From NCBI RefSeq assembly GCF_015207985.1, contig NZ_JADEVV010000009.1:1-64000 (forward strand): 64,000 nucleotides of DNA, in the 5' to 3' direction. How positions within the stretch are numbered: position 1 is the stretch's first letter; each line of letters starts with the position of its first letter. The notes beneath the pieces are model-generated. The model did no database searches, was not told the origin of the DNA, and saw nothing but the letters and a program-made list of their open reading frames with translations. The translations under genes were made by a program, and so were the position numbers. The stretch is from Synechocystis salina LEGE 00031 (lineage in GTDB: Bacteria; Cyanobacteriota; Cyanobacteriia; Cyanobacteriales; Microcystaceae). Shown here piece after piece: positions 1-64,000 of this stretch.

Positions 1-2
1 AA

Positions 3-314
3 AAAGACTTAATAGCGCCGATGTTATTCAGCGGAAGCTTAAATGCAACAGGTTTTGAAGGATGGCTTGAATTCTTTTTAATACCAGCATTGACAATGAC
101 GTCGGTGTTGATTATGGATAACGCCCCCATTCATAGAAAAAGTAGGATTAGGGAAATAGTAGAGTCTGCAGGACACATTGTGTTATTGTTGCCAACTTAT
201 TCTCCAGATTTGAATGATATAGAGCATGACTTTAGTGCATTAAAGAGGGCGAGAATGTACGCACCTCCGGGTACTAGCATAGATAAAGTTATTCAAGATT
301 ATTGCACAGCTTAA
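3..314 (+). CDS. IS630-family transposase, C-terminal part (runs off the left edge)
   Basis: The reading frame is open from the window edge to a stop at 312-314, so the start lies outside. It carries the last part of an IS630/Tc1-type DDE catalytic domain: the second catalytic Asp in LIMDNAPIHR, then LLLPTYSPDLNDIEHDFSALK, which has the family's PTYSPDLNxIE block with the final acidic residue. This enzyme cuts and pastes the element at TA dinucleotides. Because only the C-terminal hundred residues are visible I cannot say whether the copy is whole. The sequence between its stop and the clpB end (315-447) is AT-rich and should contain the right end of the element, but I could not define the terminal inverted repeat without the other end. 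Confidence 0.85.
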   Translation, partial: KDLIAPMLFSGSLNATGFEGWLEFFLIPALTMTSVLIMDNAPIHRKSRIREIVESAGHIVLLLPTYSPDLNDIEHDFSALKRARMYAPPGTSIDKVIQDYCTA

Positions 315-447
315 CGTCTCATAATTATCCTAATTAGCTATAGAAGGAACCCTTTGAGCTATCATTGGACAAGTAAATTTAGATATTGAAAACTTCCTGA
401 CTACACTAATAGAAGAGCGATAGAGTAGACGATATAAAGAAGTGGGA

Positions 448-3144
448 TTACGGAGAAAGAACCTCGACTTCCGCTACCGGGACAATTTCCTCTGGTTCTT
501 GGGAAACTGTTTCCGGCTCTGTTTCTTTATCAAAAACTAATTGATTATCCACACAATCAATTAAAATTTTATCCCCAGCCACAAACACATTTTCCAAAAT
601 CTTGGTAGCAATGGGATTTTCCAACTGCCTTTGAATGGCTCGCTTTAGTGGCCTAGCTCCATAGGTGGGGTCGTAGCCGACATTAACAATATGATCAAGG
701 GCCGCATCAGAGAGGAAAAGGGTAATTTTCTGCTCGTCCAATAGCCTTTCAATGCGTTTAATTTGCAGGACCACAATGCGCCGCAATTGCTCCCGTTTCA
801 GGGTATGGAAAATGATTAGGTCATCGATGCGGTTGAGGAATTCCGGACGGAAATGTTTCCGTAGGGATTGGAGCACCTGTTTCTGCATTTTGTCGTAATC
901 AGCATCGTCGGCGGAAAGGCTGAGAATATGGTCACTGCCGATATTACTGGTCATGACAATGATGGTGTTGCGAAAATCCACCACTCGTCCCTGGGAATCG
1001 GTGATGCGGCCATCGTCCAACACCTGCAAAAGAATATTAAATACGTCTAAATGGGCCTTCTCCACTTCATCTAAAAGCACCACGGAATAGGGCCGTCGGC
1101 GCACTGCTTCCGATAACTGTCCCCCTTCCTCGTAGCCCACATAGCCGGGGGGAGCCCCAATGAGACGGGAAACAGCATGTTTTTCCATATATTCGGACAT
1201 ATCAATCCGCACCATGGCTTCTTCACTGTCGAATAAAAAGCCAGCCAAGGCCCTGGCCAATTCTGTTTTTCCTACCCCAGTGGGGCCCATAAAGAGAAAA
1301 GAACCAATGGGACGACTGGGGTCCTTCATGCCGGCCCTCGCCCGTCGAATGGCGGCAGAAACCGCTGCTACTGCTTCCGTTTGCCCAATTACCCGTTGAT
1401 GTAAATGACCTTCTAATTGCAATAACTTTTGCCGTTCCGTTTCCATCAGACGATTCATGGGGATGCCCGTCCAACCAGCGACAATTTCGGCAATGTCTGC
1501 TTCTGTCACCTGTTCCCGCAACAGGGTATTGCCGGATCCTTGAATTTCCAGCAACTTACTTTCTTTCTCTTCGATGTCATGTTGGAGGACTTCCAATTCT
1601 CCATATTTAATTTTGGCTGCCTTTTCCCAATCGGTGGCCCGCTCAGCTTTTTCTACCTGGAGGCGTAGTTCCTGTTCCTTTTCTTTGAGGGTGTTGATCT
1701 CCTCTAACATTTGTTTTTCAGAAAGCCATTGTCCTGATAGTTCCTGTTGCTGGCCCTCTAATTCGGTAATTTCCTGCTGAATTTTTTCCAGTCTTTCTTT
1801 GGACGATTTGTCGGCCCCTAGGCCAGGACGTTTTTCCTCCCCTTCTAGGGAGACCTTTTCCATTTGTAGTTGCATGAGTCGGCGGTCAATATCCTCCAAT
1901 TCCACGGGCTTAGAGGTAATTTCCATTTTTAATCGGGCGGCCGCTTCGTCCACCAAATCGATCGCCTTGTCAGGCAAAAATCGATCTTGGATATAGCGAT
2001 GGGAAAGGGTAGCTGCCGCCACTAGGGCCGAGTCGGTGATTTTGACCCCATGGTGCACTTCATATTTCTCCTTCAAGCCCCGTAGGATGGAAATGGTATC
2101 GTCCACACTGGGTTGCTTAACATAAACCTGTTGAAATCTTCTTTCTAAAGCAGGATCTTTCTCGATATTTTTACGGTATTCGTCCAACGTTGTGGCCCCA
2201 ATACAGCGCAGTTCTCCCCGGGCTAACATGGGTTTAAGCAAATTGCCCGCATCCATGGACCCAGAACCTTCCCGACCCCCGGCCCCCACCACGGTATGAA
2301 CTTCATCAATAAATAAGATGATTTGCCCATCGGAGTTGGTCACTTCCTTCATCACTGACCGCAGTCTTTCTTCAAATTCCCCCCGGTATTTGGCCCCGGC
2401 AATTAAACTGCCCATGTCCAGGGAAATCAGTTGACGATTTTTTAACGATTCCGGCACGTCGCCATTGATAATCCGTTGGGCCAAGCCTTCGGCGATCGCC
2501 GTTTTGCCCACTCCCGGTTCACCAATCAGAACAGGGTTATTTTTGGATCGCCGGGACAGTACCTGAATAACTCGGCGAATTTCCTCATCTCGACCAATTA
2601 CAGGGTCTAATTTACCTTGGCGGGCCTGCTCGGTCAGATCTCGTCCATATTTATCCAACGCTTCGTAGCGCTCTTCTTGGTTCGGTTCCGTCACCTTTTG
2701 GGAACCCCGAATGGCTTTGATAGCCAATTCCAAATCCTGAGGATCAAGGTTAAACGTGCGTAGGGTTTTGCGCCCCACCCGGTCATCCTCAGCAAAGCCC
2801 ACCAATAAATGTTCAACGGAAATAAATTTATCTTCCCAACTACTGCGGGCGGCATCGGCCCGGTCTAGCATCACATCCAGACTACGCCCCAGGTAAAGCT
2901 GTTCTACGTAGGCTTGTTTTGGCTGTCTATTGGTGAAAACTTCCAACTGTTGCCGGAGGCCTTCCCCATCCACCGCTGCCCGCTGGAAAATCCGAGCAGC
3001 TAAACCTTTATCCTGTTCCAAGAGCGCCAGCAGAATATGTTCCACTTCCAAATTTGTGTTCTTATAACGGCGGGCCACTTCTTGGGATTTAACAATGGCG
3101 TCCCAGGCTTGCTCAGTAAATTTGGTTGGATCAGTAGGTTGCAT
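448..3144 (-). CDS. clpB: ClpB ATP-dependent protein disaggregase
   Basis: A full-length 898-residue ClpB/Hsp104-type AAA+ chaperone that pulls polypeptides out of aggregates together with DnaK. Order of parts: N-terminal double Clp repeat (about 1-150), first ATPase module with Walker A GEPGVGKT near residue 207, a long coiled-coil middle domain (about 400-530, rich in Glu, Lys and Gln, which separates ClpB from ClpA/ClpC), and a second ATPase module with Walker A GPTGVGKT near residue 619. No ClpP-binding IGF/L loop was seen, as expected for ClpB. The C-terminus ends in a Glu/Val/Pro-rich tail. Length and layout agree with ClpB1 of PCC 6803 (slr1641 by memory). The 375-bp upstream region did not show a CIRCE inverted repeat, so HrcA control is not supported by what I can see. 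Confidence 0.97.
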
Positions 3145-3519
3145 TCAGATTGGCTTTAAGGATATGGGCAAAACTGCTCATCTATTGTAAGGGGGGCTTG
3201 AGTCATTTTCCTAGTTGTCAAGCTTTTCATTTTTGATTAGGATTATCGGGGACATGGTTTTTCAAACCTATTACCAGTTATCATTCGGTCAACTCTTTTC
3301 CTTGAAATTTTTATTTAGCTGTCTAACAATCGTCCCTTTATAGTTATTTCAATAGAGGTTACAAGTGTTTTAAAGGCGACTTTAAATTCTTAAATAATTG
3401 GACAGATTACGCAGAAATGTTATTAATAAAACTGTTTTTCTGCACACAAGGCTTAATTCTGAAAAGTAGCTGAGACCCCATCAATTTTTTCGAGAACATA
3501 ACCGATAAACTTTGTAGCC
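3145..3519. other. Intergenic region between divergent clpB and hicA
   Basis: 375 bp, AT-rich, with no convincing reading frame. It must hold the clpB promoter (minus) and the hicAB promoter (plus). I see no CIRCE element and no strong inverted repeat; single promoter boxes cannot be assigned with confidence. Confidence 0.5.
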
Positions 3520-3747
3520 GTGCCAAAAAGAGAAAAACTAATTGCCCTGTTGAAAAGCAGCCCTAATAACATTAGGTTTGGCGACGTCCGTAAGTTATTG
3601 GAGTTAGACGGTTTTTCCCTTGAGAGAATCACAGGTAGTCATCATATTTTCAAAAGAAATGATATTATTTTGGTCATACCTGTGCGCAATAAAAAAGTCA
3701 AATCTATTTATATCCGCCGCATTCTTGAAATTATCGAGGAAAAATAA
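3520..3747 (+). CDS. hicA: HicA-type mRNA interferase toxin
   Basis: 75 residues starting at a GTG; no ATG is available in frame upstream. The sequence fits the HicA double-stranded-RNA-binding fold: GDVRKLLELDGF, then GSHHIFKR containing the catalytic His of the family (usual form GSHxxF/Y), then a VIPVRNKK block. Toxins of this family cleave mRNA and arrest translation. The stop (3745-3747) is immediately followed by the ATG of a HicB-like gene, so the two are translationally coupled. The toxin-first order is normal for hicAB. The module lies between clpB and pyrH and has no link to either pathway. Confidence 0.85.
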   Translation: MPKREKLIALLKSSPNNIRFGDVRKLLELDGFSLERITGSHHIFKRNDIILVIPVRNKKVKSIYIRRILEIIEEK

Positions 3748-3969
3748 ATGAATTATCCAATTGTTATTTATCCCTGTATAGAAGGTGGTTTTGTTGCTGA
3801 AGTTCCTGCCTTATCTGGTTGTCTGGCCCAAGGAGAAACCCTGGAAGAAACCCTACAGGAATTAATGATAGTTCAAGATCTTTGGCTAGAAACCGCCCAA
3901 GCCCATAATCAAAAACTGCCTAGTTTGGAGGCAGAAATTGCCAAAATCAAGGCATTAAGTGCTGCGTGA
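3748..3969 (+). CDS. hicB: HicB-type antitoxin
   Basis: 73 residues beginning directly after the HicA stop codon. The N-terminal part (YPCIEGGFVAEVPALSGC, followed by GETLEETLQE) is the partial RNase-H-like fold of HicB that wraps the toxin. The C-terminal DNA-binding (helix-turn-helix or ribbon-helix-helix) domain of longer HicB proteins is missing; the tail is only a short helix. Such short HicB proteins neutralise the toxin but may not repress their own promoter, so regulation here is uncertain. Confidence 0.85.
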   Translation: MNYPIVIYPCIEGGFVAEVPALSGCLAQGETLEETLQELMIVQDLWLETAQAHNQKLPSLEAEIAKIKALSAA

Positions 3970-4138
3970 AGTACCTGTTTGTTTTGGCAGAGATCCCCGT
4001 TGAATTAAGGGCTATTAGTGGGTCATAAAACGGCTTGCTAACCGCTGGTGGCAGGTTGGGGGTGTTTAAAAGTCGTTGCAGGTTCCCCTTGGGTGCTATG
4101 GTATGGGGGGAATTTTGCGTTTAACCCCTCTTCTTTAG

Positions 4139-5429
<1,291 letters not shown>

Positions 5430-5510
5430 ACCCTCTCGGAACTAGCTCCCAATGGTGGTCAAAATCAACCCTAGGCACATTAGCCGGACATCATTGCTCC
5501 CTTGAATTCT

Positions 5511-6629
5511 ATGAACTTTGGCTATCTGATTTTTTTGATCACTTCCGCCGCCACCTATGGCATTTTCGCCCTGGGTTTGAATTTACAATGGGGCTTTGCT
5601 GGGCTAATTAATTTTGGCCATGTGGCTTTTATGACCCTAGGGGCCTATGCCACCACTTTGCTGAGTTTACGGGGTTGGCCCATTCCCCTGGCTGTGTTGG
5701 TGGGGATGGGATTGGCCATGGCGCTGGGCTTGCTCATTGGTACCTCTACCCTGCGGCTGAGGGAAGATTATCTGGCGATCGTCACCATCGGCGTTTCCGA
5801 GTTAATTCGTTTAATAGCCAACAACGAGGAATGGTTAACCCAGGGAACTTTTGGGGTTCAGAGTTTTCCCTGGCCGATGGACTTTAACCCCACCCTATTG
5901 AGCCGGATTGTGTTTGTTATTTGGCTCACAATTCTGGCTATTTATGCAGAAAGTATTTTAATCAAAAGCCTCTTGAGACAGTGGAAAGAAGGCAAGAAAA
6001 TTCAAGGCAAAAGTTATCAGCCCCGTAAACCTTGGGCTTTGCTGGTTTGGGGAATTATCACCACAGCGCTGATTTTAACTGCCTATATTCCCGGGGTAGT
6101 TTCTTTGTATAACTACTCTGGTAAAGCTGGGTTAATGTTATTAGCTTTAACTTTGCTGGCCCTTACCTATGCTGGCTTGGAATTTTGGGTCCATTCTCCC
6201 TGGGGTCGTATTCTTAAAGCGATTCGGGAAGACGAAGAAATTCCCCGGGCCCTGGGCAAAAATGTTTTTTGGTATAAGTTGCAAGCTTTCATGGCCGGTG
6301 GGGCGATCGCCGGTTTAGCAGGGGCCTTATTTGCTTGGCAATTAACCAGTATTTACCCCAGTAATTTTGATACTTTGCTAACTTTTAATGCTTGGATCAT
6401 TGTGGTGCTGGGGGGAGCGGGCAGTAATGCGGGCACAGTGTTGGGCACTATTATTTTTTGGGCCTATGACTCCCTCACTAGGTTTTTGTTACCCCAAATT
6501 GCTTTCCTGGATCAAAGCCAGGTTGGAGCTTTGCGGGTCATGGTGATCGGGTTAATTTTAATGGTGTTAATGGTATGGCGGCCCCAAGGCATTTTAGGGA
6601 AAAAAGAAGAGTTAACCCTAGGGCGCTAA
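5511..6629 (+). CDS. natC: LivM-type permease of a neutral amino-acid ABC transporter (NatC)
   Basis: 372 residues, many hydrophobic segments, with the branched-chain amino-acid permease (LivH/LivM) signatures GLNLQWGFAGLINFGHVAF near the N-terminus and GGAGSNAGTVLGT near the C-terminus, ending MVWRPQGILG. It forms half of the membrane channel of a HAAT-family importer. I recognise it as NatC of the PCC 6803 N-I transporter for neutral amino acids, whose other subunits (NatA, B, D, E) are encoded elsewhere; none is nearby here. The ATG at 5511 is preferred over a TTG at 5502. A poorly conserved hydrophilic stretch at about residues 160-180 (RQWKEGKKIQGKSYQPRK) looks like a cytoplasmic loop insertion. 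Confidence 0.85.
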   Translation: MNFGYLIFLITSAATYGIFALGLNLQWGFAGLINFGHVAFMTLGAYATTLLSLRGWPIPLAVLVGMGLAMALGLLIGTSTLRLREDYLAIVTIGVSELIRLIANNEEWLTQGTFGVQSFPWPMDFNPTLLSRIVFVIWLTILAIYAESILIKSLLRQWKEGKKIQGKSYQPRKPWALLVWGIITTALILTAYIPGVVSLYNYSGKAGLMLLALTLLALTYAGLEFWVHSPWGRILKAIREDEEIPRALGKNVFWYKLQAFMAGGAIAGLAGALFAWQLTSIYPSNFDTLLTFNAWIIVVLGGAGSNAGTVLGTIIFWAYDSLTRFLLPQIAFLDQSQVGALRVMVIGLILMVLMVWRPQGILGKKEELTLGR

Positions 6630-6664
6630 TGGTTACCTAGCAGTTTGCTATTGGGATTTCGGCT

Positions 6665-7432
6665 TTAAGCCCCCTCAACTTTATTATTAATCACTCCGGG
6701 CCAGCGGCCATATTTGAGGTAAAAACCCCCTAGACAAAGGACAACGATCAAAATAGTGCCGATCGCCAAATAACTAGGCACAAAAAAGCTCGTTTCAATA
6801 ACGTTAATTTGTCCAGGTTTTAACTGCCATTGCCCAGGTAATTCTGTGCCCAATTCTTCCCCTGGAGCATTGGAACTCTGGAGAGTTAGGGGAGTTTGCA
6901 GATTAAAATTCAGGTCAATTAGGGAGCCGGGACTAAGGATAATGTTGCCTTGGTTGGATAAAACTCCCAGTGCCCGTAGGTCAACGGTCAACTTCAGGTG
7001 ATTGCGATCCACCAATAGCCAATTGCTTTGCTCTAGTGCCAGTTCCGCTTTCAAATTCAGTAAATCCAACTGGTCAGGTTCTGGCGCTCGTCTTCCTTTG
7101 GGGGGTTGGGGATTAAAAAAGCGATTGAACTTTTCCACCAACTCTTGGCCGCTACCAAAGGGAATGGTCACCACGAGGGTTTCCTCCGACGGGCGATCGG
7201 TATGACCGTTTAAATCCTTGGCCCGCTGGTCTAAACTTTTCAGCCACCGGTCAGCTTCCGCTTGGCTCAGGGTGGTTAGCTGTTCTCCCAGGGTAATATG
7301 TTGGACAATTTCTCCGTAATGTTGCTCAGGAAAATGAATGCCCACATCATAATCGACACAGCCGGTCAGCAAACAGCAAAGGCCCAAAAGCATGGGTAAT
7401 AAGCGTTTAAACCATTTCTGGGGGCACATCAT
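6665..7432 (-). CDS. DUF3153 lipoprotein, membrane-anchored at both ends
   Basis: Starting at the ATG at 7432 gives a classic lipoprotein signal peptide: basic MMCPQKWFKR, hydrophobic LLPMLLGLCC, lipobox LLTGC. A GAGG ribosome site is eight nt upstream. A longer frame from 7510 would bury this signal under 26 extra residues. The body (YDVGIHFPEQHYGEIVQHI and onwards) matches the cyanobacterial DUF3153 family as I remember it, about 255 residues, with one C-terminal membrane helix (YLAIGTILIVVLCLGGFYL) and a short basic tail. Function is unknown. Its gene converges on natC with 35 bp between stops. Confidence 0.75.
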   Translation of the reverse strand: MMCPQKWFKRLLPMLLGLCCLLTGCVDYDVGIHFPEQHYGEIVQHITLGEQLTTLSQAEADRWLKSLDQRAKDLNGHTDRPSEETLVVTIPFGSGQELVEKFNRFFNPQPPKGRRAPEPDQLDLLNLKAELALEQSNWLLVDRNHLKLTVDLRALGVLSNQGNIILSPGSLIDLNFNLQTPLTLQSSNAPGEELGTELPGQWQLKPGQINVIETSFFVPSYLAIGTILIVVLCLGGFYLKYGRWPGVINNKVEGA

Positions 7433-7552
7433 GCGGAAAGCCTCATGAGCAAATGACATCAAGGTAAATTTAAGACTCGACCGCCAGTATATCAATCTAG
7501 ACCATCCCATAGTTAGTTTTTTGTACCATTCAAGCTGTCAGCCCGGAAAACC

Positions 7553-8278
7553 ATGCCCCACCAGCCCTTGCCAAGTTTCCATTTTCATTATTCTCTGATG
7601 TTAGTGGCAATATGGTCTGGATTTTCAGTGGGAGTTAAAGAATTAAACTCGCCTGCGCTGGGGCAAAATGTTACCGAAGTCCCCTCAAACGAAAACTTAG
7701 CTAAGCCTAAAAATCAGGGCTGGGGCCCATGGCAAAAACTTGAATCAGCAGAAGATTTAACTTTTTCATCTGGTTTTTCCAATATGGAATTGGGAGGATA
7801 TTTAGATTATTCCCACGCCTGTGAACAGGCAGCCCAAGCGGCCCAGAGTGAGCCCATTTTTTGGTATCGCTTGGATAATTTAGTTGAAACTATTGGCACG
7901 GGCAATGTGGAATACCGGTGCACGATTAATGATGAAATTATTGCCTATCATTTCAGCACAGCAGTGCTGAGTAATCTTCCCTTTCCCACTTGCTTAACAG
8001 TTCAGAGTAATATTGGTGGCGGCATAAACATCAGAAACAGTCCAAACTTGGCAGCAACCTTACTGGAAACACTCGAAAATGGCTCTCAAATTATGATTGA
8101 TGGTTCACCGATGTATTTGTCTACCGATGCCCAGGGGAGAACCTGGCTTAATTTACAATTTAAGGGGCAAGATGGCTGGGGTTCTCTCACCACAAAACCG
8201 GAGGGACATATCAATTTTAGAATGTGTCAAGGATTAAATTTACAACTACTTTGCTTGCATCGAATAGCTTTTTTATAA
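7553..8278 (+). CDS. Hypothetical exported protein with a C-terminal SH3-like domain
   Basis: 241 residues. The first 35 residues hold one hydrophobic stretch (SLMLVAIWSGFSVGV), plausibly a signal peptide or anchor. Residues about 150-225 resemble a bacterial SH3 domain: GINIRNSPN, then LENGSQIMIDGS, then GRTWLNLQFKGQDGWGSL. Such domains usually bind cell-wall peptides or mediate periplasmic contacts. Two Cys pairs (HACEQ, YRCTI, FPTCL, RMCQG) could form disulfides outside the cytoplasm. It is transcribed divergently from the DUF3153 lipoprotein. I do not recognise a specific function. Confidence 0.6.
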   Translation: MPHQPLPSFHFHYSLMLVAIWSGFSVGVKELNSPALGQNVTEVPSNENLAKPKNQGWGPWQKLESAEDLTFSSGFSNMELGGYLDYSHACEQAAQAAQSEPIFWYRLDNLVETIGTGNVEYRCTINDEIIAYHFSTAVLSNLPFPTCLTVQSNIGGGINIRNSPNLAATLLETLENGSQIMIDGSPMYLSTDAQGRTWLNLQFKGQDGWGSLTTKPEGHINFRMCQGLNLQLLCLHRIAFL

Positions 8279-8418
8279 AAAGCTTTGCTAGTGGTCAGTT
8301 AGTTATCTTAAATTAATCCTATTGTGCTTGCTTCAGATGCAATAAATTTACCAACTTGCCAAGAAATAATTTTGTGATTAATAATAAAATTCTGAACTGT
8401 TAACAGTCATTAAATTCC

Positions 8419-9660
8419 ATGACAAAACCATTGCAATATGACCTCATAATCTTGGGTGCGACGGGATTTGTCGGCGGGATTGTTTGTCGATATTTGCTAT
8501 CCCACTGGGAAACTGCGACAGGGGAAAACTGGGCGATCGCCGGCCGTTCCCAAGCCAAACTCGACCATTTGGTGCAATCCCTTGGTCCTCAAGCTGCCCA
8601 TTTGACCACCTTTGTGGTTGATGTTGAAGATGAAGCCGCTGTAATTACACTGTGTTCTCAAACTAAAGTTGTGGTTTCTACTGTGGGTCCCTATGCCCTT
8701 TATGGGGAAACTCTAGTCCGGGTTTGTGCCACCACTGGCACAGATTACTGCGATCTGACGGGGGAAGTCCAATGGGTGCAACAAATGATTCAGAAATATG
8801 AGGCGATCGCCCAGCAGTCGGGGGCTCGCATTGTCCATTGTTGCGGTTTCGATTCCATTCCTTCTGACCTAGGTGTGTACTACTTGCAACGACAAAGTCA
8901 ACGGCGTTGGGGGGAACCCTGCATCCGGGTCAAAATGAGGGTAAAAACAGTCCAGGGTGGTATTTCTGGGGGCACGATCGCCAGTGGCATCAACCTGATC
9001 CAAGAGGCGATCGCCGATCCTGCCACCCGCCAGGCCCTCCGTAATCCCTATATCCTTTGTTTTAAACCTAATAACGAGTCTGACCATCCCCCTACCCTCA
9101 TCCCCGTGCAAAATGATTCCTTCTTTGATGAATGGATTACGCCCTTTGTGATGGCCGGCATTAACACCCCCATTGTCTTACGTTCCAATGCCTTACAAAA
9201 CGGGGCCTATGGTGAAAGCTTTCAGTATGACGAAGGGATCTTGACAGGGCCAGGTATAGCCGGTTGGCTAGGGGCCCAGGGCATGAAATGGACCCTGGAC
9301 CTCATGGCCCTTGCTTTGGCGATCGCCCCTAGTCGGTGGTTATTAACCCAAGTTTTACCTCAACCAGGGGAAGGCCCCACCGAAGCAGAGCAACAGCAAG
9401 GCTTTTATGATTTACGCTTTTGGGGACAAACCGCCTCTGGCCATTCCCTCATGGTCAAAGTTACAGGCGATCAAGACCCCGGTTATGGTTCTACGGCAAA
9501 AATATTAGCCCAAGCTGCACTATGTTTGGCCAAAGATAAACCACAATCATCTCTCCAAGGCGGTTTCTGGACTCCGGCATCTAGCTTTGGTCAGGATTTA
9601 ATCCAGCGGTTAGTTGACCATGCTGGATTGACTTTTACCGAAGAAAATTGCTTCAAATAG
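8419..9660 (+). CDS. Saccharopine dehydrogenase-like / trans-acting enoyl reductase family protein
   Basis: 413 residues with an N-terminal Rossmann nucleotide-binding motif, LGATGFVGGIVCRYL, and the block STVGPYALYGETLVRVCA followed by DYCDLTGEVQWV that typifies the saccharopine-dehydrogenase-like oxidoreductases, including mycobacterial trans-acting enoyl reductases and the eukaryotic SCCPDH group. HCCGFDSIPSDLGV is the second conserved block. The true substrate is not known. It is not lysine biosynthesis, for which this branch lacks the dedicated residues. The gene stands alone, with 140 bp of AT-rich leader. Confidence 0.8.
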   Translation: MTKPLQYDLIILGATGFVGGIVCRYLLSHWETATGENWAIAGRSQAKLDHLVQSLGPQAAHLTTFVVDVEDEAAVITLCSQTKVVVSTVGPYALYGETLVRVCATTGTDYCDLTGEVQWVQQMIQKYEAIAQQSGARIVHCCGFDSIPSDLGVYYLQRQSQRRWGEPCIRVKMRVKTVQGGISGGTIASGINLIQEAIADPATRQALRNPYILCFKPNNESDHPPTLIPVQNDSFFDEWITPFVMAGINTPIVLRSNALQNGAYGESFQYDEGILTGPGIAGWLGAQGMKWTLDLMALALAIAPSRWLLTQVLPQPGEGPTEAEQQQGFYDLRFWGQTASGHSLMVKVTGDQDPGYGSTAKILAQAALCLAKDKPQSSLQGGFWTPASSFGQDLIQRLVDHAGLTFTEENCFK

Positions 9661-9699
9661 GCTGCTAGTCAACAGATTTTTGCAGCCATAAATTATTTG

Positions 9700-11175
9700 C
9701 TATTTCACCACCTCAATCGCTGGCGGTTTCCACGTTCCTTCACCAACGGGCAGAATAGACGGCGGGTTTTCCTTCGGCCAGTAGAGGCGCATCACTAAAT
9801 AGATGGGGCCATCGGGGGCGGGTAGCCAGTTAGCTTCCTTGTCTGATCCCGGCGAATCTTTCTGGATATACAAAGTCAGCGAACCGTCGGCATTCTTTTT
9901 CAGGTTCGGCAACATGGGCGAGTTGATCAAGTAACGATTGATTGGATTCTTAATCAACAACTGAGTCTTGCCATCGTACATTGTGACCGACCAGAAGGCG
10001 TTTACGGGAGGATACTGCCCCTCAGGAAAAGTGAGCGTGTATTTGTGCTTACTGCCATCAAGAATTTCACCATTGGCAAGGGTCTTTGTTAAGGGATAGG
10101 TCGCTTCCTTCACCTCATTGCCATAGATTCCGCCCTGGGCACCAGCAGCCCGTTTTAACCAATCGCCATCAAAAAACTCCCGGTTACCAAAAACATCTAA
10201 CATTGCCCAGCCATTAATGACCTTTTGTCCATCTTTAAGGTACTGGTCAATCTTGGCTTCCCCTGCTTTCATGCCGAGGACGATTTGGGCTTGATGTTCT
10301 GGGGAGAGATCTTTGAATTCAAAGGTCTTATCGGGGCCGACGCCGATTTTTGCTAACTTGGCGCGGATTTCCTTTTCTTCGGGGCCAGGGGGAGCAAACT
10401 GCAAGGAGAAATCGAGATATTCAAAGAAATTTGTTTTAGATAACTCCTTGTCAATTTTTGGGAAATCAATCTCTGGTGCTGATGGGGGAGGTGATTGTTT
10501 AAGGTAGGCCGAAAGGGGCTGTACTTTATATGCAGACTGGATTTTGACCACATTGGGCATATCTTCCGGGTTAAAAAGTTGAGTGCGATAAGCCGCTAAC
10601 GCGAATTGGGTGGTGGAGCGAAAAACCTTTTTGATACCCGGTGGTTTTTCTCCTTTCCAGTCGGGGCCGACAACCATGTAGTCCCCAGCTTCATTTCCCG
10701 TGACACGATTACTGACATAGCCAAAGATGAAGGTATTGCCGTCTTCGAGTTGTATGGAGTGGTAGCGATCTTTGTCAAAAGCGGGGACGGATAAGATGAT
10801 CGGCTCTGCTCGTAGATCTAGCCAAGCGAGAGAGTAGGGGGTATCGCTGTTGGGAGTGATGATCGCCGTATCTTTATAGGTAAAGACCCTGGCTTCATTC
10901 TTAATTTGGTTAAAGGGGGCTTTGAATTGTCCAGAATTTTTGTCCACGGCGTATTCGTACATGACGCCATAATTCATGACAATCGGTAAACCGTAGATAA
11001 ATCCGGCTTCGGCGATCGCCTTTGTTTCCTCAAGGCTGGGCATCTTAATATCACCTTTCGTCTGGGTTTGGGGTGAGGCTAGGACGACATTAGCCTGATG
11101 GTTGTAGCCGAGAATCAGGGTTGAGGCAATGGTAAAAGACAGCAGGCTTAATAAGCATTTTTGTAGCTGATTCAT
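9700..11175 (-). CDS. DUF1254/DUF1214 exported protein
   Basis: 491 residues with a signal peptide (KCLLSLLSFTIASTLILGY, cleavage probably near residues 33-35), then the two linked domains of the DUF1254-DUF1214 family: N-terminal EAGFIYGLPIVMNYGVMYEYAV with NSDTPYSLAWLDLRAEP, and C-terminal VNAFWSVTMYDGKTQLL with NRYLI. These proteins are exported, fold as beta-rich pairs and are common in bacterial accessory gene sets; no enzymatic activity is settled. Downstream, convergent with the enoyl-reductase-like gene. Clear start at ATG 11175. Confidence 0.82.
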   Translation of the reverse strand: MNQLQKCLLSLLSFTIASTLILGYNHQANVVLASPQTQTKGDIKMPSLEETKAIAEAGFIYGLPIVMNYGVMYEYAVDKNSGQFKAPFNQIKNEARVFTYKDTAIITPNSDTPYSLAWLDLRAEPIILSVPAFDKDRYHSIQLEDGNTFIFGYVSNRVTGNEAGDYMVVGPDWKGEKPPGIKKVFRSTTQFALAAYRTQLFNPEDMPNVVKIQSAYKVQPLSAYLKQSPPPSAPEIDFPKIDKELSKTNFFEYLDFSLQFAPPGPEEKEIRAKLAKIGVGPDKTFEFKDLSPEHQAQIVLGMKAGEAKIDQYLKDGQKVINGWAMLDVFGNREFFDGDWLKRAAGAQGGIYGNEVKEATYPLTKTLANGEILDGSKHKYTLTFPEGQYPPVNAFWSVTMYDGKTQLLIKNPINRYLINSPMLPNLKKNADGSLTLYIQKDSPGSDKEANWLPAPDGPIYLVMRLYWPKENPPSILPVGEGTWKPPAIEVVK

Positions 11176-11346
11176 AATTTTTTGAAGAAATAGGGAGGTC
11201 GAATATCGATGTGATTGATAGCGATAAAATAATTAAGTTTATCGGGGTAATTTAAAATCATAATAACCTAAGAAACCATGAAAATAATAAATATTCAGTC
11301 CGTTCCTCTTTGAACATTGGTGATTTTGGATTATCCCCAAAATTAA

Positions 11347-12019
11347 TTACCCAGAGTTACTATATAAGGAAACTAAGCGGGCAACAATTACGGTTAAAAA
11401 AATTGCCCCTGCCATAGCCTCAAGATTAGCCAGTAACATCACCCATCTTCCCGTTGGAATAATGCCACCATATCCTACAGTGGTCAAAGTAATTAAGCTG
11501 AAATACATTGCCAAATTCCACGGCTTTAATTGATATTCCCTGATGTCACTGATTTTGAAAGAATAGGGATCTATTTGCCAAATCATAAAATAAATAAATG
11601 ACCAGATAATTCCGATAAAAAGATAAGCGATGATTGCTAACATAATGGTATGACCCGTGACTTTTTGTCTATAGGCTAATACCTTAACTGTTGAGATCCA
11701 TTCATATCCAAACACTAAAATTTTAATGACGGTGGCAGTAACTAAGAAAAAAAACACTAAAACGAGAAATTAACTGGAAGTGGAATATTATATCAGCTAA
11801 AAAAGAAATTAAGATTAAGGTGAATTCAAGCTTTGCTCTTGTATATGAATAAACACGATCATGAAAATAAAAATTTCTCAGAGCAATTAATAAGATAGTC
11901 GCCAGAAAAGTCACATTTACAAAAAACAACTCGAATGTATTTTTGCCGACAATTGCAATCGCAATCCCAATTATTGTAATAATTAAAATAATGTAAAGAT
12001 TTGTCGACTTTTTTAGCAT
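11347..12019 (-). pseudogene. Two-frame K+ channel gene (frameshift at a homopolymer)
   Basis: Two overlapping minus-strand frames together make one ion-channel protein of about 220 residues. The first (from ATG 12019) encodes two to three hydrophobic segments; the second (ending 11347) holds the pore loop ITLTTVGYGGIIPTG with the TVGYG potassium selectivity filter and a final helix. They meet at a run of eight T on the coding strand (eight A at about 11748-11755). Removing one T joins SVFF directly to LVTATVIKIL in a single frame. Either the gene is inactivated, is phase-variable at this run, or the base call is wrong. If intact it would be a two-to-four-helix K+ channel without a C-terminal regulatory domain. 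Confidence 0.75.
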
Positions 12020-12163
12020 AATTTTCCCGTATTACTTGGCAAATTTAAGCAATTACTTGCCAATTGAGAGAGCCCGCAGTAATGAGTTAGTGATCATCGC
12101 TCAACTATTCATTAAGCAGACGATCACCTTGAATTGAATATGTTGCTATTTAACTAAAGGTAA

Positions 12164-12877
12164 TTAAGGCGTAGGAACTACACGGTAATAAACGCCATTG
12201 GCTCCATAGGCCGGACTAAACCAAACCCCGTTATAGAGATAATAAGTGGCATTTCCAATGGTCTGTATTGCGGCCCCTGGAGGTAAGGTCGGATAAATGG
12301 CCCCCATCGCATAGGCCGTATTTTCAGCCCCGGCGGCGTAACCTTCGGCATAGGCATTGCCATTATTCGCATTAGCGGCTGTTGCTCCGATAACGGCCCC
12401 TGTAGCAGCAGCTCCAGCAGCATACCAACCACCGCAACTGTAACAACCCGTTGCATAAGTGTTGACAACCGTTGGCGGATGATAGCCCCCGTAATAGGCT
12501 CCGCCGTAATAGTGGTTATAACCCCCGTAGGCCGTTGCTCCATAGGCACCAGTTCCATGCCAAGAACCGTCGCCCCCCGATGCCGATCCACCTCGAAAAC
12601 CATTAGCGCTCCAGGAACCGTCACCGCCGGATGCCGTACTCCCCCGAAAGCCCGTGCCACTCCAAGAGCCATCGCCCCCAGAGGCCGATCCGCCACGATA
12701 GCCACTAGCACTCCAGGAACCATCCCCTCCTGAAGCCGTTCCCCGAAATCCACTGGCGTGCCATGAGCCACCACCGCCGTGGAAAAATGCTTGGGCAGGA
12801 CTTAAATTTAGGCTAAGGCTAGTTAGCAAGAGACCTGTAAAACTAATTGCCGTTCTTTTTGTCAGTTTATTTTTCAT
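12164..12877 (-). CDS. Exported Gly/Ser-rich 17-residue-repeat protein
   Basis: About 237 residues from the ATG at 12877, which has an AAGGTG ribosome site upstream. A signal peptide ends in SPAQA (Ala-x-Ala cleavage). It is followed by about five tandem units of 16-17 residues with the pattern GGDGSWSAxGFRGGSAS, then a Tyr/Gly-rich segment and a glycine-zipper-like segment, and it closes with TYYLYNGVWFSPAYG. The closing block resembles DUF6515-type surface proteins. The repeats suggest an extended outer-surface or cell-wall protein. It lies 37 nt downstream of the DUF2092 gene on the same strand, and I infer that the two act together. The repeat count probably varies between strains. Confidence 0.75.
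   Translation of the reverse strand: MKNKLTKRTAISFTGLLLTSLSLNLSPAQAFFHGGGGSWHASGFRGTASGGDGSWSASGYRGGSASGGDGSWSGTGFRGSTASGGDGSWSANGFRGGSASGGDGSWHGTGAYGATAYGGYNHYYGGAYYGGYHPPTVVNTYATGCYSCGGWYAAGAAATGAVIGATAANANNGNAYAEGYAAGAENTAYAMGAIYPTLPPGAAIQTIGNATYYLYNGVWFSPAYGANGVYYRVVPTP
12527..12778 (-). repeat. Tandem 51-bp coding repeats
   Basis: About five successive units, near 51 bp each, encode the GGDGSW-x(5)-RG-x(4) motif of the exported repeat protein. Units are similar but not identical at DNA level (codon changes between copies), so the array is not newly expanded. Confidence 0.7.
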
Positions 12878-12922
12878 CGGATTCACCTTAAAAGTAGAAC
12901 ATTAGGGTTTAACAATGGACCT

Positions 12923-13762
12923 TTACTCTATTGGTTCGGGTTCGGGACGTTTGAAGGGAATAGGTTTGGCAGCATTGGCCCGGGTGGAACCAAAAGTATC
13001 AGTGGGGATCGGCATATCTAACTGCCAATTATTAAAGGTCACTTGATGGCGTAACCGGGATGGATCATTCCGATAGACCGCCCGAATCATGCGGGGTAAT
13101 TTGTCCTCTGCCCCAATCCACACTTGGGCAAAGACGTTGTCAGTGGCGATCGCCACCATGTCGGTAGTTGTGCCATCAATGACTTGGGATTGACCAATAT
13201 AAAAAGCGGTTTTTAGATCTCCCGCAATATCACCGTAGGGATTGGCCACCAGAAAATCCGTAAATGGAAAATAAATGGCGGCGGTTTCATAGGCAAATTT
13301 CAACGCTTCATCAATGGTGCCGGGGGCCTCGGCGATCGCCACTAAATCTTCCGTCGGCGCAAAGGCCAGTAGGGTTTTGCCGTTGTAATAAAATTCCGAA
13401 GCAGGGCCATCTCCAGGAGAAAGCACTTGCAATTTATTAGGCCGCTGTAGAGTGACATTAGAAAGGGTGTGGTAAGCCAAAGCTGGCCCCAAACGACTAG
13501 GGTTTTCGTAGGTGGTAACCGCCGTAAATTTCATGGTCTTAGCCACAGCTAGGCGATCGCTCATCGCCTTAAGAATTTCAATGGCCTTGGGTTCCAGATT
13601 GGTTTGGGGATTGGCCGAAATCAAAACTGGATTGGGACGATTAGAATTAGGTAAACTTTCGGCTCTAACCTTACCTGACAGCCCATAATTTAACGGTAAA
13701 CTTAACAAACAAATGGAGATAAAAAATCGCCAAAAGCTTATTTTTTGAGAAAGTATTTGCAT
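12923..13762 (-). CDS. DUF2092 exported protein
   Basis: 279 residues with an N-terminal signal peptide (FFISICLLSLPLNYGLSG). The body matches the DUF2092 family as I know it: ILKAMSDRLAVAKTMKFTA, a PNKLQVLSPGD loop, FYYNGKTLLAF, a PFTDFLVANPY block and ending in DTFGSTRANAAKPIPF. The fold is related to lipoprotein carriers such as LolA, so binding of a lipid or hydrophobic ligand in the periplasm is plausible but not shown. Upstream of, and probably cotranscribed with, the Gly/Ser repeat protein. Confidence 0.75.
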   Translation of the reverse strand: MQILSQKISFWRFFISICLLSLPLNYGLSGKVRAESLPNSNRPNPVLISANPQTNLEPKAIEILKAMSDRLAVAKTMKFTAVTTYENPSRLGPALAYHTLSNVTLQRPNKLQVLSPGDGPASEFYYNGKTLLAFAPTEDLVAIAEAPGTIDEALKFAYETAAIYFPFTDFLVANPYGDIAGDLKTAFYIGQSQVIDGTTTDMVAIATDNVFAQVWIGAEDKLPRMIRAVYRNDPSRLRHQVTFNNWQLDMPIPTDTFGSTRANAAKPIPFKRPEPEPIE

Positions 13763-13872
13763 AAAAATAATTCGCTAAAAACTGAAATGGACATTATTTT
13801 TGTTGATAAATTTTTAAGGGGCGATCGCCAAATAAAAGATCCCTAATTGTTTGGAGAATAACGCCTTGCACC

Positions 13873-14412
13873 CTATTCATTGACCATAGATTCAGGAACC
13901 TGCACAGAAAAATCGCCACAAATTAAAGCAAGCTTGGTGGGATTATTCAAGTCAGTACCTCGCACGAGTTGGGGATCGGCGGGTCGTATCGTTCCTGGCT
14001 GGCTATTTTCACAAATGATGGTGATGATTTTAGGATTTTGATCCGGTGTGATAAATGCTGCCCCTACATAGGCTTTCAACTGGCCTTTGAAAGGAGATTG
14101 GGCAGGAATAGCGTAACTATAGGCGGCTTCCGAGGTTGTTCGCACCGCATAATCGAAGCTCTGAGGTAAAGTAATCCCGAAATTTTGTTGAATATTGTCA
14201 ACTGTTGCCCGAAATTGCCCATTTTTCTGGTAGTAGGTACGCTGGCCTTCCATCATTTTGGCAACGGCCTGTAATGCTGCATTTTGATCCTGATCGGGCT
14301 TAGCATCCTTGGCTTGAACAGGAGCACTTAGGGAAATTTTTTGTCCCAAAAAACCTAATAGAACAGAGGATATTATTCCCAACATCAAAATAGAAATTTT
14401 GTTGACAGCCAT
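13873..14412 (-). CDS. Type IV pilin-like (G/H family) exported protein
   Basis: 179 residues. An N-terminal hydrophobic segment (ISILMLGIISSVLLGFLG) is followed by AALQAVAKMMEGQRTYYQKNGQF, which is the post-helix block of cyanobacterial 'type IV pilin-like G/H family' proteins (usually RxQQxYYxEN). Towards the end, an Ile-Cys-Glu-Asn and a LICG pair (two cysteines) could form a disulfide, as in minor pilins. The prepilin cleavage site (Gly followed by Phe/Met and Glu at +5) is not evident, so it may instead use an ordinary signal peptide or anchor. Single gene, minus strand. Confidence 0.6.
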   Translation of the reverse strand: MAVNKISILMLGIISSVLLGFLGQKISLSAPVQAKDAKPDQDQNAALQAVAKMMEGQRTYYQKNGQFRATVDNIQQNFGITLPQSFDYAVRTTSEAAYSYAIPAQSPFKGQLKAYVGAAFITPDQNPKIITIICENSQPGTIRPADPQLVRGTDLNNPTKLALICGDFSVQVPESMVNE

Positions 14413-14689
14413 AACTAAAACATCTCCAATGATTATTAATTAGGATAGCAATGATTATGGTAAATTAAAGAAAAGTTTACTGAAATTAACTTTGCCTAAA
14501 TAGCAGTCAAGATGGGAGTGACAAGACAAAGGCGATCGCCTTATTTACTAGGTACGAAAATAGATGCGAGAAAAGAAGTCAATAATCGATTAAATCCTCA
14601 TTTATTCAGGGAAGAGTAACTGAAGCTGAGTCCATTGATTAATTACCCCCCGAAGCCTCCCATTTGGCGGTTATAACGGGCAAGCTGAG

Positions 14690-14890
14690 CAAATACTAAC
14701 CGTTCTTCATGTTGTAATTGATTAACATTGGGGCGGTCTCCATCCCCCGCTACAGACCAAATATTGTTGGAGATCGTCCCGATAACAATTTTTTTAGTCC
14801 TGACGACCATGACGGCGGCCTGGCCAATTCCCCATTTTCCTTGTCCTAACTCTGGACTGGTTGCGGTGGGCAGTAGAAAAATGGCTTTAC
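14690..14890 (-). pseudogene. Remnant of an outer-membrane transporter-like (neuromedin-U-type) protein
   Basis: In a different frame from the neighbouring permease, the minus strand encodes TSPELGQGKWGIGQAA, an ISNNIWSVAGDGDRPNVNQ stretch, then unrelated residues to a stop at 14643. The Leu-Gly-x-Gly-Lys-Trp and Asn-x-x-Trp-Ser-x-Ala-Gly-Asp-x-x-Arg-Pro-x-Val-Asn blocks are hallmarks of a family of outer-membrane beta-barrel 'transporter' proteins found in many proteobacteria and cyanobacteria. Only about 60 of the usual 250-300 residues remain, with no start, so this is a relic abutting the end of the ABC permease gene. Confidence 0.6.
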
Positions 14891-15699
14891 CCTTTGACCC
14901 CACTGCTGGCTTCGGAGGGGATAATGTAACGTTGCACAAACAGAAACAGCACAATAATGGGAGCAATGGCAATCACGGAAGCCGCTGCAATTAGCCGCCA
15001 GTCAAAATCCAAAGCGCTAGACAACTGGGCAACGCCCAAAGGCAATGTGTAATATTCTGGTTGATCGAGCACAATCAGGGGCCAAAGAAAATCGCTCCAG
15101 GAACCGATAAAAACAAAAATAGCCAGGGTGACTAGGGCGGGGCGGATGGCTGGAATCATGATGTGCCACCAAATGCCCAATTCTCGACAACCATCGATGC
15201 GAGCAGCCTCTTCCAATTCCTTAGGCACCCCTTGGAAAGCCTGTCGGAGCAGAAAAATACCAAAGGCAGAAGCCAGGCTGGGGAAGATAATGCCCACGTA
15301 ACTATTTCTGAGTCCCAAATTCACTGCCAGAATGTAGAGGGGAATCATGATCAACTGGAAAGGGATCATCAACGTAGCAACGATCGCCGCTAGGGTCACG
15401 TCTCGACCGACAAAGTTCAAACGGGCCAGGGGATAGGCGGCCAAGGCACAAAAAAATAAATTGATGGCCACAGTGATGCTGGAAACCACCACGCTGTTAA
15501 ATAAGTAACGGCCAAAGGGATAGTCTTGCCAAACCTTAATAAAATTGCCCAGGTTGGGTTGTCGGGGTAACAATTGCCCCAAACCACCAAAGACATCCTC
15601 CGTCGGGGCCTTCAACGCCGTAGCTACCAACCACAGTAACGGCAACAACATGGCGATCGCCAATAAGACTAAAACCAGATAAGTTTTCCAGTGTTTCAC
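14887..15699 (-). CDS. ABC sugar-type permease (MalG/UgpE family)
   Basis: 270 residues starting at a GTG, with six predicted membrane helices and the EAA loop typical of importer permeases (ELEEAARIDGCRELGIWWHIMIPA, Gly at the conserved place). It belongs to the CUT1 carbohydrate-uptake group, where it pairs with a MalF-like permease, a binding protein and an ATPase. None of these partners is adjacent; the next gene upstream is guaB3 after a terminator. It therefore works with subunits encoded elsewhere or is an orphan. By memory it corresponds to slr1723 of PCC 6803. Confidence 0.85.
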   Translation of the reverse strand: MKHWKTYLVLVLLAIAMLLPLLWLVATALKAPTEDVFGGLGQLLPRQPNLGNFIKVWQDYPFGRYLFNSVVVSSITVAINLFFCALAAYPLARLNFVGRDVTLAAIVATLMIPFQLIMIPLYILAVNLGLRNSYVGIIFPSLASAFGIFLLRQAFQGVPKELEEAARIDGCRELGIWWHIMIPAIRPALVTLAIFVFIGSWSDFLWPLIVLDQPEYYTLPLGVAQLSSALDFDWRLIAAASVIAIAPIIVLFLFVQRYIIPSEASSGVKG

Positions 15700-15770
15700 G
15701 ACAGTAGGAGACTAGGGGGTAGCGACTGGGGATTGGTCAACAAAGTTCAGCCCAGGATAACAAACAGACC

Positions 15771-15810
15771 AAATAAAAATCCCCCCAGAATGAAATGATC
15801 CGAGGGGATT
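15771..15810 (-). terminator. Rho-independent terminator of guaB3
   Basis: Read on the minus strand, 21 nt after the guaB3 stop: AATCCCC (15804-15810), a loop, then GGGGGGATT (15778-15786) and a T-rich tract (15771-15780). The six-to-seven-base GC-rich stem followed by a T run is a standard intrinsic terminator. Confidence 0.75.
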
Positions 15811-15830
15811 AATAATTGCAATGGCAAGTA

Positions 15831-16994
15831 TTACTTACCCATGCCCAACTGTTGGGCTTTTTGGTAAACCTTACCTTCCGTGAGCAGGGAAGGGGCAATG
15901 ACCACATCCACCTGTTGCATTTCTCTCATATCTTTGGCTCCCAGGGTGCCCATGCTGGTTTTCAATGCCCCCAGCAGGTTATGGGTGCCATCATCCAATT
16001 TGGCGGGCCCCACCAAAATCTCCCGAATGGTGCCAGTGGTACCAACATTAATGCGAGTCCCCCGGGGTAATACGGGACTGGGGGTGGCCATCCCCCAATG
16101 GAAACCACGGCCGGGAGCTTCCGCTGCCCTGGCAATGGGGGAACCGATCATCACTGCATCGGCGCCGCAGGCAATGCATTTACAGATGTCACCACCGGTA
16201 ATGATGCCGCCATCGGCAATGACAGGAACGTAACGGCCACTTTCTTGGAAATAGTCATCCCTGGCCCCAGCACAATCGGCGATCGCCGTTGGTTGAGGAA
16301 CCCCCACTCCCAGCACTCCCCGGGAGGTACAGGCCGCTCCGGGGCCAATGCCCACCAGCACTGCCGCTGCCCCGGCCCGCATCAATTCCAAGCTGACTTC
16401 GTAGGTGACGCAGTTCCCCAACACCACCGGCATGGGCATTTCCTGGCACAGCTTGACCAGATCCAAACTCTCCACCGACTCAGGGGAGAGATGGGCTGTG
16501 GACACCACCGTAGCCTGAATAAATAACAAATCAGCCCCCGCTTCGGCCACTGTACTGGCATATTTGGCCGCCCCCACCGGAGTCAGACTCACCGCCGCAA
16601 TGCCCCCAGCAGCTTGAATTTCTTGAATACGCTTGGTGATTAACTCGGGCTTAATGGGTTCGGCGTAGAGTTCCTGCATTAACCCCACAAATTCCGTTTT
16701 GCCCACCGAAGCGATGCGGTCCAAAATCGGATTAGGGTCTTCATAACGGGTTTGGATGCCCTCTAAATTCACTACCCCCAAAGCGCCCAGTTCCGAGAGT
16801 AGTACTGCCATGCGGCTGTCCACCACCCCATCCATAGCGCTGGCAATAATGGGGATTTCCCGCTCAATGGCGCCCACTTGCCAGCGGGTATCGGCCAGAG
16901 CTGGGTCTAAAGTCCGCACTCCGGGAACCAGTGCAATTTCGTCGATACCATAGGCTCGACGGGCTGTTTTTCCCCGTCCAATCGTAATGTTCAC
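15831..16994 (-). CDS. guaB3: GuaB3-type IMP dehydrogenase without CBS domains
   Basis: 387 residues starting at GTG. It has the IMPDH/GMP-reductase TIM barrel: IASAMDGVVDSRMA near the N-terminus, the catalytic-Cys loop GIGPGAACTSRGVLGVG, the phosphate-binding VIADGGIITGGDICK and DAVMIGSP. The pair of CBS regulatory domains of ordinary IMPDH (about 490 residues) is missing, which together with the sequence marks the GuaB3 group of cyanobacteria and actinobacteria. The enzyme of PCC 6803 (slr1722 by memory) was shown to be a real IMP dehydrogenase that makes XMP in GTP synthesis. A terminator follows immediately. The upstream neighbour is the slr1721-type gene. Confidence 0.93.
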   Translation of the reverse strand: MNITIGRGKTARRAYGIDEIALVPGVRTLDPALADTRWQVGAIEREIPIIASAMDGVVDSRMAVLLSELGALGVVNLEGIQTRYEDPNPILDRIASVGKTEFVGLMQELYAEPIKPELITKRIQEIQAAGGIAAVSLTPVGAAKYASTVAEAGADLLFIQATVVSTAHLSPESVESLDLVKLCQEMPMPVVLGNCVTYEVSLELMRAGAAAVLVGIGPGAACTSRGVLGVGVPQPTAIADCAGARDDYFQESGRYVPVIADGGIITGGDICKCIACGADAVMIGSPIARAAEAPGRGFHWGMATPSPVLPRGTRINVGTTGTIREILVGPAKLDDGTHNLLGALKTSMGTLGAKDMREMQQVDVVIAPSLLTEGKVYQKAQQLGMGK

Positions 16995-17096
16995 GCTTAC
17001 TTACTATTCCCAAACTGTTTAAATTAGCGTACCAAATAATCTGACCCTTTGTGCGTTCCCACACCCGAATAACCCTAATCCACTGGGGATCAGAGG

Positions 17097-18575
17097 CTAT
17101 GGCATCCAACGGGGAGCAAAACCGGCGGTCAATTCTTGGGGATCGGGATCCGCGTCGGTTTCGGTGGCCAGATCTCCAGGTAGGGGGAGTAACCAAACCC
17201 GTCCATCCACAATGGATCTTTGGGAATTGGTGAGCAGATCATGGGAACCCATGCTAGGGCCGGTGGCCACTTGGTCAAACATTAACCCCAGACCATCGGG
17301 AGCAATGGCGAGGTCAACTTCAGGGTAGTTGGGCAAGGCCAACAGAGGGCGGGTTTGGCCATCGGTTAAATTAATCACTGCCAGATAGGGTTCTGGTTGC
17401 ACAGGCTCCCCTTCCCGTTGAATAAAATCCGCCTGCAAACAATAGGCCCTGGGTTGGGAGCGGGGATCAAAACGACAGCTTAATAGGGGATAAGGACCCC
17501 GTAAAATTTCCCTTTGGGTGCGGTCTTGCAGATCGTAAATTACCAGGGAATGGCTAAAATCTGGGTTTTGTTGGGTTAACAGCAGTTCCTTGCCATTGGG
17601 AGAAAAATCTAAAGCTTGCTCCATGGCCTCCAAAAATTGGGGCGCCCCGGCGTTGGGGGTGAGGGGAATCAATCCCACTCCGCCTTCCTGGGTGACCGCC
17701 AGGAAATTTCCATTGGGGCCGACAATGAACTGGTCAGCTTTAATGCCTAAGGGCCGGGGGCTGTCTCCCTTGGGAGCTACCCATAAACCAGCATCGGCAG
17801 GATTTTGGACATTCTGCCTAGCAATCACTAAGGTGCTGCCATTGGTGGCCAGGGCAATGCGCTGATTATCGTAATCCTGATTTTCCCAAAGCCGTTCCAA
17901 CTTTCCCGGTAGAATCTTGGTTTGGGTATTGAGGTTATTGATGCCGGTGGTGACAGTGAAAATATTCTGTTGTCCACTCCGGCGGGTGGGATCGGTGGCG
18001 GTAAAAACCAGGCGATCGCCTTGGGGATAAATTTGAAATTGACGAACGGTGAGATCCCTGGGGGTAAGGATAATTTTTTGCGGTTGTTGGGGGTTGGTAA
18101 TGTTGTAGAGAATTAACCTCCCCCTTTCTTCGCCGCCTACACCGATATAGACCAAAGCCCTGGCTCGACTGGTGATGACACTGGTGAAATCCTGTTCCCC
18201 TCGACCCCTTACCATGGCAGGTAAAGGTAGGCTCAACTGATAGTTCGTGCCGTAACGGGGAATTTCTGTTAGGGAATAAAACCAACGCCGCCCCTGCCAA
18301 ATGGTTTTGCCCGCCAAGGGGGGATCAATGGTCAAACCCGCCTCAATTTTTCCTGGGTCGACGGGGTGATTAAACGTCATGGTCAGGGCCTGGGTCTGGG
18401 CTCCGATATTGGTGTTACGCCAACTGTATTGCGTCACCGACAGGGGGCTTTGATTGCCCCGCAGTAGCACCACCACAATTAGACTAATCAAAATGATGGC
18501 GATCGCCCCCACGGTACGATCAAAGAGGCTCAATTTTTTCCATAAATCTGGAGTAGGGGAAAAACGTTCCATCAT
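17097..18575 (-). CDS. Membrane-anchored TolB-like beta-propeller protein, function unknown
   Basis: About 492 residues. One N-terminal membrane helix (TVGAIAIILISLIVVVLL, near residues 25-43) is followed by a bacterial Ig-like segment (ALTMTFNHPVDPGKIEAGL) and then WD40/TolB-like propeller blades (QIYPQGDRLVFTATDP, LDFSPNGKELLLTQQNP, LAIAPDGLGLMFDQ, and others). The domain faces the periplasm or thylakoid lumen. No catalytic motif. I take the ATG at 18575 instead of the TTG at 18584. The gene starts 26 nt after the aspS stop, on the same strand, and guaB3 follows after about 100 nt; this order is that of PCC 6803 (slr1720-1721-1722 by memory). Confidence 0.7.
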   Translation of the reverse strand: MMERFSPTPDLWKKLSLFDRTVGAIAIILISLIVVVLLRGNQSPLSVTQYSWRNTNIGAQTQALTMTFNHPVDPGKIEAGLTIDPPLAGKTIWQGRRWFYSLTEIPRYGTNYQLSLPLPAMVRGRGEQDFTSVITSRARALVYIGVGGEERGRLILYNITNPQQPQKIILTPRDLTVRQFQIYPQGDRLVFTATDPTRRSGQQNIFTVTTGINNLNTQTKILPGKLERLWENQDYDNQRIALATNGSTLVIARQNVQNPADAGLWVAPKGDSPRPLGIKADQFIVGPNGNFLAVTQEGGVGLIPLTPNAGAPQFLEAMEQALDFSPNGKELLLTQQNPDFSHSLVIYDLQDRTQREILRGPYPLLSCRFDPRSQPRAYCLQADFIQREGEPVQPEPYLAVINLTDGQTRPLLALPNYPEVDLAIAPDGLGLMFDQVATGPSMGSHDLLTNSQRSIVDGRVWLLPLPGDLATETDADPDPQELTAGFAPRWMP

Positions 18576-18600
18576 GGAGGCCAATAAAAAGCAGGGCTAC

Positions 18601-20400
18601 CTAGTCTTCCACTTTAACTTTAGGGATGTAGGTAGAAGCTACCTCCAGCTCCTTAAGTTGCTTTTTATCCACCGCCGCTGGAGCTTCCGTGAGCAGACAA
18701 CTGGCCTGTTGGGTTTTGGGGAATGCGATCACATCCCGAATGGAATCTTCCTTAGCCAACAACATCACCAACCGGTCTAAACCGTAGGCAATACCGCCGT
18801 GGGGAGGGGTGCCATACTCGAACGCATCCAGTAGGAAGCCAAATTTTTCGTGGGCTTCCTCCTGTGATAAACCAATGGTGGCAAAAACTTTTTCCTGCAC
18901 TTCCCGTTGGTAAATACGCAAACTGCCACCGCCAATTTCCACGCCGTTCATGACCAAATCGTAGGCCTGGGCCCGGGCGCATTTTAAGTCATCCAAGTCT
19001 TCCGGGTGGGGGGCAGTAAAGGGATGGTGCAGAGCTTCAAAGCGTTTTTCGTCGGCATTCCACTCAAACATGGGAAAGTCGGTGATCCACAGCAAGTTAA
19101 CAGCATCGGCATCAATTAAATCCAACTGTTCCCCCAGCACTAAACGGAGACGGGATAGGGATTTATTTACCGTGGCCGTATCGCCAGCACCGAACAGTAA
19201 CAAATCCCCCGCTTCGGCTTGGGTACGTTGCAGCAGGGTTTTTACCTGTTCTTCATCCAGGTTGTCCTTAATGGCACCAATGGTATCAATGTCGCCGTTA
19301 TCTCGCACCCGAATGTAGGCAATGCCTTTCGCTCCGGCTTCCGTTGCCTCTTTGAATAAATCTCCGCCGGGTTTAATCCGCACATTGGAGATGCTTTCAT
19401 TGCCACCGGGCACCCTGATGGCCTTGACGGATCCCCCACTACTAACGGCGGCGGCAAAAACTTTAAAGCCACAATTGCCCAGTAAATCCGATAGATCCAC
19501 CAGTTCTAGACCAAAACGGGTATCCGGGCGATCGTTACCGTATTTTGCCATGGAGTCCTGGTAGGTCAGCCGGGGAAATGGCCTGGGCAGATCAATATTT
19601 TTAACGACTTTGAAAATATGGCAAATTAAAGCTTCGTTGAGGTCGAGAATTTCATCCTGCCCCATGAAGCTCATTTCCATGTCCAACTGGGTAAATTCCG
19701 GCTGACGATCGGCCCGTAAATCTTCATCCCGAAAACAGCGGGCAATTTGGTAATAGCGGTCCATACCCGCCACCATCAACAGTTGCTTGAACAGTTGGGG
19801 CGACTGGGGCAGGGCGTACCATTCCCCAGGGTTAACCCGGGAGGGCACTAGGTAATCCCTCGCTCCTTCGGGGGTGGAACGGGTGAGAATGGGAGTCTCA
19901 ATTTCCAGAAAGTCCTCTTGGTCTTCCAGGAAACGGCGCATGGCTTTCACCACTTGATGGCGCAGTTGGAGATTTTGGCTTAACCTGGCCCGCCGCAAGT
20001 CTAGGTAGCGGTATTTGAGCCGTACATCTTCCCGCACCTGTTCTGCTTCGTGGCTGGACACCACAAAGGGCAATTGTTGATTGACGGCGTTGAGCAGGAT
20101 GATGCTGTCCGCATAGATCTCAATCTCCCCGGTGGGAATTTTCTCATTTAACGATTCCGGGGGGCGTTTACTAACCACACCGGTAACTTGCACCACATAC
20201 TCATTACGTAATCCTTCCGCCACCGGATAGGAAACGGGGGTTTGGTCGGGGCTACTAGCGATTTGCACTATGCCCCGGCGATCGCGCAGGTCCAGGAAAA
20301 TTACGCCACCATGATCCCGACGGCGATCGACCCAACCGTAGAGGGTAACAGTTTCCCCCAGATGGGTTGTCCGTAGGTCGCCGCAATAATGAGTACGCAT
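18601..20400 (-). CDS. aspS: Aspartyl-tRNA synthetase
   Basis: 599 residues from the ATG at 20400 ([10 protein letters not shown]); a TTG five codons upstream gives a less likely start. Bacterial-type class II synthetase: N-terminal OB-fold anticodon-binding domain ([23 protein letters not shown]), class II motif 2 ([21 protein letters not shown]), the bacterial GAD insertion, and motif 3 ([13 protein letters not shown]). The anticodon-binding domain and the absence of a Gat-type signal do not by themselves tell whether it is discriminating. Probably first gene of a cluster with the propeller protein and guaB3. Confidence 0.97.
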
Positions 20401-20505
20401 AGAGGTGTTAATCAAGCAAAATTTCGTTAAACGGGAAAATCAAGGGATTAGCTGGGTGCAGGGAAGATGCCGCTCAAATTCCTAATCATTTACCGGGCAA
20501 TCGGC

Positions 20506-21111
20506 CTAGGCAAAGGAATTTTCTTTGACCACTTCCTCCAGGGGCAGTTGTCCCCCTTTGGCACGGGCATCTTCGGTGCGCTTACCGATCGCCACCATGG
20601 GGCCAATGGCGTAGTCAGCGGGTAACTTGACCAATTCGGCCACCTTTTCCAGGTCAAAACCGATCATGGGACAGCTATCATAGCCCATGGCCTTGGCCGC
20701 TAACATCAAATTTTGCATAGCCATGCCGATGGACCGTTGGGCTTCATCCCTTTGCAACTGTGGTTTACCACCATAGAAAGAGCTGATCGCCCCGACTAAA
20801 TAATCCGCCACCTCTGGGGGAGCATTGCGCCAGTAACGGGCGGGATCCTTATCCCAGGCATTGACATCCGCCACCACCAAAATTAGCAGGGAGGCATCGG
20901 TCATTTGGGCTTGGTTGCCATACTTGTCCCGAATGGTTTGCCGTAGTTGGGGGTCCCGGATAATCAGGAACCGCCAATGTTGGATGTTATAACTAGTGGG
21001 GGCTTGGATGGCCGCTTCGAGCAATTTTCTTTCTTCTTCTGGGGTCAGTCGATGGTCAGGGTCAAAATGCTTAATCGATCGCCGTTGGTAAATAGCGTCA
21101 AATGTATCCAT
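20506..21111 (-). CDS. drgA: DrgA-type NAD(P)H nitroreductase/quinone reductase
   Basis: 201 residues from the ATG at 21111 (MDTFDAIYQRRSIKHFD), the length of DrgA in PCC 6803; an upstream in-frame GTG/ATG would add 18 unlike residues. FMN-dependent nitroreductase family: the RRSIKxFD start binds FMN phosphate, APTSYNIQHWRFLI is the second FMN/substrate block, and GYDSCPMIGFD the third. In Synechocystis DrgA reduces quinones and nitroaromatics (including dinoseb) with NAD(P)H. It sits 73 nt after comB on the same strand. Confidence 0.9.
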   Translation of the reverse strand: MDTFDAIYQRRSIKHFDPDHRLTPEEERKLLEAAIQAPTSYNIQHWRFLIIRDPQLRQTIRDKYGNQAQMTDASLLILVVADVNAWDKDPARYWRNAPPEVADYLVGAISSFYGGKPQLQRDEAQRSIGMAMQNLMLAAKAMGYDSCPMIGFDLEKVAELVKLPADYAIGPMVAIGKRTEDARAKGGQLPLEEVVKENSFA

Positions 21112-21184
21112 AGTGGTTGGGAAATGGAATTTTAGCGGGGAAATAATTGGAAAAACTAAATTCAATATAAATACAATCGTCGAT

Positions 21185-21910
21185 TTAAGCGGCGGTCAAT
21201 ACCCCTGGGGATACCTGCTTGGGCAGAATATCAATTAAATCCTCCGTGGCACAGTAGCGCAAATCATCCAGGCGATCGAGCTTCAGTAACCGCTGGCCAT
21301 GGCTAGCCAATTCAAACAGTCCCAACAGATTGTCCTGCCATTGGCGGTAAAGACTTAAAGCTGCCGTTACTTCATCGTTGCCTTTGGTGAATTCCACCCC
21401 CTTTTCTGTGAGGTAGGCGGCGATCGCCCCGGCACAAACTGTATCCTCTAGGGAGTAACCTCCTTCCCAACCGGAACCTAGCAGCCACAAGGTTTTGGGC
21501 TGGTTTTTGACCAGATAATCTGCCGCTGCACCCCGATTAACCAAAGAAGCTGTGATGAGTTGGGGGCAATTTTCCACCCGTTGTAAAGCTCGGGTGCCGT
21601 TGGTGGTGGATAGAAATAATCTTTTCCCCATCATCAGTTCTGGCGTACAATCAAGGGGGGAATTACCCAGGTCATAGCCTTCTACCATGGCCCCGCCCCT
21701 TTCCCCGGCCCGGAGGCGTTTTTCCTCTGGCCAAGCCGCACTGGTGGCCAACAAATCATTCAGGGAACTGAAAACCTGTACCGCCTCCGCTCCAACTTTG
21801 AGTGCCGTGGCAATGGTGGTGGTGGCCCGCAGGACATCAATAACCACTGCGCAATCGGGCAATGGCTGATCTGGTGTTAATTCCGGCGTGTGATAAACAA
21901 AAATTTCCAC
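21185..21910 (-). CDS. ComB-family 2-phosphosulfolactate phosphatase-like protein
   Basis: 241 residues starting at GTG. Matches the ComB family: [16 protein letters not shown] near the N-terminus, [25 protein letters not shown], and TTNGTRAL, which carry the Asp, Arg and Asn residues of its Mg-dependent phosphatase site. In methanogens ComB acts in coenzyme M synthesis; cyanobacteria lack that pathway, so the true substrate here is unknown. Followed by drgA. By memory, slr1718 in PCC 6803. Confidence 0.85.
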
Positions 21911-22173
21911 AGGATTCAGCGGACTGTTTGGGGAATGAACAACCTTCCCATCTTATCGGTAGTAGGCCAACCCCGCAGAAGAATTGGCCGATTTTTCTGG
22001 GGTCGGGGCCCAGGGGAGAGTCCAATGGGCTTTAAACTGGTGTTCGGTGGCGATCGAGGGCAAAACCCGGCCAGAATGCTGGAGATTAACCAGGCTTTGT
22101 TGGGCAGACCCTAGATTTCCCCCAACTTTCCAACAACTTCTGTTTGTCCTAGATTTTTAGCAAAAATTTTCCC

Positions 22174-22674
22174 ATGGCAATTTCAACTCCGGAGGTGACT
22201 CCCAATTTAAGCGACAGCAATGGCAATGAAGCCAGTGCCCAAACCCAATTCACCATCCAAGAAATTAGTGACCTATTGCCCCACCGCTATCCCTTCGCCC
22301 TGGTGGACCGCATCATTGATTTTCAGCCAGGTAAATCCGCCGTCGGTCTGAAAAATGTCACCATTAACGAACCGTTTTTTCCGGGGCATATTCCCGATCG
22401 CCCAATTATGCCTGGGGTATTGATTGTGGAGTCCATGGCCCAGGTGGGGGGGGTGATTTTAACCCAACTGCCGGGGATGCGGGGGAAATTTTTTGCCTTT
22501 GCCGGCATTGACGGGGTGCGGTTCCGGCGACCGGTGGTACCGGGGGATCAACTGATCATGACGGTGGAGTTGCAATCCTTTAAAATGCAACGCATTGCCA
22601 AAATGCAGGGGGAAGCCCGGGTGGATGGACAACTGGTCTGTGGCGGTGAAATGCTCTTTTCCCTGATTGATTGA
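22174..22674 (+). CDS. fabZ: 3-hydroxyacyl-ACP dehydratase FabZ
   Basis: 166 residues, hot-dog fold. The active-site His is His37 in [14 protein letters not shown] and the active-site Glu is Glu86 in [14 protein letters not shown]. It removes water from 3-hydroxyacyl-ACP in fatty-acid elongation and, in many bacteria, lies next to lipid-A genes; none is adjacent here. The first 25 residues are polar and poorly conserved, so a start further in is possible but no better ribosome site is seen. A SanA/ElyC-type gene follows after 39 nt. Confidence 0.96.
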
Positions 22675-22713
22675 GTAAAACTGGCAAAAATGGGCATTTA
22701 AACGTCCTCCTCA

Positions 22714-23508
22714 ATGTTTATGTTCGTTTTTCTCTCTAAACTTTTGCCCCTATTCCTCTATCCCCTGGGGTTGGTTTCGTTGCTACTGCTGGGGATCGGT
22801 TTTTGGAGTTGGCGACAACAGTCGGGGATGCAATGGCTCGCCTTGACAGCATTGGCAATTTTGCTGGTCAGCGCCAATAGCTGGGTCAGTGATGCCCTCC
22901 TACGAACCCTGGAGTACCGATATTTACCGACGGAGGATTTACCCGAGGCTCCAGTCATTGTGGTTTTGGGGGGAGGACTTTACCAAGCCACCTATCCCCG
23001 CCAATTTCCGGAAGTGGCCGAAGCTGGCGATCGGGTTATTTACGGCGCCCAAATTTACCAAGAGGGCAAAGCACCCTACATCATTGCCACCGGAGGCAGA
23101 ATTCCTTGGCTGGGTACAGTGGCCAGCTCAGAAGCGGAGGATATGGCCCTACTGCTGCAACGGCTGGGGGTACCCAGGGAAGCCATTATTAAAGAAGAGA
23201 AATCCCTTAATACCAGGCAAAATGCAGTTTTTACCCAGAAAATCCTCCAGCAACGGGGCACAAACACCATTATCCTAGTTACCTCTGGTTACCACATGCC
23301 CAGGGCCAAAAGAGTGTTTGAAAAGTTGGGTATCAATGTCATCCCGGCCGCCACTGACTTTTTGAGTCAACCGTTGGGCAGAAATAATTTCAACCTTGCC
23401 AACGTTATCCTTGGTTTTATGCCCGATGCCAAAAGCTTGCAACTGACCACCATGGCTCTGAAGGAATACCTAGGGTTGGTCATTTATAAACTGCAGGGTT
23501 GGGCTTAG
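22714..23508 (+). CDS. YdcF/ElyC-type DUF218 membrane protein
   Basis: 264 residues. Two N-terminal membrane helices (LLPLFLYPLGLVSLLLLGIGF and MQWLALTALAILLVS) are followed by the DUF218 domain: IVVLGGGLY, ATGGRIPW, EEKSLNTRQNAVF and LVTSGYHMPRAKRVFEKLG. ElyC in E. coli supports cell-envelope (undecaprenyl-carrier-linked) synthesis; the fold binds nucleotide-like ligands. Probably cotranscribed with fabZ. Specific role here not known. Confidence 0.85.
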   Translation: MFMFVFLSKLLPLFLYPLGLVSLLLLGIGFWSWRQQSGMQWLALTALAILLVSANSWVSDALLRTLEYRYLPTEDLPEAPVIVVLGGGLYQATYPRQFPEVAEAGDRVIYGAQIYQEGKAPYIIATGGRIPWLGTVASSEAEDMALLLQRLGVPREAIIKEEKSLNTRQNAVFTQKILQQRGTNTIILVTSGYHMPRAKRVFEKLGINVIPAATDFLSQPLGRNNFNLANVILGFMPDAKSLQLTTMALKEYLGLVIYKLQGWA

Positions 23509-23542
23509 CATGGGCTTTGGGTTTTTGCTCTCCCCCCAAAAA

Positions 23543-24373
23543 CTAAGCTGGAATTCCATCAGTTTTAGTTAAAACTCGATTGAGTTTGCCGCTCTGGTAG
23601 CCTTCCAAGTCCAGGGTGACGTACAGGAAACCTAAGTTTTGAAAGGTTTGCACCAATTCCCCTAGGGACACAGCTTGCACAAACTGTTGGATCTGTTCTG
23701 GGGGCAATTCAATGCGGGCCAAATTTTGCTCTGAGCGTACCCTGACCTGGGGATAACCGAGACGACGGAGATAAATTTCTGCCCGGCCGACCCGCTGTAG
23801 TTTTTCCACTGTAATTTCTTCGCCGTAGGGAAAACGGGAACTCAAGCAAGGCTGGGCTGGTTTATCCCACCAAGGCAAGCCCAATAATTGGGAAAGTTGC
23901 CGCACTTCTAACTTACTAATTTGCAATTCGGCCAATGGCGATCGCCCTCCCCGTTCCTTCGCCGCTTGGATGCCGGGGCGATAATCCCGTAGATCATCCC
24001 CATTGACCCCATCAATGACGTAGCTATAACCCCGAGCCAAAGCTAAGGGTTTGAGGGTGTCGTGGAGTTCACTTTTGCAAAAATAACAGCGGTTTTCGGG
24101 GTTGGCCGTGTAGTTGGGGTTGGCCATTTCATTGGTTTGCACCAATTCGTGGGTAATGCCAATCCATTCGGCCTGGGCCTGGGCATCTTCCAATTCTTCT
24201 GGCAATAGGGAAGGGGAAACGGCGGTGATGGCCACGGCATTGGCCCCCAATACGTCGTAGGCTACTTTCGCCACTAGGGTGCTATCCACTCCACCGGAAT
24301 AGGCAATTAAAGCCCTGTCTAACTCCTGAAAGAATTGCCGCAGATTTTCGAGTTTGCTTTCTAACATGGGCAT
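23543..24373 (-). CDS. larE: LarE-type ATP-dependent sacrificial sulfur transferase
   Basis: 276 residues of the adenine-nucleotide alpha-hydrolase PP-loop family: ALIAYSGGVDSTLVAKVA carries the SGGxDS pyrophosphatase loop, NPENRCYFCKSEL the conserved Cys pair, and QPCLSSRFPYGEEIT the Cys region that donates sulfur in LarE. LarE builds the nickel-pincer cofactor with LarB and LarC; those genes are not in this window, so in cyanobacteria the protein may serve another thiolation. Two possible ATG starts (24373, 24367). Single gene, convergent with the DUF218 gene. Confidence 0.82.
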   Translation of the reverse strand: MPMLESKLENLRQFFQELDRALIAYSGGVDSTLVAKVAYDVLGANAVAITAVSPSLLPEELEDAQAQAEWIGITHELVQTNEMANPNYTANPENRCYFCKSELHDTLKPLALARGYSYVIDGVNGDDLRDYRPGIQAAKERGGRSPLAELQISKLEVRQLSQLLGLPWWDKPAQPCLSSRFPYGEEITVEKLQRVGRAEIYLRRLGYPQVRVRSEQNLARIELPPEQIQQFVQAVSLGELVQTFQNLGFLYVTLDLEGYQSGKLNRVLTKTDGIPA

Positions 24374-24732
24374 TGGCGATCGCCATTATTGTCGTCGAAG
24401 TTGATTTTACGGTGCTTTATCAACCCACTTCTCACCGTAACAAAATAATCGAATCTGTGACGGGTAGAGATATGCGGCCAAAAATTGCCAGGAAAGACAG
24501 TTTTTAACTAGGATGCAACGCCAAAAATTCACTTGTTTGGAGCTATTGCTAAAATGGCTCTGCGCCATGCCCAGTCCATTTGTAAATCAGAAAATATTAT
24601 TCTCACCTGGAAAAAATGATAGAAGTAGTTGTCAGGTGGTAACTACGGAGTGAAAGTGGAGCTTGGGTTACTGGAGAGAACAAGTAGGATTGACAAAGTG
24701 TTAAACCAAAAACCACAGAATTGATATGTGTT
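24374..24732. other. Intergenic region between larE and the DUF29 gene
   Basis: About 360 bp. A HIP1 octamer lies just upstream of larE. An open frame of 46 codons from ATG 24513 (plus strand) has only a very close AGG ahead of it and no recognisable content, so it is not called. No RNA gene or strong hairpin was seen. Confidence 0.4.
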
Positions 24733-25188
24733 ATGGAACATTCTGGTTTGTACGAGCAGGACTTTTATGCCTGGACCCAGAGCCAAGCCCAAGCTTTGAA
24801 TAATCAACAGCCGTCATTACTGGATTGGCAACATCTCAAAGAGGAGATAGAAGCTTTGGGAAGGCAACAATATCGTGAATTGGTCAGCCGTTTGGCCGTT
24901 TTACTGGGTCATTTATTAAAGTGGGAATTACAGCCGGAACAGCGTTCCCGCAGTTGGTTTCTTACTATTCGAGAGCAACGTCGGGCCATTCGTCGTCATC
25001 TACTCCAGAACCCTAGCTTAAAGTCCCGTTTACCCCAAGCATTGGAGGATGGCTTTGAAGCGGGGGTGGATCTAGCTTTACGGGAGACCAACCTGCCTAT
25101 TCGTGTCTTTCCTGAAGTCTGTCCCTATCCATTAGCAAGGGTTTTACAAGAAAATTTCCTTTGTGATACCAGTCAGGACTGGAGCTAG
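24733..25188 (+). CDS. DUF29 family protein
   Basis: 151 residues from the ATG at 24733; the frame also runs back four codons to a TTG. DUF29 signature: LYEQDFYAWTQSQAQAL at the start, LDWQHLKEEIEALGRQQ, LLGHLLKWELQPEQRSRSW, and ARVLQENFLCD-type ending. The family is greatly expanded in cyanobacteria, is all-helical and has no known function; many copies lie beside mobile elements. It ends 28 nt from the convergent histidine kinase gene. Confidence 0.85.
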   Translation: MEHSGLYEQDFYAWTQSQAQALNNQQPSLLDWQHLKEEIEALGRQQYRELVSRLAVLLGHLLKWELQPEQRSRSWFLTIREQRRAIRRHLLQNPSLKSRLPQALEDGFEAGVDLALRETNLPIRVFPEVCPYPLARVLQENFLCDTSQDWS

Positions 25189-25216
25189 GGTGAGGGCAAG
25201 AAAACTGGGTTCGATG

Positions 25217-26524
25217 TCAACTAGGCTCTTCCCCAGGGGTTAGCCAAAGAGTGAAAGTGGAGCCTGGGCGATTCCTATTGGCAGATAAACCATTGGGGCT
25301 AGTGACAGTAATTTTGCCCCCCATTTGGGCTACTAGATCCGCCACGATCGCCAAGCCTAAACCTGTGCCGCCAATAGGCCCCTGGGCTTGGGTTCCCCGA
25401 TAATTGCGCTCAAAAATCCTTTCTTGATCCTCCTGGGGAATGCCATAACCCGTGTCGGCGATCGCCAATGTGACCCAATCCGTGCCAGAAGATCGGCCGG
25501 TTTCTAAGGCAAGATTAACTTCTACCCGGCCACCGTTGGGAGTGTATTTAATGGCATTGTCTAAAAGATTATTAACCACTTCCCGCAAAGCTAAACGGTT
25601 AGCAATCACCAGGGCATCAATCAAAGCAATTTGGGCCGTTAAAGTAATATTTCTCTCGGCGGCGATCGCCTGATGGGCCAACAAAATAGGGGGCAAAACT
25701 TCCGTTAGGGAAAAACTGCCCAGGGACATAGTTTCGTCATGATCCGCCGGAGGCAAAACCTGGATTGTGGCCGCTGGATCGCTTGGCAAAAGGGGCACTG
25801 TCTCAGGGTCTTGATGTTGGCTCGCTTCAAAGCTTTGTAACAACTCCTGGAGATGTTCCCCTTGGCGGACAATGCCTTCCACCACCTGTTGACTTTTGTC
25901 GTCCCCCTGCCAACGTTTGAGCAGTAGCTTACTAAACGTTTTTAGGGCAGTGAGGGGATTGCGGAGTTGGTGCAAGAGGTCAGCCCAATGTTGTCGCTCC
26001 CACTGGTATTGTTGATTTTGCTCCTCCCAGGCCTGGCGGTACCAATCCTGTTGTTGATCCAATAGGCAGGCCACCGCTAAGGATTTGGCGATCGCCTCCA
26101 ACTGCACCATTTCCTCCCCATGCCACTGGCCCTGACTGCGATGAATTACCAACAGTCCCACCATTTCTTCCCCGTAAACCAGAGGTAAAACCAAGCGTTT
26201 GTCCGCATCGAAGGGGGGAGGCTCCAACCGACTGCGGCGACTTAACTGACCCACCCCCACGGGAACCGCCGGCAAAGACAAATCGTCTGTCGGGGGAGAC
26301 GATTCCCCTTGTGGTAGACTAATTAACCCATAACTTTGCGATTCAGCTACTGTTGGACTATGGGAAACCACCAACGGTACCAACCCCTGCTCCGTTTCTT
26401 CTTGGTTTAGATAAACGCCACACCAGTCCACCTGCAATCCCTGTTGCAAAAGCCTAACCTGCGACTGACAAAGGGCAATTAACCCAGCACTGGGGGAATA
26501 CATTGATGAAATGGAACCAGCCAT
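25217..26524 (-). CDS. GAF-domain sensor histidine kinase (Hik40-like)
   Basis: 435 residues. An N-terminal GAF-like sensor domain (about 10-170, ending AIAKSLAVACLLDQQQD), then a HisKA dimerisation helix with the phospho-acceptor His in LLHQLRNPLTALKTFSK, and a HATPase domain with N box VVNNLLDNAIKYTPNGG, G1 box IADTGYGIP, F box ERIFERNY and G2 box GTGLGLAIV. No membrane helix, so cytoplasmic. No response regulator is adjacent. By memory the PCC 6803 equivalent is slr1147 (Hik40). Its ligand is unknown; the gene is monocistronic. Confidence 0.9.
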   Translation of the reverse strand: MAGSISSMYSPSAGLIALCQSQVRLLQQGLQVDWCGVYLNQEETEQGLVPLVVSHSPTVAESQSYGLISLPQGESSPPTDDLSLPAVPVGVGQLSRRSRLEPPPFDADKRLVLPLVYGEEMVGLLVIHRSQGQWHGEEMVQLEAIAKSLAVACLLDQQQDWYRQAWEEQNQQYQWERQHWADLLHQLRNPLTALKTFSKLLLKRWQGDDKSQQVVEGIVRQGEHLQELLQSFEASQHQDPETVPLLPSDPAATIQVLPPADHDETMSLGSFSLTEVLPPILLAHQAIAAERNITLTAQIALIDALVIANRLALREVVNNLLDNAIKYTPNGGRVEVNLALETGRSSGTDWVTLAIADTGYGIPQEDQERIFERNYRGTQAQGPIGGTGLGLAIVADLVAQMGGKITVTSPNGLSANRNRPGSTFTLWLTPGEEPS

Positions 26525-26755
26525 GGAGCTTATGGTGGGGCCAGGCCCCGGAAGAAATGTTAAGAAATATTAAGATTTAAATTGGTCTATTTATGGCCCT
26601 GGGGGGCAGTTTTGGGGGTGAAACCCTACCTAAATGGTGTTTAGAATCAGCGATCCCCTTAGCACCGCAAGGGCTGGAGAGGCTTGATATTTAGAATTAG
26701 ACCGGATATAATCGACACGGCTTTTGTAACTATCATTACAGCATATCGCTGAAAT

Positions 26756-26761
26756 AGGAGG
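26756..26761 (+). promoter_or_regulatory. Strong Shine-Dalgarno deciding a TTG start
   Basis: AGGAGG, eight nt ahead of the TTG at 26770. It is a perfect anti-16S match, and no ATG follows at suitable distance, so the DUF3155 protein must start at TTG. Confidence 0.8.
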
Positions 26762-26769
26762 TAACTGGG

Positions 26770-27093
26770 TTGGCACGCAAACGCAAACGGAAGAGTCGTC
26801 GTCGTCAAGAAGGTCGTAAGATTTTGGAGCTTGTTCCTCAGTTTAATATTGAAAGCGGCGAGGATAAGCCCGTCACGGCCGCTCGTCGCTACATCCAAGC
26901 TAACGAAATTCAGCCCCCGGCCTTGCTCATTGTAAAACGAAACGAGCACACCACTGATCGATATTTTTGGGCCGAGAAGGGATTGTTTGGGGCCCAGTAT
27001 GTGGAAGAGAATCATTTTCTGTTCCCCAGTCTGCGGGAGTATCAACTTCCCACCCCTAGCACTAAAACCCCTGTAGGTGCTGGGAGCCGTTAA
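26770..27093 (+). CDS. DUF3155 cyanobacterial conserved protein
   Basis: 107 residues beginning at TTG with MARKRKRKSRRRQEG, a very basic head, then ESGEDKPVTAARRYI, RNEHTTDRYFWAEKGLFG and EENHFLFPSLR. This matches the cyanobacteria-specific DUF3155 family. The basic head suggests nucleic-acid or ribosome contact, but the function is unknown. The TTG start is fixed by a perfect AGGAGG site, a combination that gives strong binding but reduced initiation. Single gene between hik40 and gltS. Confidence 0.85.
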   Translation: MARKRKRKSRRRQEGRKILELVPQFNIESGEDKPVTAARRYIQANEIQPPALLIVKRNEHTTDRYFWAEKGLFGAQYVEENHFLFPSLREYQLPTPSTKTPVGAGSR

Positions 27094-27368
27094 CTGAACG
27101 GTTTCTAAGCAATGGCAAAAACAGACTAAATCGGTTTTATTGGGGCTGACTTTCCTTAGCGGGTTAGATCCGAAGTAGGTTTTGGGTACAAACTCTGCCT
27201 AAATTCGGAGGAAGGAGTGGTTAGTTTTCGTTTCCATTCTTACCCAGAAAGCTCTGTCTCGATCAGATCCTGTCATGTTTTGGCAACTGAGTCCACTCTA
27301 GCCTCCGGGTTGGGGTGGCTGTTGCTAAGCATTAATAATCCTGATCATCCTTGCCGCCACAGTTCGGC

Positions 27369-28574
27369 CTAGCCAAGGAAATTGAGAAATTGCTGGATGA
27401 CAAAGGCGTTGGCAATGTCAATGAAGAAAGCTCCCACCAGGGGCACAACGATGAAGGCCTGGGGGGCAGCACCGAACTTTTCTGTCACTGCGGTCATATT
27501 GGCGATCGCCGTGGGGGTAGCCCCCAGGGTTAAACCGGAATAGCCGGAGGAGATCACCGCCGCGTTGTAGTCCTGGCCCATGAGAGGGAAAACAACGACA
27601 ACGGTGTAAATTACTGTGGCCATAAATTGGACTAGGAGGATAATGGCAATCACTCCACCAATGCCAGCCAAAGTCCAGAGTTGTAAGCTCATCAGGGAAA
27701 TGGCCAGGAATAGTCCCAAACTAACGTCGGAAATTAAAGCTAGGGAAGGGGTTTCCGCTGGCCAAGGAAATTGTTTGAACACGAGGGGAATGGTATTGGT
27801 GAGAATGATACCTGCCAGCAAACAGGAGACAAAGGCCGGCAACATCAGTCCCAGACCGGCGATCGTCACGTTGAGTTCAAAGCCTAAGCCGATGGTTAGA
27901 CCAATGACCAAAATGGATTGGAGCATGGTGTTGTAGTCAATTTGCACATTCTCCTGGTCCCGCCGGATGCTAATGGTTAAATCTTCGCCGTTGGCATCCG
28001 GTTGTAATTGGTTACGAATGATTAAAAATTTGGCGATGGGCCCTCCCACAATGCCCCCAAACACCAAACCAAAAGTGGCGCAGGCTATGGCAATTTCCGG
28101 TGCGTTGGTAATGCCGCTCTGGTAAAAAAGGGGAGACCAGGCGATCGCCGTACCATGGCCGCCACTGAGGGAGATGGAGCCGGAGAGTAAGCCCACCGGT
28201 AACGCCTGTCCCAACAACGAAGCCATGGCAAGTCCGACTAAGTTCTGCACCACTAAAAAGCCCACCGCCAGCCCCAACAGAATTAACAGGGGTTTTCCAC
28301 CCTGGAGCAAAGTTTTGAGTTTAGAAGAGAGACCAATACAGGTAAAGAAAATAATTAAAAAAGCATCCCGAATGGGAAAATCAAAGGCTATTTCTGTACG
28401 AAAAATTCCATAAATTAGCCCGAAAAAGAGAGAAGCCAATACCCCACCGGAAACGGCATCGGGGATGTTAAAGCTCTGCAAAAATTTGATTTTTTTAGTG
28501 AGATATTTGCCAACGTAAAGCACTAAAATTGCGACAATAATTGTTTGGCGTACGTTGAGTTGAATGGTTTCCAT
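27369..28574 (-). CDS. gltS: Sodium/glutamate symporter GltS
   Basis: 401 residues with about ten to twelve hydrophobic helices and the GltS family repeats: SGSISLSGGHGTAIAWSP in the first half and SSGYSGLTLGATPTAIANM in the second, the two inverted-repeat re-entrant loops that bind Na+ and substrate. It imports glutamate with sodium across the plasma membrane. PCC 6803 slr1145 was described as a monocomponent Na+-dependent glutamate permease, and the order hik40 / DUF3155 / gltS / leuS is that of PCC 6803 by memory. Divergent from leuS with 115-125 bp shared upstream. Confidence 0.93.
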   Translation of the reverse strand: METIQLNVRQTIIVAILVLYVGKYLTKKIKFLQSFNIPDAVSGGVLASLFFGLIYGIFRTEIAFDFPIRDAFLIIFFTCIGLSSKLKTLLQGGKPLLILLGLAVGFLVVQNLVGLAMASLLGQALPVGLLSGSISLSGGHGTAIAWSPLFYQSGITNAPEIAIACATFGLVFGGIVGGPIAKFLIIRNQLQPDANGEDLTISIRRDQENVQIDYNTMLQSILVIGLTIGLGFELNVTIAGLGLMLPAFVSCLLAGIILTNTIPLVFKQFPWPAETPSLALISDVSLGLFLAISLMSLQLWTLAGIGGVIAIILLVQFMATVIYTVVVVFPLMGQDYNAAVISSGYSGLTLGATPTAIANMTAVTEKFGAAPQAFIVVPLVGAFFIDIANAFVIQQFLNFLG

Positions 28575-28698
28575 AATCGCGCATCTTAACCTCTACAAAG
28601 CCATTGGTCTAGGAGGGTAAAGGCCCAAACCTAGGCCCAGGACAGAATGGTATACTAACAAGCCTGTAATCAACTGGGCTTAGGAGATCTTGGTCGTC

Positions 28699-31284
28699 GT
28701 GGCATCCCCATACAACGCTGGTGAAATCGAGCAAAAATGGCAACAAAGCTGGGCTGAATGGGGACTGGACAAAACCCCTGTCGCCTCCGATTTGCCCAAA
28801 TTTTATGCCCTCTCCATGTTTCCCTATCCTTCCGGGAATCTCCACATGGGCCATGTGCGTAACTACACCATCACCGATGTCATTGCCCGGCTGAAAAGGA
28901 TGCAGGGTTATCAGGTGCTCCACCCCATGGGTTGGGATGCCTTTGGTTTGCCGGCAGAGAATGCTGCCATTGAGCGGGGGATTCCCCCCAAGCAGTGGAC
29001 GGAAAAAAATATTGCCCAGATGCGGGCCCAATTACAACAGTTGGGGCTTTCCATCGATTGGGAACGGGAAGTGGCCACCTGTGCCCCGGACTATTACCGT
29101 TGGACCCAATGGTTATTTCTGCAATTTTTCCAGGCTGGTCTGGCTTACCAAAAAGAAGCCACCGTCAATTGGGACCCCATTGATCAAACCGTGTTGGCCA
29201 ACGAACAGGTTGATGGGGAAGGGCGATCCTGGCGATCGGGAGCCATGGTGGAGCGCAAATTATTACGGCAATGGTTTTTAAAAATTACCGATTACGCTGA
29301 AGCCCTGTTAAATGATTTAGATAAGCTTGATGGCTGGCCGGAACGGGTCAAACTGATGCAATCCCATTGGATTGGTAAATCGGTGGGCGCCTATCTGGAA
29401 TTTCCCCTCAAAGACAGTGATGAAAAAATTGCCGTTTTTACCACCCGCCCCGATACGGTGTACGGCGTCACCTATGTGGTTTTAGCGCCAGAACACCCTT
29501 TAACTAAAGTAGTGACCACAGCGGCTCAAAAGCAAACAGTGGCAGATTTTGTGGCTTTGATGGCCAAGGAAAGTGAAATTGAACGGACAGCGGAAGATAA
29601 ACCAAAACGGGGCGTTAGAACCGGCGGAGTAGCCATTAATCCCTTTAACGGTAAAGAAATTCCCATTCTCATTGCCGATTATGTTTTATATGAATACGGC
29701 ACCGGGGCAGTGATGGGGGTGCCAGCCCATGACCAACGGGACTTTAAATTTGCCCAGGATAACCATCTCCCCATCCAAGTGGTGATTGTTCCCGACGATG
29801 CTGATAACAATGATGTAGAACTAGGGGCAGCCTACACGGAAGCCGGGGTAATGGTTAACTCGGCCCAGTTCACCGGCATGGCTTCCCCCAAAGCAAAAGA
29901 AGCCATTATTAAGTTCGCGGAAGATCATGATTATGGCCGCGCCAAGGTGCAATATCGTCTGCGGGATTGGTTGATTTCTCGACAACGGTATTGGGGCTGT
30001 CCCATTCCCATTATTCATTGCGATGACTGTGGAGCGGTGCCTGTACCAAGCCAAGATTTGCCGGTGGAGTTACCGGATAATGTGAAATTTTCTGGGCGGG
30101 GCCCTTCTCCCCTAGCGAAGTTGACGGATTGGCTGAATGTGCCCTGTCCAAAATGCGGTAAACCAGCCCGGCGGGAAACGGACACCATGGATACTTTCAT
30201 TGATTCTTCCTGGTATTTCCTGCGTTATGCCGATGCCCAAAATACCGAGTTGCCTTTTGATGGGGAAAAAGTTGCCCACTGGTTGCCGGTGGACCAATAT
30301 GTGGGGGGCATTGAACATGCTATTTTGCATTTGCTTTACTCCCGCTTTTTCACTAAGGTTTTGGCCGATCGCCAATTAATTGCGGTCAAAGAACCGTTCC
30401 AAAAATTATTAACCCAGGGCATGGTGCAGGGCATTACCTACAAAAATCCCACCACAGGTAAATACGTGCCGGCCAAGGATTTGCAAACGGGGCGACAGGT
30501 AATTGATGCCAAGGATCCCAAAGATCCCGATAGTGGTGAACCGTTACAGGTTTTCTACGAAAAGATGTCCAAGTCCAAATTTAATGGTGTTGATCCCCAG
30601 GAAGTGCTGGCTAAGTATGGAGCGGATACGGCCAGGATGTTTATCCTCTTTAAAGCCCCTCCAGAAAAGGATTTGGAATGGGATGATGCGGACGTGGAAG
30701 GGCAATTTCGTTTTCTCAATCGGGTTTGGCGCTTAGTGACCGACTACATTGGCGATCGCCCAGAAACATTGACTAGCAATGACCCTTTAACTAAAGCGGA
30801 GAAAGATCTACGGCGAGCTATCCATGGGGCCATCAAAGAAGTGGCGGAGGATTTGAACGACGATTATCAGTTCAACACCGCCATTTCTGAAATGATGAAA
30901 CTCAGTAATGCCCTGATAGCGGCCACGGACTTAACCCCTTCCCCCGTTTATCAAGAGGGCATTGAAACCCTGCTGTTACTCCTTGCTCCCTTTGCGCCCC
31001 ATTTGACAGAGGAATTGTGGCACCGTTTAGGTCGTACTGACTCCATTCACCAACAGTCCTGGTTGCAGGCAGACTTCACAGCCCTAGTGTTGGACGAAAT
31101 TACTTTGGTGATCCAGGTGCTAGGCAAAACCCGTGGTACCATCACCGTTCCCGCTGGAGCCGACAAAACCCAGTTGGAGGAATTGGCCCGTAATTCCGAT
31201 TTAGCCCAACGTTATTTGGCCGGCAAAACCATCAAAAAGGTGATTGTGGTGCCGGGGAAATTGGTCAATTTTGTTATCACCTAG
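28699..31284 (+). CDS. leuS: Leucyl-tRNA synthetase
   Basis: About 861 residues, class Ia. The HIGH-type motif is [15 protein letters not shown], the KMSKS motif [14 protein letters not shown], the editing domain contains [20 protein letters not shown], and two zinc-like Cys pairs are visible (IHCDDC, VPCPKC). I take the GTG at 28699, 12 nt after AGGAG (28682-28686); a TTG at 28690 lies too close (3 nt) to that site but cannot be excluded. Followed after 26 nt by a small membrane-protein gene, probably in one transcript. Confidence 0.96.
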
Positions 31285-31310
31285 ACCTGATTTTGGGGAG
31301 GAATTGCACC

Positions 31311-31547
31311 ATGAAAAAAAGTACTGGCCGGCAAGTTACTAGGTCAAAGCAAGAGTTGGTAATCAGATCTTTTTTTGGCTTGTTTTTCGTAGCTCTGGCG
31401 ATCGCCATCCTGGTGTTATCCACACCGGCCAATAGAATGGGCTCCTTATTTGCGGCCTTCATCATCGGTGGTTTGGGGATAGATGAGTTGATTAGTCTCC
31501 GTCTGCACAGGCGATCGCTCCTATCCCGCATTGGGCCATTACCTTGA
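31311..31547 (+). CDS. Small two-helix membrane protein, function unknown
   Basis: 78 residues from the ATG at 31311, with GGGAGG nine nt upstream. Basic head (MKKSTGRQVTRSKQ), helix SFFGLFFVALAIAILVL, short loop, helix MGSLFAAFIIGGLGIDELI, basic tail (SLRLHRRSLLSRIG). No family recognised. The notable point is that the last 49 codons are repeated at 40956-41106 with mainly synonymous changes, so this gene's 3' part marks the left border of an inserted region. The intact copy is the one linked to leuS. Confidence 0.7.
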   Translation: MKKSTGRQVTRSKQELVIRSFFGLFFVALAIAILVLSTPANRMGSLFAAFIIGGLGIDELISLRLHRRSLLSRIGPLP

Positions 31548-31549
31548 AC
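31399..31549 (+). repeat. Long direct repeat, left copy (border of a 9.4-kb island)
   Basis: 151 bp covering the 3' part of the small membrane-protein gene and its stop. It aligns without gaps to 40956-41106, same orientation, with 8 mismatches by my count; the middle stretch of about 68 bp (near 31469-31535) is identical. Five of the seven changed codons are synonymous. Confidence 0.9.
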
Positions 31550-31698
31550 TGAGGATAATTCCCCCCGGCGACTGTCTGAATACTAGTCGAGATGGTCTTT
31601 TTTCGATGTTGATGCAGACATCGGCAATGTGAATATGGGTTACATTTTTCATTAGCCATATTTACCAAACTAATTTGCCCTGATCGTCTTTGTAACCA

Positions 31699-34431
31699 AT
31701 GTCGACTCTTTATGTCAGTTACAGCGTTGAATCACTGCTTTATGCCGCTTGGGAATTGAGTCAGGATTTGACCGATGATAGCGGCTGGCAAATTGTTACT
31801 CCTAACCGCAATGCTGCCGATACTTTAGAAGTTCCAGCCTTTTCCCTGCAGCAATTGGCCTGGGATATTCTCAAAATTAGACAAGTTCAAGCTAAGGTCG
31901 CCTCGCGCCTAGTTGTCCAACATTATTTACGGGAAACGTTACAACAGACCCTCGAGTTGCAGGATCTGGATGGAATGGCAAGAACTTGGCAACCAACGAT
32001 TGAAGCTATTCTGCGGAGTCAACCTGATTTTTGCCCAGTGTCTGACTGGTCTGAACGAGCACAGAAAGTATTCAACGTTGCCCAGATTTATCAGAAACTT
32101 TTACGTGGTGAAGGTTGGATTGATCAAAATCAACTTTTCTGGGAGGCGATTAAACAACAATCTCAGCGGCGACGTTTAGTGATCTATGGTTACTTTAATC
32201 TCCGTCTCGATGAATTGGCGTTTATCGAGGCGATCGCCGATGAAAATAGTGTTTTATATCTGCTGGATGGAGAATCACACTTTTTTGCGCCCCAGAAAAA
32301 GTTTAGGCAACACCTAAAACAAAATGGTTGGGCAGAAAGAAAGTTAACTGATCAAGAAAACCTATCCACACCTTGCAGATTTCTTTCCCAGGTATTTCTC
32401 GGAGAGTCTGCTATTTCCCCGGAGCCAGACCAGAAACCACAAATATCAGCTCAGGTTTATCCGAACCAAGAGGCAGAAGCTCGGGGAGTTTTAGCTCAAG
32501 TTAAACAGCTTCTACACCAAGGAGTATTAAGCCGAGACATGGTGATTGTAGCCGCCAATGATACAGAATGGGGCGATCGCCTGATGGATATTGCCTGGGA
32601 ATATGGCATTGCCTTGCGGTTGCCCTACACCATTCCCATTGCGGAAACCCGAGTGGGGGCTTGGGTCAAGTTACTGTTAGAGGTCTTGGATCAGCAATGG
32701 ACATTTGAGCTAGCGGCCCGCTTTTTTCAGCATCCGTTAAGCCGCACTTTGGGGAGTAATCTGTGGGCACAATTCCAACAATCTCGACCCACGGATTTTG
32801 AAACTTGGCGATCACTCATTCTGGCTGAACATGACATTGATATTTTCCCGATGCAGTTGCCTTTGGAGGCTTCCCGCCCTGAGTGGTTAACCCATTTTCA
32901 AACCATCTTCGATCTGTTTCAGGTTCGGCAACAGGCAAGGCGCTGGGCCAAGGAAAGTCTGGCTTATAAAAATTGGACTGAAGGGTTACAGGAATTGCCC
33001 GAACTGGGAACGGAGACGATTACCTGGGCCCAATTTCGGGAAGAAATGTTAACCCATTTGAATTTGCTGCAGACCGTTGCGGGGCCGGGACGGGAAGGCA
33101 TTGAACTTCATAATCCCCGTTCGATTGTCGGGGCACAGTACGACTATGTTTTTGTCATTGATGGCCGGGAAGGCAATTTACCCAAGCCGATTGTTAACGA
33201 TGCAGTCCTAGATTTTTATGAACGTCAGCAGTTACAAAGCCAGGGTATTCATTTAGCCAGCGCAATGGAATCGGCTCAAAGCGAAACGTTTGATTTTTAT
33301 ACCCTGCTCCAAACCCCTAAAAAATCCTTCATTTTTTCCTACGCCAAAACCTTTCCCCGTCATGGTTCCTACAAACAATCTGAGCCATCTTCCTATTTTC
33401 AACGCTTGGGTCTTATCCCTGAGCCAACCTCCTTGCCAATTATTCCCAGTCCTGAAATTGCCCGACAGATTTATCTCCGGCGATCTCACGGAGATCCGCT
33501 TGGGACAGATGACGTTTTAACCAAAGCCATTCATGCTTGGCAAGTTGAACAACAGCGGGAAAGCAGTGAGCCACCGAATGAATATGACGGCGTGGTGGGA
33601 ATGCCCTTTAATTATGAAGATCATTGGTTTAGTGCCTCCCAACTAACCCAATTGGGCCAATGTCCCTTTAAATGGTTTGCCAATAAATTGCTCAAGTTAG
33701 GGGAAATTGAAGAGGCGGACTCAGAGCTTGATTCCGCTTTAAAAGGATCGCTTTATCACAAAGTACTTGAAATTGCCCTAAGTGATTATCAAAAAGATTC
33801 GACGATTAACCTGATTGATGATGACAAGCTTATGGAATGGTTTCAGCAGGCAGAAAAATATATTGCCGAGGAGAAAAAAATAGAGGTGACGAACTTTCGG
33901 GCTTGGGATCATCAACGTCAGGAATTAATCAAAATTCTCAAACGAGCAATGTTGCAGCCAGACTTTTTACCTGAACCAGTGGAAATATTAGCCCTAGAGC
34001 AAGAATTTGCTGGTGAAATTGAAGCGTTAAAAGTAAAAGGCTATATTGACCGAATTGATCGCCGTGAGGAGGGTCTTGTTCTGATTGATTACAAATCTGG
34101 GGGGACACTACCTAAAGGCATCAAAGATCAAGAGGACAAAGCCAAAATAGATTTGCAATTACCGCTTTACAAAGCCGTAGGGGGAGCATCTTTATATCCA
34201 GGTGAGCACGTTGCCAAAACGCTGTATTACTCCCTCAGTAAAGCTAAAGATATTTCTCCCAGACAGGTTATTTCCGAAACAGAACTCCGGGAAATTCTTG
34301 AAGGGTTCAAGCAGCACTTTCAGACAGGAACTTACCCCGTTTCCCCAGATCGAGACCGGGATGCTTGCCGATATTGCACAAATGAATTGGTTTGCCGTCA
34401 GGGCGATCGCCTACAAAGGAAGGGGGTTTAA
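31699..34431 (+). CDS. AddB-like PD-(D/E)XK nuclease with Fe-S cluster motif
   Basis: 910 residues. The middle retains a degenerate UvrD-like C-terminal motif (GAQYDYVFVIDGREGNLP), but there is no N-terminal Walker A, so it is not an active helicase. The C-terminal third is a RecB-type nuclease: KGSLYHKVLE (His), GYIDRIDRREEG and LVLIDYKSGG (Asp, Asp-x-Lys), LQLPLYK (Gln). Four cysteines, Cys655 and Cys890-x2-Cys893-x5-Cys899, match the iron-sulfur pattern of AddB and Cas4. With the AddA-like protein 0.8 kb downstream it should form a break-resection or DNA-degrading complex. Stop overlaps the convergent PIN gene by two to four bases. It contains HIP1 sites, hence comes from a cyanobacterial background. 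Confidence 0.85.
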   Translation: MSTLYVSYSVESLLYAAWELSQDLTDDSGWQIVTPNRNAADTLEVPAFSLQQLAWDILKIRQVQAKVASRLVVQHYLRETLQQTLELQDLDGMARTWQPTIEAILRSQPDFCPVSDWSERAQKVFNVAQIYQKLLRGEGWIDQNQLFWEAIKQQSQRRRLVIYGYFNLRLDELAFIEAIADENSVLYLLDGESHFFAPQKKFRQHLKQNGWAERKLTDQENLSTPCRFLSQVFLGESAISPEPDQKPQISAQVYPNQEAEARGVLAQVKQLLHQGVLSRDMVIVAANDTEWGDRLMDIAWEYGIALRLPYTIPIAETRVGAWVKLLLEVLDQQWTFELAARFFQHPLSRTLGSNLWAQFQQSRPTDFETWRSLILAEHDIDIFPMQLPLEASRPEWLTHFQTIFDLFQVRQQARRWAKESLAYKNWTEGLQELPELGTETITWAQFREEMLTHLNLLQTVAGPGREGIELHNPRSIVGAQYDYVFVIDGREGNLPKPIVNDAVLDFYERQQLQSQGIHLASAMESAQSETFDFYTLLQTPKKSFIFSYAKTFPRHGSYKQSEPSSYFQRLGLIPEPTSLPIIPSPEIARQIYLRRSHGDPLGTDDVLTKAIHAWQVEQQRESSEPPNEYDGVVGMPFNYEDHWFSASQLTQLGQCPFKWFANKLLKLGEIEEADSELDSALKGSLYHKVLEIALSDYQKDSTINLIDDDKLMEWFQQAEKYIAEEKKIEVTNFRAWDHQRQELIKILKRAMLQPDFLPEPVEILALEQEFAGEIEALKVKGYIDRIDRREEGLVLIDYKSGGTLPKGIKDQEDKAKIDLQLPLYKAVGGASLYPGEHVAKTLYYSLSKAKDISPRQVISETELREILEGFKQHFQTGTYPVSPDRDRDACRYCTNELVCRQGDRLQRKGV

Positions 34432-34841
34432 CTGAAGCGGTCTAAAAATATTCTTGGCGTTACAATTAGAATGTTACGAAATGGATTTAGTACCAAAAGA
34501 TCGTCATTACCGCTAATAATAAAATCCGCTTCACCATTAACGGCTAATTCTAAAAATTGATTATCCTTAGCATCTCGACAGACATCTATTTTCTCCTTAA
34601 TCACATCAATAAACCTTGCCTTACGAAATAAAGACCATATAAAAATATCTCTTTTCTCAGCAGACAAGTAGCGCCTAAACTTAGGGCGACTTAACACTTC
34701 GTTTAATTCATTTACGATAGAATAGGACATCAAAAGTGTTCCTGTAGTAAAAGCCGAATTAAAGGCCTGCCTAGGAACTGAGTGGGCCGAAAGAACCGCA
34801 CTGACTAAAACGTTAGTGTCAAAAACATAACGTCTACTCAT
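34428..34841 (-). CDS. PIN-domain RNase toxin (COG1569 type)
   Basis: 137 residues of the PIN fold: YVFDTNVLVSAVL gives the first catalytic Asp, ELNEVLSRPKF the Glu, and CRDAKDNQFLELA with ADFIISGNDDLL the remaining acidic residues. This branch (putative toxin, PIN family) cuts RNA. It overlaps the upstream antitoxin gene by eight bases and ends within the last codon of the AddB-like gene on the opposite strand. The module lies between the AddB- and AddA-like genes, against their direction. Confidence 0.88.
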   Translation of the reverse strand: MSRRYVFDTNVLVSAVLSAHSVPRQAFNSAFTTGTLLMSYSIVNELNEVLSRPKFRRYLSAEKRDIFIWSLFRKARFIDVIKEKIDVCRDAKDNQFLELAVNGEADFIISGNDDLLVLNPFRNILIVTPRIFLDRFS

Positions 34842-35058
34842 CGTCTAACAGCGACTCTAAAATTGCAGGAGTTAATCCTTTTTCTTCGGCTTCCTTGCTG
34901 ATGTCATCCATAATCTCTAATAGTGAAACATCAGAATTTAACGAGTTCTTCATCTGAAGACTAAGAAAAAATGTTAACTTTTCCTTTTCCTGAACTGATA
35001 AACTTGCGAAAGCATCTGCTGTTTTAGCATCAACAGGAATGGTCAGGGAAATAGACAT
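34834..35058 (-). CDS. Antitoxin partner of the PIN toxin
   Basis: 74 residues, acidic and helical, with its gene ahead of the toxin gene and an eight-base overlap, the normal order for such pairs. The N-terminal SISLTIPVDAKTADAFASLS resembles the short strand-helix segment of small antitoxins; the C-terminal LLEIMDDISKEAEEKGLTPAILESLLDDE part is the toxin-binding tail typical of the COG1569 partner. DNA binding by the N-terminus is likely but not proven. Confidence 0.8.
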   Translation of the reverse strand: MSISLTIPVDAKTADAFASLSVQEKEKLTFFLSLQMKNSLNSDVSLLEIMDDISKEAEEKGLTPAILESLLDDE

Positions 35059-35204
35059 TGTAAGTTATTCCTTAACTGGGCGATAGAGCCAATTCTAGCA
35101 TTGCTCTTCCTAAGAGGACGCTGGATAAGCCCTCCCTTAGCCCCTATTCCATACTTTGAACAGCCATAAATAACCTAAAAATTGGCAATTAAGGTATTAA
35201 CGAA

Positions 35205-38200
35205 ATGGCTTTAACCCCCCAACAAGAACAAGCAGTTACATCGGCAACAAGCGTCGCCATTACCGCAGGGGCCGGTACGGGCAAAACCTATATGCTGGCG
35301 GAGCGGTACTTATTCCATCTGCAAACGCAAGACCTATCGTCATTGCAAATCGTCGCCATGACCTTTACCGATAAGGCCGCGATCGAGTTGCGGTCTCGGA
35401 TTCGGCAAACGGTTAAGCAACAGGCGACCGATCATTTTGATTGGTTAGCGGAATTAGAAGCGGCTCCCATTTGTACCTTTCATTCCCTGGCGGCCAGGAT
35501 CTGTCGAGAACACCCCGAAGCGGCGGGAGTGCCAGCAGATTTTACCCCCCTGGATGAATGGGAAGGGCAGTTATGGCAAACGGAACAGATGGCGATCGCC
35601 TTAGATCAATTACCCAATCAGCTTTACGCTCAAATTCCCTATTCCTTGATGAAAGCGGCGATGGAGGTCTTTTTACAAGATCCCCTCAGTGCCGAGGAAG
35701 CATTGCAACGCACCCGAGAGGATTGGTGGCCTATCCTTCAGAAAGCTCAAGAAGCGGTGATTGAAACTTTACTGAATGATCCCTTTTGGCAGGAAGCCCA
35801 TGAAATTATCAGTCAAAATCAAGGGAAAGCGGGGGATAAATTAGAAACGGTTAGGCAAGAGGCACTAATATTAATTGAAACGATTGAAAGCCATCAAGAA
35901 GATATTCAAAATGAAAACTTTCAAATGGTATTTCAAGCATGGCTTAAGTTTAAGGTCGGTAACATTGGCAGTAAAAAAAATTGGGCAGATGAAGAGACGT
36001 TAAAAACACTTAGGCGAACCTTAATTGACTGGCGAGACTTTACGAAGTATTTTCCTAATAGTGACTTAGTAACATTGCAATGGGGAGAGTTAGACGAGAA
36101 AATTGAAGTTCTACTTCCCGCACTTCGAGATGCCTTTATTTTTGTAAGAGATTTTGTCAGTAATGCTAAAAATCACCAGCGTCTTTTGGATTTTAATGAT
36201 CTCGAAATTCATGCTCTCAAAGCCTTAGAAGATTCCCAAATCAGAGATTATTACCAGCAACGTTGGCAAGCCTTTTTAATTGATGAGTTTCAGGATACTA
36301 ACCCCACCCAAGGCAAACTGTTGGAAATTTTAACCCAGGGCAAAACCTTAACCTTAGTGGGGGATGAAAAACAGTCGATTTATGGATTTCGGCGAGCAGA
36401 TATTCAAGTCTTTCAACAATGGCGCGATCACCTCAATAACACCATTCCCCTCAGCACCAGTTTTCGCACCCATGCCCCGTTAATAAACAACATTAACCAA
36501 ATCTTTGCGCCAATTTTGGCGGACTTACACCAAGATCTGGATGGCGATCGCCAGGAACCGCCCCATCCTGCCCCCCATGTGGAAAGTTTTGTCATTATTC
36601 CCGATCCCGACAGTGACACTAACCCCAGTGTTGAGCAACTGCGCCAATATGAAGCCCAACACATTGCCCATTTGGTTCAGCAAATGTTGCAGGAGAAACG
36701 CCCAGTTTGGGATAAAAAAACACGGGAACACCGCCCCATTGAACCACGGGATATTGCCATTCTGGCCCGCACTTGGGAACCGCTGGAACTCTATGGACAG
36801 GCGATCGGCAATTTACAAATTCCGGTTTTACAGGCGGGGGGCGGTAATTTACTGGATACCCGTGAAGCCAAGGATGGGATGGCTTTACTGCGATTTTTAG
36901 CCGATGCACGGGATGATATTGCCCTGGTTGCTGTATTGAGAAGTCCCTTTTTTGCCTGGAGCGATCGCCATTTATTAACCCTCCGTCAAGCTGCGACCGA
37001 TGATCAAAACTGGTGGCAACTACTACAAGCATCAAATGATCAAATAACCGTCCAAACCGTTGAAATTTTAAAAAAATTACGTCACCATTGCCAAATTGAT
37101 CCCCCGAGCCGATTATTACAATTGGCTGATCGATTAACGGGTTACACCGCAGTTATCGCCAATTTGCCCAACTGTGAGCGTCGTTTAGCCGATTGGCAAG
37201 GCTTCATGGATACGGTGCGGCGGCTGGAGAGTGGGTCTAATGAAACCTTTATTGCGGTGCGTCGCCTCAAACGTCTGGTGGACAAGAAGGTGGAAATTAA
37301 GCGTCCGCCCCTGGAAGCCGGCAATGCCATTACGTTAATGACGATTCATGGAGCAAAGGGCTTGGAATGGCCCGTGGTTATCGTTCCCGATCTCAGTCGT
37401 AAATCTCAAAATGATCATTCCTCCATTCGTTTTGATCCCCAATTAGGGGTTGCTGTTAAGCAAGATGATGAAAGCGGTGAACTCCAAAAATCGGCTCTAT
37501 ATTTGCTGCTAGCGCAACGACAACAGGCGCAAGATCTGGAAGAAATGAAACGTCTGCTTTATGTGGCTGCAACTCGGGCTGGCGATCGCCTAATTTTTAC
37601 GACTGGGCAAGGCAAGAATGAATCCCATTTATGGCAACTGTTACAGGTGGGTTTGCAAGGAGAGTTCAGCCCCCAGGAGATTGTTTATCAACTGGACAGT
37701 TTAAGCCATCTCAATCCTTCAGATCCCTCCTTGCCGGAACTACCATCGGAAATATTAATTAATCCTGTATTTGGGGGCTTACAGCTACCTGTAACGGCTT
37801 TGACAGATTATGCCCGTTGTCCCAAGCAGTTTGATTATAAGTACATTAAAGGGCATCCCGGCGAGACAATTACGACTGGACAATTTGGGCGGGAAATTGG
37901 TATTCTTACTCATCGTATTTTGGCACAGGGAATTACAACTATTAATAAGGTTTCTGCGCTGGATTTAAACTTATCCGATGACAAAATGCAAGAGGCTTTT
38001 AACCTAGCAGAACAATTCCGTCATCACCGTAATTTTTCGGCAGTCCAGTCAGGACAATGGGAACGGTTTTTATCATTAAAACTGGGTAAGATTCGCTTTA
38101 ATGGCCTTGCGGATTTAGTCGGTCAGGATTTTGTCTTGGACATTAAAACTGAGCAAGAGGTAAATCCCCAGGAGCATCGATTTCAGTTGTGGGCCTATGC

Positions 38201-38456
38201 CAAGGCAACGAAAAAATCCCAGGCTTATATCGCTTATCTTCGCCATAACCAGCTTTGTCACTTCTCAACGGCTGATTTACAAGCCATTTCCCAAGAGGCA
38301 GACCAGTTACTAACGGCGATCGCCAATAAGAAGTTTGAGCCAACGCCTTCGGTGAAAGCCTGTCAATATTGCCCCTATACTGATATTTGCGATCAGGCTG
38401 TTATTTTGCTTGAAAATCAAGAGATTGAGGGAAAAACCAGTCTAGGTTTTGGGTAA
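35205..38456 (+). CDS. AddA-like UvrD/RecB-type helicase-nuclease
   Basis: 1083 residues. Superfamily 1A helicase: TAGAGTGKTYML (Walker A, residues 21-28), AMTFTDKAAIELR, AFLIDEFQDTNPTQ (Walker B), LVGDEKQSIYGFRRAD (motif III), TLMTIHGAKGLEWPVVIV (motif V), LLYVAATRAGDRL (motif VI). C-terminal nuclease: GILTHRIL (His), FNGLADLVGQDFVLDIKTE (Asp, Asp-x-Lys), FQLWAYAKA (Gln). Unusually for an AddA-type subunit it also has Cys872 and Cys1053-x2-Cys1056-x5-Cys1062, the iron-sulfur pattern. Same strand as the AddB-like gene but separated by the toxin module, so not one tight operon. Role: repair resection or defence against foreign DNA. Confidence 0.9.
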   Translation: MALTPQQEQAVTSATSVAITAGAGTGKTYMLAERYLFHLQTQDLSSLQIVAMTFTDKAAIELRSRIRQTVKQQATDHFDWLAELEAAPICTFHSLAARICREHPEAAGVPADFTPLDEWEGQLWQTEQMAIALDQLPNQLYAQIPYSLMKAAMEVFLQDPLSAEEALQRTREDWWPILQKAQEAVIETLLNDPFWQEAHEIISQNQGKAGDKLETVRQEALILIETIESHQEDIQNENFQMVFQAWLKFKVGNIGSKKNWADEETLKTLRRTLIDWRDFTKYFPNSDLVTLQWGELDEKIEVLLPALRDAFIFVRDFVSNAKNHQRLLDFNDLEIHALKALEDSQIRDYYQQRWQAFLIDEFQDTNPTQGKLLEILTQGKTLTLVGDEKQSIYGFRRADIQVFQQWRDHLNNTIPLSTSFRTHAPLINNINQIFAPILADLHQDLDGDRQEPPHPAPHVESFVIIPDPDSDTNPSVEQLRQYEAQHIAHLVQQMLQEKRPVWDKKTREHRPIEPRDIAILARTWEPLELYGQAIGNLQIPVLQAGGGNLLDTREAKDGMALLRFLADARDDIALVAVLRSPFFAWSDRHLLTLRQAATDDQNWWQLLQASNDQITVQTVEILKKLRHHCQIDPPSRLLQLADRLTGYTAVIANLPNCERRLADWQGFMDTVRRLESGSNETFIAVRRLKRLVDKKVEIKRPPLEAGNAITLMTIHGAKGLEWPVVIVPDLSRKSQNDHSSIRFDPQLGVAVKQDDESGELQKSALYLLLAQRQQAQDLEEMKRLLYVAATRAGDRLIFTTGQGKNESHLWQLLQVGLQGEFSPQEIVYQLDSLSHLNPSDPSLPELPSEILINPVFGGLQLPVTALTDYARCPKQFDYKYIKGHPGETITTGQFGREIGILTHRILAQGITTINKVSALDLNLSDDKMQEAFNLAEQFRHHRNFSAVQSGQWERFLSLKLGKIRFNGLADLVGQDFVLDIKTEQEVNPQEHRFQLWAYAKATKKSQAYIAYLRHNQLCHFSTADLQAISQEADQLLTAIANKKFEPTPSVKACQYCPYTDICDQAVILLENQEIEGKTSLGFG

Positions 38457-38487
38457 ATTCAATACGCTATGCGACAACTATCCCAGC

Positions 38488-38712
38488 TTATTTATGAGGC
38501 GATGTTGGCTCGAAATGTAAAACGATTATCTGCTCTGGCCGTAATCCTAATGATTCGTAGGTTCGTCCATGGCGATCGCCGAACTCGACTTCAAATGCTT
38601 TGCCATTGGCTAAGATCTCGACCACTGTCCCTACCTGTCCTCGCCATAGATTGTATTGAGGTAGATCCACCGTCAAGGCAACAACATCCAATAACTTTGG
38701 TGCACTGTTCAT
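38488..38712 (-). CDS. DUF4926 protein
   Basis: 74 residues from the ATG at 38712. Matches DUF4926: KLLDVVALTVDLPQYNLWRGQVGTVVE, FEVEFGDRHGRTYESLGL, LRPEQIIVLHF, a small beta-barrel resembling an SH3 fold. The frame runs 25 codons further back, but that part is the wrong-frame copy of the end of the preceding gene. It follows the DUF6883 gene by 17 nt; these two families commonly sit together in cyanobacteria, as a two-gene cassette of unknown use. The upstream partner is broken here. Confidence 0.85.
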   Translation of the reverse strand: MNSAPKLLDVVALTVDLPQYNLWRGQVGTVVEILANGKAFEVEFGDRHGRTYESLGLRPEQIIVLHFEPTSPHK

Positions 38713-38729
38713 TAAGCTATCTCCACCGC

Positions 38730-39234
38730 CTATAACGGATAACAGGTTGTTAATCTTGGAATTTCTGAACCATCTTCGATAATCCATGCACTCCGCAAGG
38801 TTCCACTTCTATTTTGCCATTCAATATTGAAATCTAAAATGTAGCGTTGACCAAATGTGTCTTGTCTCCCCAACTTAGCCTCCTGATTTCTAACGACATC
38901 CAGTAGAATTTGACGCAATTCTTCGGCATTGTCATCAGTCATCCCAAGCGTTGACAAAAAAAGTCGAGCTTTATGTTTTCCATCCTCATGTCTCGGATTT
39001 AGGCAATAGTCACGAAGTTTACGAACCTACATTCCGCACGTAGTACACCTTCGTCTGAAATCGAGTACGACGGCAAGCCTATTTCGGGGTTTGCCTCTTG
39101 ACTCCCAGTCAATCAATACTAGAAAACTACGCTATCTGTAGTGTTTTCCCGAAAATTTAGTAACTATTGGTAGAGCCTGCGGAATGTAGGTTACGAATAT
39201 CCACCACAGCTTTTTCGGCATTTGGAATAAGCAT
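38730..39234 (-). pseudogene. DUF6883 gene split by a MITE
   Basis: The 3' part (to 38730) encodes KLRDYCLNPRHEDGKHKARLF, then DDNAEELRQILLDVVRNQE, YILDFNIEW and SAWIIEDGSEIPRLTTCYPL. It runs into a stop just at the edge of a small element. On the far side (ATG at 39234) the minus strand reads MLIPNAEKAVVDIR. Removing the 167-bp element and one copy of the five-base duplication joins these as AVVDIRKLRDYCLNP in one continuous frame of 110 codons, the full family length. So the gene was intact before the insertion and is now cut after about 14 codons. Confidence 0.9.
39025..39191. mobile_element. MITE, 167 bp, with 14-bp perfect inverted ends and 5-bp target duplication
   Basis: The ends are ACCTACATTCCGCA (39025-39038) and its exact reverse complement (39178-39191). 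Both sides carry TACGA (39020-39024 and 39192-39196) as target duplication. It has no coding capacity. The interior shows further weak self-complementarity. Perfect ends plus an intact duplication mean a recent insertion, moved by a transposase encoded elsewhere. Confidence 0.9.
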
Positions 39235-39326
39235 AGAAGTAATACTATCGAAGAGTAGCTTTAAACTTATCTCAAACTAGGTTATCTTTTAATCTGCCAT
39301 GGTATTTAACGCCAATAAGGAAAATG

Positions 39327-40076
39327 TTACACACTAATAAAACTGACAAGTTCCGCAAGCTCAGTATCTGGAATACTTGCTAGATCCATCAAATCATATA
39401 GTGCAAAACCAATACCCTGAACTCTAGCTACATTTGGCTTAACGTCAGTAATCCCAAAAACGTGTTGTCCTTCAAATATGATTATTCCATCTCTGTCTAG
39501 GGCATAAATTTCTTGAATAATGACAACATGCTTGAATGTTAGCTTGGCCTCTCTAAAATTAGTATCTTTCAGTCTGTACTTATTTTTGTTCTTAAAAATA
39601 TTCAAAAGACAGAGCTGACTGTATGTAAGCCCATTGGCAATACTAATCAATCTATTTGCTTGATGTTTATCAATTTCTATGCTAAAACAGATACTTGCAA
39701 ACAAATTTCCTAAATAAATAGCTTTCTTTTCTTCATGTGAGTTCTTTGATGCTAGCAAGCACCCCTCAAAAACTTCTTCTGCACTACTTCTGTCACCGTC
39801 AAAGAAACCATCCTCTCTTACCTTTCGGCCTTCTTTCTTTAGAGTTTCAATCTTTACAATGGCACTTTGCGCAGTTGCGCCAATCCGACTTTGTTCCCGC
39901 TCAGAAAGTAACCTGCTTGCTACTTCAGATAACGTTTGGTCAATTACTACGCCTAATGCGCCAGCAGCGGCAGCACCAGCAGGTCCTCCCGCTAGAAAAC
40001 CTAGAGCACTTCCGATAGAAGCTCCAGTAATACTGAACCCCTTATTTAATAATGTACGTGCTTTTGTATTTTTCAT
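39327..40076 (-). CDS. Unknown 249-residue protein with a Gly/Ala-rich membrane hairpin
   Basis: Residues about 14-48 form a glycine/alanine-rich hydrophobic stretch (ITGASIGSALGFLAGG, then AAAAGALGVVIDQTL) similar to pore-forming or membrane-inserting hairpins. The rest is a mostly helical soluble domain: REQSRIGATAQSAIVKIE, SAEEVFEGCLLASKNSHEEKKA, YLGNLFASICFS, LTYSQLCLLNIF. I do not know the family. Fewer HIP1 sites and more AT than its neighbours suggest a different origin. In context (toxin module, DUF pair, nuclease-helicase) a membrane-targeting defence effector is possible, but that is inference. Confidence 0.6.
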   Translation of the reverse strand: MKNTKARTLLNKGFSITGASIGSALGFLAGGPAGAAAAGALGVVIDQTLSEVASRLLSEREQSRIGATAQSAIVKIETLKKEGRKVREDGFFDGDRSSAEEVFEGCLLASKNSHEEKKAIYLGNLFASICFSIEIDKHQANRLISIANGLTYSQLCLLNIFKNKNKYRLKDTNFREAKLTFKHVVIIQEIYALDRDGIIIFEGQHVFGITDVKPNVARVQGIGFALYDLMDLASIPDTELAELVSFISV

Positions 40077-40275
40077 TGGCAGCTACGAAATTTAAGTCAA
40101 ACTAGCACGGCTAATAGTGAACAAATAACAAAGTTTCGTTGTTTTGTTTGTGGCTTTATGCTTAATCTCAATCCTCTATTCTAAAAAACACGAAAGAATC
40201 TTAAATTTATGCATCAAACAAAACATTGCATTTTGTCATGCTCTAACTTTTTAGCTATGAGCTGCCAAAATCAAT

Positions 40276-40455
40276 TTAGAGAACCGAAACCCCCTGAATC
40301 TTAACCGTACTGCCCCCACGGGAACTGATCACATCCAGACGATACGGCATTAACTCCTTCAGCTCAGTCACATGGGACACAATGCCTATCATACACCTAC
40401 TCTGCTGTAAATCCACCAACGAATGTAATCGGTTCAGTGATTCGCGTTAACTCTC
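40276..40455 (-). pseudogene. sbcC: Remnant of sbcC (last ~55 codons)
   Basis: In a frame different from the sbcD piece, the minus strand reads NRLHSLVDLQQSRCMIGIV, then SHVTELKELMPYRLDVIS, and ends GSTVKIQGVSVL and a stop at 40276-40278. The Ile-Gly-Ile-Val-Ser-His-Val-Thr-Glu-Leu-Lys block is the D-loop/H-switch end of SbcC/Rad50 ATPases. The other ~950 residues, including both Walker motifs and coiled coils, are missing. Confidence 0.85.
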
Positions 40456-40774
40456 CCAAAATATGCAACCCCGCTTGCCGAAAATGACTGGCTCCAAACT
40501 TGAGGCGATCGCCACTGTCATGGTTTCCAGGGATCATAAGCACCGGAACCTTGAGTTCTAAACAAATTTTATTCAGAATCTCATCCAACAAATCAACGGC
40601 GATCGTCGGCGGAATCGCCCGATCATAGACATCTCCGGCAATGATGACCACATCAACTGCTTCCCTTTCAACGTAGTCAAGTACCTGATTGAGGACATGC
40701 TTTTGATCATCAATCAGGGAAACATTGTGAAATTGTCGCCCTAAATGCCATTCAGAGGTATGGAGAAATTTCAT
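40397..40774 (-). pseudogene. sbcD: Remnant of sbcD (first ~118 codons)
   Basis: Begins MKFLHTSEWHLGRQFHNVSL and keeps the metal-binding IIAGDVYDRAIPP and MIPGNHDSGDRL blocks of the SbcD/Mre11 phosphoesterase, but stops after 125 codons of about 400. The first motif, normally HTSDWHLG, has Glu for the metal-binding Asp (codon GAA). Past about residue 115 the reading is out-of-frame sbcC sequence. The gene was fused to the end of sbcC by an internal deletion of roughly 3.5-4 kb; the product should be inactive. Confidence 0.9.
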
Positions 40775-40955
40775 TGAGAGGAATTAAGCTTCAGATTAGG
40801 AGGAAGTTTTCATAAAGGTACATTGTTGCTGAGGAAAATTATACTTCAAGAAAATAATCTTAACAATCTCTGTGCCTTGGTTTAAATATATTTTCTTGTC
40901 TACTATTGCTTGCAAAAACGTCCGTTAGCGTCGAAGTATAACTAGATACCAAACC

Positions 40956-41106
40956 CGATCGCCATCCTGCTGTTATCCACACCGGCCAACAGAATGGGCT
41001 CCTGGTTTGCTGCCTTCATCATTGGTGGTTTGGGGATAGATGAGTTGATTAGTCTCCGTCTGCACAGGCGATCGCTCCTATCCCGCATTGGACCATTGCC
41101 TTGAAC
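40956..41106 (+). repeat. Long direct repeat, right copy (border of the island)
   Basis: Second copy of the 3' end of the small membrane-protein gene at 31311-31547, 151 bp, no gaps, 8 mismatches; its frame is still open to the same stop but has lost its start and first 29 or so codons. Amino-acid changes are Val to Leu and Leu to Trp only. Everything between the two copies differs in kind from the flanks. Confidence 0.9.
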
Positions 41107-41164
41107 CAACAATGACAAATAGACTAGATCTATCTCCTCTCTCCATCAAATTAGTTGTAATTTA

Positions 41165-42196
41165 TTATTCTGCCAACCGAAAATTGCCCTTACCAAGGCG
41201 CTTGACCTTCATCAACTGATTATCTGCCTGTTCCACCCAATGCTTGAGTTCGTCACTCTGCTTAGCAAACACACTGACTCCCCCCATACTCAAACTGATT
41301 GTCATTGGCCCTGCGGACGTGGGCACTGGGTTTTGGGCAATGGCGGCTTGAATTCTTTCTAGGAGTAGGGCGGTTTGTTCTCGGCTGGAACCAGGCAGGA
41401 TCAGCATAAATTCATCTCCTCCCCATCTTCCCAAAGCATCATAGGAACGCAGTGCAGAAATGATTAAACGTGAACTACCCTGTAGAACCTCATCGCCCAC
41501 TAGATGACCGTATTGATCATTGATCTGTTTGAAGTTGTCAAAATCAATCATGACAATGGCAATGGGGGAATCTTTGCGGGTGGCGTAGTCCCACTCCCGT
41601 TGTAGTAGGGTTTCGATACCCAAGCGATTCCATAGTCTGGTCAGGCTATCGAGCATGGCCACCCTTTCAAGTTCGTCCAATTCTTGAATTAACTGCATTT
41701 GAGCCTCGGACAGGGCGATCGCTGCTAGTTCGGACTCCACCATTTTGGAGAGGTCGTAGAGGATTTCCTGTTCTTCCGTTGACAAATCCCTGGGTACTCG
41801 ATCAATGGCACAGAGGGTACCCACATGGAAGTCTTGACCCAAGTTGAGGGGATAACCAGCATAAAACCGGATGAAAGGCTCATCGGTTACCAAGGGATTG
41901 TCAGCAAAACGTTCATCCTGGGTGGCATCTTTGACCAAGAGCAATTCATCCTTCAGAATGGCGTGGGCGCAAAAGGCAATTTCCCGGGGAGTTTCGGCAG
42001 CGCTTAGTCCTTGAATGGATTTAAACCACTGGCGTGATTCATCAACCATCGATACAGCGGCGATGGGTACTTTGAGGGACCGGCAGACCATACGGGTAAT
42101 GCGCTCAAATCTCTCTTCGATTGGAGTATCCAGAATGTTGAGTTGCCTTAAAACGGTCAGGCGTTGCTCCTCATTTTGCGGTAATTTAGCTTCCAT
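41165..42196 (-). CDS. GAF-GGDEF diguanylate cyclase
   Basis: 343 residues. GAF sensor domain (about 25-165: ITRMVCRSLKVPIAAVSMVD, REIAFCAHAILKDEL, FYAGYPLNL, VGTLCAIDR), a linking helix, then a GGDEF domain with MLDSLTRLWNRLG, IVMIDFDNFKQINDQYGHLVGD and an intact active site RWGGDEFMLILPG. It should make cyclic di-GMP. An RxxD product-inhibition site upstream of GGDEF is not evident. By memory slr1143 of PCC 6803 is the same. It is the downstream partner of a GAF-only paralogue, 45 bp apart. Confidence 0.92.
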   Translation of the reverse strand: MEAKLPQNEEQRLTVLRQLNILDTPIEERFERITRMVCRSLKVPIAAVSMVDESRQWFKSIQGLSAAETPREIAFCAHAILKDELLLVKDATQDERFADNPLVTDEPFIRFYAGYPLNLGQDFHVGTLCAIDRVPRDLSTEEQEILYDLSKMVESELAAIALSEAQMQLIQELDELERVAMLDSLTRLWNRLGIETLLQREWDYATRKDSPIAIVMIDFDNFKQINDQYGHLVGDEVLQGSSRLIISALRSYDALGRWGGDEFMLILPGSSREQTALLLERIQAAIAQNPVPTSAGPMTISLSMGGVSVFAKQSDELKHWVEQADNQLMKVKRLGKGNFRLAE

Positions 42197-42241
42197 CCCT
42201 ACAGTTCCTAACTTTTTTGCTATGACTGAATTTGTACCCTA

Positions 42242-42751
42242 CTAAACCGTAAAGAAGCTCTTAAGCATGTAGGCCTTTAGCTCATTGGCTACGGTAACTG
42301 ACAGGTCTTCTAAAAACTGAATATCGTCGTCGGACATTTCCCTGGGCTTGGTGTCATAGACACAGAGGGTGCCCACATGAATGTTATCCAGCATTTTCAG
42401 GGGATGACCAGCATAAAATCGGATGTGGGGCGGATCTATCACCAGGGGGTTATCGGCAAAACGGGGATCGGATAGGGCATCGGGGATAATTAGGGTGCGA
42501 TCCTCCAAAATTGTGTGGGCACAAAAGGAAATACCGCGGGGAGTTTCGGTTAGGTCCGAGCCTCGAATGGATTTAAACCATTGGCGATTTTCGTCAACTA
42601 AAGAAATGGCGGCCACTGGCATATCCAATACCCGACACAATAGCCGAGTAATGCGCTCAAACTTCTCATCGCTTGGCGTATCAAGAATGTTGAGATTCTG
42701 TAGATGGGCTAAGCGCTGCTGTTCATTGGATGGGATGGCAGCTTCTTGCAT
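42242..42751 (-). CDS. Single-domain GAF protein
   Basis: 169 residues, a GAF domain nearly parallel to that of the adjacent GGDEF protein (ITRLLCRVLDMPVAAISLVD, RGISFCAHTILED, FYAGHPLKM, VGTLCVYDTKPREMS), then a short closing helix. The pair clearly arose by tandem duplication, with loss or gain of the GGDEF part. It may bind the same ligand or form a heterodimer with the cyclase; no chromophore-binding Cys of the phycobilin type is seen beyond the Cys of FCAH. Confidence 0.85.
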   Translation of the reverse strand: MQEAAIPSNEQQRLAHLQNLNILDTPSDEKFERITRLLCRVLDMPVAAISLVDENRQWFKSIRGSDLTETPRGISFCAHTILEDRTLIIPDALSDPRFADNPLVIDPPHIRFYAGHPLKMLDNIHVGTLCVYDTKPREMSDDDIQFLEDLSVTVANELKAYMLKSFFTV

Positions 42752-42990
42752 TGGCTAGGCAATTTTGATTGAGTTCGTGTTGCTGGGTAGTTAGGTTAAT
42801 TGGCAACCACACCGCTGGTGTTAGACTTCTGATTTTTCTCCCTATTCAGGTTATCGCAAAGTTATGACCAATCCCTGGCCATGGGGCAAAAGCTGATGCA
42901 AAACTTTACACTGCGGTTTGGCGATCGCCGGCAAAAAGTAGCACAGAACACAGTCAAGTTGAGCATCCCTAGCTAGGGTAGGGGATATTG

Positions 42991-43102
42991 TTTCTAGGGT
43001 TCCGATTCCCGGATGTGGGGAATGGCTGGTCCGAGAGAAACAGGCTAGGTTTTGTAAAGATTTTTGCCACTAGCTACACGGCGGGACAAAAGCCCGGGAG
43101 AC
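42991..43102 (+). promoter_or_regulatory. Guanidine-I (ykkC) riboswitch
   Basis: Conserved ykkC blocks occur in order: TTTCTAGGGTTCCG (42991-43004), TGGCTGGTCCGAGAGAAAC (about 43023-43041), CTACACGGCGGGACAAAAG (about 43074-43092) and CCCGGGAGAC (43093-43102). This class binds guanidinium and switches on guanidine-handling genes. It sits 71 nt before the guanidine hydrolase gene. Downstream there is an 8-bp hairpin (43104-43111 with 43124-43131), and CTCCTGGG at 43135-43142 can pair with CCCGGGAG of the aptamer, a possible switching helix. Confidence 0.93.
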
Positions 43103-43172
43103 TTTAATGACCAGCGCTTAGGTGTCATTAATAACTCCTGGGCAAATTTTGTTGTTTAGCTAGTAATTACCT

Positions 43173-44345
43173 ATGAGCGATGCCACCCCATTCCGTCCCC
43201 CTTCTGAAGCCGAAGAAGCCCTAGTGAAGGAAACTCGGTTACCCCTAACCGGTTGGCAACAAGAAGTGGATCAAGGGCTAACCTATGGCTTAGAAGCCGC
43301 TGCCAGCATTAAGGACCGCTCCATTCCCACCTTCTCCCGGGGGGAATTGCCCCACTATGCGGGCATCAACACTTTCATGAAAGCGCCCTATCTGGAAGAT
43401 GTCCGTAACGTCGGCAATTACGATGTGGCGATCGTCGGAGTTCCCCATGATTCCGGCACCACCTATCGACCAGGTACCCGTTTTGGTCCCCAGGGTATTC
43501 GTCGTATTTCCGCCCTTTATACCCCTTACAACTTTGAAATGGGGGTGGATTTGCGGGAGCAAATTAGCCTCTGTGACGTGGGGGATATTTTCACCATTCC
43601 CGCCAACAACGAAAAATCCTTTGACCAAATTTCCAAAGGTATTGCCCACATTTTCAGCTCTGGGGCCTTTCCGATTATTCTGGGCGGTGACCATTCCATT
43701 GGTTTTCCCACCGTGCGGGGCATCTGCCGCCACCTGGGGGATAAAAAAGTTGGCATCATCCATTTCGATCGCCATGTGGATACCCAGGAAACGGATTTAG
43801 ACGAGCGGATGCATACCTGTCCCTGGTTCCATGCCACCAACATGGCCAACGCCCCAGCCAAGAATTTAGTCCAATTGGGCATTGGCGGTTGGCAAGTACC
43901 CCGGCAGGGGGTCAAAGTTTGTCGAGAGCGGGCCACCAATATCTTGACCGTCACCGATATTACCGAAATGGGCTTAGATGCGGCGGCGGACTTCGCCATT
44001 GCCCGGGCCACCGATGGCACCGACTGCGTTTGGATTAGTTTTGACATTGACTGCATTGATGCAGGTTTTGTCCCCGGCACCGGCTGGCCAGAACCCGGCG
44101 GCTTACTGCCCCGGGAGGCTTTGTACTTATTGAAACGTATTATTCGCGAAACTAATGTTTGTGGTATGGAAGTGGTGGAAGTTTCCCCTCCCTACGACAT
44201 CAGCGATATGACTTCCTTGATGGCCACCAGGGTAATTTGCGACACCATGGCCCACCTCGTAGTCTCAGAACAACTACCCCGTAAGGAAAAGCCCTCCTAC
44301 ATCAATGCTGAAGCCAATATGGAAGTAGATGAGCCTTGGCAATAA
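43173..44345 (+). CDS. gdmH: Ni-dependent guanidine hydrolase (arginase/agmatinase family)
   Basis: 390 residues of the ureohydrolase fold with a long N-terminal extension (about 70 residues). Metal ligands: GGDHSIGFPT, IIHFDRHVDTQE, SFDIDCIDAGFVPG. The Asp-Arg-His-Val-Asp form and the extension match Sll1077 of PCC 6803, long annotated as agmatinase (speB) but shown to hydrolyse guanidine to urea and ammonia with nickel. The upstream guanidine riboswitch, following nickel chaperones and an importer all support that role over agmatinase. Urea can then be used by urease. The gene starts the operon. Confidence 0.93.
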   Translation: MSDATPFRPPSEAEEALVKETRLPLTGWQQEVDQGLTYGLEAAASIKDRSIPTFSRGELPHYAGINTFMKAPYLEDVRNVGNYDVAIVGVPHDSGTTYRPGTRFGPQGIRRISALYTPYNFEMGVDLREQISLCDVGDIFTIPANNEKSFDQISKGIAHIFSSGAFPIILGGDHSIGFPTVRGICRHLGDKKVGIIHFDRHVDTQETDLDERMHTCPWFHATNMANAPAKNLVQLGIGGWQVPRQGVKVCRERATNILTVTDITEMGLDAAADFAIARATDGTDCVWISFDIDCIDAGFVPGTGWPEPGGLLPREALYLLKRIIRETNVCGMEVVEVSPPYDISDMTSLMATRVICDTMAHLVVSEQLPRKEKPSYINAEANMEVDEPWQ

Positions 44346-44420
44346 TAACTGCAACTTAACTAATCATTGTCGAGTTTATGACTCCAAAATAATCGGCGAT
44401 CGCCTTTGGGAGAGGTAAAA

Positions 44421-44783
44421 ATGCATGAAACAGACATGACCAAAGCCCTGATTATGACTATTCAGGATTGGTTTGATCAACAAATTGAAAAGCCCCAAAT
44501 TACCAAGATCCACCTTCTTGTGGGTCAGTTCACCTGCGTGGAACCAGTGAGTTTACAATTTGCTTTTGAAGTGCAGACCAAGCAAACCTTTTTGGAGGGG
44601 GTGGAATTAGTAATTAAAGATGTGCCTTTGGTTGCTTATTGCCATCCCTGTCAAACGGAATATCGCCCCGAAATTGGTTTGCAATATTCTTGCCCAACCT
44701 GTCGATCGCCCATGGAGGATATTCGCTCTGGGCGAGAGCTAAAAATTGACCGGATTGAACATCATCAGTGCACTCCGGTTTAG
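44421..44783 (+). CDS. hypA: HypA-type nickel chaperone of guanidine hydrolase
   Basis: 120 residues from the ATG at 44421 with the nickel-binding Met-His-Glu start (MHETDMTKAL), a GAGAGG ribosome site upstream, and a zinc site of two CxxC pairs (YCHPCQ and SCPTCR). HypA delivers nickel to hydrogenase in general; this copy lies in the guanidine operon, where the PCC 6803 protein (called GhaA, by memory) activates the hydrolase. A TTG five codons upstream would hide the required N-terminal His, so is rejected. Confidence 0.92.
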   Translation: MHETDMTKALIMTIQDWFDQQIEKPQITKIHLLVGQFTCVEPVSLQFAFEVQTKQTFLEGVELVIKDVPLVAYCHPCQTEYRPEIGLQYSCPTCRSPMEDIRSGRELKIDRIEHHQCTPV

Positions 44784-44843
44784 TCCCTAACCCACCGAGA
44801 CCAAATTTTTTATTAACTTGTCCACCGTTACTGCCAAGAAACT

Positions 44844-45533
44844 ATGCACCAATCCATTGACACGGTGATCGGTCTGAATTTGCTCCATGCCAACCAGGCT
44901 GGGGCAGACCATAATAGAGCACATTTCGATGACTGGGGAATTACTTGTCTGAACCTAATGAGTAGCCCAGGAGCAGGCAAAACCGTCCTGTTAGAAAAAA
45001 CCCTGGCGGCCCTCCAAGGTGAGTTAAAAATGGCCGTAATTGAAGGGGATATGACCACCGAATTAGATGCCGATCGTCTGCGGCAATATGGTAGTCCTGT
45101 AATTGCCATTAACACCGGCCGTTCCTGTCATTTAGACTCCAAAATGGTGGCGGGGGGGATCCATCGTTTTAAAGAGGATTATAATCCCCAGGAATTTGAT
45201 TTAGTGCTGGTGGAAAATGTCGGAAATTTGGTATGCCCAGCGGAATTTGAAGTGGGGGAACATGCCAAAGTTGCTCTGTTGAGCATCACGGAGGGAGAGG
45301 ATAAACCCCTGAAATATCCCATCATGTTTCAGGAAGCAGATTGTTTGATAATTACCAAAATTGATCTAATGCCCCATTTAGACATTGATTTAGAAAAATT
45401 AGCTGCCAATGTCCGTTCCATGAATCCCCATGTGACCATCATTCCTGTGTCCGCTAAAACCGGAGAAGGTTTGGCTACTTGGCTTAGCTGGGTTAAACAG
45501 CAAATCAAAACCCCAGTCATAGCTAATGTTTAA
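44844..45533 (+). CDS. hypB: HypB-type GTPase, nickel insertion
   Basis: 229 residues. G-domain with [15 protein letters not shown] (P-loop at about 40-47), [26 protein letters not shown] (Cys metal site) and TKIDLMPHL. The His-rich nickel store of many HypB proteins is missing; only scattered His near the start. It pairs with the preceding HypA, 60 nt away, and by memory corresponds to GhaB of PCC 6803, supplying nickel to the guanidine hydrolase. Confidence 0.92.
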
Positions 45534-45618
45534 ATCCTATTTAAAAGGTCAAAATCAACACAGTAAAATCTTGCTTTTTAGCTTTAAATAATAGCAGTTA
45601 TTAGTGGAGAAACTTCTG

Positions 45619-46647
45619 ATGCCGAGACGTAGTTTAATTTCTTTAATCTTAATTTTTTGTAGTACGATATTGTTGACGGTTAGTTGTGCCCAAACCCCAG
45701 AGCAATCCCAGACCCCTAGCCCCGCAGTAGAAGGGCCCCCCATTGTTATTGGTTATAGTAACTGGGCCGGCTGGTGGCCCTGGGCGATCGCCGAAGAAGA
45801 AGGCCTATTTGCCAAAAACGGGGTCAACGTAGAAATGAAATGGTTTGACGGTTACCTGGAATCCATGCAGGCCCTGGCGGCGGGACAATTGGACGGCAAT
45901 AGCCAAACCCTGAACGACACCATTTCCTTTGCGGGGGAAGCAGTCAACGGAGAAGTAGCCGTACTGGTTAACGATAACTCCGCCGGCAACGACAAAATTA
46001 TTGTCACCGCAGACATTAACTCCGTCCAGGAACTCAAAGGCAAAACCGTGGCGATCGAAGAAGGGGTGGTGGATGATTTTCTGCTTAGTTTGGCTCTGGA
46101 AAGGGAAGGTATGACCAGGGACGACGTCGTGATCAAGCCCCTAGAAACTGGGGCCGCAGCGGCAGCCTTTGCAGCGGGACAGGTGGACGCAGTGGGGGCA
46201 TTTCCTCCCTTTTGGTTAACCGCTTTGAAACGAGAAGGCTCCAAGGAATTAGTCACTTCCGCTGAATTTCCCGGAGCCATTCCCGATCTTTTAGTGGTGA
46301 CGGAAAAATTAATTCAAGAAAAGCCAGAGCAGGTTCAAGCTTTAATCAACACTTGGTTTGATATTCGTAAATTCATGGAAGAAAATCCTGAAAAATCCGA
46401 TGAAATTATGGCTAAACGGGCAGGGGTGAGCCAAGAGGAACTGCAACTATTTAAAGATGGCACCCGCTTTTTAACTCTGGAGGAAAACTTAGAAGCTTTT
46501 AGTCCCGGAGATAGCATGGTCCACATGCCCTTTGCCGCCCAAAAAATGGCAGATTTTATGATTAAAGTCGGCTTTATTAAACAGTCTCCTGACTTAAATA
46601 AAATCCTTGACTCCCAGTTTGTTAAAACATTAGCTGGCCAAGCTTAG
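45619..46647 (+). CDS. ABC transporter substrate-binding lipoprotein (probable guanidine importer)
   Basis: 342 residues from the ATG at 45619 (GGAG nine nt upstream). Lipoprotein signal: MPRRSLISLILIFCSTILLT then VSC. The mature part is a periplasmic-binding fold of the NMT1/SsuA group: IVIGYSNWAGWWPWAIAEEEGLF, AGQLDGNSQTLNDTI, AAAFAAGQVDAVGAFPPF. Trp-rich IGYSNWAGWWPWA could make a pocket for a small cation. Annotated as nitrate/sulfonate/taurine-like, but the operon with a guanidine riboswitch points to guanidine. Confidence 0.88.
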   Translation: MPRRSLISLILIFCSTILLTVSCAQTPEQSQTPSPAVEGPPIVIGYSNWAGWWPWAIAEEEGLFAKNGVNVEMKWFDGYLESMQALAAGQLDGNSQTLNDTISFAGEAVNGEVAVLVNDNSAGNDKIIVTADINSVQELKGKTVAIEEGVVDDFLLSLALEREGMTRDDVVIKPLETGAAAAAFAAGQVDAVGAFPPFWLTALKREGSKELVTSAEFPGAIPDLLVVTEKLIQEKPEQVQALINTWFDIRKFMEENPEKSDEIMAKRAGVSQEELQLFKDGTRFLTLEENLEAFSPGDSMVHMPFAAQKMADFMIKVGFIKQSPDLNKILDSQFVKTLAGQA

Positions 46648-46749
46648 CCTTTGGTTTAAGTTGCCTCCTTTAATGAGTAATCGGGGGGATTTTGATTTTT
46701 CTTTGTGACAATTTGTTCACTCTGTTAACCAATCAACTTCCCTAATATT

Positions 46750-47592
46750 ATGACTATTGCCCAAGATAAATTACCAAATTATTCCCCTAAAAAATCTCTA
46801 CAACCCACAGTTTTTTGGCGCATTGGTGGAGAGATACCGGAATCGCTCAAATGGTCCTTAATGTCCTTATCGATCATTATTCCCTTGGTATTGTGGGCCT
46901 TGCTTTCATCCTTACCTACTGTGAGTGATGTTTTTCTCCCTTCCCCCCAGTCAGTAGTTCAAGCCTTAATAGAATTGTTTAATGATGGATTTTTAATCCA
47001 AGATTCCCTGACTAGCTTTGGTCGAGTGGTAGGGGGATTTTTTTTAGGGGGATTGGTGGCTATTCCCTTAGGGATTTTAATGGGCACATTTCCTAGCATA
47101 CGCAGCTTAACGGAGCCAATTATTGGCGTGGTGCGTTATATGCCAGCCCCAGCTTTTATCCCGCTGTTAATTATTTATCTCGGCATTGATGAAGCTTCAA
47201 AAATTGCCTTGATTTTCATTGGGACAATATTTTTTAATACCCTGATGATTATGGATGCGGTCAAGTTTATCCCCAAGGAGTTAATTGAAGTTACCTATAC
47301 CCTGGGGGGATTACGGAAACAAGTTTTATTTAAGGTTATTACCCCCTACATCATCCCTAATATTCTTGACGCATTCCGGATCAATATGGCGGCAGCTTGG
47401 AACTTGGTGGTGGTGGCGGAATTGGTGGCGGCGGACAATGGCTTAGGGAAACGTATTTTGCTAGCTCAGAAATTTTTGAAAACCGATGAAATTTTTGCTT
47501 GCCTAATAGTTCTGGGCTTAATTGGTTTTGCTTTGGATTTATCATTTCGCCTCATCCTCAGACTCACTTGTAAATGGTCTCTGGAACAGTAA
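46750..47592 (+). CDS. ABC transporter permease (SsuC/TauC type)
   Basis: 280 residues with about six membrane helices and the EAA loop ELIEVTYTLGGLRKQVLFKVITP. Start LSIIIPLVLWALL. It forms the homodimeric channel of the importer, with the binding protein upstream (102 nt) and the ATPase downstream (57 nt), all same strand. Confidence 0.9.
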   Translation: MTIAQDKLPNYSPKKSLQPTVFWRIGGEIPESLKWSLMSLSIIIPLVLWALLSSLPTVSDVFLPSPQSVVQALIELFNDGFLIQDSLTSFGRVVGGFFLGGLVAIPLGILMGTFPSIRSLTEPIIGVVRYMPAPAFIPLLIIYLGIDEASKIALIFIGTIFFNTLMIMDAVKFIPKELIEVTYTLGGLRKQVLFKVITPYIIPNILDAFRINMAAAWNLVVVAELVAADNGLGKRILLAQKFLKTDEIFACLIVLGLIGFALDLSFRLILRLTCKWSLEQ

Positions 47593-47649
47593 TTTGGCTT
47601 TTTTACGATCATTGCCCAATCATCAAATTAATTGTAACTAGTAAAAATT

Positions 47650-48450
47650 ATGCATCTAGAAATAACTGACTTAAATCGGATTTTTGTCGGCAAACGAGGT
47701 TCAGTGGTGGCCCTAAAAAATATCAATATGCACATCGAAACCGGGGAATTTGTTTGTGCAGTGGGGGCTTCTGGTTCCGGCAAATCGACTCTTTTGAGGT
47801 TGATTGCTGGCTTAGATACTCCCACTTCCGGCACCATCAACGTTGATGGACAAAAGGTAACGGGGCCAGGGGCGGACCGCGGCATGGTTTTTCAACATTA
47901 CAGTCTTTTTCCCTGGATGACGGTGCAGGAAAATGTCGAGTTTGGCTTGAAACTCCAAGGCTGTTCCCAAAAGGAAAGGTTTGACACCGCTAGCTATTAT
48001 TTAGACGTGGTGGGTTTAGTGAATTTTGCCCAGGCCTATCCAAGGGAATTGTCAGGGGGCATGAAGCAACGGGTGGCGATCGCCAGGTCTTTGGCCTGCC
48101 ATCCGAAGGTCTTGTTAATGGACGAACCCTTTGGGGCCCTAGATATTCAAACCAAGGAAAGGATGCATGAATATCTAATCGACATTTGGCAAAGACTGCA
48201 ATGTAGCATTCTGATGATTACCCACGACGTGGAAGAGGCCGTATTTTTAGCCCAACGGGTCTATGTGTTGAGCTCTCGTCCAGGTACCATTCAACGGGAA
48301 CTGACTATCAACCTACCGGGGGATGAAGAAACTCCGAAAAATCGCACCTATAAAATCAAGCGGGAACCAGAATTTTTTAAATACAGCGATGAAATTTCCA
48401 GTTTATTAAGGGGCAGTCACACTGAGGAGGCAGAGGCGATCGCCCAATAA
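47650..48450 (+). CDS. ABC transporter ATPase (SsuB/TauB type)
   Basis: 266 residues with Walker A GASGSGKST (39-47), Q-loop FQHYSLFPWMTVQENV, signature LSGGMKQRVAIARSLA, Walker B LLMDEPFGALD and switch MITHDVEEAVFLA. It powers the preceding permease. Last gene of the guanidine operon (six genes, 43173-48450); ends 21 bp from the convergent DegT gene. Confidence 0.92.
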   Translation: MHLEITDLNRIFVGKRGSVVALKNINMHIETGEFVCAVGASGSGKSTLLRLIAGLDTPTSGTINVDGQKVTGPGADRGMVFQHYSLFPWMTVQENVEFGLKLQGCSQKERFDTASYYLDVVGLVNFAQAYPRELSGGMKQRVAIARSLACHPKVLLMDEPFGALDIQTKERMHEYLIDIWQRLQCSILMITHDVEEAVFLAQRVYVLSSRPGTIQRELTINLPGDEETPKNRTYKIKREPEFFKYSDEISSLLRGSHTEEAEAIAQ

Positions 48451-48471
48451 ACAGTAATTTATAGCTTAATC

Positions 48472-49608
48472 TTATGACTTTAAATGGCGCACCAGCGCTT
48501 CCCCCACCCTGGCCGCTTCCTCTGGAGTAGTGCCAGAGGTTAAGGGGGGACAGATGTGACGGGGACACCAAGTTTCCGCATTGGGAAAAGATTGGCCGGG
48601 ACACACATCTTTAAACACTGGCTGTAAATGACAGGGAATTTCGTACACCGTACCCCCCAAATAAATCTCTTCCGCCGCTAGAGCCTGCTTCATTTGGGCT
48701 GGGGTTTTACCCTCCGGCAGTAGAACCATTAATTTGTACTGGCTAGCCCTGTCCATATGGTCAGTAGACACAAATTCAATGCCCGCTTCCCTCAGGGGAG
48801 CTGTGATTAGTTCGTAGGCCTTTTGTCTGGTGGCCAACATCTTCGTTAACTTGGCCAGGTGAATTTGTCCCAGCAGAGCGTGGATTTCCGTCATGCGGGT
48901 ACTATTACCAAAATCTGTGTGTAGGCCACCAAAGTTCATGCCCCGTTTGCCCTGATTGCGCAATGAACGGGCAATGGTATCTTCCTCGTCATCATTGAGA
49001 GTGACCATGCCGCCTTCAAAGGTGGTCATCACCTTGGTGGGGAAAAAGGAAAAGGACGCTCCATCGGCCAAGTTGCCCGCCTGTTTTCCCTGAAATTGAC
49101 TGCCGTGGGCATGGGCCGTATCTTCCCAAACATGGAGCCCCTGACTATGGCAGTATTCCACCACTGCAGGGAATTCTGGGGAAATTACACCGCCAATATG
49201 CACCCAAAAGACTCCAGATAGGGGTTTGGGATAACTTTTGCCCTCCACCGCTTCCTTAACCATGGCCAGGGAAGGAGCAAAGGTTTTGGGGTCCATGTCC
49301 AAATACTGCACGTCACTGTTCACCCGTAATACAGAAGCGACAGTGGCAAAGTTGGTGTTGGTGGGTACGAGGACGGTGGTATTTTCCGCTCCCTTCAGCC
49401 GCAGGAGAATTTCCAGACCAGAAGTGCCACTATTAACGGCAATGGCGTGTTTCGTACCAACATACTCTGCGAAGGCAGTTTCAAACTCCTGGGTATGGTT
49501 GCCGAGAATTAGGGTGCCGGATTTGAGGATTTGCCTGGCCCCGTCCAGAAAAAATTCAATTTCGTCGTCGCTGATGTCGAAGTAAAAGGGCTTAATTGCG
49601 GCGGCCAT
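48472..49608 (-). CDS. DegT/DnrJ/EryC1-family PLP aminotransferase
   Basis: 378 residues of the sugar-aminotransferase (class V-like DegT) group. PLP-binding features: AVNSGTSGLEILLR near the N-terminus, WEDTAHAHGSQFQGK and the lysine in FSFFPTKVMTTFEGGMV (near residue 190). Such enzymes put amino groups on nucleotide sugars for polysaccharides or LPS. No sugar genes are adjacent. By memory slr1140 of PCC 6803. Stop is 76 nt from the thioredoxin gene start region. Confidence 0.85.
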   Translation of the reverse strand: MAAAIKPFYFDISDDEIEFFLDGARQILKSGTLILGNHTQEFETAFAEYVGTKHAIAVNSGTSGLEILLRLKGAENTTVLVPTNTNFATVASVLRVNSDVQYLDMDPKTFAPSLAMVKEAVEGKSYPKPLSGVFWVHIGGVISPEFPAVVEYCHSQGLHVWEDTAHAHGSQFQGKQAGNLADGASFSFFPTKVMTTFEGGMVTLNDDEEDTIARSLRNQGKRGMNFGGLHTDFGNSTRMTEIHALLGQIHLAKLTKMLATRQKAYELITAPLREAGIEFVSTDHMDRASQYKLMVLLPEGKTPAQMKQALAAEEIYLGGTVYEIPCHLQPVFKDVCPGQSFPNAETWCPRHICPPLTSGTTPEEAARVGEALVRHLKS

Positions 49609-49683
49609 GGCTAGGGAAAAAGAATGGTAAAGAAATAGTTCTGGTCATTTATTAGGTGGCGCTTTGGGCAATCAAACACCGTC

Positions 49684-50013
49684 TTAAATAAAATCTAATT
49701 CCTGTTTTAGCAATTCCAGTAATTTGGGTTTGGCGATCGCCCCTTCGTGGGCCATCACTAGTTCATTATTTTTGAACAGACGCAAGGCCGGCACCCCTTC
49801 CACTTTGCATTGGGCCACGGCGGCGGGGTTGGGGTCCACTTCCAACTTGAGCACTTTGAGCTTATCACCATAATCCTTGGCAATCGCCTGGATAGCGGGG
49901 GCCATCAACCGACAGGGCCCACACCAAGAAGCCCAAAAATAGACCAACACGGGCTTAGTTTGCCCTTGGGTTTCTTGCTCAAATTCAGCGTCGGTGATTT
50001 CCAGTAAACTCAT
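49684..50013 (-). CDS. trxA: Thioredoxin
   Basis: 109 residues from the ATG at 50013 with the redox motif FWASWCGPCRLMAP (Cys31, Cys34). The frame extends four codons upstream, but MSLLEITDAEFE is the usual beginning. In PCC 6803 the equivalent slr1139 is classed as an x-type thioredoxin (by memory TrxB). It follows the oxidase cluster on the same strand; 250 bp lie between ctaE and it, so joint transcription is uncertain. Confidence 0.93.
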   Translation of the reverse strand: MSLLEITDAEFEQETQGQTKPVLVYFWASWCGPCRLMAPAIQAIAKDYGDKLKVLKLEVDPNPAAVAQCKVEGVPALRLFKNNELVMAHEGAIAKPKLLELLKQELDFI

Positions 50014-50262
50014 GGTAGTGGTCAAGAATTTTCTTGGTTATTTGACTTCAGGCGATCGCGAAACTGGGGAGAGTGCCAGTCCGATTCTCCATCATGCCAC
50101 GAAATCAACCTATCACCAGACTGGTTTTGCTTTGGCTCCTAGGAACTGGATCTGCATAGTTTTAGTTTGCCCCCGACATCGACCCCCTACAGATTTGGTA
50201 ATACCAGAGAACTTGCTTTTGTATATTTTCTCCCAAACTCGGAGGACAAGGGGGCCTTTCCA

Positions 50263-50877
50263 TCAAAGCAAGTAAACCAAGATAAACAGAACAATCCAAA
50301 CCACATCGACGAAATGCCAGTACAATTCCGCCGCTTCTACCCCAAAATGGGATTTGCTGGAATAATGGCCCGGTTGGCGCGATCGCCAGAGTACAGAAAG
50401 AATTAGTAACAATCCAAAGGTAACGTGGAGGCCATGGAAGCCTGTGAGAACATAAAAACAACTGGCAAACAAATTTGTGGTTAGCCCCATTTCCAGATGG
50501 AAATATTCATACATCTGGCCTGCTAAAAAGATAATGCCCATAATGGCCGTGAGGCCAAACCACTTTTGCAACCCAGCATTGTCATTATTGCGAATGGCCG
50601 CTTGACCTTTGTGCATGACAAAACTACTGGAAATCAAAATAATGCTATTGACCCCAGGCAAGAGTAATTCCAACTCCGGCGTACCTTCAGGGGGCCAGGC
50701 GGGCATCACACTGCGGTAAATCAAATAGGCGGTGAACAGGCCCAGAAAAATGGCACTTTCTGCCACGAGGAAGAGGACAACCCCAAACATCCGTAGATCG
50801 GGGTGGCCGTGGTGGGTATGGGCTTCCCCTGAGGTATAGGCGCTGTTTAAATCGGAGCTAATAGCAGTGGTTTGCAT
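50263..50877 (-). CDS. ctaE: Cytochrome c oxidase subunit III
   Basis: 204 residues from the ATG at 50877 (MQTTAISSDLN); the 30 preceding in-frame residues contain other starts but no usable site. Five membrane helices, including RMFGVVLFLVAESAIFLGLF, HGLHVTFGLLLI and YWHFVDVVWIVLFILVYLL with the conserved WHFVDVVW of subunit III. It stabilises the catalytic subunit of the aa3-type oxidase of the thylakoid respiratory chain. Last of ctaC-ctaD-ctaE. Confidence 0.95.
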   Translation of the reverse strand: MQTTAISSDLNSAYTSGEAHTHHGHPDLRMFGVVLFLVAESAIFLGLFTAYLIYRSVMPAWPPEGTPELELLLPGVNSIILISSSFVMHKGQAAIRNNDNAGLQKWFGLTAIMGIIFLAGQMYEYFHLEMGLTTNLFASCFYVLTGFHGLHVTFGLLLILSVLWRSRQPGHYSSKSHFGVEAAELYWHFVDVVWIVLFILVYLL

Positions 50878-50994
50878 AGGACTGACAATTATCGTTGCTG
50901 AATTTCTAGGATTTTGCCGAAAACTTCTGGCTGACGAGCCCATGGGGGAAATTATTGAACTAAACATCCCCCTAGGTACAGCAGTTGCAGGAAG

Positions 50995-52650
50995 CTAACT
51001 GCCTGCCGCATCGGCAATTAGGGTTTGGACTGTTTCTTCCTCGTCCACTAACTCCGTGTCAATACCAAAATCGTAGGGACCACACCAGAGCACCGGTTCT
51101 TCTTCAAAGTTTTCGATGATGGGAGGAGAAGCCGTTTGCCATTCTAGAGTTAGGGCTCGCCAAGGATTACGGGCCGCTTTTTCCCCTTTAAACAAACTCC
51201 AAAAGACATTAATCACAAAGGGAATGGTGGAAGCAGCTAAAACGTAGGCTCCGATGGTGCTCAACACGTTTAGCGGCTGAAATTCAACATCGTAGAGGGC
51301 AATGCGGCGGTTCATGCCCATTAGACCCAGTTCATGCATGGGCATAAAGGTCAAATTCATGCCAATAAAAGTGAGAATGAAGTGGAGACGCCCCAGGGGT
51401 TCATTGACCATGCGGCCAGTCATTTTAGGGAACCAGTGATAAACCCCAGAAAACAGGGCAAAGGCACTGCCACCAAAGAGCACGTAATGGAAGTGGCCCA
51501 CCACAAAATAGGTGTCGTGGACATGAATATCGAAGGGAACAGATGCCACCATTACCCCGGTTAGCCCGCCAATCATGAAGCTAGACAGAAAGCCAAAGGC
51601 AAACAGCATGGCGGAATTGAGTTGGATTTTTCCTCCCCAGAGGGTGCCGCACCAACTAAAAATTTTGATTCCCGTGGGCACAGCAATCAACATGGTGGTG
51701 GCCATGAAGAACATCCGCAACCAACCGGGGGTGCCACTGGTAAACATGTGGTGGGCCCAAACAATCAAGCCCAAAAAGCTGATGGCCAAACTCGAATAGG
51801 CGATTGCCCGGTAGCCAAAGATGGGTTTGCGGGCATGGACAGGGATGACCTCAGAAATGACGCCAAAAAAGGGCAAAATCATGATGTAGACTGCCGGATG
51901 GGAGTAAAACCAGAATAAGTGCTGGTAAACCACCGGGTCTCCTCCCCCCACTGGGTTAAAGAAACTAGTGCCGGCAATGAGGTCAAAGGAAAGCAGAATC
52001 AACGCCGATGCCAACACCGGGGTGGAAAGCAAAATTAGGGAAGAAGTGGCCAGCATTGCCCAGCAAAACAGGGGCATACTGTGCAAATCCATGTCCTTAA
52101 TGCGCATTTTTAAAATGGTGGTGACAAAATTAATTGCCCCCAAGATGGAGGAGGTCCCTACCAAAAGCAGACTCAAAATCCAGAGTTCCTCTCCCCATTT
52201 GCCACTGAGCAAACTTAAAGGGGGATAGGAAGTCCAACCGGCCTGGGGTGCCCCGACAAAAAAGCTGGAGATGAGTAAAATGCCCCCCGGCGGAGTGAGC
52301 CAAAAAGCGACGGCATTTAAGCGAGGAAACGCCATATCCTCTGTGCCCACCATTAGGGGAATGAGATAGTTGGCAAAGGCAGCCCCGGCCGGCACAATCC
52401 AGAGAAAGATCATGATCGTGCCGTGGAGGGTCATCAGTTGGTTATACATTTCCGGCTGGACAAAGTCCGGGGAGGGAGTGGCTAATTCCGTCCGCATGGC
52501 TTCCGCAAAAGAACCACCGATGAAAAAGAAAAGAAAGGATGTAACCAGGTATTGAATGCCAATCACCTTATGGTCAACGCAAAAGGTAAAATAATCCGTC
52601 CATTTGCGGCGGGGATGATTAGCCGTTAGATTCTCAGCGGCAGTAGTCAT
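50995..52650 (-). CDS. ctaD: Cytochrome c oxidase subunit I
   Basis: 551 residues, 12 helices. Heme and CuB ligands: TLHGTIMIFLWIVPAG (His of heme a), WFYSHPAVYIMILPFFG (CuB His and the His-Tyr crosslink region), VHDTYFVVGHFHYVLFG (CuB and heme ligands). It reduces O2 to water, pumps protons and takes electrons from CtaC, fed by plastocyanin or cytochrome c6. A slightly acidic C-terminal extension (EEEPVLWCGPYDFGIDTELV) is typical of cyanobacteria. Confidence 0.97.
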   Translation of the reverse strand: MTTAAENLTANHPRRKWTDYFTFCVDHKVIGIQYLVTSFLFFFIGGSFAEAMRTELATPSPDFVQPEMYNQLMTLHGTIMIFLWIVPAGAAFANYLIPLMVGTEDMAFPRLNAVAFWLTPPGGILLISSFFVGAPQAGWTSYPPLSLLSGKWGEELWILSLLLVGTSSILGAINFVTTILKMRIKDMDLHSMPLFCWAMLATSSLILLSTPVLASALILLSFDLIAGTSFFNPVGGGDPVVYQHLFWFYSHPAVYIMILPFFGVISEVIPVHARKPIFGYRAIAYSSLAISFLGLIVWAHHMFTSGTPGWLRMFFMATTMLIAVPTGIKIFSWCGTLWGGKIQLNSAMLFAFGFLSSFMIGGLTGVMVASVPFDIHVHDTYFVVGHFHYVLFGGSAFALFSGVYHWFPKMTGRMVNEPLGRLHFILTFIGMNLTFMPMHELGLMGMNRRIALYDVEFQPLNVLSTIGAYVLAASTIPFVINVFWSLFKGEKAARNPWRALTLEWQTASPPIIENFEEEPVLWCGPYDFGIDTELVDEEETVQTLIADAAGS

Positions 52651-52737
52651 AAAAAGTTTTCTACTAGATTTGTCAAAATTTACAGAGTATTAGGGCAAAA
52701 CTGACCAGTCATACCAAAGGTTAGTACTCCAGCCAAA

Positions 52738-53736
52738 TCAAAGCAGATCTTTGACCGGAGAGACTTGATCCTTCAACTGGGCCAATCCCTTGGTTTCCAC
52801 TCCCATTTCCTTCACATAGGGGGCCAAGTATTCTTCGGGAGTCATGGCGGTGGTTGCTTTAGGCAATGTCATTGCCATCGATTCCGTCGGAGCCGGAGCA
52901 TTGGCCGCTACCCAGTCGTCATACTCTTCGGGGGTATGGGCGTAGAAAACCGATTTCATGCCTCCATGGTAAGCACCACACAACTCGGCACAGATCACCG
53001 GATACCGTCCAGGGGTACTGGCATTAAACACCAAAGTACTGCCCCGCCCGGGAATCACATCCTGTTTTAATCGCAATTGGGGAACCCAAAAGGCATGGAT
53101 CACATCCCCCGCTTCCATATTCAATTGCACCGGGCGATCGATGGGGGCGTGCAGTTCCCCGGAAATAATTCCAGTCTCGGGATAGGTGAAAATCCAGGCA
53201 TACTGAATGCCCTTAACGTCCACCATCAGGGGTTTGACTCCTTGTTCTTCGCTATCCAAACCAATACCCAGGGCCACATCTCCGTCCCCAGACATAGCCA
53301 CCATATTACCCATACTCCCCATATGTCCCATGTGGTTATGGGCCATCTGCTGACCGGCATTATCCCTAGAAATGGTTGGATCCAATCCGCCCAGGTTGTT
53401 GTACACCTCAAAGCTATACACTGCCAAGGTAAAAACAATTACCGTAGGAATGGCAGTCCAGAGAATTTCCAGGGGCACATTACCTTCAATTGGAGGGCCA
53501 TCGGTTTGGTCGCCCTTGCGACGGCGAAAGCGGATCAGGCAGTAAACCAAGACCCCTTCCACCAAAAGGAATAATCCCGTGGCAATGGTCATCATGTAAT
53601 TAAAAATGCCATCCACTTCTTCCGCATCGGCGGAGGCGGCAACGGGCATCAGACCATGATTCTGTCCGTACCATAAGCTAACAACTGTGACCACAACACC
53701 GATGAGAAGGGTTATGACACTACCGGGAATTTTCAC
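52738..53736 (-). CDS. ctaC: Cytochrome c oxidase subunit II (CuA)
   Basis: 332 residues beginning at GTG. Two N-terminal helices, then the cupredoxin domain with the CuA site VICAELCGAYHGGMKS (two Cys, His, Met) and FWVPQLRLKQDVIPGR. An insert near residues 130-151 is rich in His and Met (AHNHMGHMGSMGNM), a likely copper-holding segment. It accepts electrons from plastocyanin/cytochrome c and passes them to CtaD. First gene of the operon. Confidence 0.95.
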   Translation of the reverse strand: MKIPGSVITLLIGVVVTVVSLWYGQNHGLMPVAASADAEEVDGIFNYMMTIATGLFLLVEGVLVYCLIRFRRRKGDQTDGPPIEGNVPLEILWTAIPTVIVFTLAVYSFEVYNNLGGLDPTISRDNAGQQMAHNHMGHMGSMGNMVAMSGDGDVALGIGLDSEEQGVKPLMVDVKGIQYAWIFTYPETGIISGELHAPIDRPVQLNMEAGDVIHAFWVPQLRLKQDVIPGRGSTLVFNASTPGRYPVICAELCGAYHGGMKSVFYAHTPEEYDDWVAANAPAPTESMAMTLPKATTAMTPEEYLAPYVKEMGVETKGLAQLKDQVSPVKDLL

Positions 53737-53924
53737 AGCAAACCTCTATCTCTCGGAAAACAACAAAAATTACAATTCCCTACAGGGTAAAGCAATTCTC
53801 CAGACCGGGGTCAAGCTCCAGCCAAATTCTTCAGAGTTCTTTAACAATCTTGTCGTCTGTTTTGTCAACCCGAGCGCTATAGTAAATTTAGCCTGTAGAA
53901 AATTATAGGGTTCCACTGATGAGC

Positions 53925-54060
53925 CAATGACACTCAAACTTTTGGTTAGCTGTTTTAGTAGTCCTGACTCTCCCAGAATTTCTTCTGGGGTTTGATGTTC
54001 TTCGAGCAGCTCGTCTAGTAAGCTATCGACGCGATTTGGTTCTTGTTTTTTGCGTACCAT
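53925..54060 (-). pseudogene. Remnant of an IS256-family transposase (N-terminus)
   Basis: From the ATG at 54060 the first 45 codons (DSLLDELLEEHQTPEEILG, then ESGLLKQLTKS) match the N-terminal helices of IS256 (MULE-type) transposases, whose usual motif is LLxxxxxPEDxLGxxGLLKQLTKxLxERAL. After LTKS the frame continues into unrelated residues to 53770. The catalytic DDE region is missing. Small scar between ctaC and the HepT/MntA genes. Confidence 0.7.
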
Positions 54061-54112
54061 AAGGGGTTTCCTCGTTTTGCTTGGATTCTAATCCCCTTAC
54101 ACAAAATTCTGT

Positions 54113-54445
54113 TCAGTCCCCAATGAGTGGCTCAATATAACGTAAAAGTTCCGGCAAATTTTTCTTGATAACAGTCCAAACCTCATCAATATCAACCTCG
54201 TTGTAATCGTGGGTAATGATATCTCGCATTCCGGCTATTTGTTTCCATGGTATTTCGGAGTGTCTATCCCGAAAATCTAATGAAAGTCGCTTTGTTGCTT
54301 CGCCTATGATGGTAATACGTCGTAGAATGGCATCTTGTTTTTCAATATTTATCGAAAAGTCTTCAAAGTCTATATTTTTTGTATAAAAAAGAACAAGTTT
54401 AGTGGATTCTGCTATGTCTATTAATGCTTCTTGATCACGCAACAT
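54113..54445 (-). CDS. hepT: HepT-like toxin (DUF86 RNase)
   Basis: 110 residues, HEPN fold: DQEALIDIAESTKLVLFYTK start and the RNase motif R-x4-H-D-Y in MRDIITHDYNEVD. In the known pairs the MntA partner blocks HepT by AMPylating the Tyr of this motif. The gene overlaps mntA by 11 nt; mntA is upstream on the same strand. Complete and probably functional. Confidence 0.92.
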   Translation of the reverse strand: MLRDQEALIDIAESTKLVLFYTKNIDFEDFSINIEKQDAILRRITIIGEATKRLSLDFRDRHSEIPWKQIAGMRDIITHDYNEVDIDEVWTVIKKNLPELLRYIEPLIGD

Positions 54446-54773
54446 AAATCACCTCAGCGGAATCGAGGATATTTTTACGTCTAAGCCAATTATGACTTTT
54501 TTCAATAGCATTTTTGCTAACTAAGTCAACATTACGATTCAGTAAAGATGATAACTCTTCTTGCATTTGTATCTTTTCAAAAAATCCCCGTTTAGCAGTA
54601 GGTAGATAGGAAATAAGCATATCAATGTCACTTTTAGAATTAAAGTCACTTCGTAAAACTGAGCCAAAAAGTGCCAGTTCAGCAATCTGCCATCGCTGGC
54701 AAAATTCAACCAGTTGCTGTGAGTTAATTCCCAGCCGCGATTCAAGTTTAGGACTTAGTTGTAGTATTGCCAT
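54435..54773 (-). CDS. mntA: MntA-like antitoxin nucleotidyltransferase
   Basis: 112 residues, minimal nucleotidyltransferase: ELALFGSVLRSDFNSKSDIDMLI contains the Gly-Ser-x-x-Arg and Ser-Asp-x-Asp active site (two Asp), with a third acidic residue in NVDLVS. It would modify the adjacent HepT. The order antitoxin-toxin with an 11-base overlap is usual. Confidence 0.92.
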   Translation of the reverse strand: MAILQLSPKLESRLGINSQQLVEFCQRWQIAELALFGSVLRSDFNSKSDIDMLISYLPTAKRGFFEKIQMQEELSSLLNRNVDLVSKNAIEKSHNWLRRKNILDSAEVIYVA

Positions 54774-55136
54774 AACGCAGTCTAGCTCGTTAGCTTACCC
54801 TTTACAATAATTGCCTATATTATGCTAGTAACACCATGATAAACCTTGAAATTTTTCGTTTGTCTACCGGAGACAATATCAAAACTATACGATGAATACC
54901 TTTAGCTATTGATTTGAACACAACGGCGATCGCCAAATTTTGTGAACAGTATCATATTTACATTATTACGAACATCTCAAAAAAATGGTTACTGAAATGC
55001 GAGTCAAATAATCTTTGTTATAAAAAACGAACTAGCTAGATTTTTTGAGTATCATAGGCGGTTGAGCTTACCAATGGGCTATTCCCCCAAAGCTCCGTGC
55101 GATAATGGATAACTGCCCAGCGCCCAAGTGAAAACC
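54774..55136. other. Intergenic region before the radical SAM gene
   Basis: About 360 bp, AT-rich with one HIP1-like site. No convincing gene or RNA. Must contain promoters for mntA-hepT (minus) and for the radical SAM gene (plus). Confidence 0.4.
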
Positions 55137-57725
55137 ATGCCAGTGCCCGTCGAAACCTTGATTAATGCCGAGATCCATAAGCCCGCCCGGTATCTAGGCA
55201 ACGAATTGGGGACAGTGCATAAGGAATGGGACAGTGCCACGGTGCGCTGGGTGTTGACCTATCCTGAAGTTTACGAGCTGGGGGCTTCTAACCTGGGGCA
55301 TATTTTGCTCTACAACATCATCAATGCCCAACCCAGGCAATTGTGCGATCGCACCTATCTCCCTGCTGCCGACCTGGCAATAAAACTGAGGGAGACTAAT
55401 ACCCCTTTATTCGCTCTAGAATCCCGCCGTTATCTGCCAGAATTTGACATTTTAGGGTTTAGCCTGAGCTATGAGTTGGGGGCCACCAATATCTTAGAAA
55501 TGTTGCAATTGGCCCAAATTCCCCTCACTTGGCAAGAAAGAAAAGACGGGGATTATCCCTTGGTTTTTGCTGGGGGTCAGACTGCCACCTCCAATCCCGA
55601 ACCCTACGCCGACTTTTTCGATTTCCTGGCCCTGGGGGATGGGGAAGAATTATTGCCAGAAATTGGTTTGGTGTTCGAAGAAGGCAAACTGCAAGGACTA
55701 AGCAAGGAAGATTTATTGCTTGATTTAGCCCAAGTGCCGGGGGTTTATGTGCCCCGTTTTTATGACATGGCTGATGATGGTTCTGTGCATCCCCATCGGG
55801 AAGATGTGCCCAAACGCATTATGCGCCGGGTGGCCACCCCCATTCCCGCCTACTCCATTGGTTTAGTGCCACTTATTGAAACGGTTCACGATCGCCTAAC
55901 GGTGGAAATTCGTCGGGGTTGTACCAGGGGGTGTCGTTTTTGTCAGCCAGGGATGTTGACCCGTCCGGCCAGGGATGTGGAACCAGAAGCGGTGATTGAT
56001 GCCATTGAAACCGGCATTCGGCAAACGGGCTATAACGAATTTTCTTTGCTTTCCCTCAGTTGTTCCGATTATTTGGCCTTGCCGGCGGTGGGATTGGAAA
56101 TTAGAAATCGCCTCAAAAATGAAAACATTGCCCTCACTTTACCCAGCCAGAGGGTAGACCGCTTTGATGAAAACATCGCCAATATTCTTGGTGGTACCAG
56201 ACAGGGGAGTTTAACTTTTGCTCCGGAAGCAGGTACCCAAAGATTACGGGATGTTATTAATAAAGGCTTGACTAACGAAGAATTATTGCGGGGCATTAAA
56301 ACGGCGGTGGAACAGGGTTGGGATAAGGTCAAACTTTATTTCATGATTGGCCTGCCGGGGGAAACCGATGTGGACGTGTTGGGCATTGTGGAAACGGTGC
56401 AATGGTTGCGCCAGGAATGTCGTTTACCCCAACGTCGAACTTTAAATTTCAATCTGACCATTTCCAATTTCACCCCTAAACCCCACACCCCTTTCCAATG
56501 GCACTCTGTTTCCACCAGTGAGTTTCGCCGCAAGCAGGATTTATTGCGACAGGCTTTTAAAGGGATGAGGGGAGTGAAAGTAAACTATACCGATGTCCGC
56601 ATTTCCGCCATGGAAGATTTCGTCGGCCGGGGCGATCGCCGTTTGGGGCAAGTGGTGCGTCGGGCCTGGGAATTGGGGGCGGGCATGGATGCCTGGTGGG
56701 AAAGTTTGGACAAAGCCTATGGGGCCTGGGCCCAGGCGATCGATGAAGCGGACTTAACCTGGAAATATCGCCTCGTAGAAGATGGGGAGTGGAATATTTT
56801 CCATGGTGATACCCCCGATGAAAACGTTTATGATGCCCCCCTACCCTGGGATCACCTTGATACGGGCATTGATAAAACCTGGCTCAAAAATGACCTATTC
56901 AAGGCCCTGGAAGCGGCCACCGTCCCGGACTGTTCCTTTGATGGTTGTTCCCATTGCGGTGTTTGTGGAGTGGATTTTGGCCATAACATTATTGCCCCAG
57001 TGCCCCCCATTCCGGTTTTTGATGGGGACTTTAAACCCAACACTGACCGAGTACAGCGATTGAGGGTCTGGTTTGGTAAACAAAATTCCATGGCTTTAGT
57101 TAGTCACCTCGACTTAGTGCGACTGTTTGACCGGGCCATGCGTCGTACTGGTTTACCCATTGCCTTTACCGGGGGATTTCATCCAGGGCCCCGCATTTCC
57201 ATTGCCAATGCCTTACCGTTAGGTTCCAGCAGTAGTGGGGAAATTGTCGATTTTGACCTCGCCGAAAGACTGGATCCCCATGAATTTCGCCAACGATTAG
57301 CCGCTGTTTTACCAGCAGATTTACCCCTTTATCGGGTTTTGGAAGTGGATCTTAAGGCTCCAGGAGCAACCCAATCCTTAATCCAAGCTAGTTATCGGGT
57401 GCAACTAATAACTGAAGACCCGGTGACATTGACTCAATGGCAAGCCTGGACGGAAGAGATTCTAGTCCGAAAGGAAATCTTGTGGGAAAAAACTACCAAA
57501 CGAGGCAAAAAAGTAAACCTTAATTTACGGGAACAGTTACTTGATTTGTCTCTGCTTGAAATGACACCAGAGGGCATCACTGTGGATTACACCGGAACCT
57601 GCCGTAATGATGGCACCCAGTTGCAACCCCGCAATTTAGCCTATTTGTTTGAGCAAGTGAGTGGAGTTAATATTCAACTAGGTCAGATTCATCGCCTGGG
57701 GTTAATTGTGGACAGTGACAAGTAA
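55137..57725 (+). CDS. B12-binding radical SAM protein with C-terminal DUF2344 (TIGR03960 type)
   Basis: About 862 residues. N-terminal B12-binding-like domain (NEVYELGASNLGHILLYNI, FSLSYELGATNILEML), radical SAM core with RRGCTRGCRFCQPGML (C-x3-C-x2-C cluster), TFAPEAGTQRLRDVINKG, and C-terminal DUF2344 (VWFGKQNSMALVSHLDLVR, FTGGFHPGPRISIANAL). Families of this build are thought to modify RNA or ribosomal proteins (the N and C halves are sometimes separate genes); the substrate in cyanobacteria is not established. A GTG three codons upstream (55128) is an alternative start. A Cys-rich segment FDGCSHCGVCGVDFGHN may hold a second cluster. Confidence 0.9.
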   Translation: MPVPVETLINAEIHKPARYLGNELGTVHKEWDSATVRWVLTYPEVYELGASNLGHILLYNIINAQPRQLCDRTYLPAADLAIKLRETNTPLFALESRRYLPEFDILGFSLSYELGATNILEMLQLAQIPLTWQERKDGDYPLVFAGGQTATSNPEPYADFFDFLALGDGEELLPEIGLVFEEGKLQGLSKEDLLLDLAQVPGVYVPRFYDMADDGSVHPHREDVPKRIMRRVATPIPAYSIGLVPLIETVHDRLTVEIRRGCTRGCRFCQPGMLTRPARDVEPEAVIDAIETGIRQTGYNEFSLLSLSCSDYLALPAVGLEIRNRLKNENIALTLPSQRVDRFDENIANILGGTRQGSLTFAPEAGTQRLRDVINKGLTNEELLRGIKTAVEQGWDKVKLYFMIGLPGETDVDVLGIVETVQWLRQECRLPQRRTLNFNLTISNFTPKPHTPFQWHSVSTSEFRRKQDLLRQAFKGMRGVKVNYTDVRISAMEDFVGRGDRRLGQVVRRAWELGAGMDAWWESLDKAYGAWAQAIDEADLTWKYRLVEDGEWNIFHGDTPDENVYDAPLPWDHLDTGIDKTWLKNDLFKALEAATVPDCSFDGCSHCGVCGVDFGHNIIAPVPPIPVFDGDFKPNTDRVQRLRVWFGKQNSMALVSHLDLVRLFDRAMRRTGLPIAFTGGFHPGPRISIANALPLGSSSSGEIVDFDLAERLDPHEFRQRLAAVLPADLPLYRVLEVDLKAPGATQSLIQASYRVQLITEDPVTLTQWQAWTEEILVRKEILWEKTTKRGKKVNLNLREQLLDLSLLEMTPEGITVDYTGTCRNDGTQLQPRNLAYLFEQVSGVNIQLGQIHRLGLIVDSDK

Positions 57726-58209
57726 TTTACTATTAATTTTTCGAGGAGCATTTTAACCTTATAAATTTATTTGTTCTAAAACATATAGCCGATAAGGTAG
57801 TGGATTATTTTTGGACTCACTAAAAATAGAAATATATTTATTGATGATATTTTCTATGCCGTCTTTTAATGACTTTAATTTTTCTGGGATTAAATATTTA
57901 CACAAAGTTTTTTTTGCTCTTTAGATATTCAGTTTATTATTTTCTTTGCTTAATTCCTCAATTTTATATACAAGCAGTATCAGAAAATAACAAATAAATA
58001 AATTTTCTTTGTTGACAAAAAAATACTCAGAAAAATCTTTATGAATTGAATGAACTTCTCCGCTGCAAGCAACGGGGTATCACTGCGCTTCACTTCACAC
58101 ACTTCGTGGTTCAGTTACGCTTTACAATGCCATTCGGACATCGTTTTCATTTGTAGTTGCAGCAAGCTGCGGGGTATGTATCCCAAAAATTAAGATCAAT
58201 TCTATTGGA
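57726..58209. other. AT-rich intergenic region with two related 19-bp motifs
   Basis: 484 bp with no gene. A 19-bp motif occurs twice, at 58062-58080 and 58159-58177 (16 of 19 identical, same orientation), the second with a GCAGC-AA-GCTGC hairpin. Possibly the ends of a small degraded repeat element. The strongly AT-rich first 300 bp show nothing else. Confidence 0.4.
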
Positions 58210-59130
58210 CTAATTAATTTTGATTAATAGGGTAAAGAAAAATTGTTGGCTATTGTAGTCTGCAAAGGATGGAATATAAACTATCCGTAAATTTATTGGA
58301 CTATCAAAGTCGGTTTGCACAAACGGCAACATAAACGGAAGTACCGGACTTCCCGATAGCTCCTGGAGTTGTGTGGTATAAAGCAACCCCATGGCAGAGC
58401 CAATTTGAATCGGACTAGCAAAAATATTTCTTCTTAAACTAAGACCCGCATATGCCGACGGATAGCCGAAATCTGAATCTCTAAAAACATTAAACTCTAC
58501 ACTAACTACGGAATTTTCAACAAAAATATTTAAGAATCCGTAGCTAGGATTAATAATTTCAAAATCGTAGGCGGCCCCAATACCAAAGGGGAAGTTATTG
58601 ACATCCGGTTCTGTATAATCTACGTGCCAAGAAATAGGGGAAAGGGTCAAATATTTATCGGTTAAATGCCAAACGTTGACAGGGGAAGAAGTGTCGATGT
58701 TGGGAGAGTTAACATTCTCCTCTCCTTTTAGAAACGGTATTTGTTGGTAAGTTGGCGACGATAAGTCTAGATTTGCCCTAGGGCTAGGAACAACAACAGA
58801 GGGACCAATGGTGCTTTCATTGACTAAAATAAATTTGGTCAAAGATTCTAGGCTTGGACTTTTTATCTCGACCTTTTCAAAACTGGTTTCCAGCTCCACA
58901 ATACTTTCAGTGTATTGTAAATTATCGATGTCGGTTAAATTTTTTCTGCTACTTTGTAAATGCTCCACAGTTGAATCAATAGATAGATTATCAATCTTTT
59001 TGACTGAAGAATTGACAAAAAATACATCAGCTAGGATTTTATCTTGACCGTAAGCTAAATCAGGCTGCAATAGCAGAAAAATTAAACTAAAAAACGTATG
59101 TTTTATCACTACTTTCTTCCCATTAATCAA
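58210..59130 (-). CDS. Unknown exported protein, possible beta-barrel
   Basis: 306 residues with a signal peptide (HTFFSLIFLLLQPDLAYG-Q). The middle is a Ser/Thr-rich low-complexity region; the last 130 residues alternate hydrophobic and polar as in an outer-membrane barrel (FGIGAAYDFEIINPSYGF, YAGLSLRRNIFASPIQIG) and end in aromatic-poor LLIKIN. I do not recognise the family. Codon use is AT-rich compared with argF-purE next door, hinting at acquisition. Confidence 0.6.
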   Translation of the reverse strand: MINGKKVVIKHTFFSLIFLLLQPDLAYGQDKILADVFFVNSSVKKIDNLSIDSTVEHLQSSRKNLTDIDNLQYTESIVELETSFEKVEIKSPSLESLTKFILVNESTIGPSVVVPSPRANLDLSSPTYQQIPFLKGEENVNSPNIDTSSPVNVWHLTDKYLTLSPISWHVDYTEPDVNNFPFGIGAAYDFEIINPSYGFLNIFVENSVVSVEFNVFRDSDFGYPSAYAGLSLRRNIFASPIQIGSAMGLLYTTQLQELSGSPVLPFMLPFVQTDFDSPINLRIVYIPSFADYNSQQFFFTLLIKIN

Positions 59131-59412
59131 AAATATTATTTCTCTGTGGGTTTAATTTAATTGAAGGCACCCCCATGCACCGTTAAAGATGTGAAGGTCC
59201 GGGGATCAAGATGCAAACTATTTAATTTTGTTGCTGGTGACTAGTTGGTAACCTGTTTTTGGTCAGCGCCAAATACCCTATAGCAATCCTCGATGAAATC
59301 TGAAAACTCAATGCTTACTTGACAGATGACTGACCTCCATATTTTTTCAAAGATCACCCAGAATTGCCAGAATCACGGGCAATTAAGTTAGTTACTGTTC
59401 ATTTGTTAAATA

Positions 59413-60099
59413 CTAGACTAGACGACCAATATCTTCGTTGGAACCGAGGAGGACTAGAATCATCCCCCGTTGCAATCGTTCCTGGGGAGGGGGGTTGATT
59501 TTAAATTTTTCTTCATAGCCCACTGCCAAAACGCTGACCCCATGGTTTTTCCGCAGTTGCAGTTCGGCCAAAGTTTTATCACAAAATTCTTCAGGAACTA
59601 GAATTTCGACAATGCTGTTGTTGGGATCTAATTTGAAGCGGTCAACGATCGCCGGAGTGGTCAAAGTATAGGCTAAGTCCTGGCCGGCCTTATGCTCTGG
59701 AAAGATAATTAAATCTACGCCTAGGCGCTTAAGAATTTTTTCGTGGGTCTCGGAAGAAACCTTAGCTACGACAGATTTTACGCCCCCTTCCTTGAGATTA
59801 AGACAGGTAATGATGCTTTCTTTGAGGTAATTACCGATCGCCACAATCACCGTTTCAATTTCAAAAATGCCGGCCTCCCGCAGGGCTGTGTCATCGGTGG
59901 AATCGAGACTAATGGCGTTGCCCACCACCCGATCAGCCAACACTTCCGCCACCAATTTGGGGTCCTGGTCAATGCCCAACACCTCATAGCCATTGACGTG
60001 GAGGGTTTCACACACGGCCCGACCAAACCGACCCAGGCCGATCACCGCAAATTGCCGTTTTTCCTGGCGAATTAAACTGAGAAAATGACTAGTTTTCAT
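59413..60099 (-). CDS. ktrA: KtrA-type K+ uptake regulatory subunit
   Basis: 228 residues: RCK N domain with Rossmann FAVIGLGRFGRAVCETL, acid EVLGIDQDP (NAD/ATP binding), VSSETHEKILKRLG, and an RCK C domain (VEILVPEEFCDKTLAEL). It gates the KtrB K+ channel, needed in osmotic stress. By memory sll0493 of PCC 6803, whose KtrB/KtrE partners are elsewhere. Divergent neighbour: none nearby. It lies 25 nt after the argF end on the same strand. Confidence 0.93.
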   Translation of the reverse strand: MKTSHFLSLIRQEKRQFAVIGLGRFGRAVCETLHVNGYEVLGIDQDPKLVAEVLADRVVGNAISLDSTDDTALREAGIFEIETVIVAIGNYLKESIITCLNLKEGGVKSVVAKVSSETHEKILKRLGVDLIIFPEHKAGQDLAYTLTTPAIVDRFKLDPNNSIVEILVPEEFCDKTLAELQLRKNHGVSVLAVGYEEKFKINPPPQERLQRGMILVLLGSNEDIGRLV

Positions 60100-60124
60100 T
60101 AATTTTGTTCTAAATTGAGCGGCA

Positions 60125-61051
60125 TTATACCAAACCCAACAGGGCCACCATGAGGGCTTTTTGGGCGTGCATCCGGTTTTCTGCTTGGTCCCACAGTCGA
60201 GATTGGGGTCCTTCCATCACAGCATCAGTAATTTCTTCCCCCCGGTGGGCCGGCAAACAGTGGAGCACAATGGCTTCGGGATCAGCCAGGGCAAGGAGTT
60301 CCTGGTTAATTTGGTAGGGCTGGAAAATGGGAATGCGGCTGTCGGCCAAATCTTCCTGACCCATGCTGGCCCAGACGTCGGTGTAGAGAATATGACTTCC
60401 CTGGGCGGCGGCTTTGGGATCGTCGGTTAGTTCCACTTTGCCTCCTGGGGCGGCAATTTGTTGGGCTTGTTGGATAATTTCCGCCAAGGGTTCATAGTTT
60501 TTGGGGGTAGCTACCCGCACTGTCATTCCCATCATCACCCCCCCCAGAATCAGGGAATGGGCTACATTGTTGCCATCCCCCAGGTAGGTCACTGTTAGGC
60601 CAGCCAACTTACCAAAGCATTCTTTGATAGTTTGCAGATCGGCCAAAATTTGACAGGGATGTTCTAGATCACTCAAAGCATTGATGATGGGCATTTTGGC
60701 ATGGTCGGCAAAGGTTTGTAGATCTGTTTGTTTGAAGGTCCGCACCGCCAGGATATCAATGTAGCGGTCTAATACCCTTGCCGTATCCTGAATCGGTTCC
60801 CCTCGGCCCACTTGGGTCACGCTGGGGTTTAAATCCAATACTTGCCCTCCCAGTTGGTACATAGCAGCCGTGAAGGAAACCCTGGTGCGGGTGGAGGCTT
60901 TGTAGAACAGTAAACCAAGGATTTTCTGACAGTGGGGCTTGAGCACACCGGACTTAAGATCCGCCGCCAACTGCAAGAGTGATTTCATTTCCTCGATGGT
61001 CAAATCGGCGATCGCCAATAGATCTCTGCCTGCCAACGCCTTAATGCCCAT
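60125..61051 (-). CDS. argF: Ornithine carbamoyltransferase
   Basis: 308 residues. Carbamoyl-phosphate site KASTRTRVSF (STRTR at 53-57), HPCQILADL, and ornithine site VLHCLPAHRGEEI near the end. It makes citrulline in arginine synthesis. By memory sll0902. The purE gene lies upstream on the same strand (about 120 nt), ktrA downstream. Confidence 0.97.
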   Translation of the reverse strand: MGIKALAGRDLLAIADLTIEEMKSLLQLAADLKSGVLKPHCQKILGLLFYKASTRTRVSFTAAMYQLGGQVLDLNPSVTQVGRGEPIQDTARVLDRYIDILAVRTFKQTDLQTFADHAKMPIINALSDLEHPCQILADLQTIKECFGKLAGLTVTYLGDGNNVAHSLILGGVMMGMTVRVATPKNYEPLAEIIQQAQQIAAPGGKVELTDDPKAAAQGSHILYTDVWASMGQEDLADSRIPIFQPYQINQELLALADPEAIVLHCLPAHRGEEITDAVMEGPQSRLWDQAENRMHAQKALMVALLGLV

Positions 61052-61172
61052 AGCCCTGATCCCTGGTTCCCCAATGTGGTGGTCAAATTAACATCGAAAT
61101 GATCGACTTAATTAAGCATTATTTTGCCATACTCCGCTGTTGACCCTTGGTAGATCGCCATGATGTCAGGGA

Positions 61173-61703
61173 TTAGTGATTTTGCTTTTCCAGATAGGCC
61201 CGATAGCCCAGTTGCTCCAGTTGGGTTTGCTTATCTAAGACCATGGTTTCTAAACTTTGACGATATTCTTGTACTTTTTCCAACAACACGGGATTATGGC
61301 TGGCGAGAATTTGCACCGCTAACAGCCCGGCATTTTGGGCATTGCCGATCGCCACGGTGGCCACGGGAATCCCCCCCGGCATTTGCACAATGGAATAGAG
61401 GGAATCCACTCCCTGTAGGGTTTTAGTCTGCACTGGCACACCTACCACTGGCAAAGGCGTGAGGGCCGCCACCATACCCGGTAGATGGGCTGCTCCCCCC
61501 GCCCCGGCAATAATTACTTTCAAGCCCCGTTGATGGGCAGTTTTGGCATACTCCACCATTTTTTCTGGGGTACGATGGGCAGAAACAATGGCCACTTCCG
61601 TGGGTATGGCAAATTGTTCACAAATGGCGATCGCCGCTGCCATGGTGGGGAGATCGGAATCGCTTCCCATGATGATACCGACCAGGGGAGAGGGGGAAGT
61701 CAT
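61173..61703 (-). CDS. purE: N5-carboxyaminoimidazole ribonucleotide mutase
   Basis: 176 residues, class I Pur[27 protein letters not shown] and [24 protein letters not shown]. It converts N5-CAIR to CAIR in purine synthesis. By memory sll0901. Upstream of argF; shares a divergent 100-bp promoter region with ssb. Confidence 0.96.
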
Positions 61704-61803
61704 AAATTAAATTGAGATGACGAAGATGGAGGTTTGACTTTAAACTGAGGCTAACCGCTAATAGCGTATCGGAAAATCTTCAAGATCCCAAGGAAAGATT
61801 TTT

Positions 61804-62169
61804 ATGTCAGTGAACAGCATCCATCTGGTGGGAAGGGCCGGCCGTGACCCTGAAGTTAAATATTTTGAGTCCGGTAATGTAGTCTGCAACTTCACCCTGG
61901 CGGTAAATCGACGCACAAGCAAAAAGGATGAACCCCCCGATTGGTTTGACCTCGAAATTTGGGGTAAAACTGCTGAAATAGCCGGTAACTACGTCAAAAA
62001 GGGCAGTTTGATTGGTATCCAAGGATCATTAAAATTTGACCATTGGGAAGATCGGAACTCCGGTACCCCCCGTTCCAAACCGGTAATCCGGGTCAATAAT
62101 TTGGATTTACTAGGCTCCAAGCGGGACAACGCTGAAGCCACCATGAATAATTACCCCGACGAGTTCTAG
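61804..62169 (+). CDS. ssb: Single-stranded DNA-binding protein
   Basis: 121 residues. OB fold: VNSIHLVGRAGRDPEVKYF, NFTLAVNRRTSK, WFDLEIWGKTAEIAGNYV, GSLIGIQGSLKFD; ends in an acidic NNYPDEF tail that replaces the usual DDDIPF contact tail. It coats single strands in replication and repair. The first gene of ssb - small CxxC protein - UbiA - psbD2, an order I recognise from PCC 6803 (slr0925-0927). Confidence 0.93.
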   Translation: MSVNSIHLVGRAGRDPEVKYFESGNVVCNFTLAVNRRTSKKDEPPDWFDLEIWGKTAEIAGNYVKKGSLIGIQGSLKFDHWEDRNSGTPRSKPVIRVNNLDLLGSKRDNAEATMNNYPDEF

Positions 62170-62256
62170 TCATCGGACCCATTAACCCCATTGGTAAACT
62201 GCGGCGATCGCCATTGCCAGACGAGCTTTTGCATCCCTTACCCATGCCAGAAACCC

Positions 62257-62490
62257 ATGGAAGTCTTTGACCCCACTCCTCCCCCTTGGGTTGAGGATAC
62301 TGTTCATGCCAGGGGTTTTTGTTGTCCCCAATGTCAGGCTGGCCCCCGCCAGGCCCTCAGGGCATGGATCAATCGGCGATCGCCAGTGTTGGGGGATGAT
62401 CGACGGCGCAAATGGCAGGAATTTTACCAGTGTGAATGTGGTCAGGGTTGGTGGGCCTGGAGCAGTGACCGTCCCCCTTCCCCCCAATAG
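62257..62490 (+). CDS. Small CxxC protein of cyanobacteria
   Basis: 77 residues from the ATG at 62257. Four Cys in two pairs (GFCCPQCQ and YQCECGQGWW) suggest a zinc ribbon. Motifs AWINRRSPVLGDDRRRKWQEFYQC and WAWSSDRPP look conserved in cyanobacteria as far as I remember; function unknown. It overlaps none of the ubiA coding region if ubiA begins at 62507, and precedes it by 16 nt. Confidence 0.7.
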   Translation: MEVFDPTPPPWVEDTVHARGFCCPQCQAGPRQALRAWINRRSPVLGDDRRRKWQEFYQCECGQGWWAWSSDRPPSPQ

Positions 62491-62506
62491 TCCTTTAATC
62501 TTTTCT

Positions 62507-63385
62507 ATGGTTGCCCAAACCCCATCTTCCCAGCCCCTTTGGTTAACAATCATTTACCTGTTGCGCTGGCACAAACCCGCTGGCCGACTGATTTTAATGA
62601 TTCCAGCCCTGTGGGCAGTGTGTTTAGCGGCCCAAGGTCTGCCGCCCCTACCTTTGTTGGGTGTCATCGCCTTGGGAACCCTGGCCACCAGTGGTTTAGG
62701 CTGTGTGGTCAATGACCTGTGGGACCGGGACATTGACCCCCAGGTGGAACGCACCAAGCAACGCCCGTTAGCGGCCCGCACCCTCTCCGTACAGGTGGGC
62801 ATTGGGGTGGGATTAGTGGCCTTGCTGTGTGCGGCAGGACTAGCTTTTTACCTCACTCCCCTCAGTTTTTGGCTCTGTGTGGCGGCGGTGCCGGTCATTC
62901 TTGCTTACCCGGGTGCGAAAAGAGTTTTCCCGGTGCCCCAGTTAGTGCTGTCCATCGCTTGGGGCTTTGCTGTACTGATTAGTTGGAGTGCGGTCACAGG
63001 GGATTTGACCAATGCCACCTGGGTACTCTGGGGGGCCACCGTGTTTTGGACCCTCGGTTTTGACACCGTTTACGCCATGGCAGATCGGGAAGATGATCGC
63101 CGCATTGGCGTTAATTCCAGTGCCCTCTTTTTTGGTCAGTACGTCGGAGAAGCGGTGGGGATATTTTTTGCCCTCACCATTGGCTGTCTATTTTATTTGG
63201 GCATGATTCTAATGCTCAATCCCCTCTATTGGCTCAGTTTGGCGATCGCCATTGTGGGTTGGGTAATCCAATACATCCAACTCAGTGCCCCCACGCCGGA
63301 ACCAAAACTATACGGTCAAATTTTTGGACAAAACGTCATCATTGGCTTTGTGTTACTAGCTGGAATGTTATTGGGCTGGCTTTGA
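62507..63385 (+). CDS. UbiA-family 4-hydroxybenzoate solanesyltransferase (plastoquinone synthesis)
   Basis: 292 residues from the ATG at 62507, the PCC 6803 slr0926 length by memory; the long in-frame N-terminal extension overlapping the small CxxC gene is rejected. About eight to nine helices and the two Asp motifs: GCVVNDLWDRDIDPQVERTK and FDTVYAMADREDDRRIG, which bind prenyl diphosphate through Mg. It attaches the solanesyl tail to 4-hydroxybenzoate, the first membrane step to plastoquinone, and so serves photosystem II, whose D2 gene follows. Confidence 0.92.
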   Translation: MVAQTPSSQPLWLTIIYLLRWHKPAGRLILMIPALWAVCLAAQGLPPLPLLGVIALGTLATSGLGCVVNDLWDRDIDPQVERTKQRPLAARTLSVQVGIGVGLVALLCAAGLAFYLTPLSFWLCVAAVPVILAYPGAKRVFPVPQLVLSIAWGFAVLISWSAVTGDLTNATWVLWGATVFWTLGFDTVYAMADREDDRRIGVNSSALFFGQYVGEAVGIFFALTIGCLFYLGMILMLNPLYWLSLAIAIVGWVIQYIQLSAPTPEPKLYGQIFGQNVIIGFVLLAGMLLGWL

Positions 63386-63436
63386 CCTGTAACTATGCGC
63401 CAATCCCTTTCCCACTGGCAGATTCCTCAAATTTGC

Positions 63437-63454
63437 TTTACAATGGGAAACATT
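63437..63454 (+). promoter_or_regulatory. Possible HLR1 (RpaB) site upstream of psbD
   Basis: TTTACAAT-GG-GAAACATT, compared with the HLR1 consensus of two (G/T)TTACA(T/A)(T/A) units separated by two bases: the first unit fits fully, the second has two mismatches. It lies 121-138 nt before the psbD ATG, in a region of 189 bp. Confidence 0.45.
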
Positions 63455-63574
63455 AAGAAAAATTAAGATTTCCCGGTTCTTTCTCATTTTTGCTCCCAAC
63501 GACGGGCAAAACCATGGGTCGGAGATCGGGAGAGAAAATTTTCCTTCGTAATTATTATTTGGAGATTTTGCGCC

Positions 63575-64000
63575 ATGACCATTGCAGTCGGACGCGCCCC
63601 AGTCGAAAGAGGATGGTTTGATGTCCTCGACGATTGGCTAAAGCGTGATCGTTTCGTATTTATTGGTTGGTCTGGTTTACTGCTCTTCCCCTGTGCCTTC
63701 ATGGCCCTGGGGGGATGGCTAACCGGCACCACCTTCGTTACTTCCTGGTACACTCACGGTCTAGCCAGTTCCTATCTAGAAGGAGCTAACTTCCTGACCG
63801 TGGCGGTATCTTCCCCCGCCGATGCCTTCGGCCATTCCCTCCTGTTCCTCTGGGGGCCTGAAGCCCAAGGTAACCTGACCCGCTGGTTCCAAATTGGTGG
63901 TTTGTGGCCCTTCGTTGCCCTCCACGGTGCCTTCGGTCTGATTGGCTTTATGCTGCGTCAGTTCGAAATTTCCCGTCTGGTGGGTATTCGTCCCTACAAC
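63575..64000 (+). CDS. psbD: Photosystem II D2 protein, 5' part (runs off the right edge)
   Basis: 142 codons are in the window of about 352. [20 protein letters not shown] and [14 protein letters not shown] begin the D2 reaction-centre subunit; the first helix ([19 protein letters not shown]) and the start of the second are seen. With ssb and UbiA upstream and not followed at once by psbC in this view, this corresponds to the single-gene copy psbD2 (slr0927) of PCC 6803 rather than the psbDC operon copy. D2 binds chlorophyll, pheophytin and Q_A. GGAG (63561-63564) is the ribosome site. Confidence 0.95.

Follow-up and report, generated by a model that had tools for sequence, protein, structure and literature searches.

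Within the analysed 64,000-nt window of Synechocystis salina LEGE 00031, a single guanidine-I aptamer is followed on its 3′ side by six genes, all on the forward strand, encoding a ureohydrolase, HypA- and HypB-type proteins, an SsuA-type lipoprotein, a permease and an ATPase (Table 1). Every element of the original prediction was found, in the order foreseen and on one strand. The intergenic gaps measure, in order, 75, 60, 85, 102 and 57 nt; none of the forward-strand sites listed by a terminator scan falls within them, all lying inside genes or at the 5′ edge of the aptamer, with the scan itself performing at chance level (11 sites found against 9.7 expected). On its 3′ side the operon is bordered by a DegT-type aminotransferase gene on the opposite strand. 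Upstream, an exact NtcA box (GTA-N8-TAC) is absent from positions 42601–42990, and the single site with one mismatch, at 42938, is not claimed as an NtcA site.

Table 1. Features of the operon and its leader, in window coordinates
Feature	Position	Strand	Supporting model, structure or fold
Guanidine-I (ykkC) riboswitch aptamer	42983..43102	+	Rfam RF00442
Proposed expression platform: hairpin GCCCGGGAG...CUCCUGGGC, then T-rich stretch to about 43157	43092..43143	+	fold -27.9 kcal/mol, z -4.5
gdmH, Ni-dependent guanidine hydrolase, 390 aa, sll1077 counterpart	43173..44345	+	PDB 7esr/7oi1, PF00491
hypA-type nickel metallochaperone, GhaA counterpart	44421..44783	+	TIGR00100, PF01155
hypB-type GTPase nickel chaperone, GhaB counterpart	44844..45533	+	TIGR00073
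Substrate-binding lipoprotein of guanidine ABC importer, sll1080 counterpart	45619..46647	+	TIGR01728
ABC importer permease, sll1081 counterpart	46750..47592	+	PF00528; TauC/SaoP/SsuC-like, under those cut-offs
ABC importer ATPase, sll1082 counterpart	47650..48450	+	PF00005; SaoA/TauB/NrtCD-like, under those cut-offs among the best 25 of 189 matches

The aptamer matches RF00442 over the full model (1–107 of 107) with 88.4 bits against a gathering score of 63 (E = 1.7e-14), and it is the sole match to this family found in its own genome. The guanidine-I riboswitch claimed earlier is thus present, although its supposed "blocks" amount to one aptamer and the feature starts at 42983, 8 nt ahead of the proposed 42991, because the aptamer spans 42983–43102. 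The hydrolase aligns over all 390 residues with GdmH of Synechocystis sp. PCC 6803 (7esr/7oi1; 891 bits, E = 8.4e-268), with 9 differences in 390 residues as counted by eye in the alignment. It scores 264.4 bits against the arginase-fold family PF00491 and carries the metal motifs FDRHVDT and SFDID, the former at residue 198, in agreement with the FDRHVD-type metal site noted at the outset. T97 and W305, named in the available text of PMC11410670 as positions for guanidine specificity, are both kept.

The assignment of the two following genes to HypA/HypB-type nickel chaperones is upheld by equivalog models, TIGR00100 for HypA (138.2 bits, cut-off 88.1) and TIGR00073 for HypB (315 bits, cut-off 121.2). 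Judging from family starts, ATG 44421 is a more likely start of HypA than the mechanically listed TTG 44406; a phmmer search of PDB with this protein returned no chain at E ≤ 0.001. A His-rich N-terminus is a feature of many hydrogenase-type HypB proteins, without being universal. It is absent from the HypB of the window and present in a second HypB encoded elsewhere in the genome; the window protein fits a dedicated GhaB type.

The SsuA-fold lipoprotein, permease and ATPase lie adjacent and in that order, as expected of the SsuABC-type importer that had been proposed. For the lipoprotein, family starts and the signal peptide make ATG 45619, in our judgement, a more likely start than GTG 45604. 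It passes TIGR01728 (SsuA_fam) with 334.6 bits against a cut-off of 163.5, and its AlphaFold model, at pLDDT 89.8, has TauA and SsuA as its top Foldseek hits, confirming a TauA/SsuA fold. Among solved structures these two stand nearest to the binding protein, and their ligands, according to the PDB titles, are sulfonates or phosphonates, with no cation among them, a point against the guanidinium reading. Cys23 is invariant across 37 aligned sequences, comprising the window protein and 36 of 39 usable relatives (L027, L018 and L040 were left out as similar to others kept). Conserved acidic and aromatic residues were also seen in the binding protein and are only suggestive. Against TIGR03427, which we take to be a model belonging to guanidine carboxylase operons, it reaches 136.2 bits (cut-off 333.9). 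The permease stays under the curated models TauC (147.3 bits, cut-off 342) and SsuC (113.8, cut-off 347), and the ATPase, among the best 25 of 189 matches, under TauB (252.8, cut-off 357) and the SsuB-type PRK11247 (183.1, cut-off 395). The importer is therefore like, but not classed as, a sulfonate/taurine importer.

Read through general family models, the locus could be taken for a SpeB-type agmatinase of arginine breakdown next to a nitrate, taurine or sulfonate carrier: the hydrolase, at 175.8 bits, barely exceeds the TIGR01230 agmatinase cut-off of 174.3, the binding protein clears that of TIGR01728, and the PDB record of GdmH itself is titled 'Probable agmatinase 2', so that the warning given earlier about such annotations was well founded. 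Yet this interpretation is highly improbable. The TIGR01230 pass is overruled by the sequence match to GdmH of PCC 6803, an enzyme which, in the available published passages, degrades guanidine rather than agmatine. A second, distant ureohydrolase in the genome (26% identity) could serve agmatine, and in PCC 6803 agmatinase activity is mostly ascribed, in the text available, to Sll0228. The agmatinase and taurine/nitrate readings were rejected on the GdmH match, the retention of T97/W305 and the guanidine riboswitch upstream. The outcome for the window is a correct re-annotation, with a guanidine hydrolase and a guanidine importer replacing an agmatinase and a taurine/nitrate importer.

What the present analysis adds to the known operon is a proposed hairpin in the leader. 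The 3′ arm of aptamer helix P3 doubles as the 5′ arm of this hairpin, so that aptamer and hairpin would be mutually exclusive, and the hairpin is probably the off-state terminator. A complement to the P3 arm occurs at p ≤ 0.05 in 65 of 69 leaders and is joined by at least 6 T in 12 in 48 of the 69, a significant complement being missing in four (L029, L030, L034 and L066). Two further leaders, L105 and L107, fall outside this set, the start-codon pattern used having failed to match them; both have the aptamer and are in the leader alignment.

Control could alternatively be translational, an alternative hairpin masking the start region without ending the transcript. The predicted long leader fold does extend near the start codon, the proposed terminator is followed by a weak T-run, with 7 T in 12, and the hairpin is not among the sites listed by the consensus terminator scan. 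Against this, the near-start outer helix of the fold is unconserved in aligned same-genus relatives, in which the inner hairpin is kept. This long-range helix was dropped, and its lack of conservation leaves the exact off-state fold uncertain. Moreover, the P3-arm complement recurs across the 69 leaders despite estimated start codons lying 52 to 439 nt 3′ of the aptamer, and PMC11410670, in its available part, has the class allowing transcription only with guanidine. Translational control is accordingly regarded as unlikely, and termination of transcription is preferred.

The operon would sense guanidine, import it and break it down as a nitrogen source. Under transcriptional control, without guanidine, the leader hairpin would take the P3 3′ arm and stop transcription early; guanidinium in the cell would stabilise the aptamer and block the hairpin, as described for the class, allowing the six genes to be transcribed. 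Gene context and the published reading suggest that the lipoprotein, permease and ATPase would then import further guanidinium at the expense of ATP. The HypA/HypB-type proteins would load the hydrolase with nickel, as in print for PCC 6803, and the loaded enzyme would convert guanidine into urea and ammonium, as the available accounts of the 6803 enzyme have it. Urea could in turn be split by a urease encoded elsewhere in the genome, whose alpha gene was detected with 997.7 bits.

Among 50 genomes of the family, the riboswitch occurs in 23 and the hydrolase in 24, with both in 23 and the hydrolase alone in one (Fisher p 2e-13, in a test that ignores relatedness). One same-genus genome has neither. 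Gene order is identical in all three same-genus loci retrieved, and all six genes stand in the window order in 34 of the 80 loci of the genome contig set, many of which stop at contig ends. The aptamer pattern matched 67 of these 80 loci. Five of the 13 missed were rescanned with Rfam, the other eight being scored by pattern alone; the rescan recovered an aptamer in L061 and none over the gathering score in L009, L014, L022 and L054, with the same outcome when L014 and L054 were repeated. In operons of relatives, genes for a methyltransferase, for a type III glutamine synthetase and for a small protein were also seen.

Some cyanobacteria have no ABC importer beside gdmH and carry instead a sodium/solute symporter whose nearest solved proteins by sequence are choline transporters. 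The symporter lies directly behind a guanidine-I riboswitch of its own in 12 of the 28 genomes with it and within the gdmH operon in five (match coordinates were entered by hand; the 28 matches include G109 and G279, with one in-frame TAG each, and the partial G217). On balance, we lean slightly towards a cyanobacterial guanidine regulon with exchangeable uptake modules, the ABC importer here and elsewhere a riboswitch-switched SSS symporter that probably imports guanidinium with sodium. No report of an SSS-family guanidinium importer was found in the literature searched, an incomplete search with key papers outside its coverage. By this comparison, different cyanobacteria seem to rely on different transporter families for uptake in one and the same pathway. 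Among these families is a sodium symporter, and the solved proteins nearest to it in sequence transport choline, likewise a cation. This lead is newer than the window operon, and the cross-cyanobacterial comparison matters a little more than that operon alone.

Taken together, the locus almost certainly represents, in a close relative, the operon already known to serve guanidine assimilation in Synechocystis PCC 6803. The six genes and the guanidine-I riboswitch correspond to sll1077–sll1082 (gdmH, ghaA, ghaB and the ABC importer), with differences at strain level, and the guanidine reading proposed for riboswitch, hydrolase, chaperones and importer matches that published for this near-identical operon. 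The available passages (PMC8390497, PMC12186494, PMC12930504, PMC10094980) cover enzyme, knockout, induction, nickel chaperones and ammonium repression. They describe Ni-dependent hydrolysis of guanidine, release of urea and ammonium by purified Sll1077, little growth and then lysis of the knockout given guanidine in nitrate-deprived medium, a rise of the operon proteins in guanidine-producing strains, and repression of sll1077–1082 by ammonium. Because this operon is already published, the novelty of the window operon is low: it is a correct, ordinary finding of an already described system. The marine picocyanobacterial guanidinase cluster (Pro-eCAG_004/Syn-eCAG_001, PMC10119275) likewise combines a ykkC riboswitch, speB2/gdmH, hypA, hypB and a TauABC-like transporter, but in the part of that source available it is followed by a Rieske protein gene in most Synechococcus/Cyanobium genomes with the cluster, where the window has the opposite-strand aminotransferase gene. 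Comammox Nitrospira inopinata (PMC11410670; PDB 9fek) shares the guanidine-I riboswitch and a homologous guanidinase (574.5 bits to the window hydrolase), whereas the available text reports an APC permease and no adjacent nickel chaperones in place of the ABC importer and HypA/HypB. The guanidine carboxylase operons of Raoultella and Klebsiella also pair a guanidine riboswitch with an ABC importer, but follow, in the accessible part of PMC12186494, an ATP-dependent carboxylase route, in contrast to the direct hydrolysis of the window operon.

The stretch originally predicted to be a guanidine uptake and breakdown operon holds six genes on a single strand (43173-48450, +) behind one guanidine-I aptamer, with intergenic gaps of 57-102 nt; this aptamer is the sole match above the gathering score in an Rfam scan of the whole window and the sole RF00442 match in the strain's own genome. 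The first gene product aligns over all 390 residues with PDB 7esr/7oi1 (891 bits; 9 differences, counted by eye in the alignment) and keeps both T97 and W305. According to passages of PMC11410670, 7OI1 is the Synechocystis guanidinase GdmH and these two residues set guanidine specificity, which upholds the assignment as guanidine hydrolase rather than agmatinase. The predicted misnaming is also borne out: the PDB title reads 'Probable agmatinase 2', and the error is widespread because the NCBIfam agmatinase model still passes, by 1.5 bits over its cut-off.

HypA and HypB both exceed the cut-offs of their NCBIfam equivalog models, in keeping with nickel chaperones; a phmmer search of the PDB at E<=0.001 finds nothing related to operon HypA, and the His-rich N-terminal start present in the genome's second HypB is absent from the operon's. 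The binding protein scores above the SsuA_fam cut-off, and TauA and SsuA are the nearest matches to its predicted structure (pLDDT 89.8); Cys23 of this protein, invariant in an alignment of relatives, fits a lipoprotein. Permease and ATPase genes adjoin it, supporting an SsuABC-type importer; their products fall under the cut-offs of the curated taurine and sulfonate models. The GdmH match, T97/W305, aptamer, chaperones and importer genes thus sustain the original prediction as a whole.

Features of the window and of gdmH-relative loci (L numbers) on other genomes' contigs
Feature	Locus	Position	Strand	Remark
GAF-GGDEF protein	window	41165-42196	-	
GAF-only protein	window	42242-42751	-	
Guanidine-I aptamer	window	42983-43102	+	RF00442, 88.4 bits vs gathering score 63
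RNA folding into predicted hairpin	window	43090-43160		
Ureohydrolase	window	43173-44345	+	390 residues; behind aptamer
HypA	window	44421-44783	+	ATG start
HypB	window	44844-45533	+	
SsuA-type lipoprotein	window	45619-46647	+	ATG start
Permease	window	46750-47592	+	
ATPase	window	47650-48450	+	
Cytochrome c oxidase III, I, II	window	50263-53736	-	ordinary
Glutamine synthetase-like	L002	8617-9960		
Glutamine synthetase-like	L003	8976-10295		
Glutamine synthetase-like	L006	8611-9954		
Glutamine synthetase-like	L013	6062-7405		
Glutamine synthetase-like	L028	3107-4450		
Glutamine synthetase-like	L031	10349-11692		
Glutamine synthetase-like	L064	8671-9540		
Methyltransferase-like	L008	8256-9017		
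Methyltransferase-like	L011	8337-9080		
Methyltransferase-like	L014	6257-7003		
Methyltransferase-like	L017	2796-3578		
Methyltransferase-like	L023	5901-6656		
Methyltransferase-like	L039	1766-1936		short match only
Methyltransferase-like	L080	8370-9002		
107-residue protein	L007	5669-5989		behind hypA
SSS symporter	L023	8612-10138	+	
SSS symporter	L060	3230-4663	-	own guanidine-I riboswitch upstream
Guanidine-I riboswitch	L060	4816-4932	-	81.2 bits; strand opposite to gdmH

The genes flanking the operon are all on the minus strand: those for GAF and GAF-GGDEF proteins come before the aptamer, and one for a DegT-type aminotransferase follows the ATPase gene. The GAF tandem (58% identity over 161 residues) is, judging by sequence, an apparent duplication with one copy devoid of the GGDEF domain; both proteins occur in L105 and L106, and L107 has no match to the pair.

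Over 43090-43160 the window RNA is predicted to form a single hairpin (-27.9 kcal/mol, z -4.5); the 5' arm of this hairpin, GCCCGGGAG, also serves as the 3' arm of aptamer helix P3. Of 69 leaders, 65 have a complement of this arm farther downstream (p<=0.05 when compared with shuffles of the downstream sequence; the exceptions are L029, L030, L034 and L066), and in 48 it is joined by at least 6 T among the next 12 bases, although the leaders are mutually related and hence not independent tests. The hairpin is missing from the list of a consensus terminator scan; it is likely a transcription terminator competing with the aptamer, in agreement with the class behaviour described in PMC11410670.

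Within the genus, hydrolase and riboswitch occur in the same 4 of 5 genomes, the strain's own included, and the fifth has neither. Across 50 family genomes the riboswitch is found in 23 and the hydrolase in 24, with 23 in common (Fisher p 2e-13, ignoring relatedness); the genome with hydrolase only, G020, has a completeness of 79%. In genome_contigs, 376 candidates encode a relative, and the comparison covers the best 80 loci, many of them cut by contig ends: counted at identity >=45% on the + strand, the window's six-gene order is complete in 34, only hydrolase-hypA-hypB is present in 33, and the other 13 differ in gene set or order. A pattern search finds the aptamer core in 67 of the 80, an undercount, as an Rfam rescan adds L061.

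Some of these loci carry additional genes. A type III glutamine synthetase-like gene stands immediately behind hypA in seven and precedes hypB in six, the contig of L064 ending before that point; the seven are 75-79% identical to a representative from L038, which passes TIGR03105 (582.9 vs cut-off 469.6) and sits farther downstream in its own locus. A class I methyltransferase-like gene, under the cut-offs of all NCBIfam models among the matches listed, separates gdmH from hypA in seven loci, mostly recorded as Xenococcaceae or Hyella. The 107-residue protein has relatives in six loci (L007, L015, L046, L051, L055, L074) and matches antitoxin TumA weakly, under the cut-off.

The main interest lies in an SSS-family sodium/solute symporter of other cyanobacteria rather than in the window operon. 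Its gene is found in 10 of the 80 loci; in nine it follows hypB in the same orientation, at a distance of 63-449 nt. RF00442 exceeds the gathering score in seven of these nine, and the Rfam scan gives no such match in L014 and L054. ABC importer parts occur in 41 loci, never together with the symporter (hypergeometric p 4e-4, ignoring relatedness), and 29 loci have neither transporter, with <3 kb of sequence left in 8. In another set of 291 genomes, sampled at class level, which includes the source of the symporter query (L023's genome) and overlaps at least one further known locus (G207 and L049 share coordinates), the symporter is present in 28; 27 of these encode the hydrolase, and a guanidine-I match occurs in 25 (above cut-off in 23) vs 157 of 291 overall (one-sided Fisher p 4e-5). 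In 12 of the 28 the symporter gene has a riboswitch of its own 86-331 nt upstream, above cut-off in all 12; in five it is part of the hydrolase operon, downstream of a riboswitch (that of G279 below cut-off), and in one it is near the hydrolase with no riboswitch detected; the ten placed elsewhere count as no support for guanidinium import. By sequence search the closest solved structures are choline transporters, the top record being named High affinity choline transporter 1, presumably human CHT1. From sequence and gene context, the symporter is proposed as a candidate sodium-coupled guanidinium importer, a role for which no report was found in the literature searched.

The window operon, by comparison with published work, is already known in all but strain, and its novelty is low. 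In the passages concerned, Sll1077 is a guanidinase by knockout and purified enzyme, and guanidine-producing strains hold operon proteins at raised levels (PMC8390497); GdmH, nickel accessory proteins and the ABC importer form a single operon (PMC12186494, PMC12930504), the accessory proteins being named GhaA and GhaB (PMC12930504); and ammonium represses sll1077-1082 (PMC10094980). Marine picocyanobacteria are described as having the same kind of cluster as the window operon (PMC10119275).
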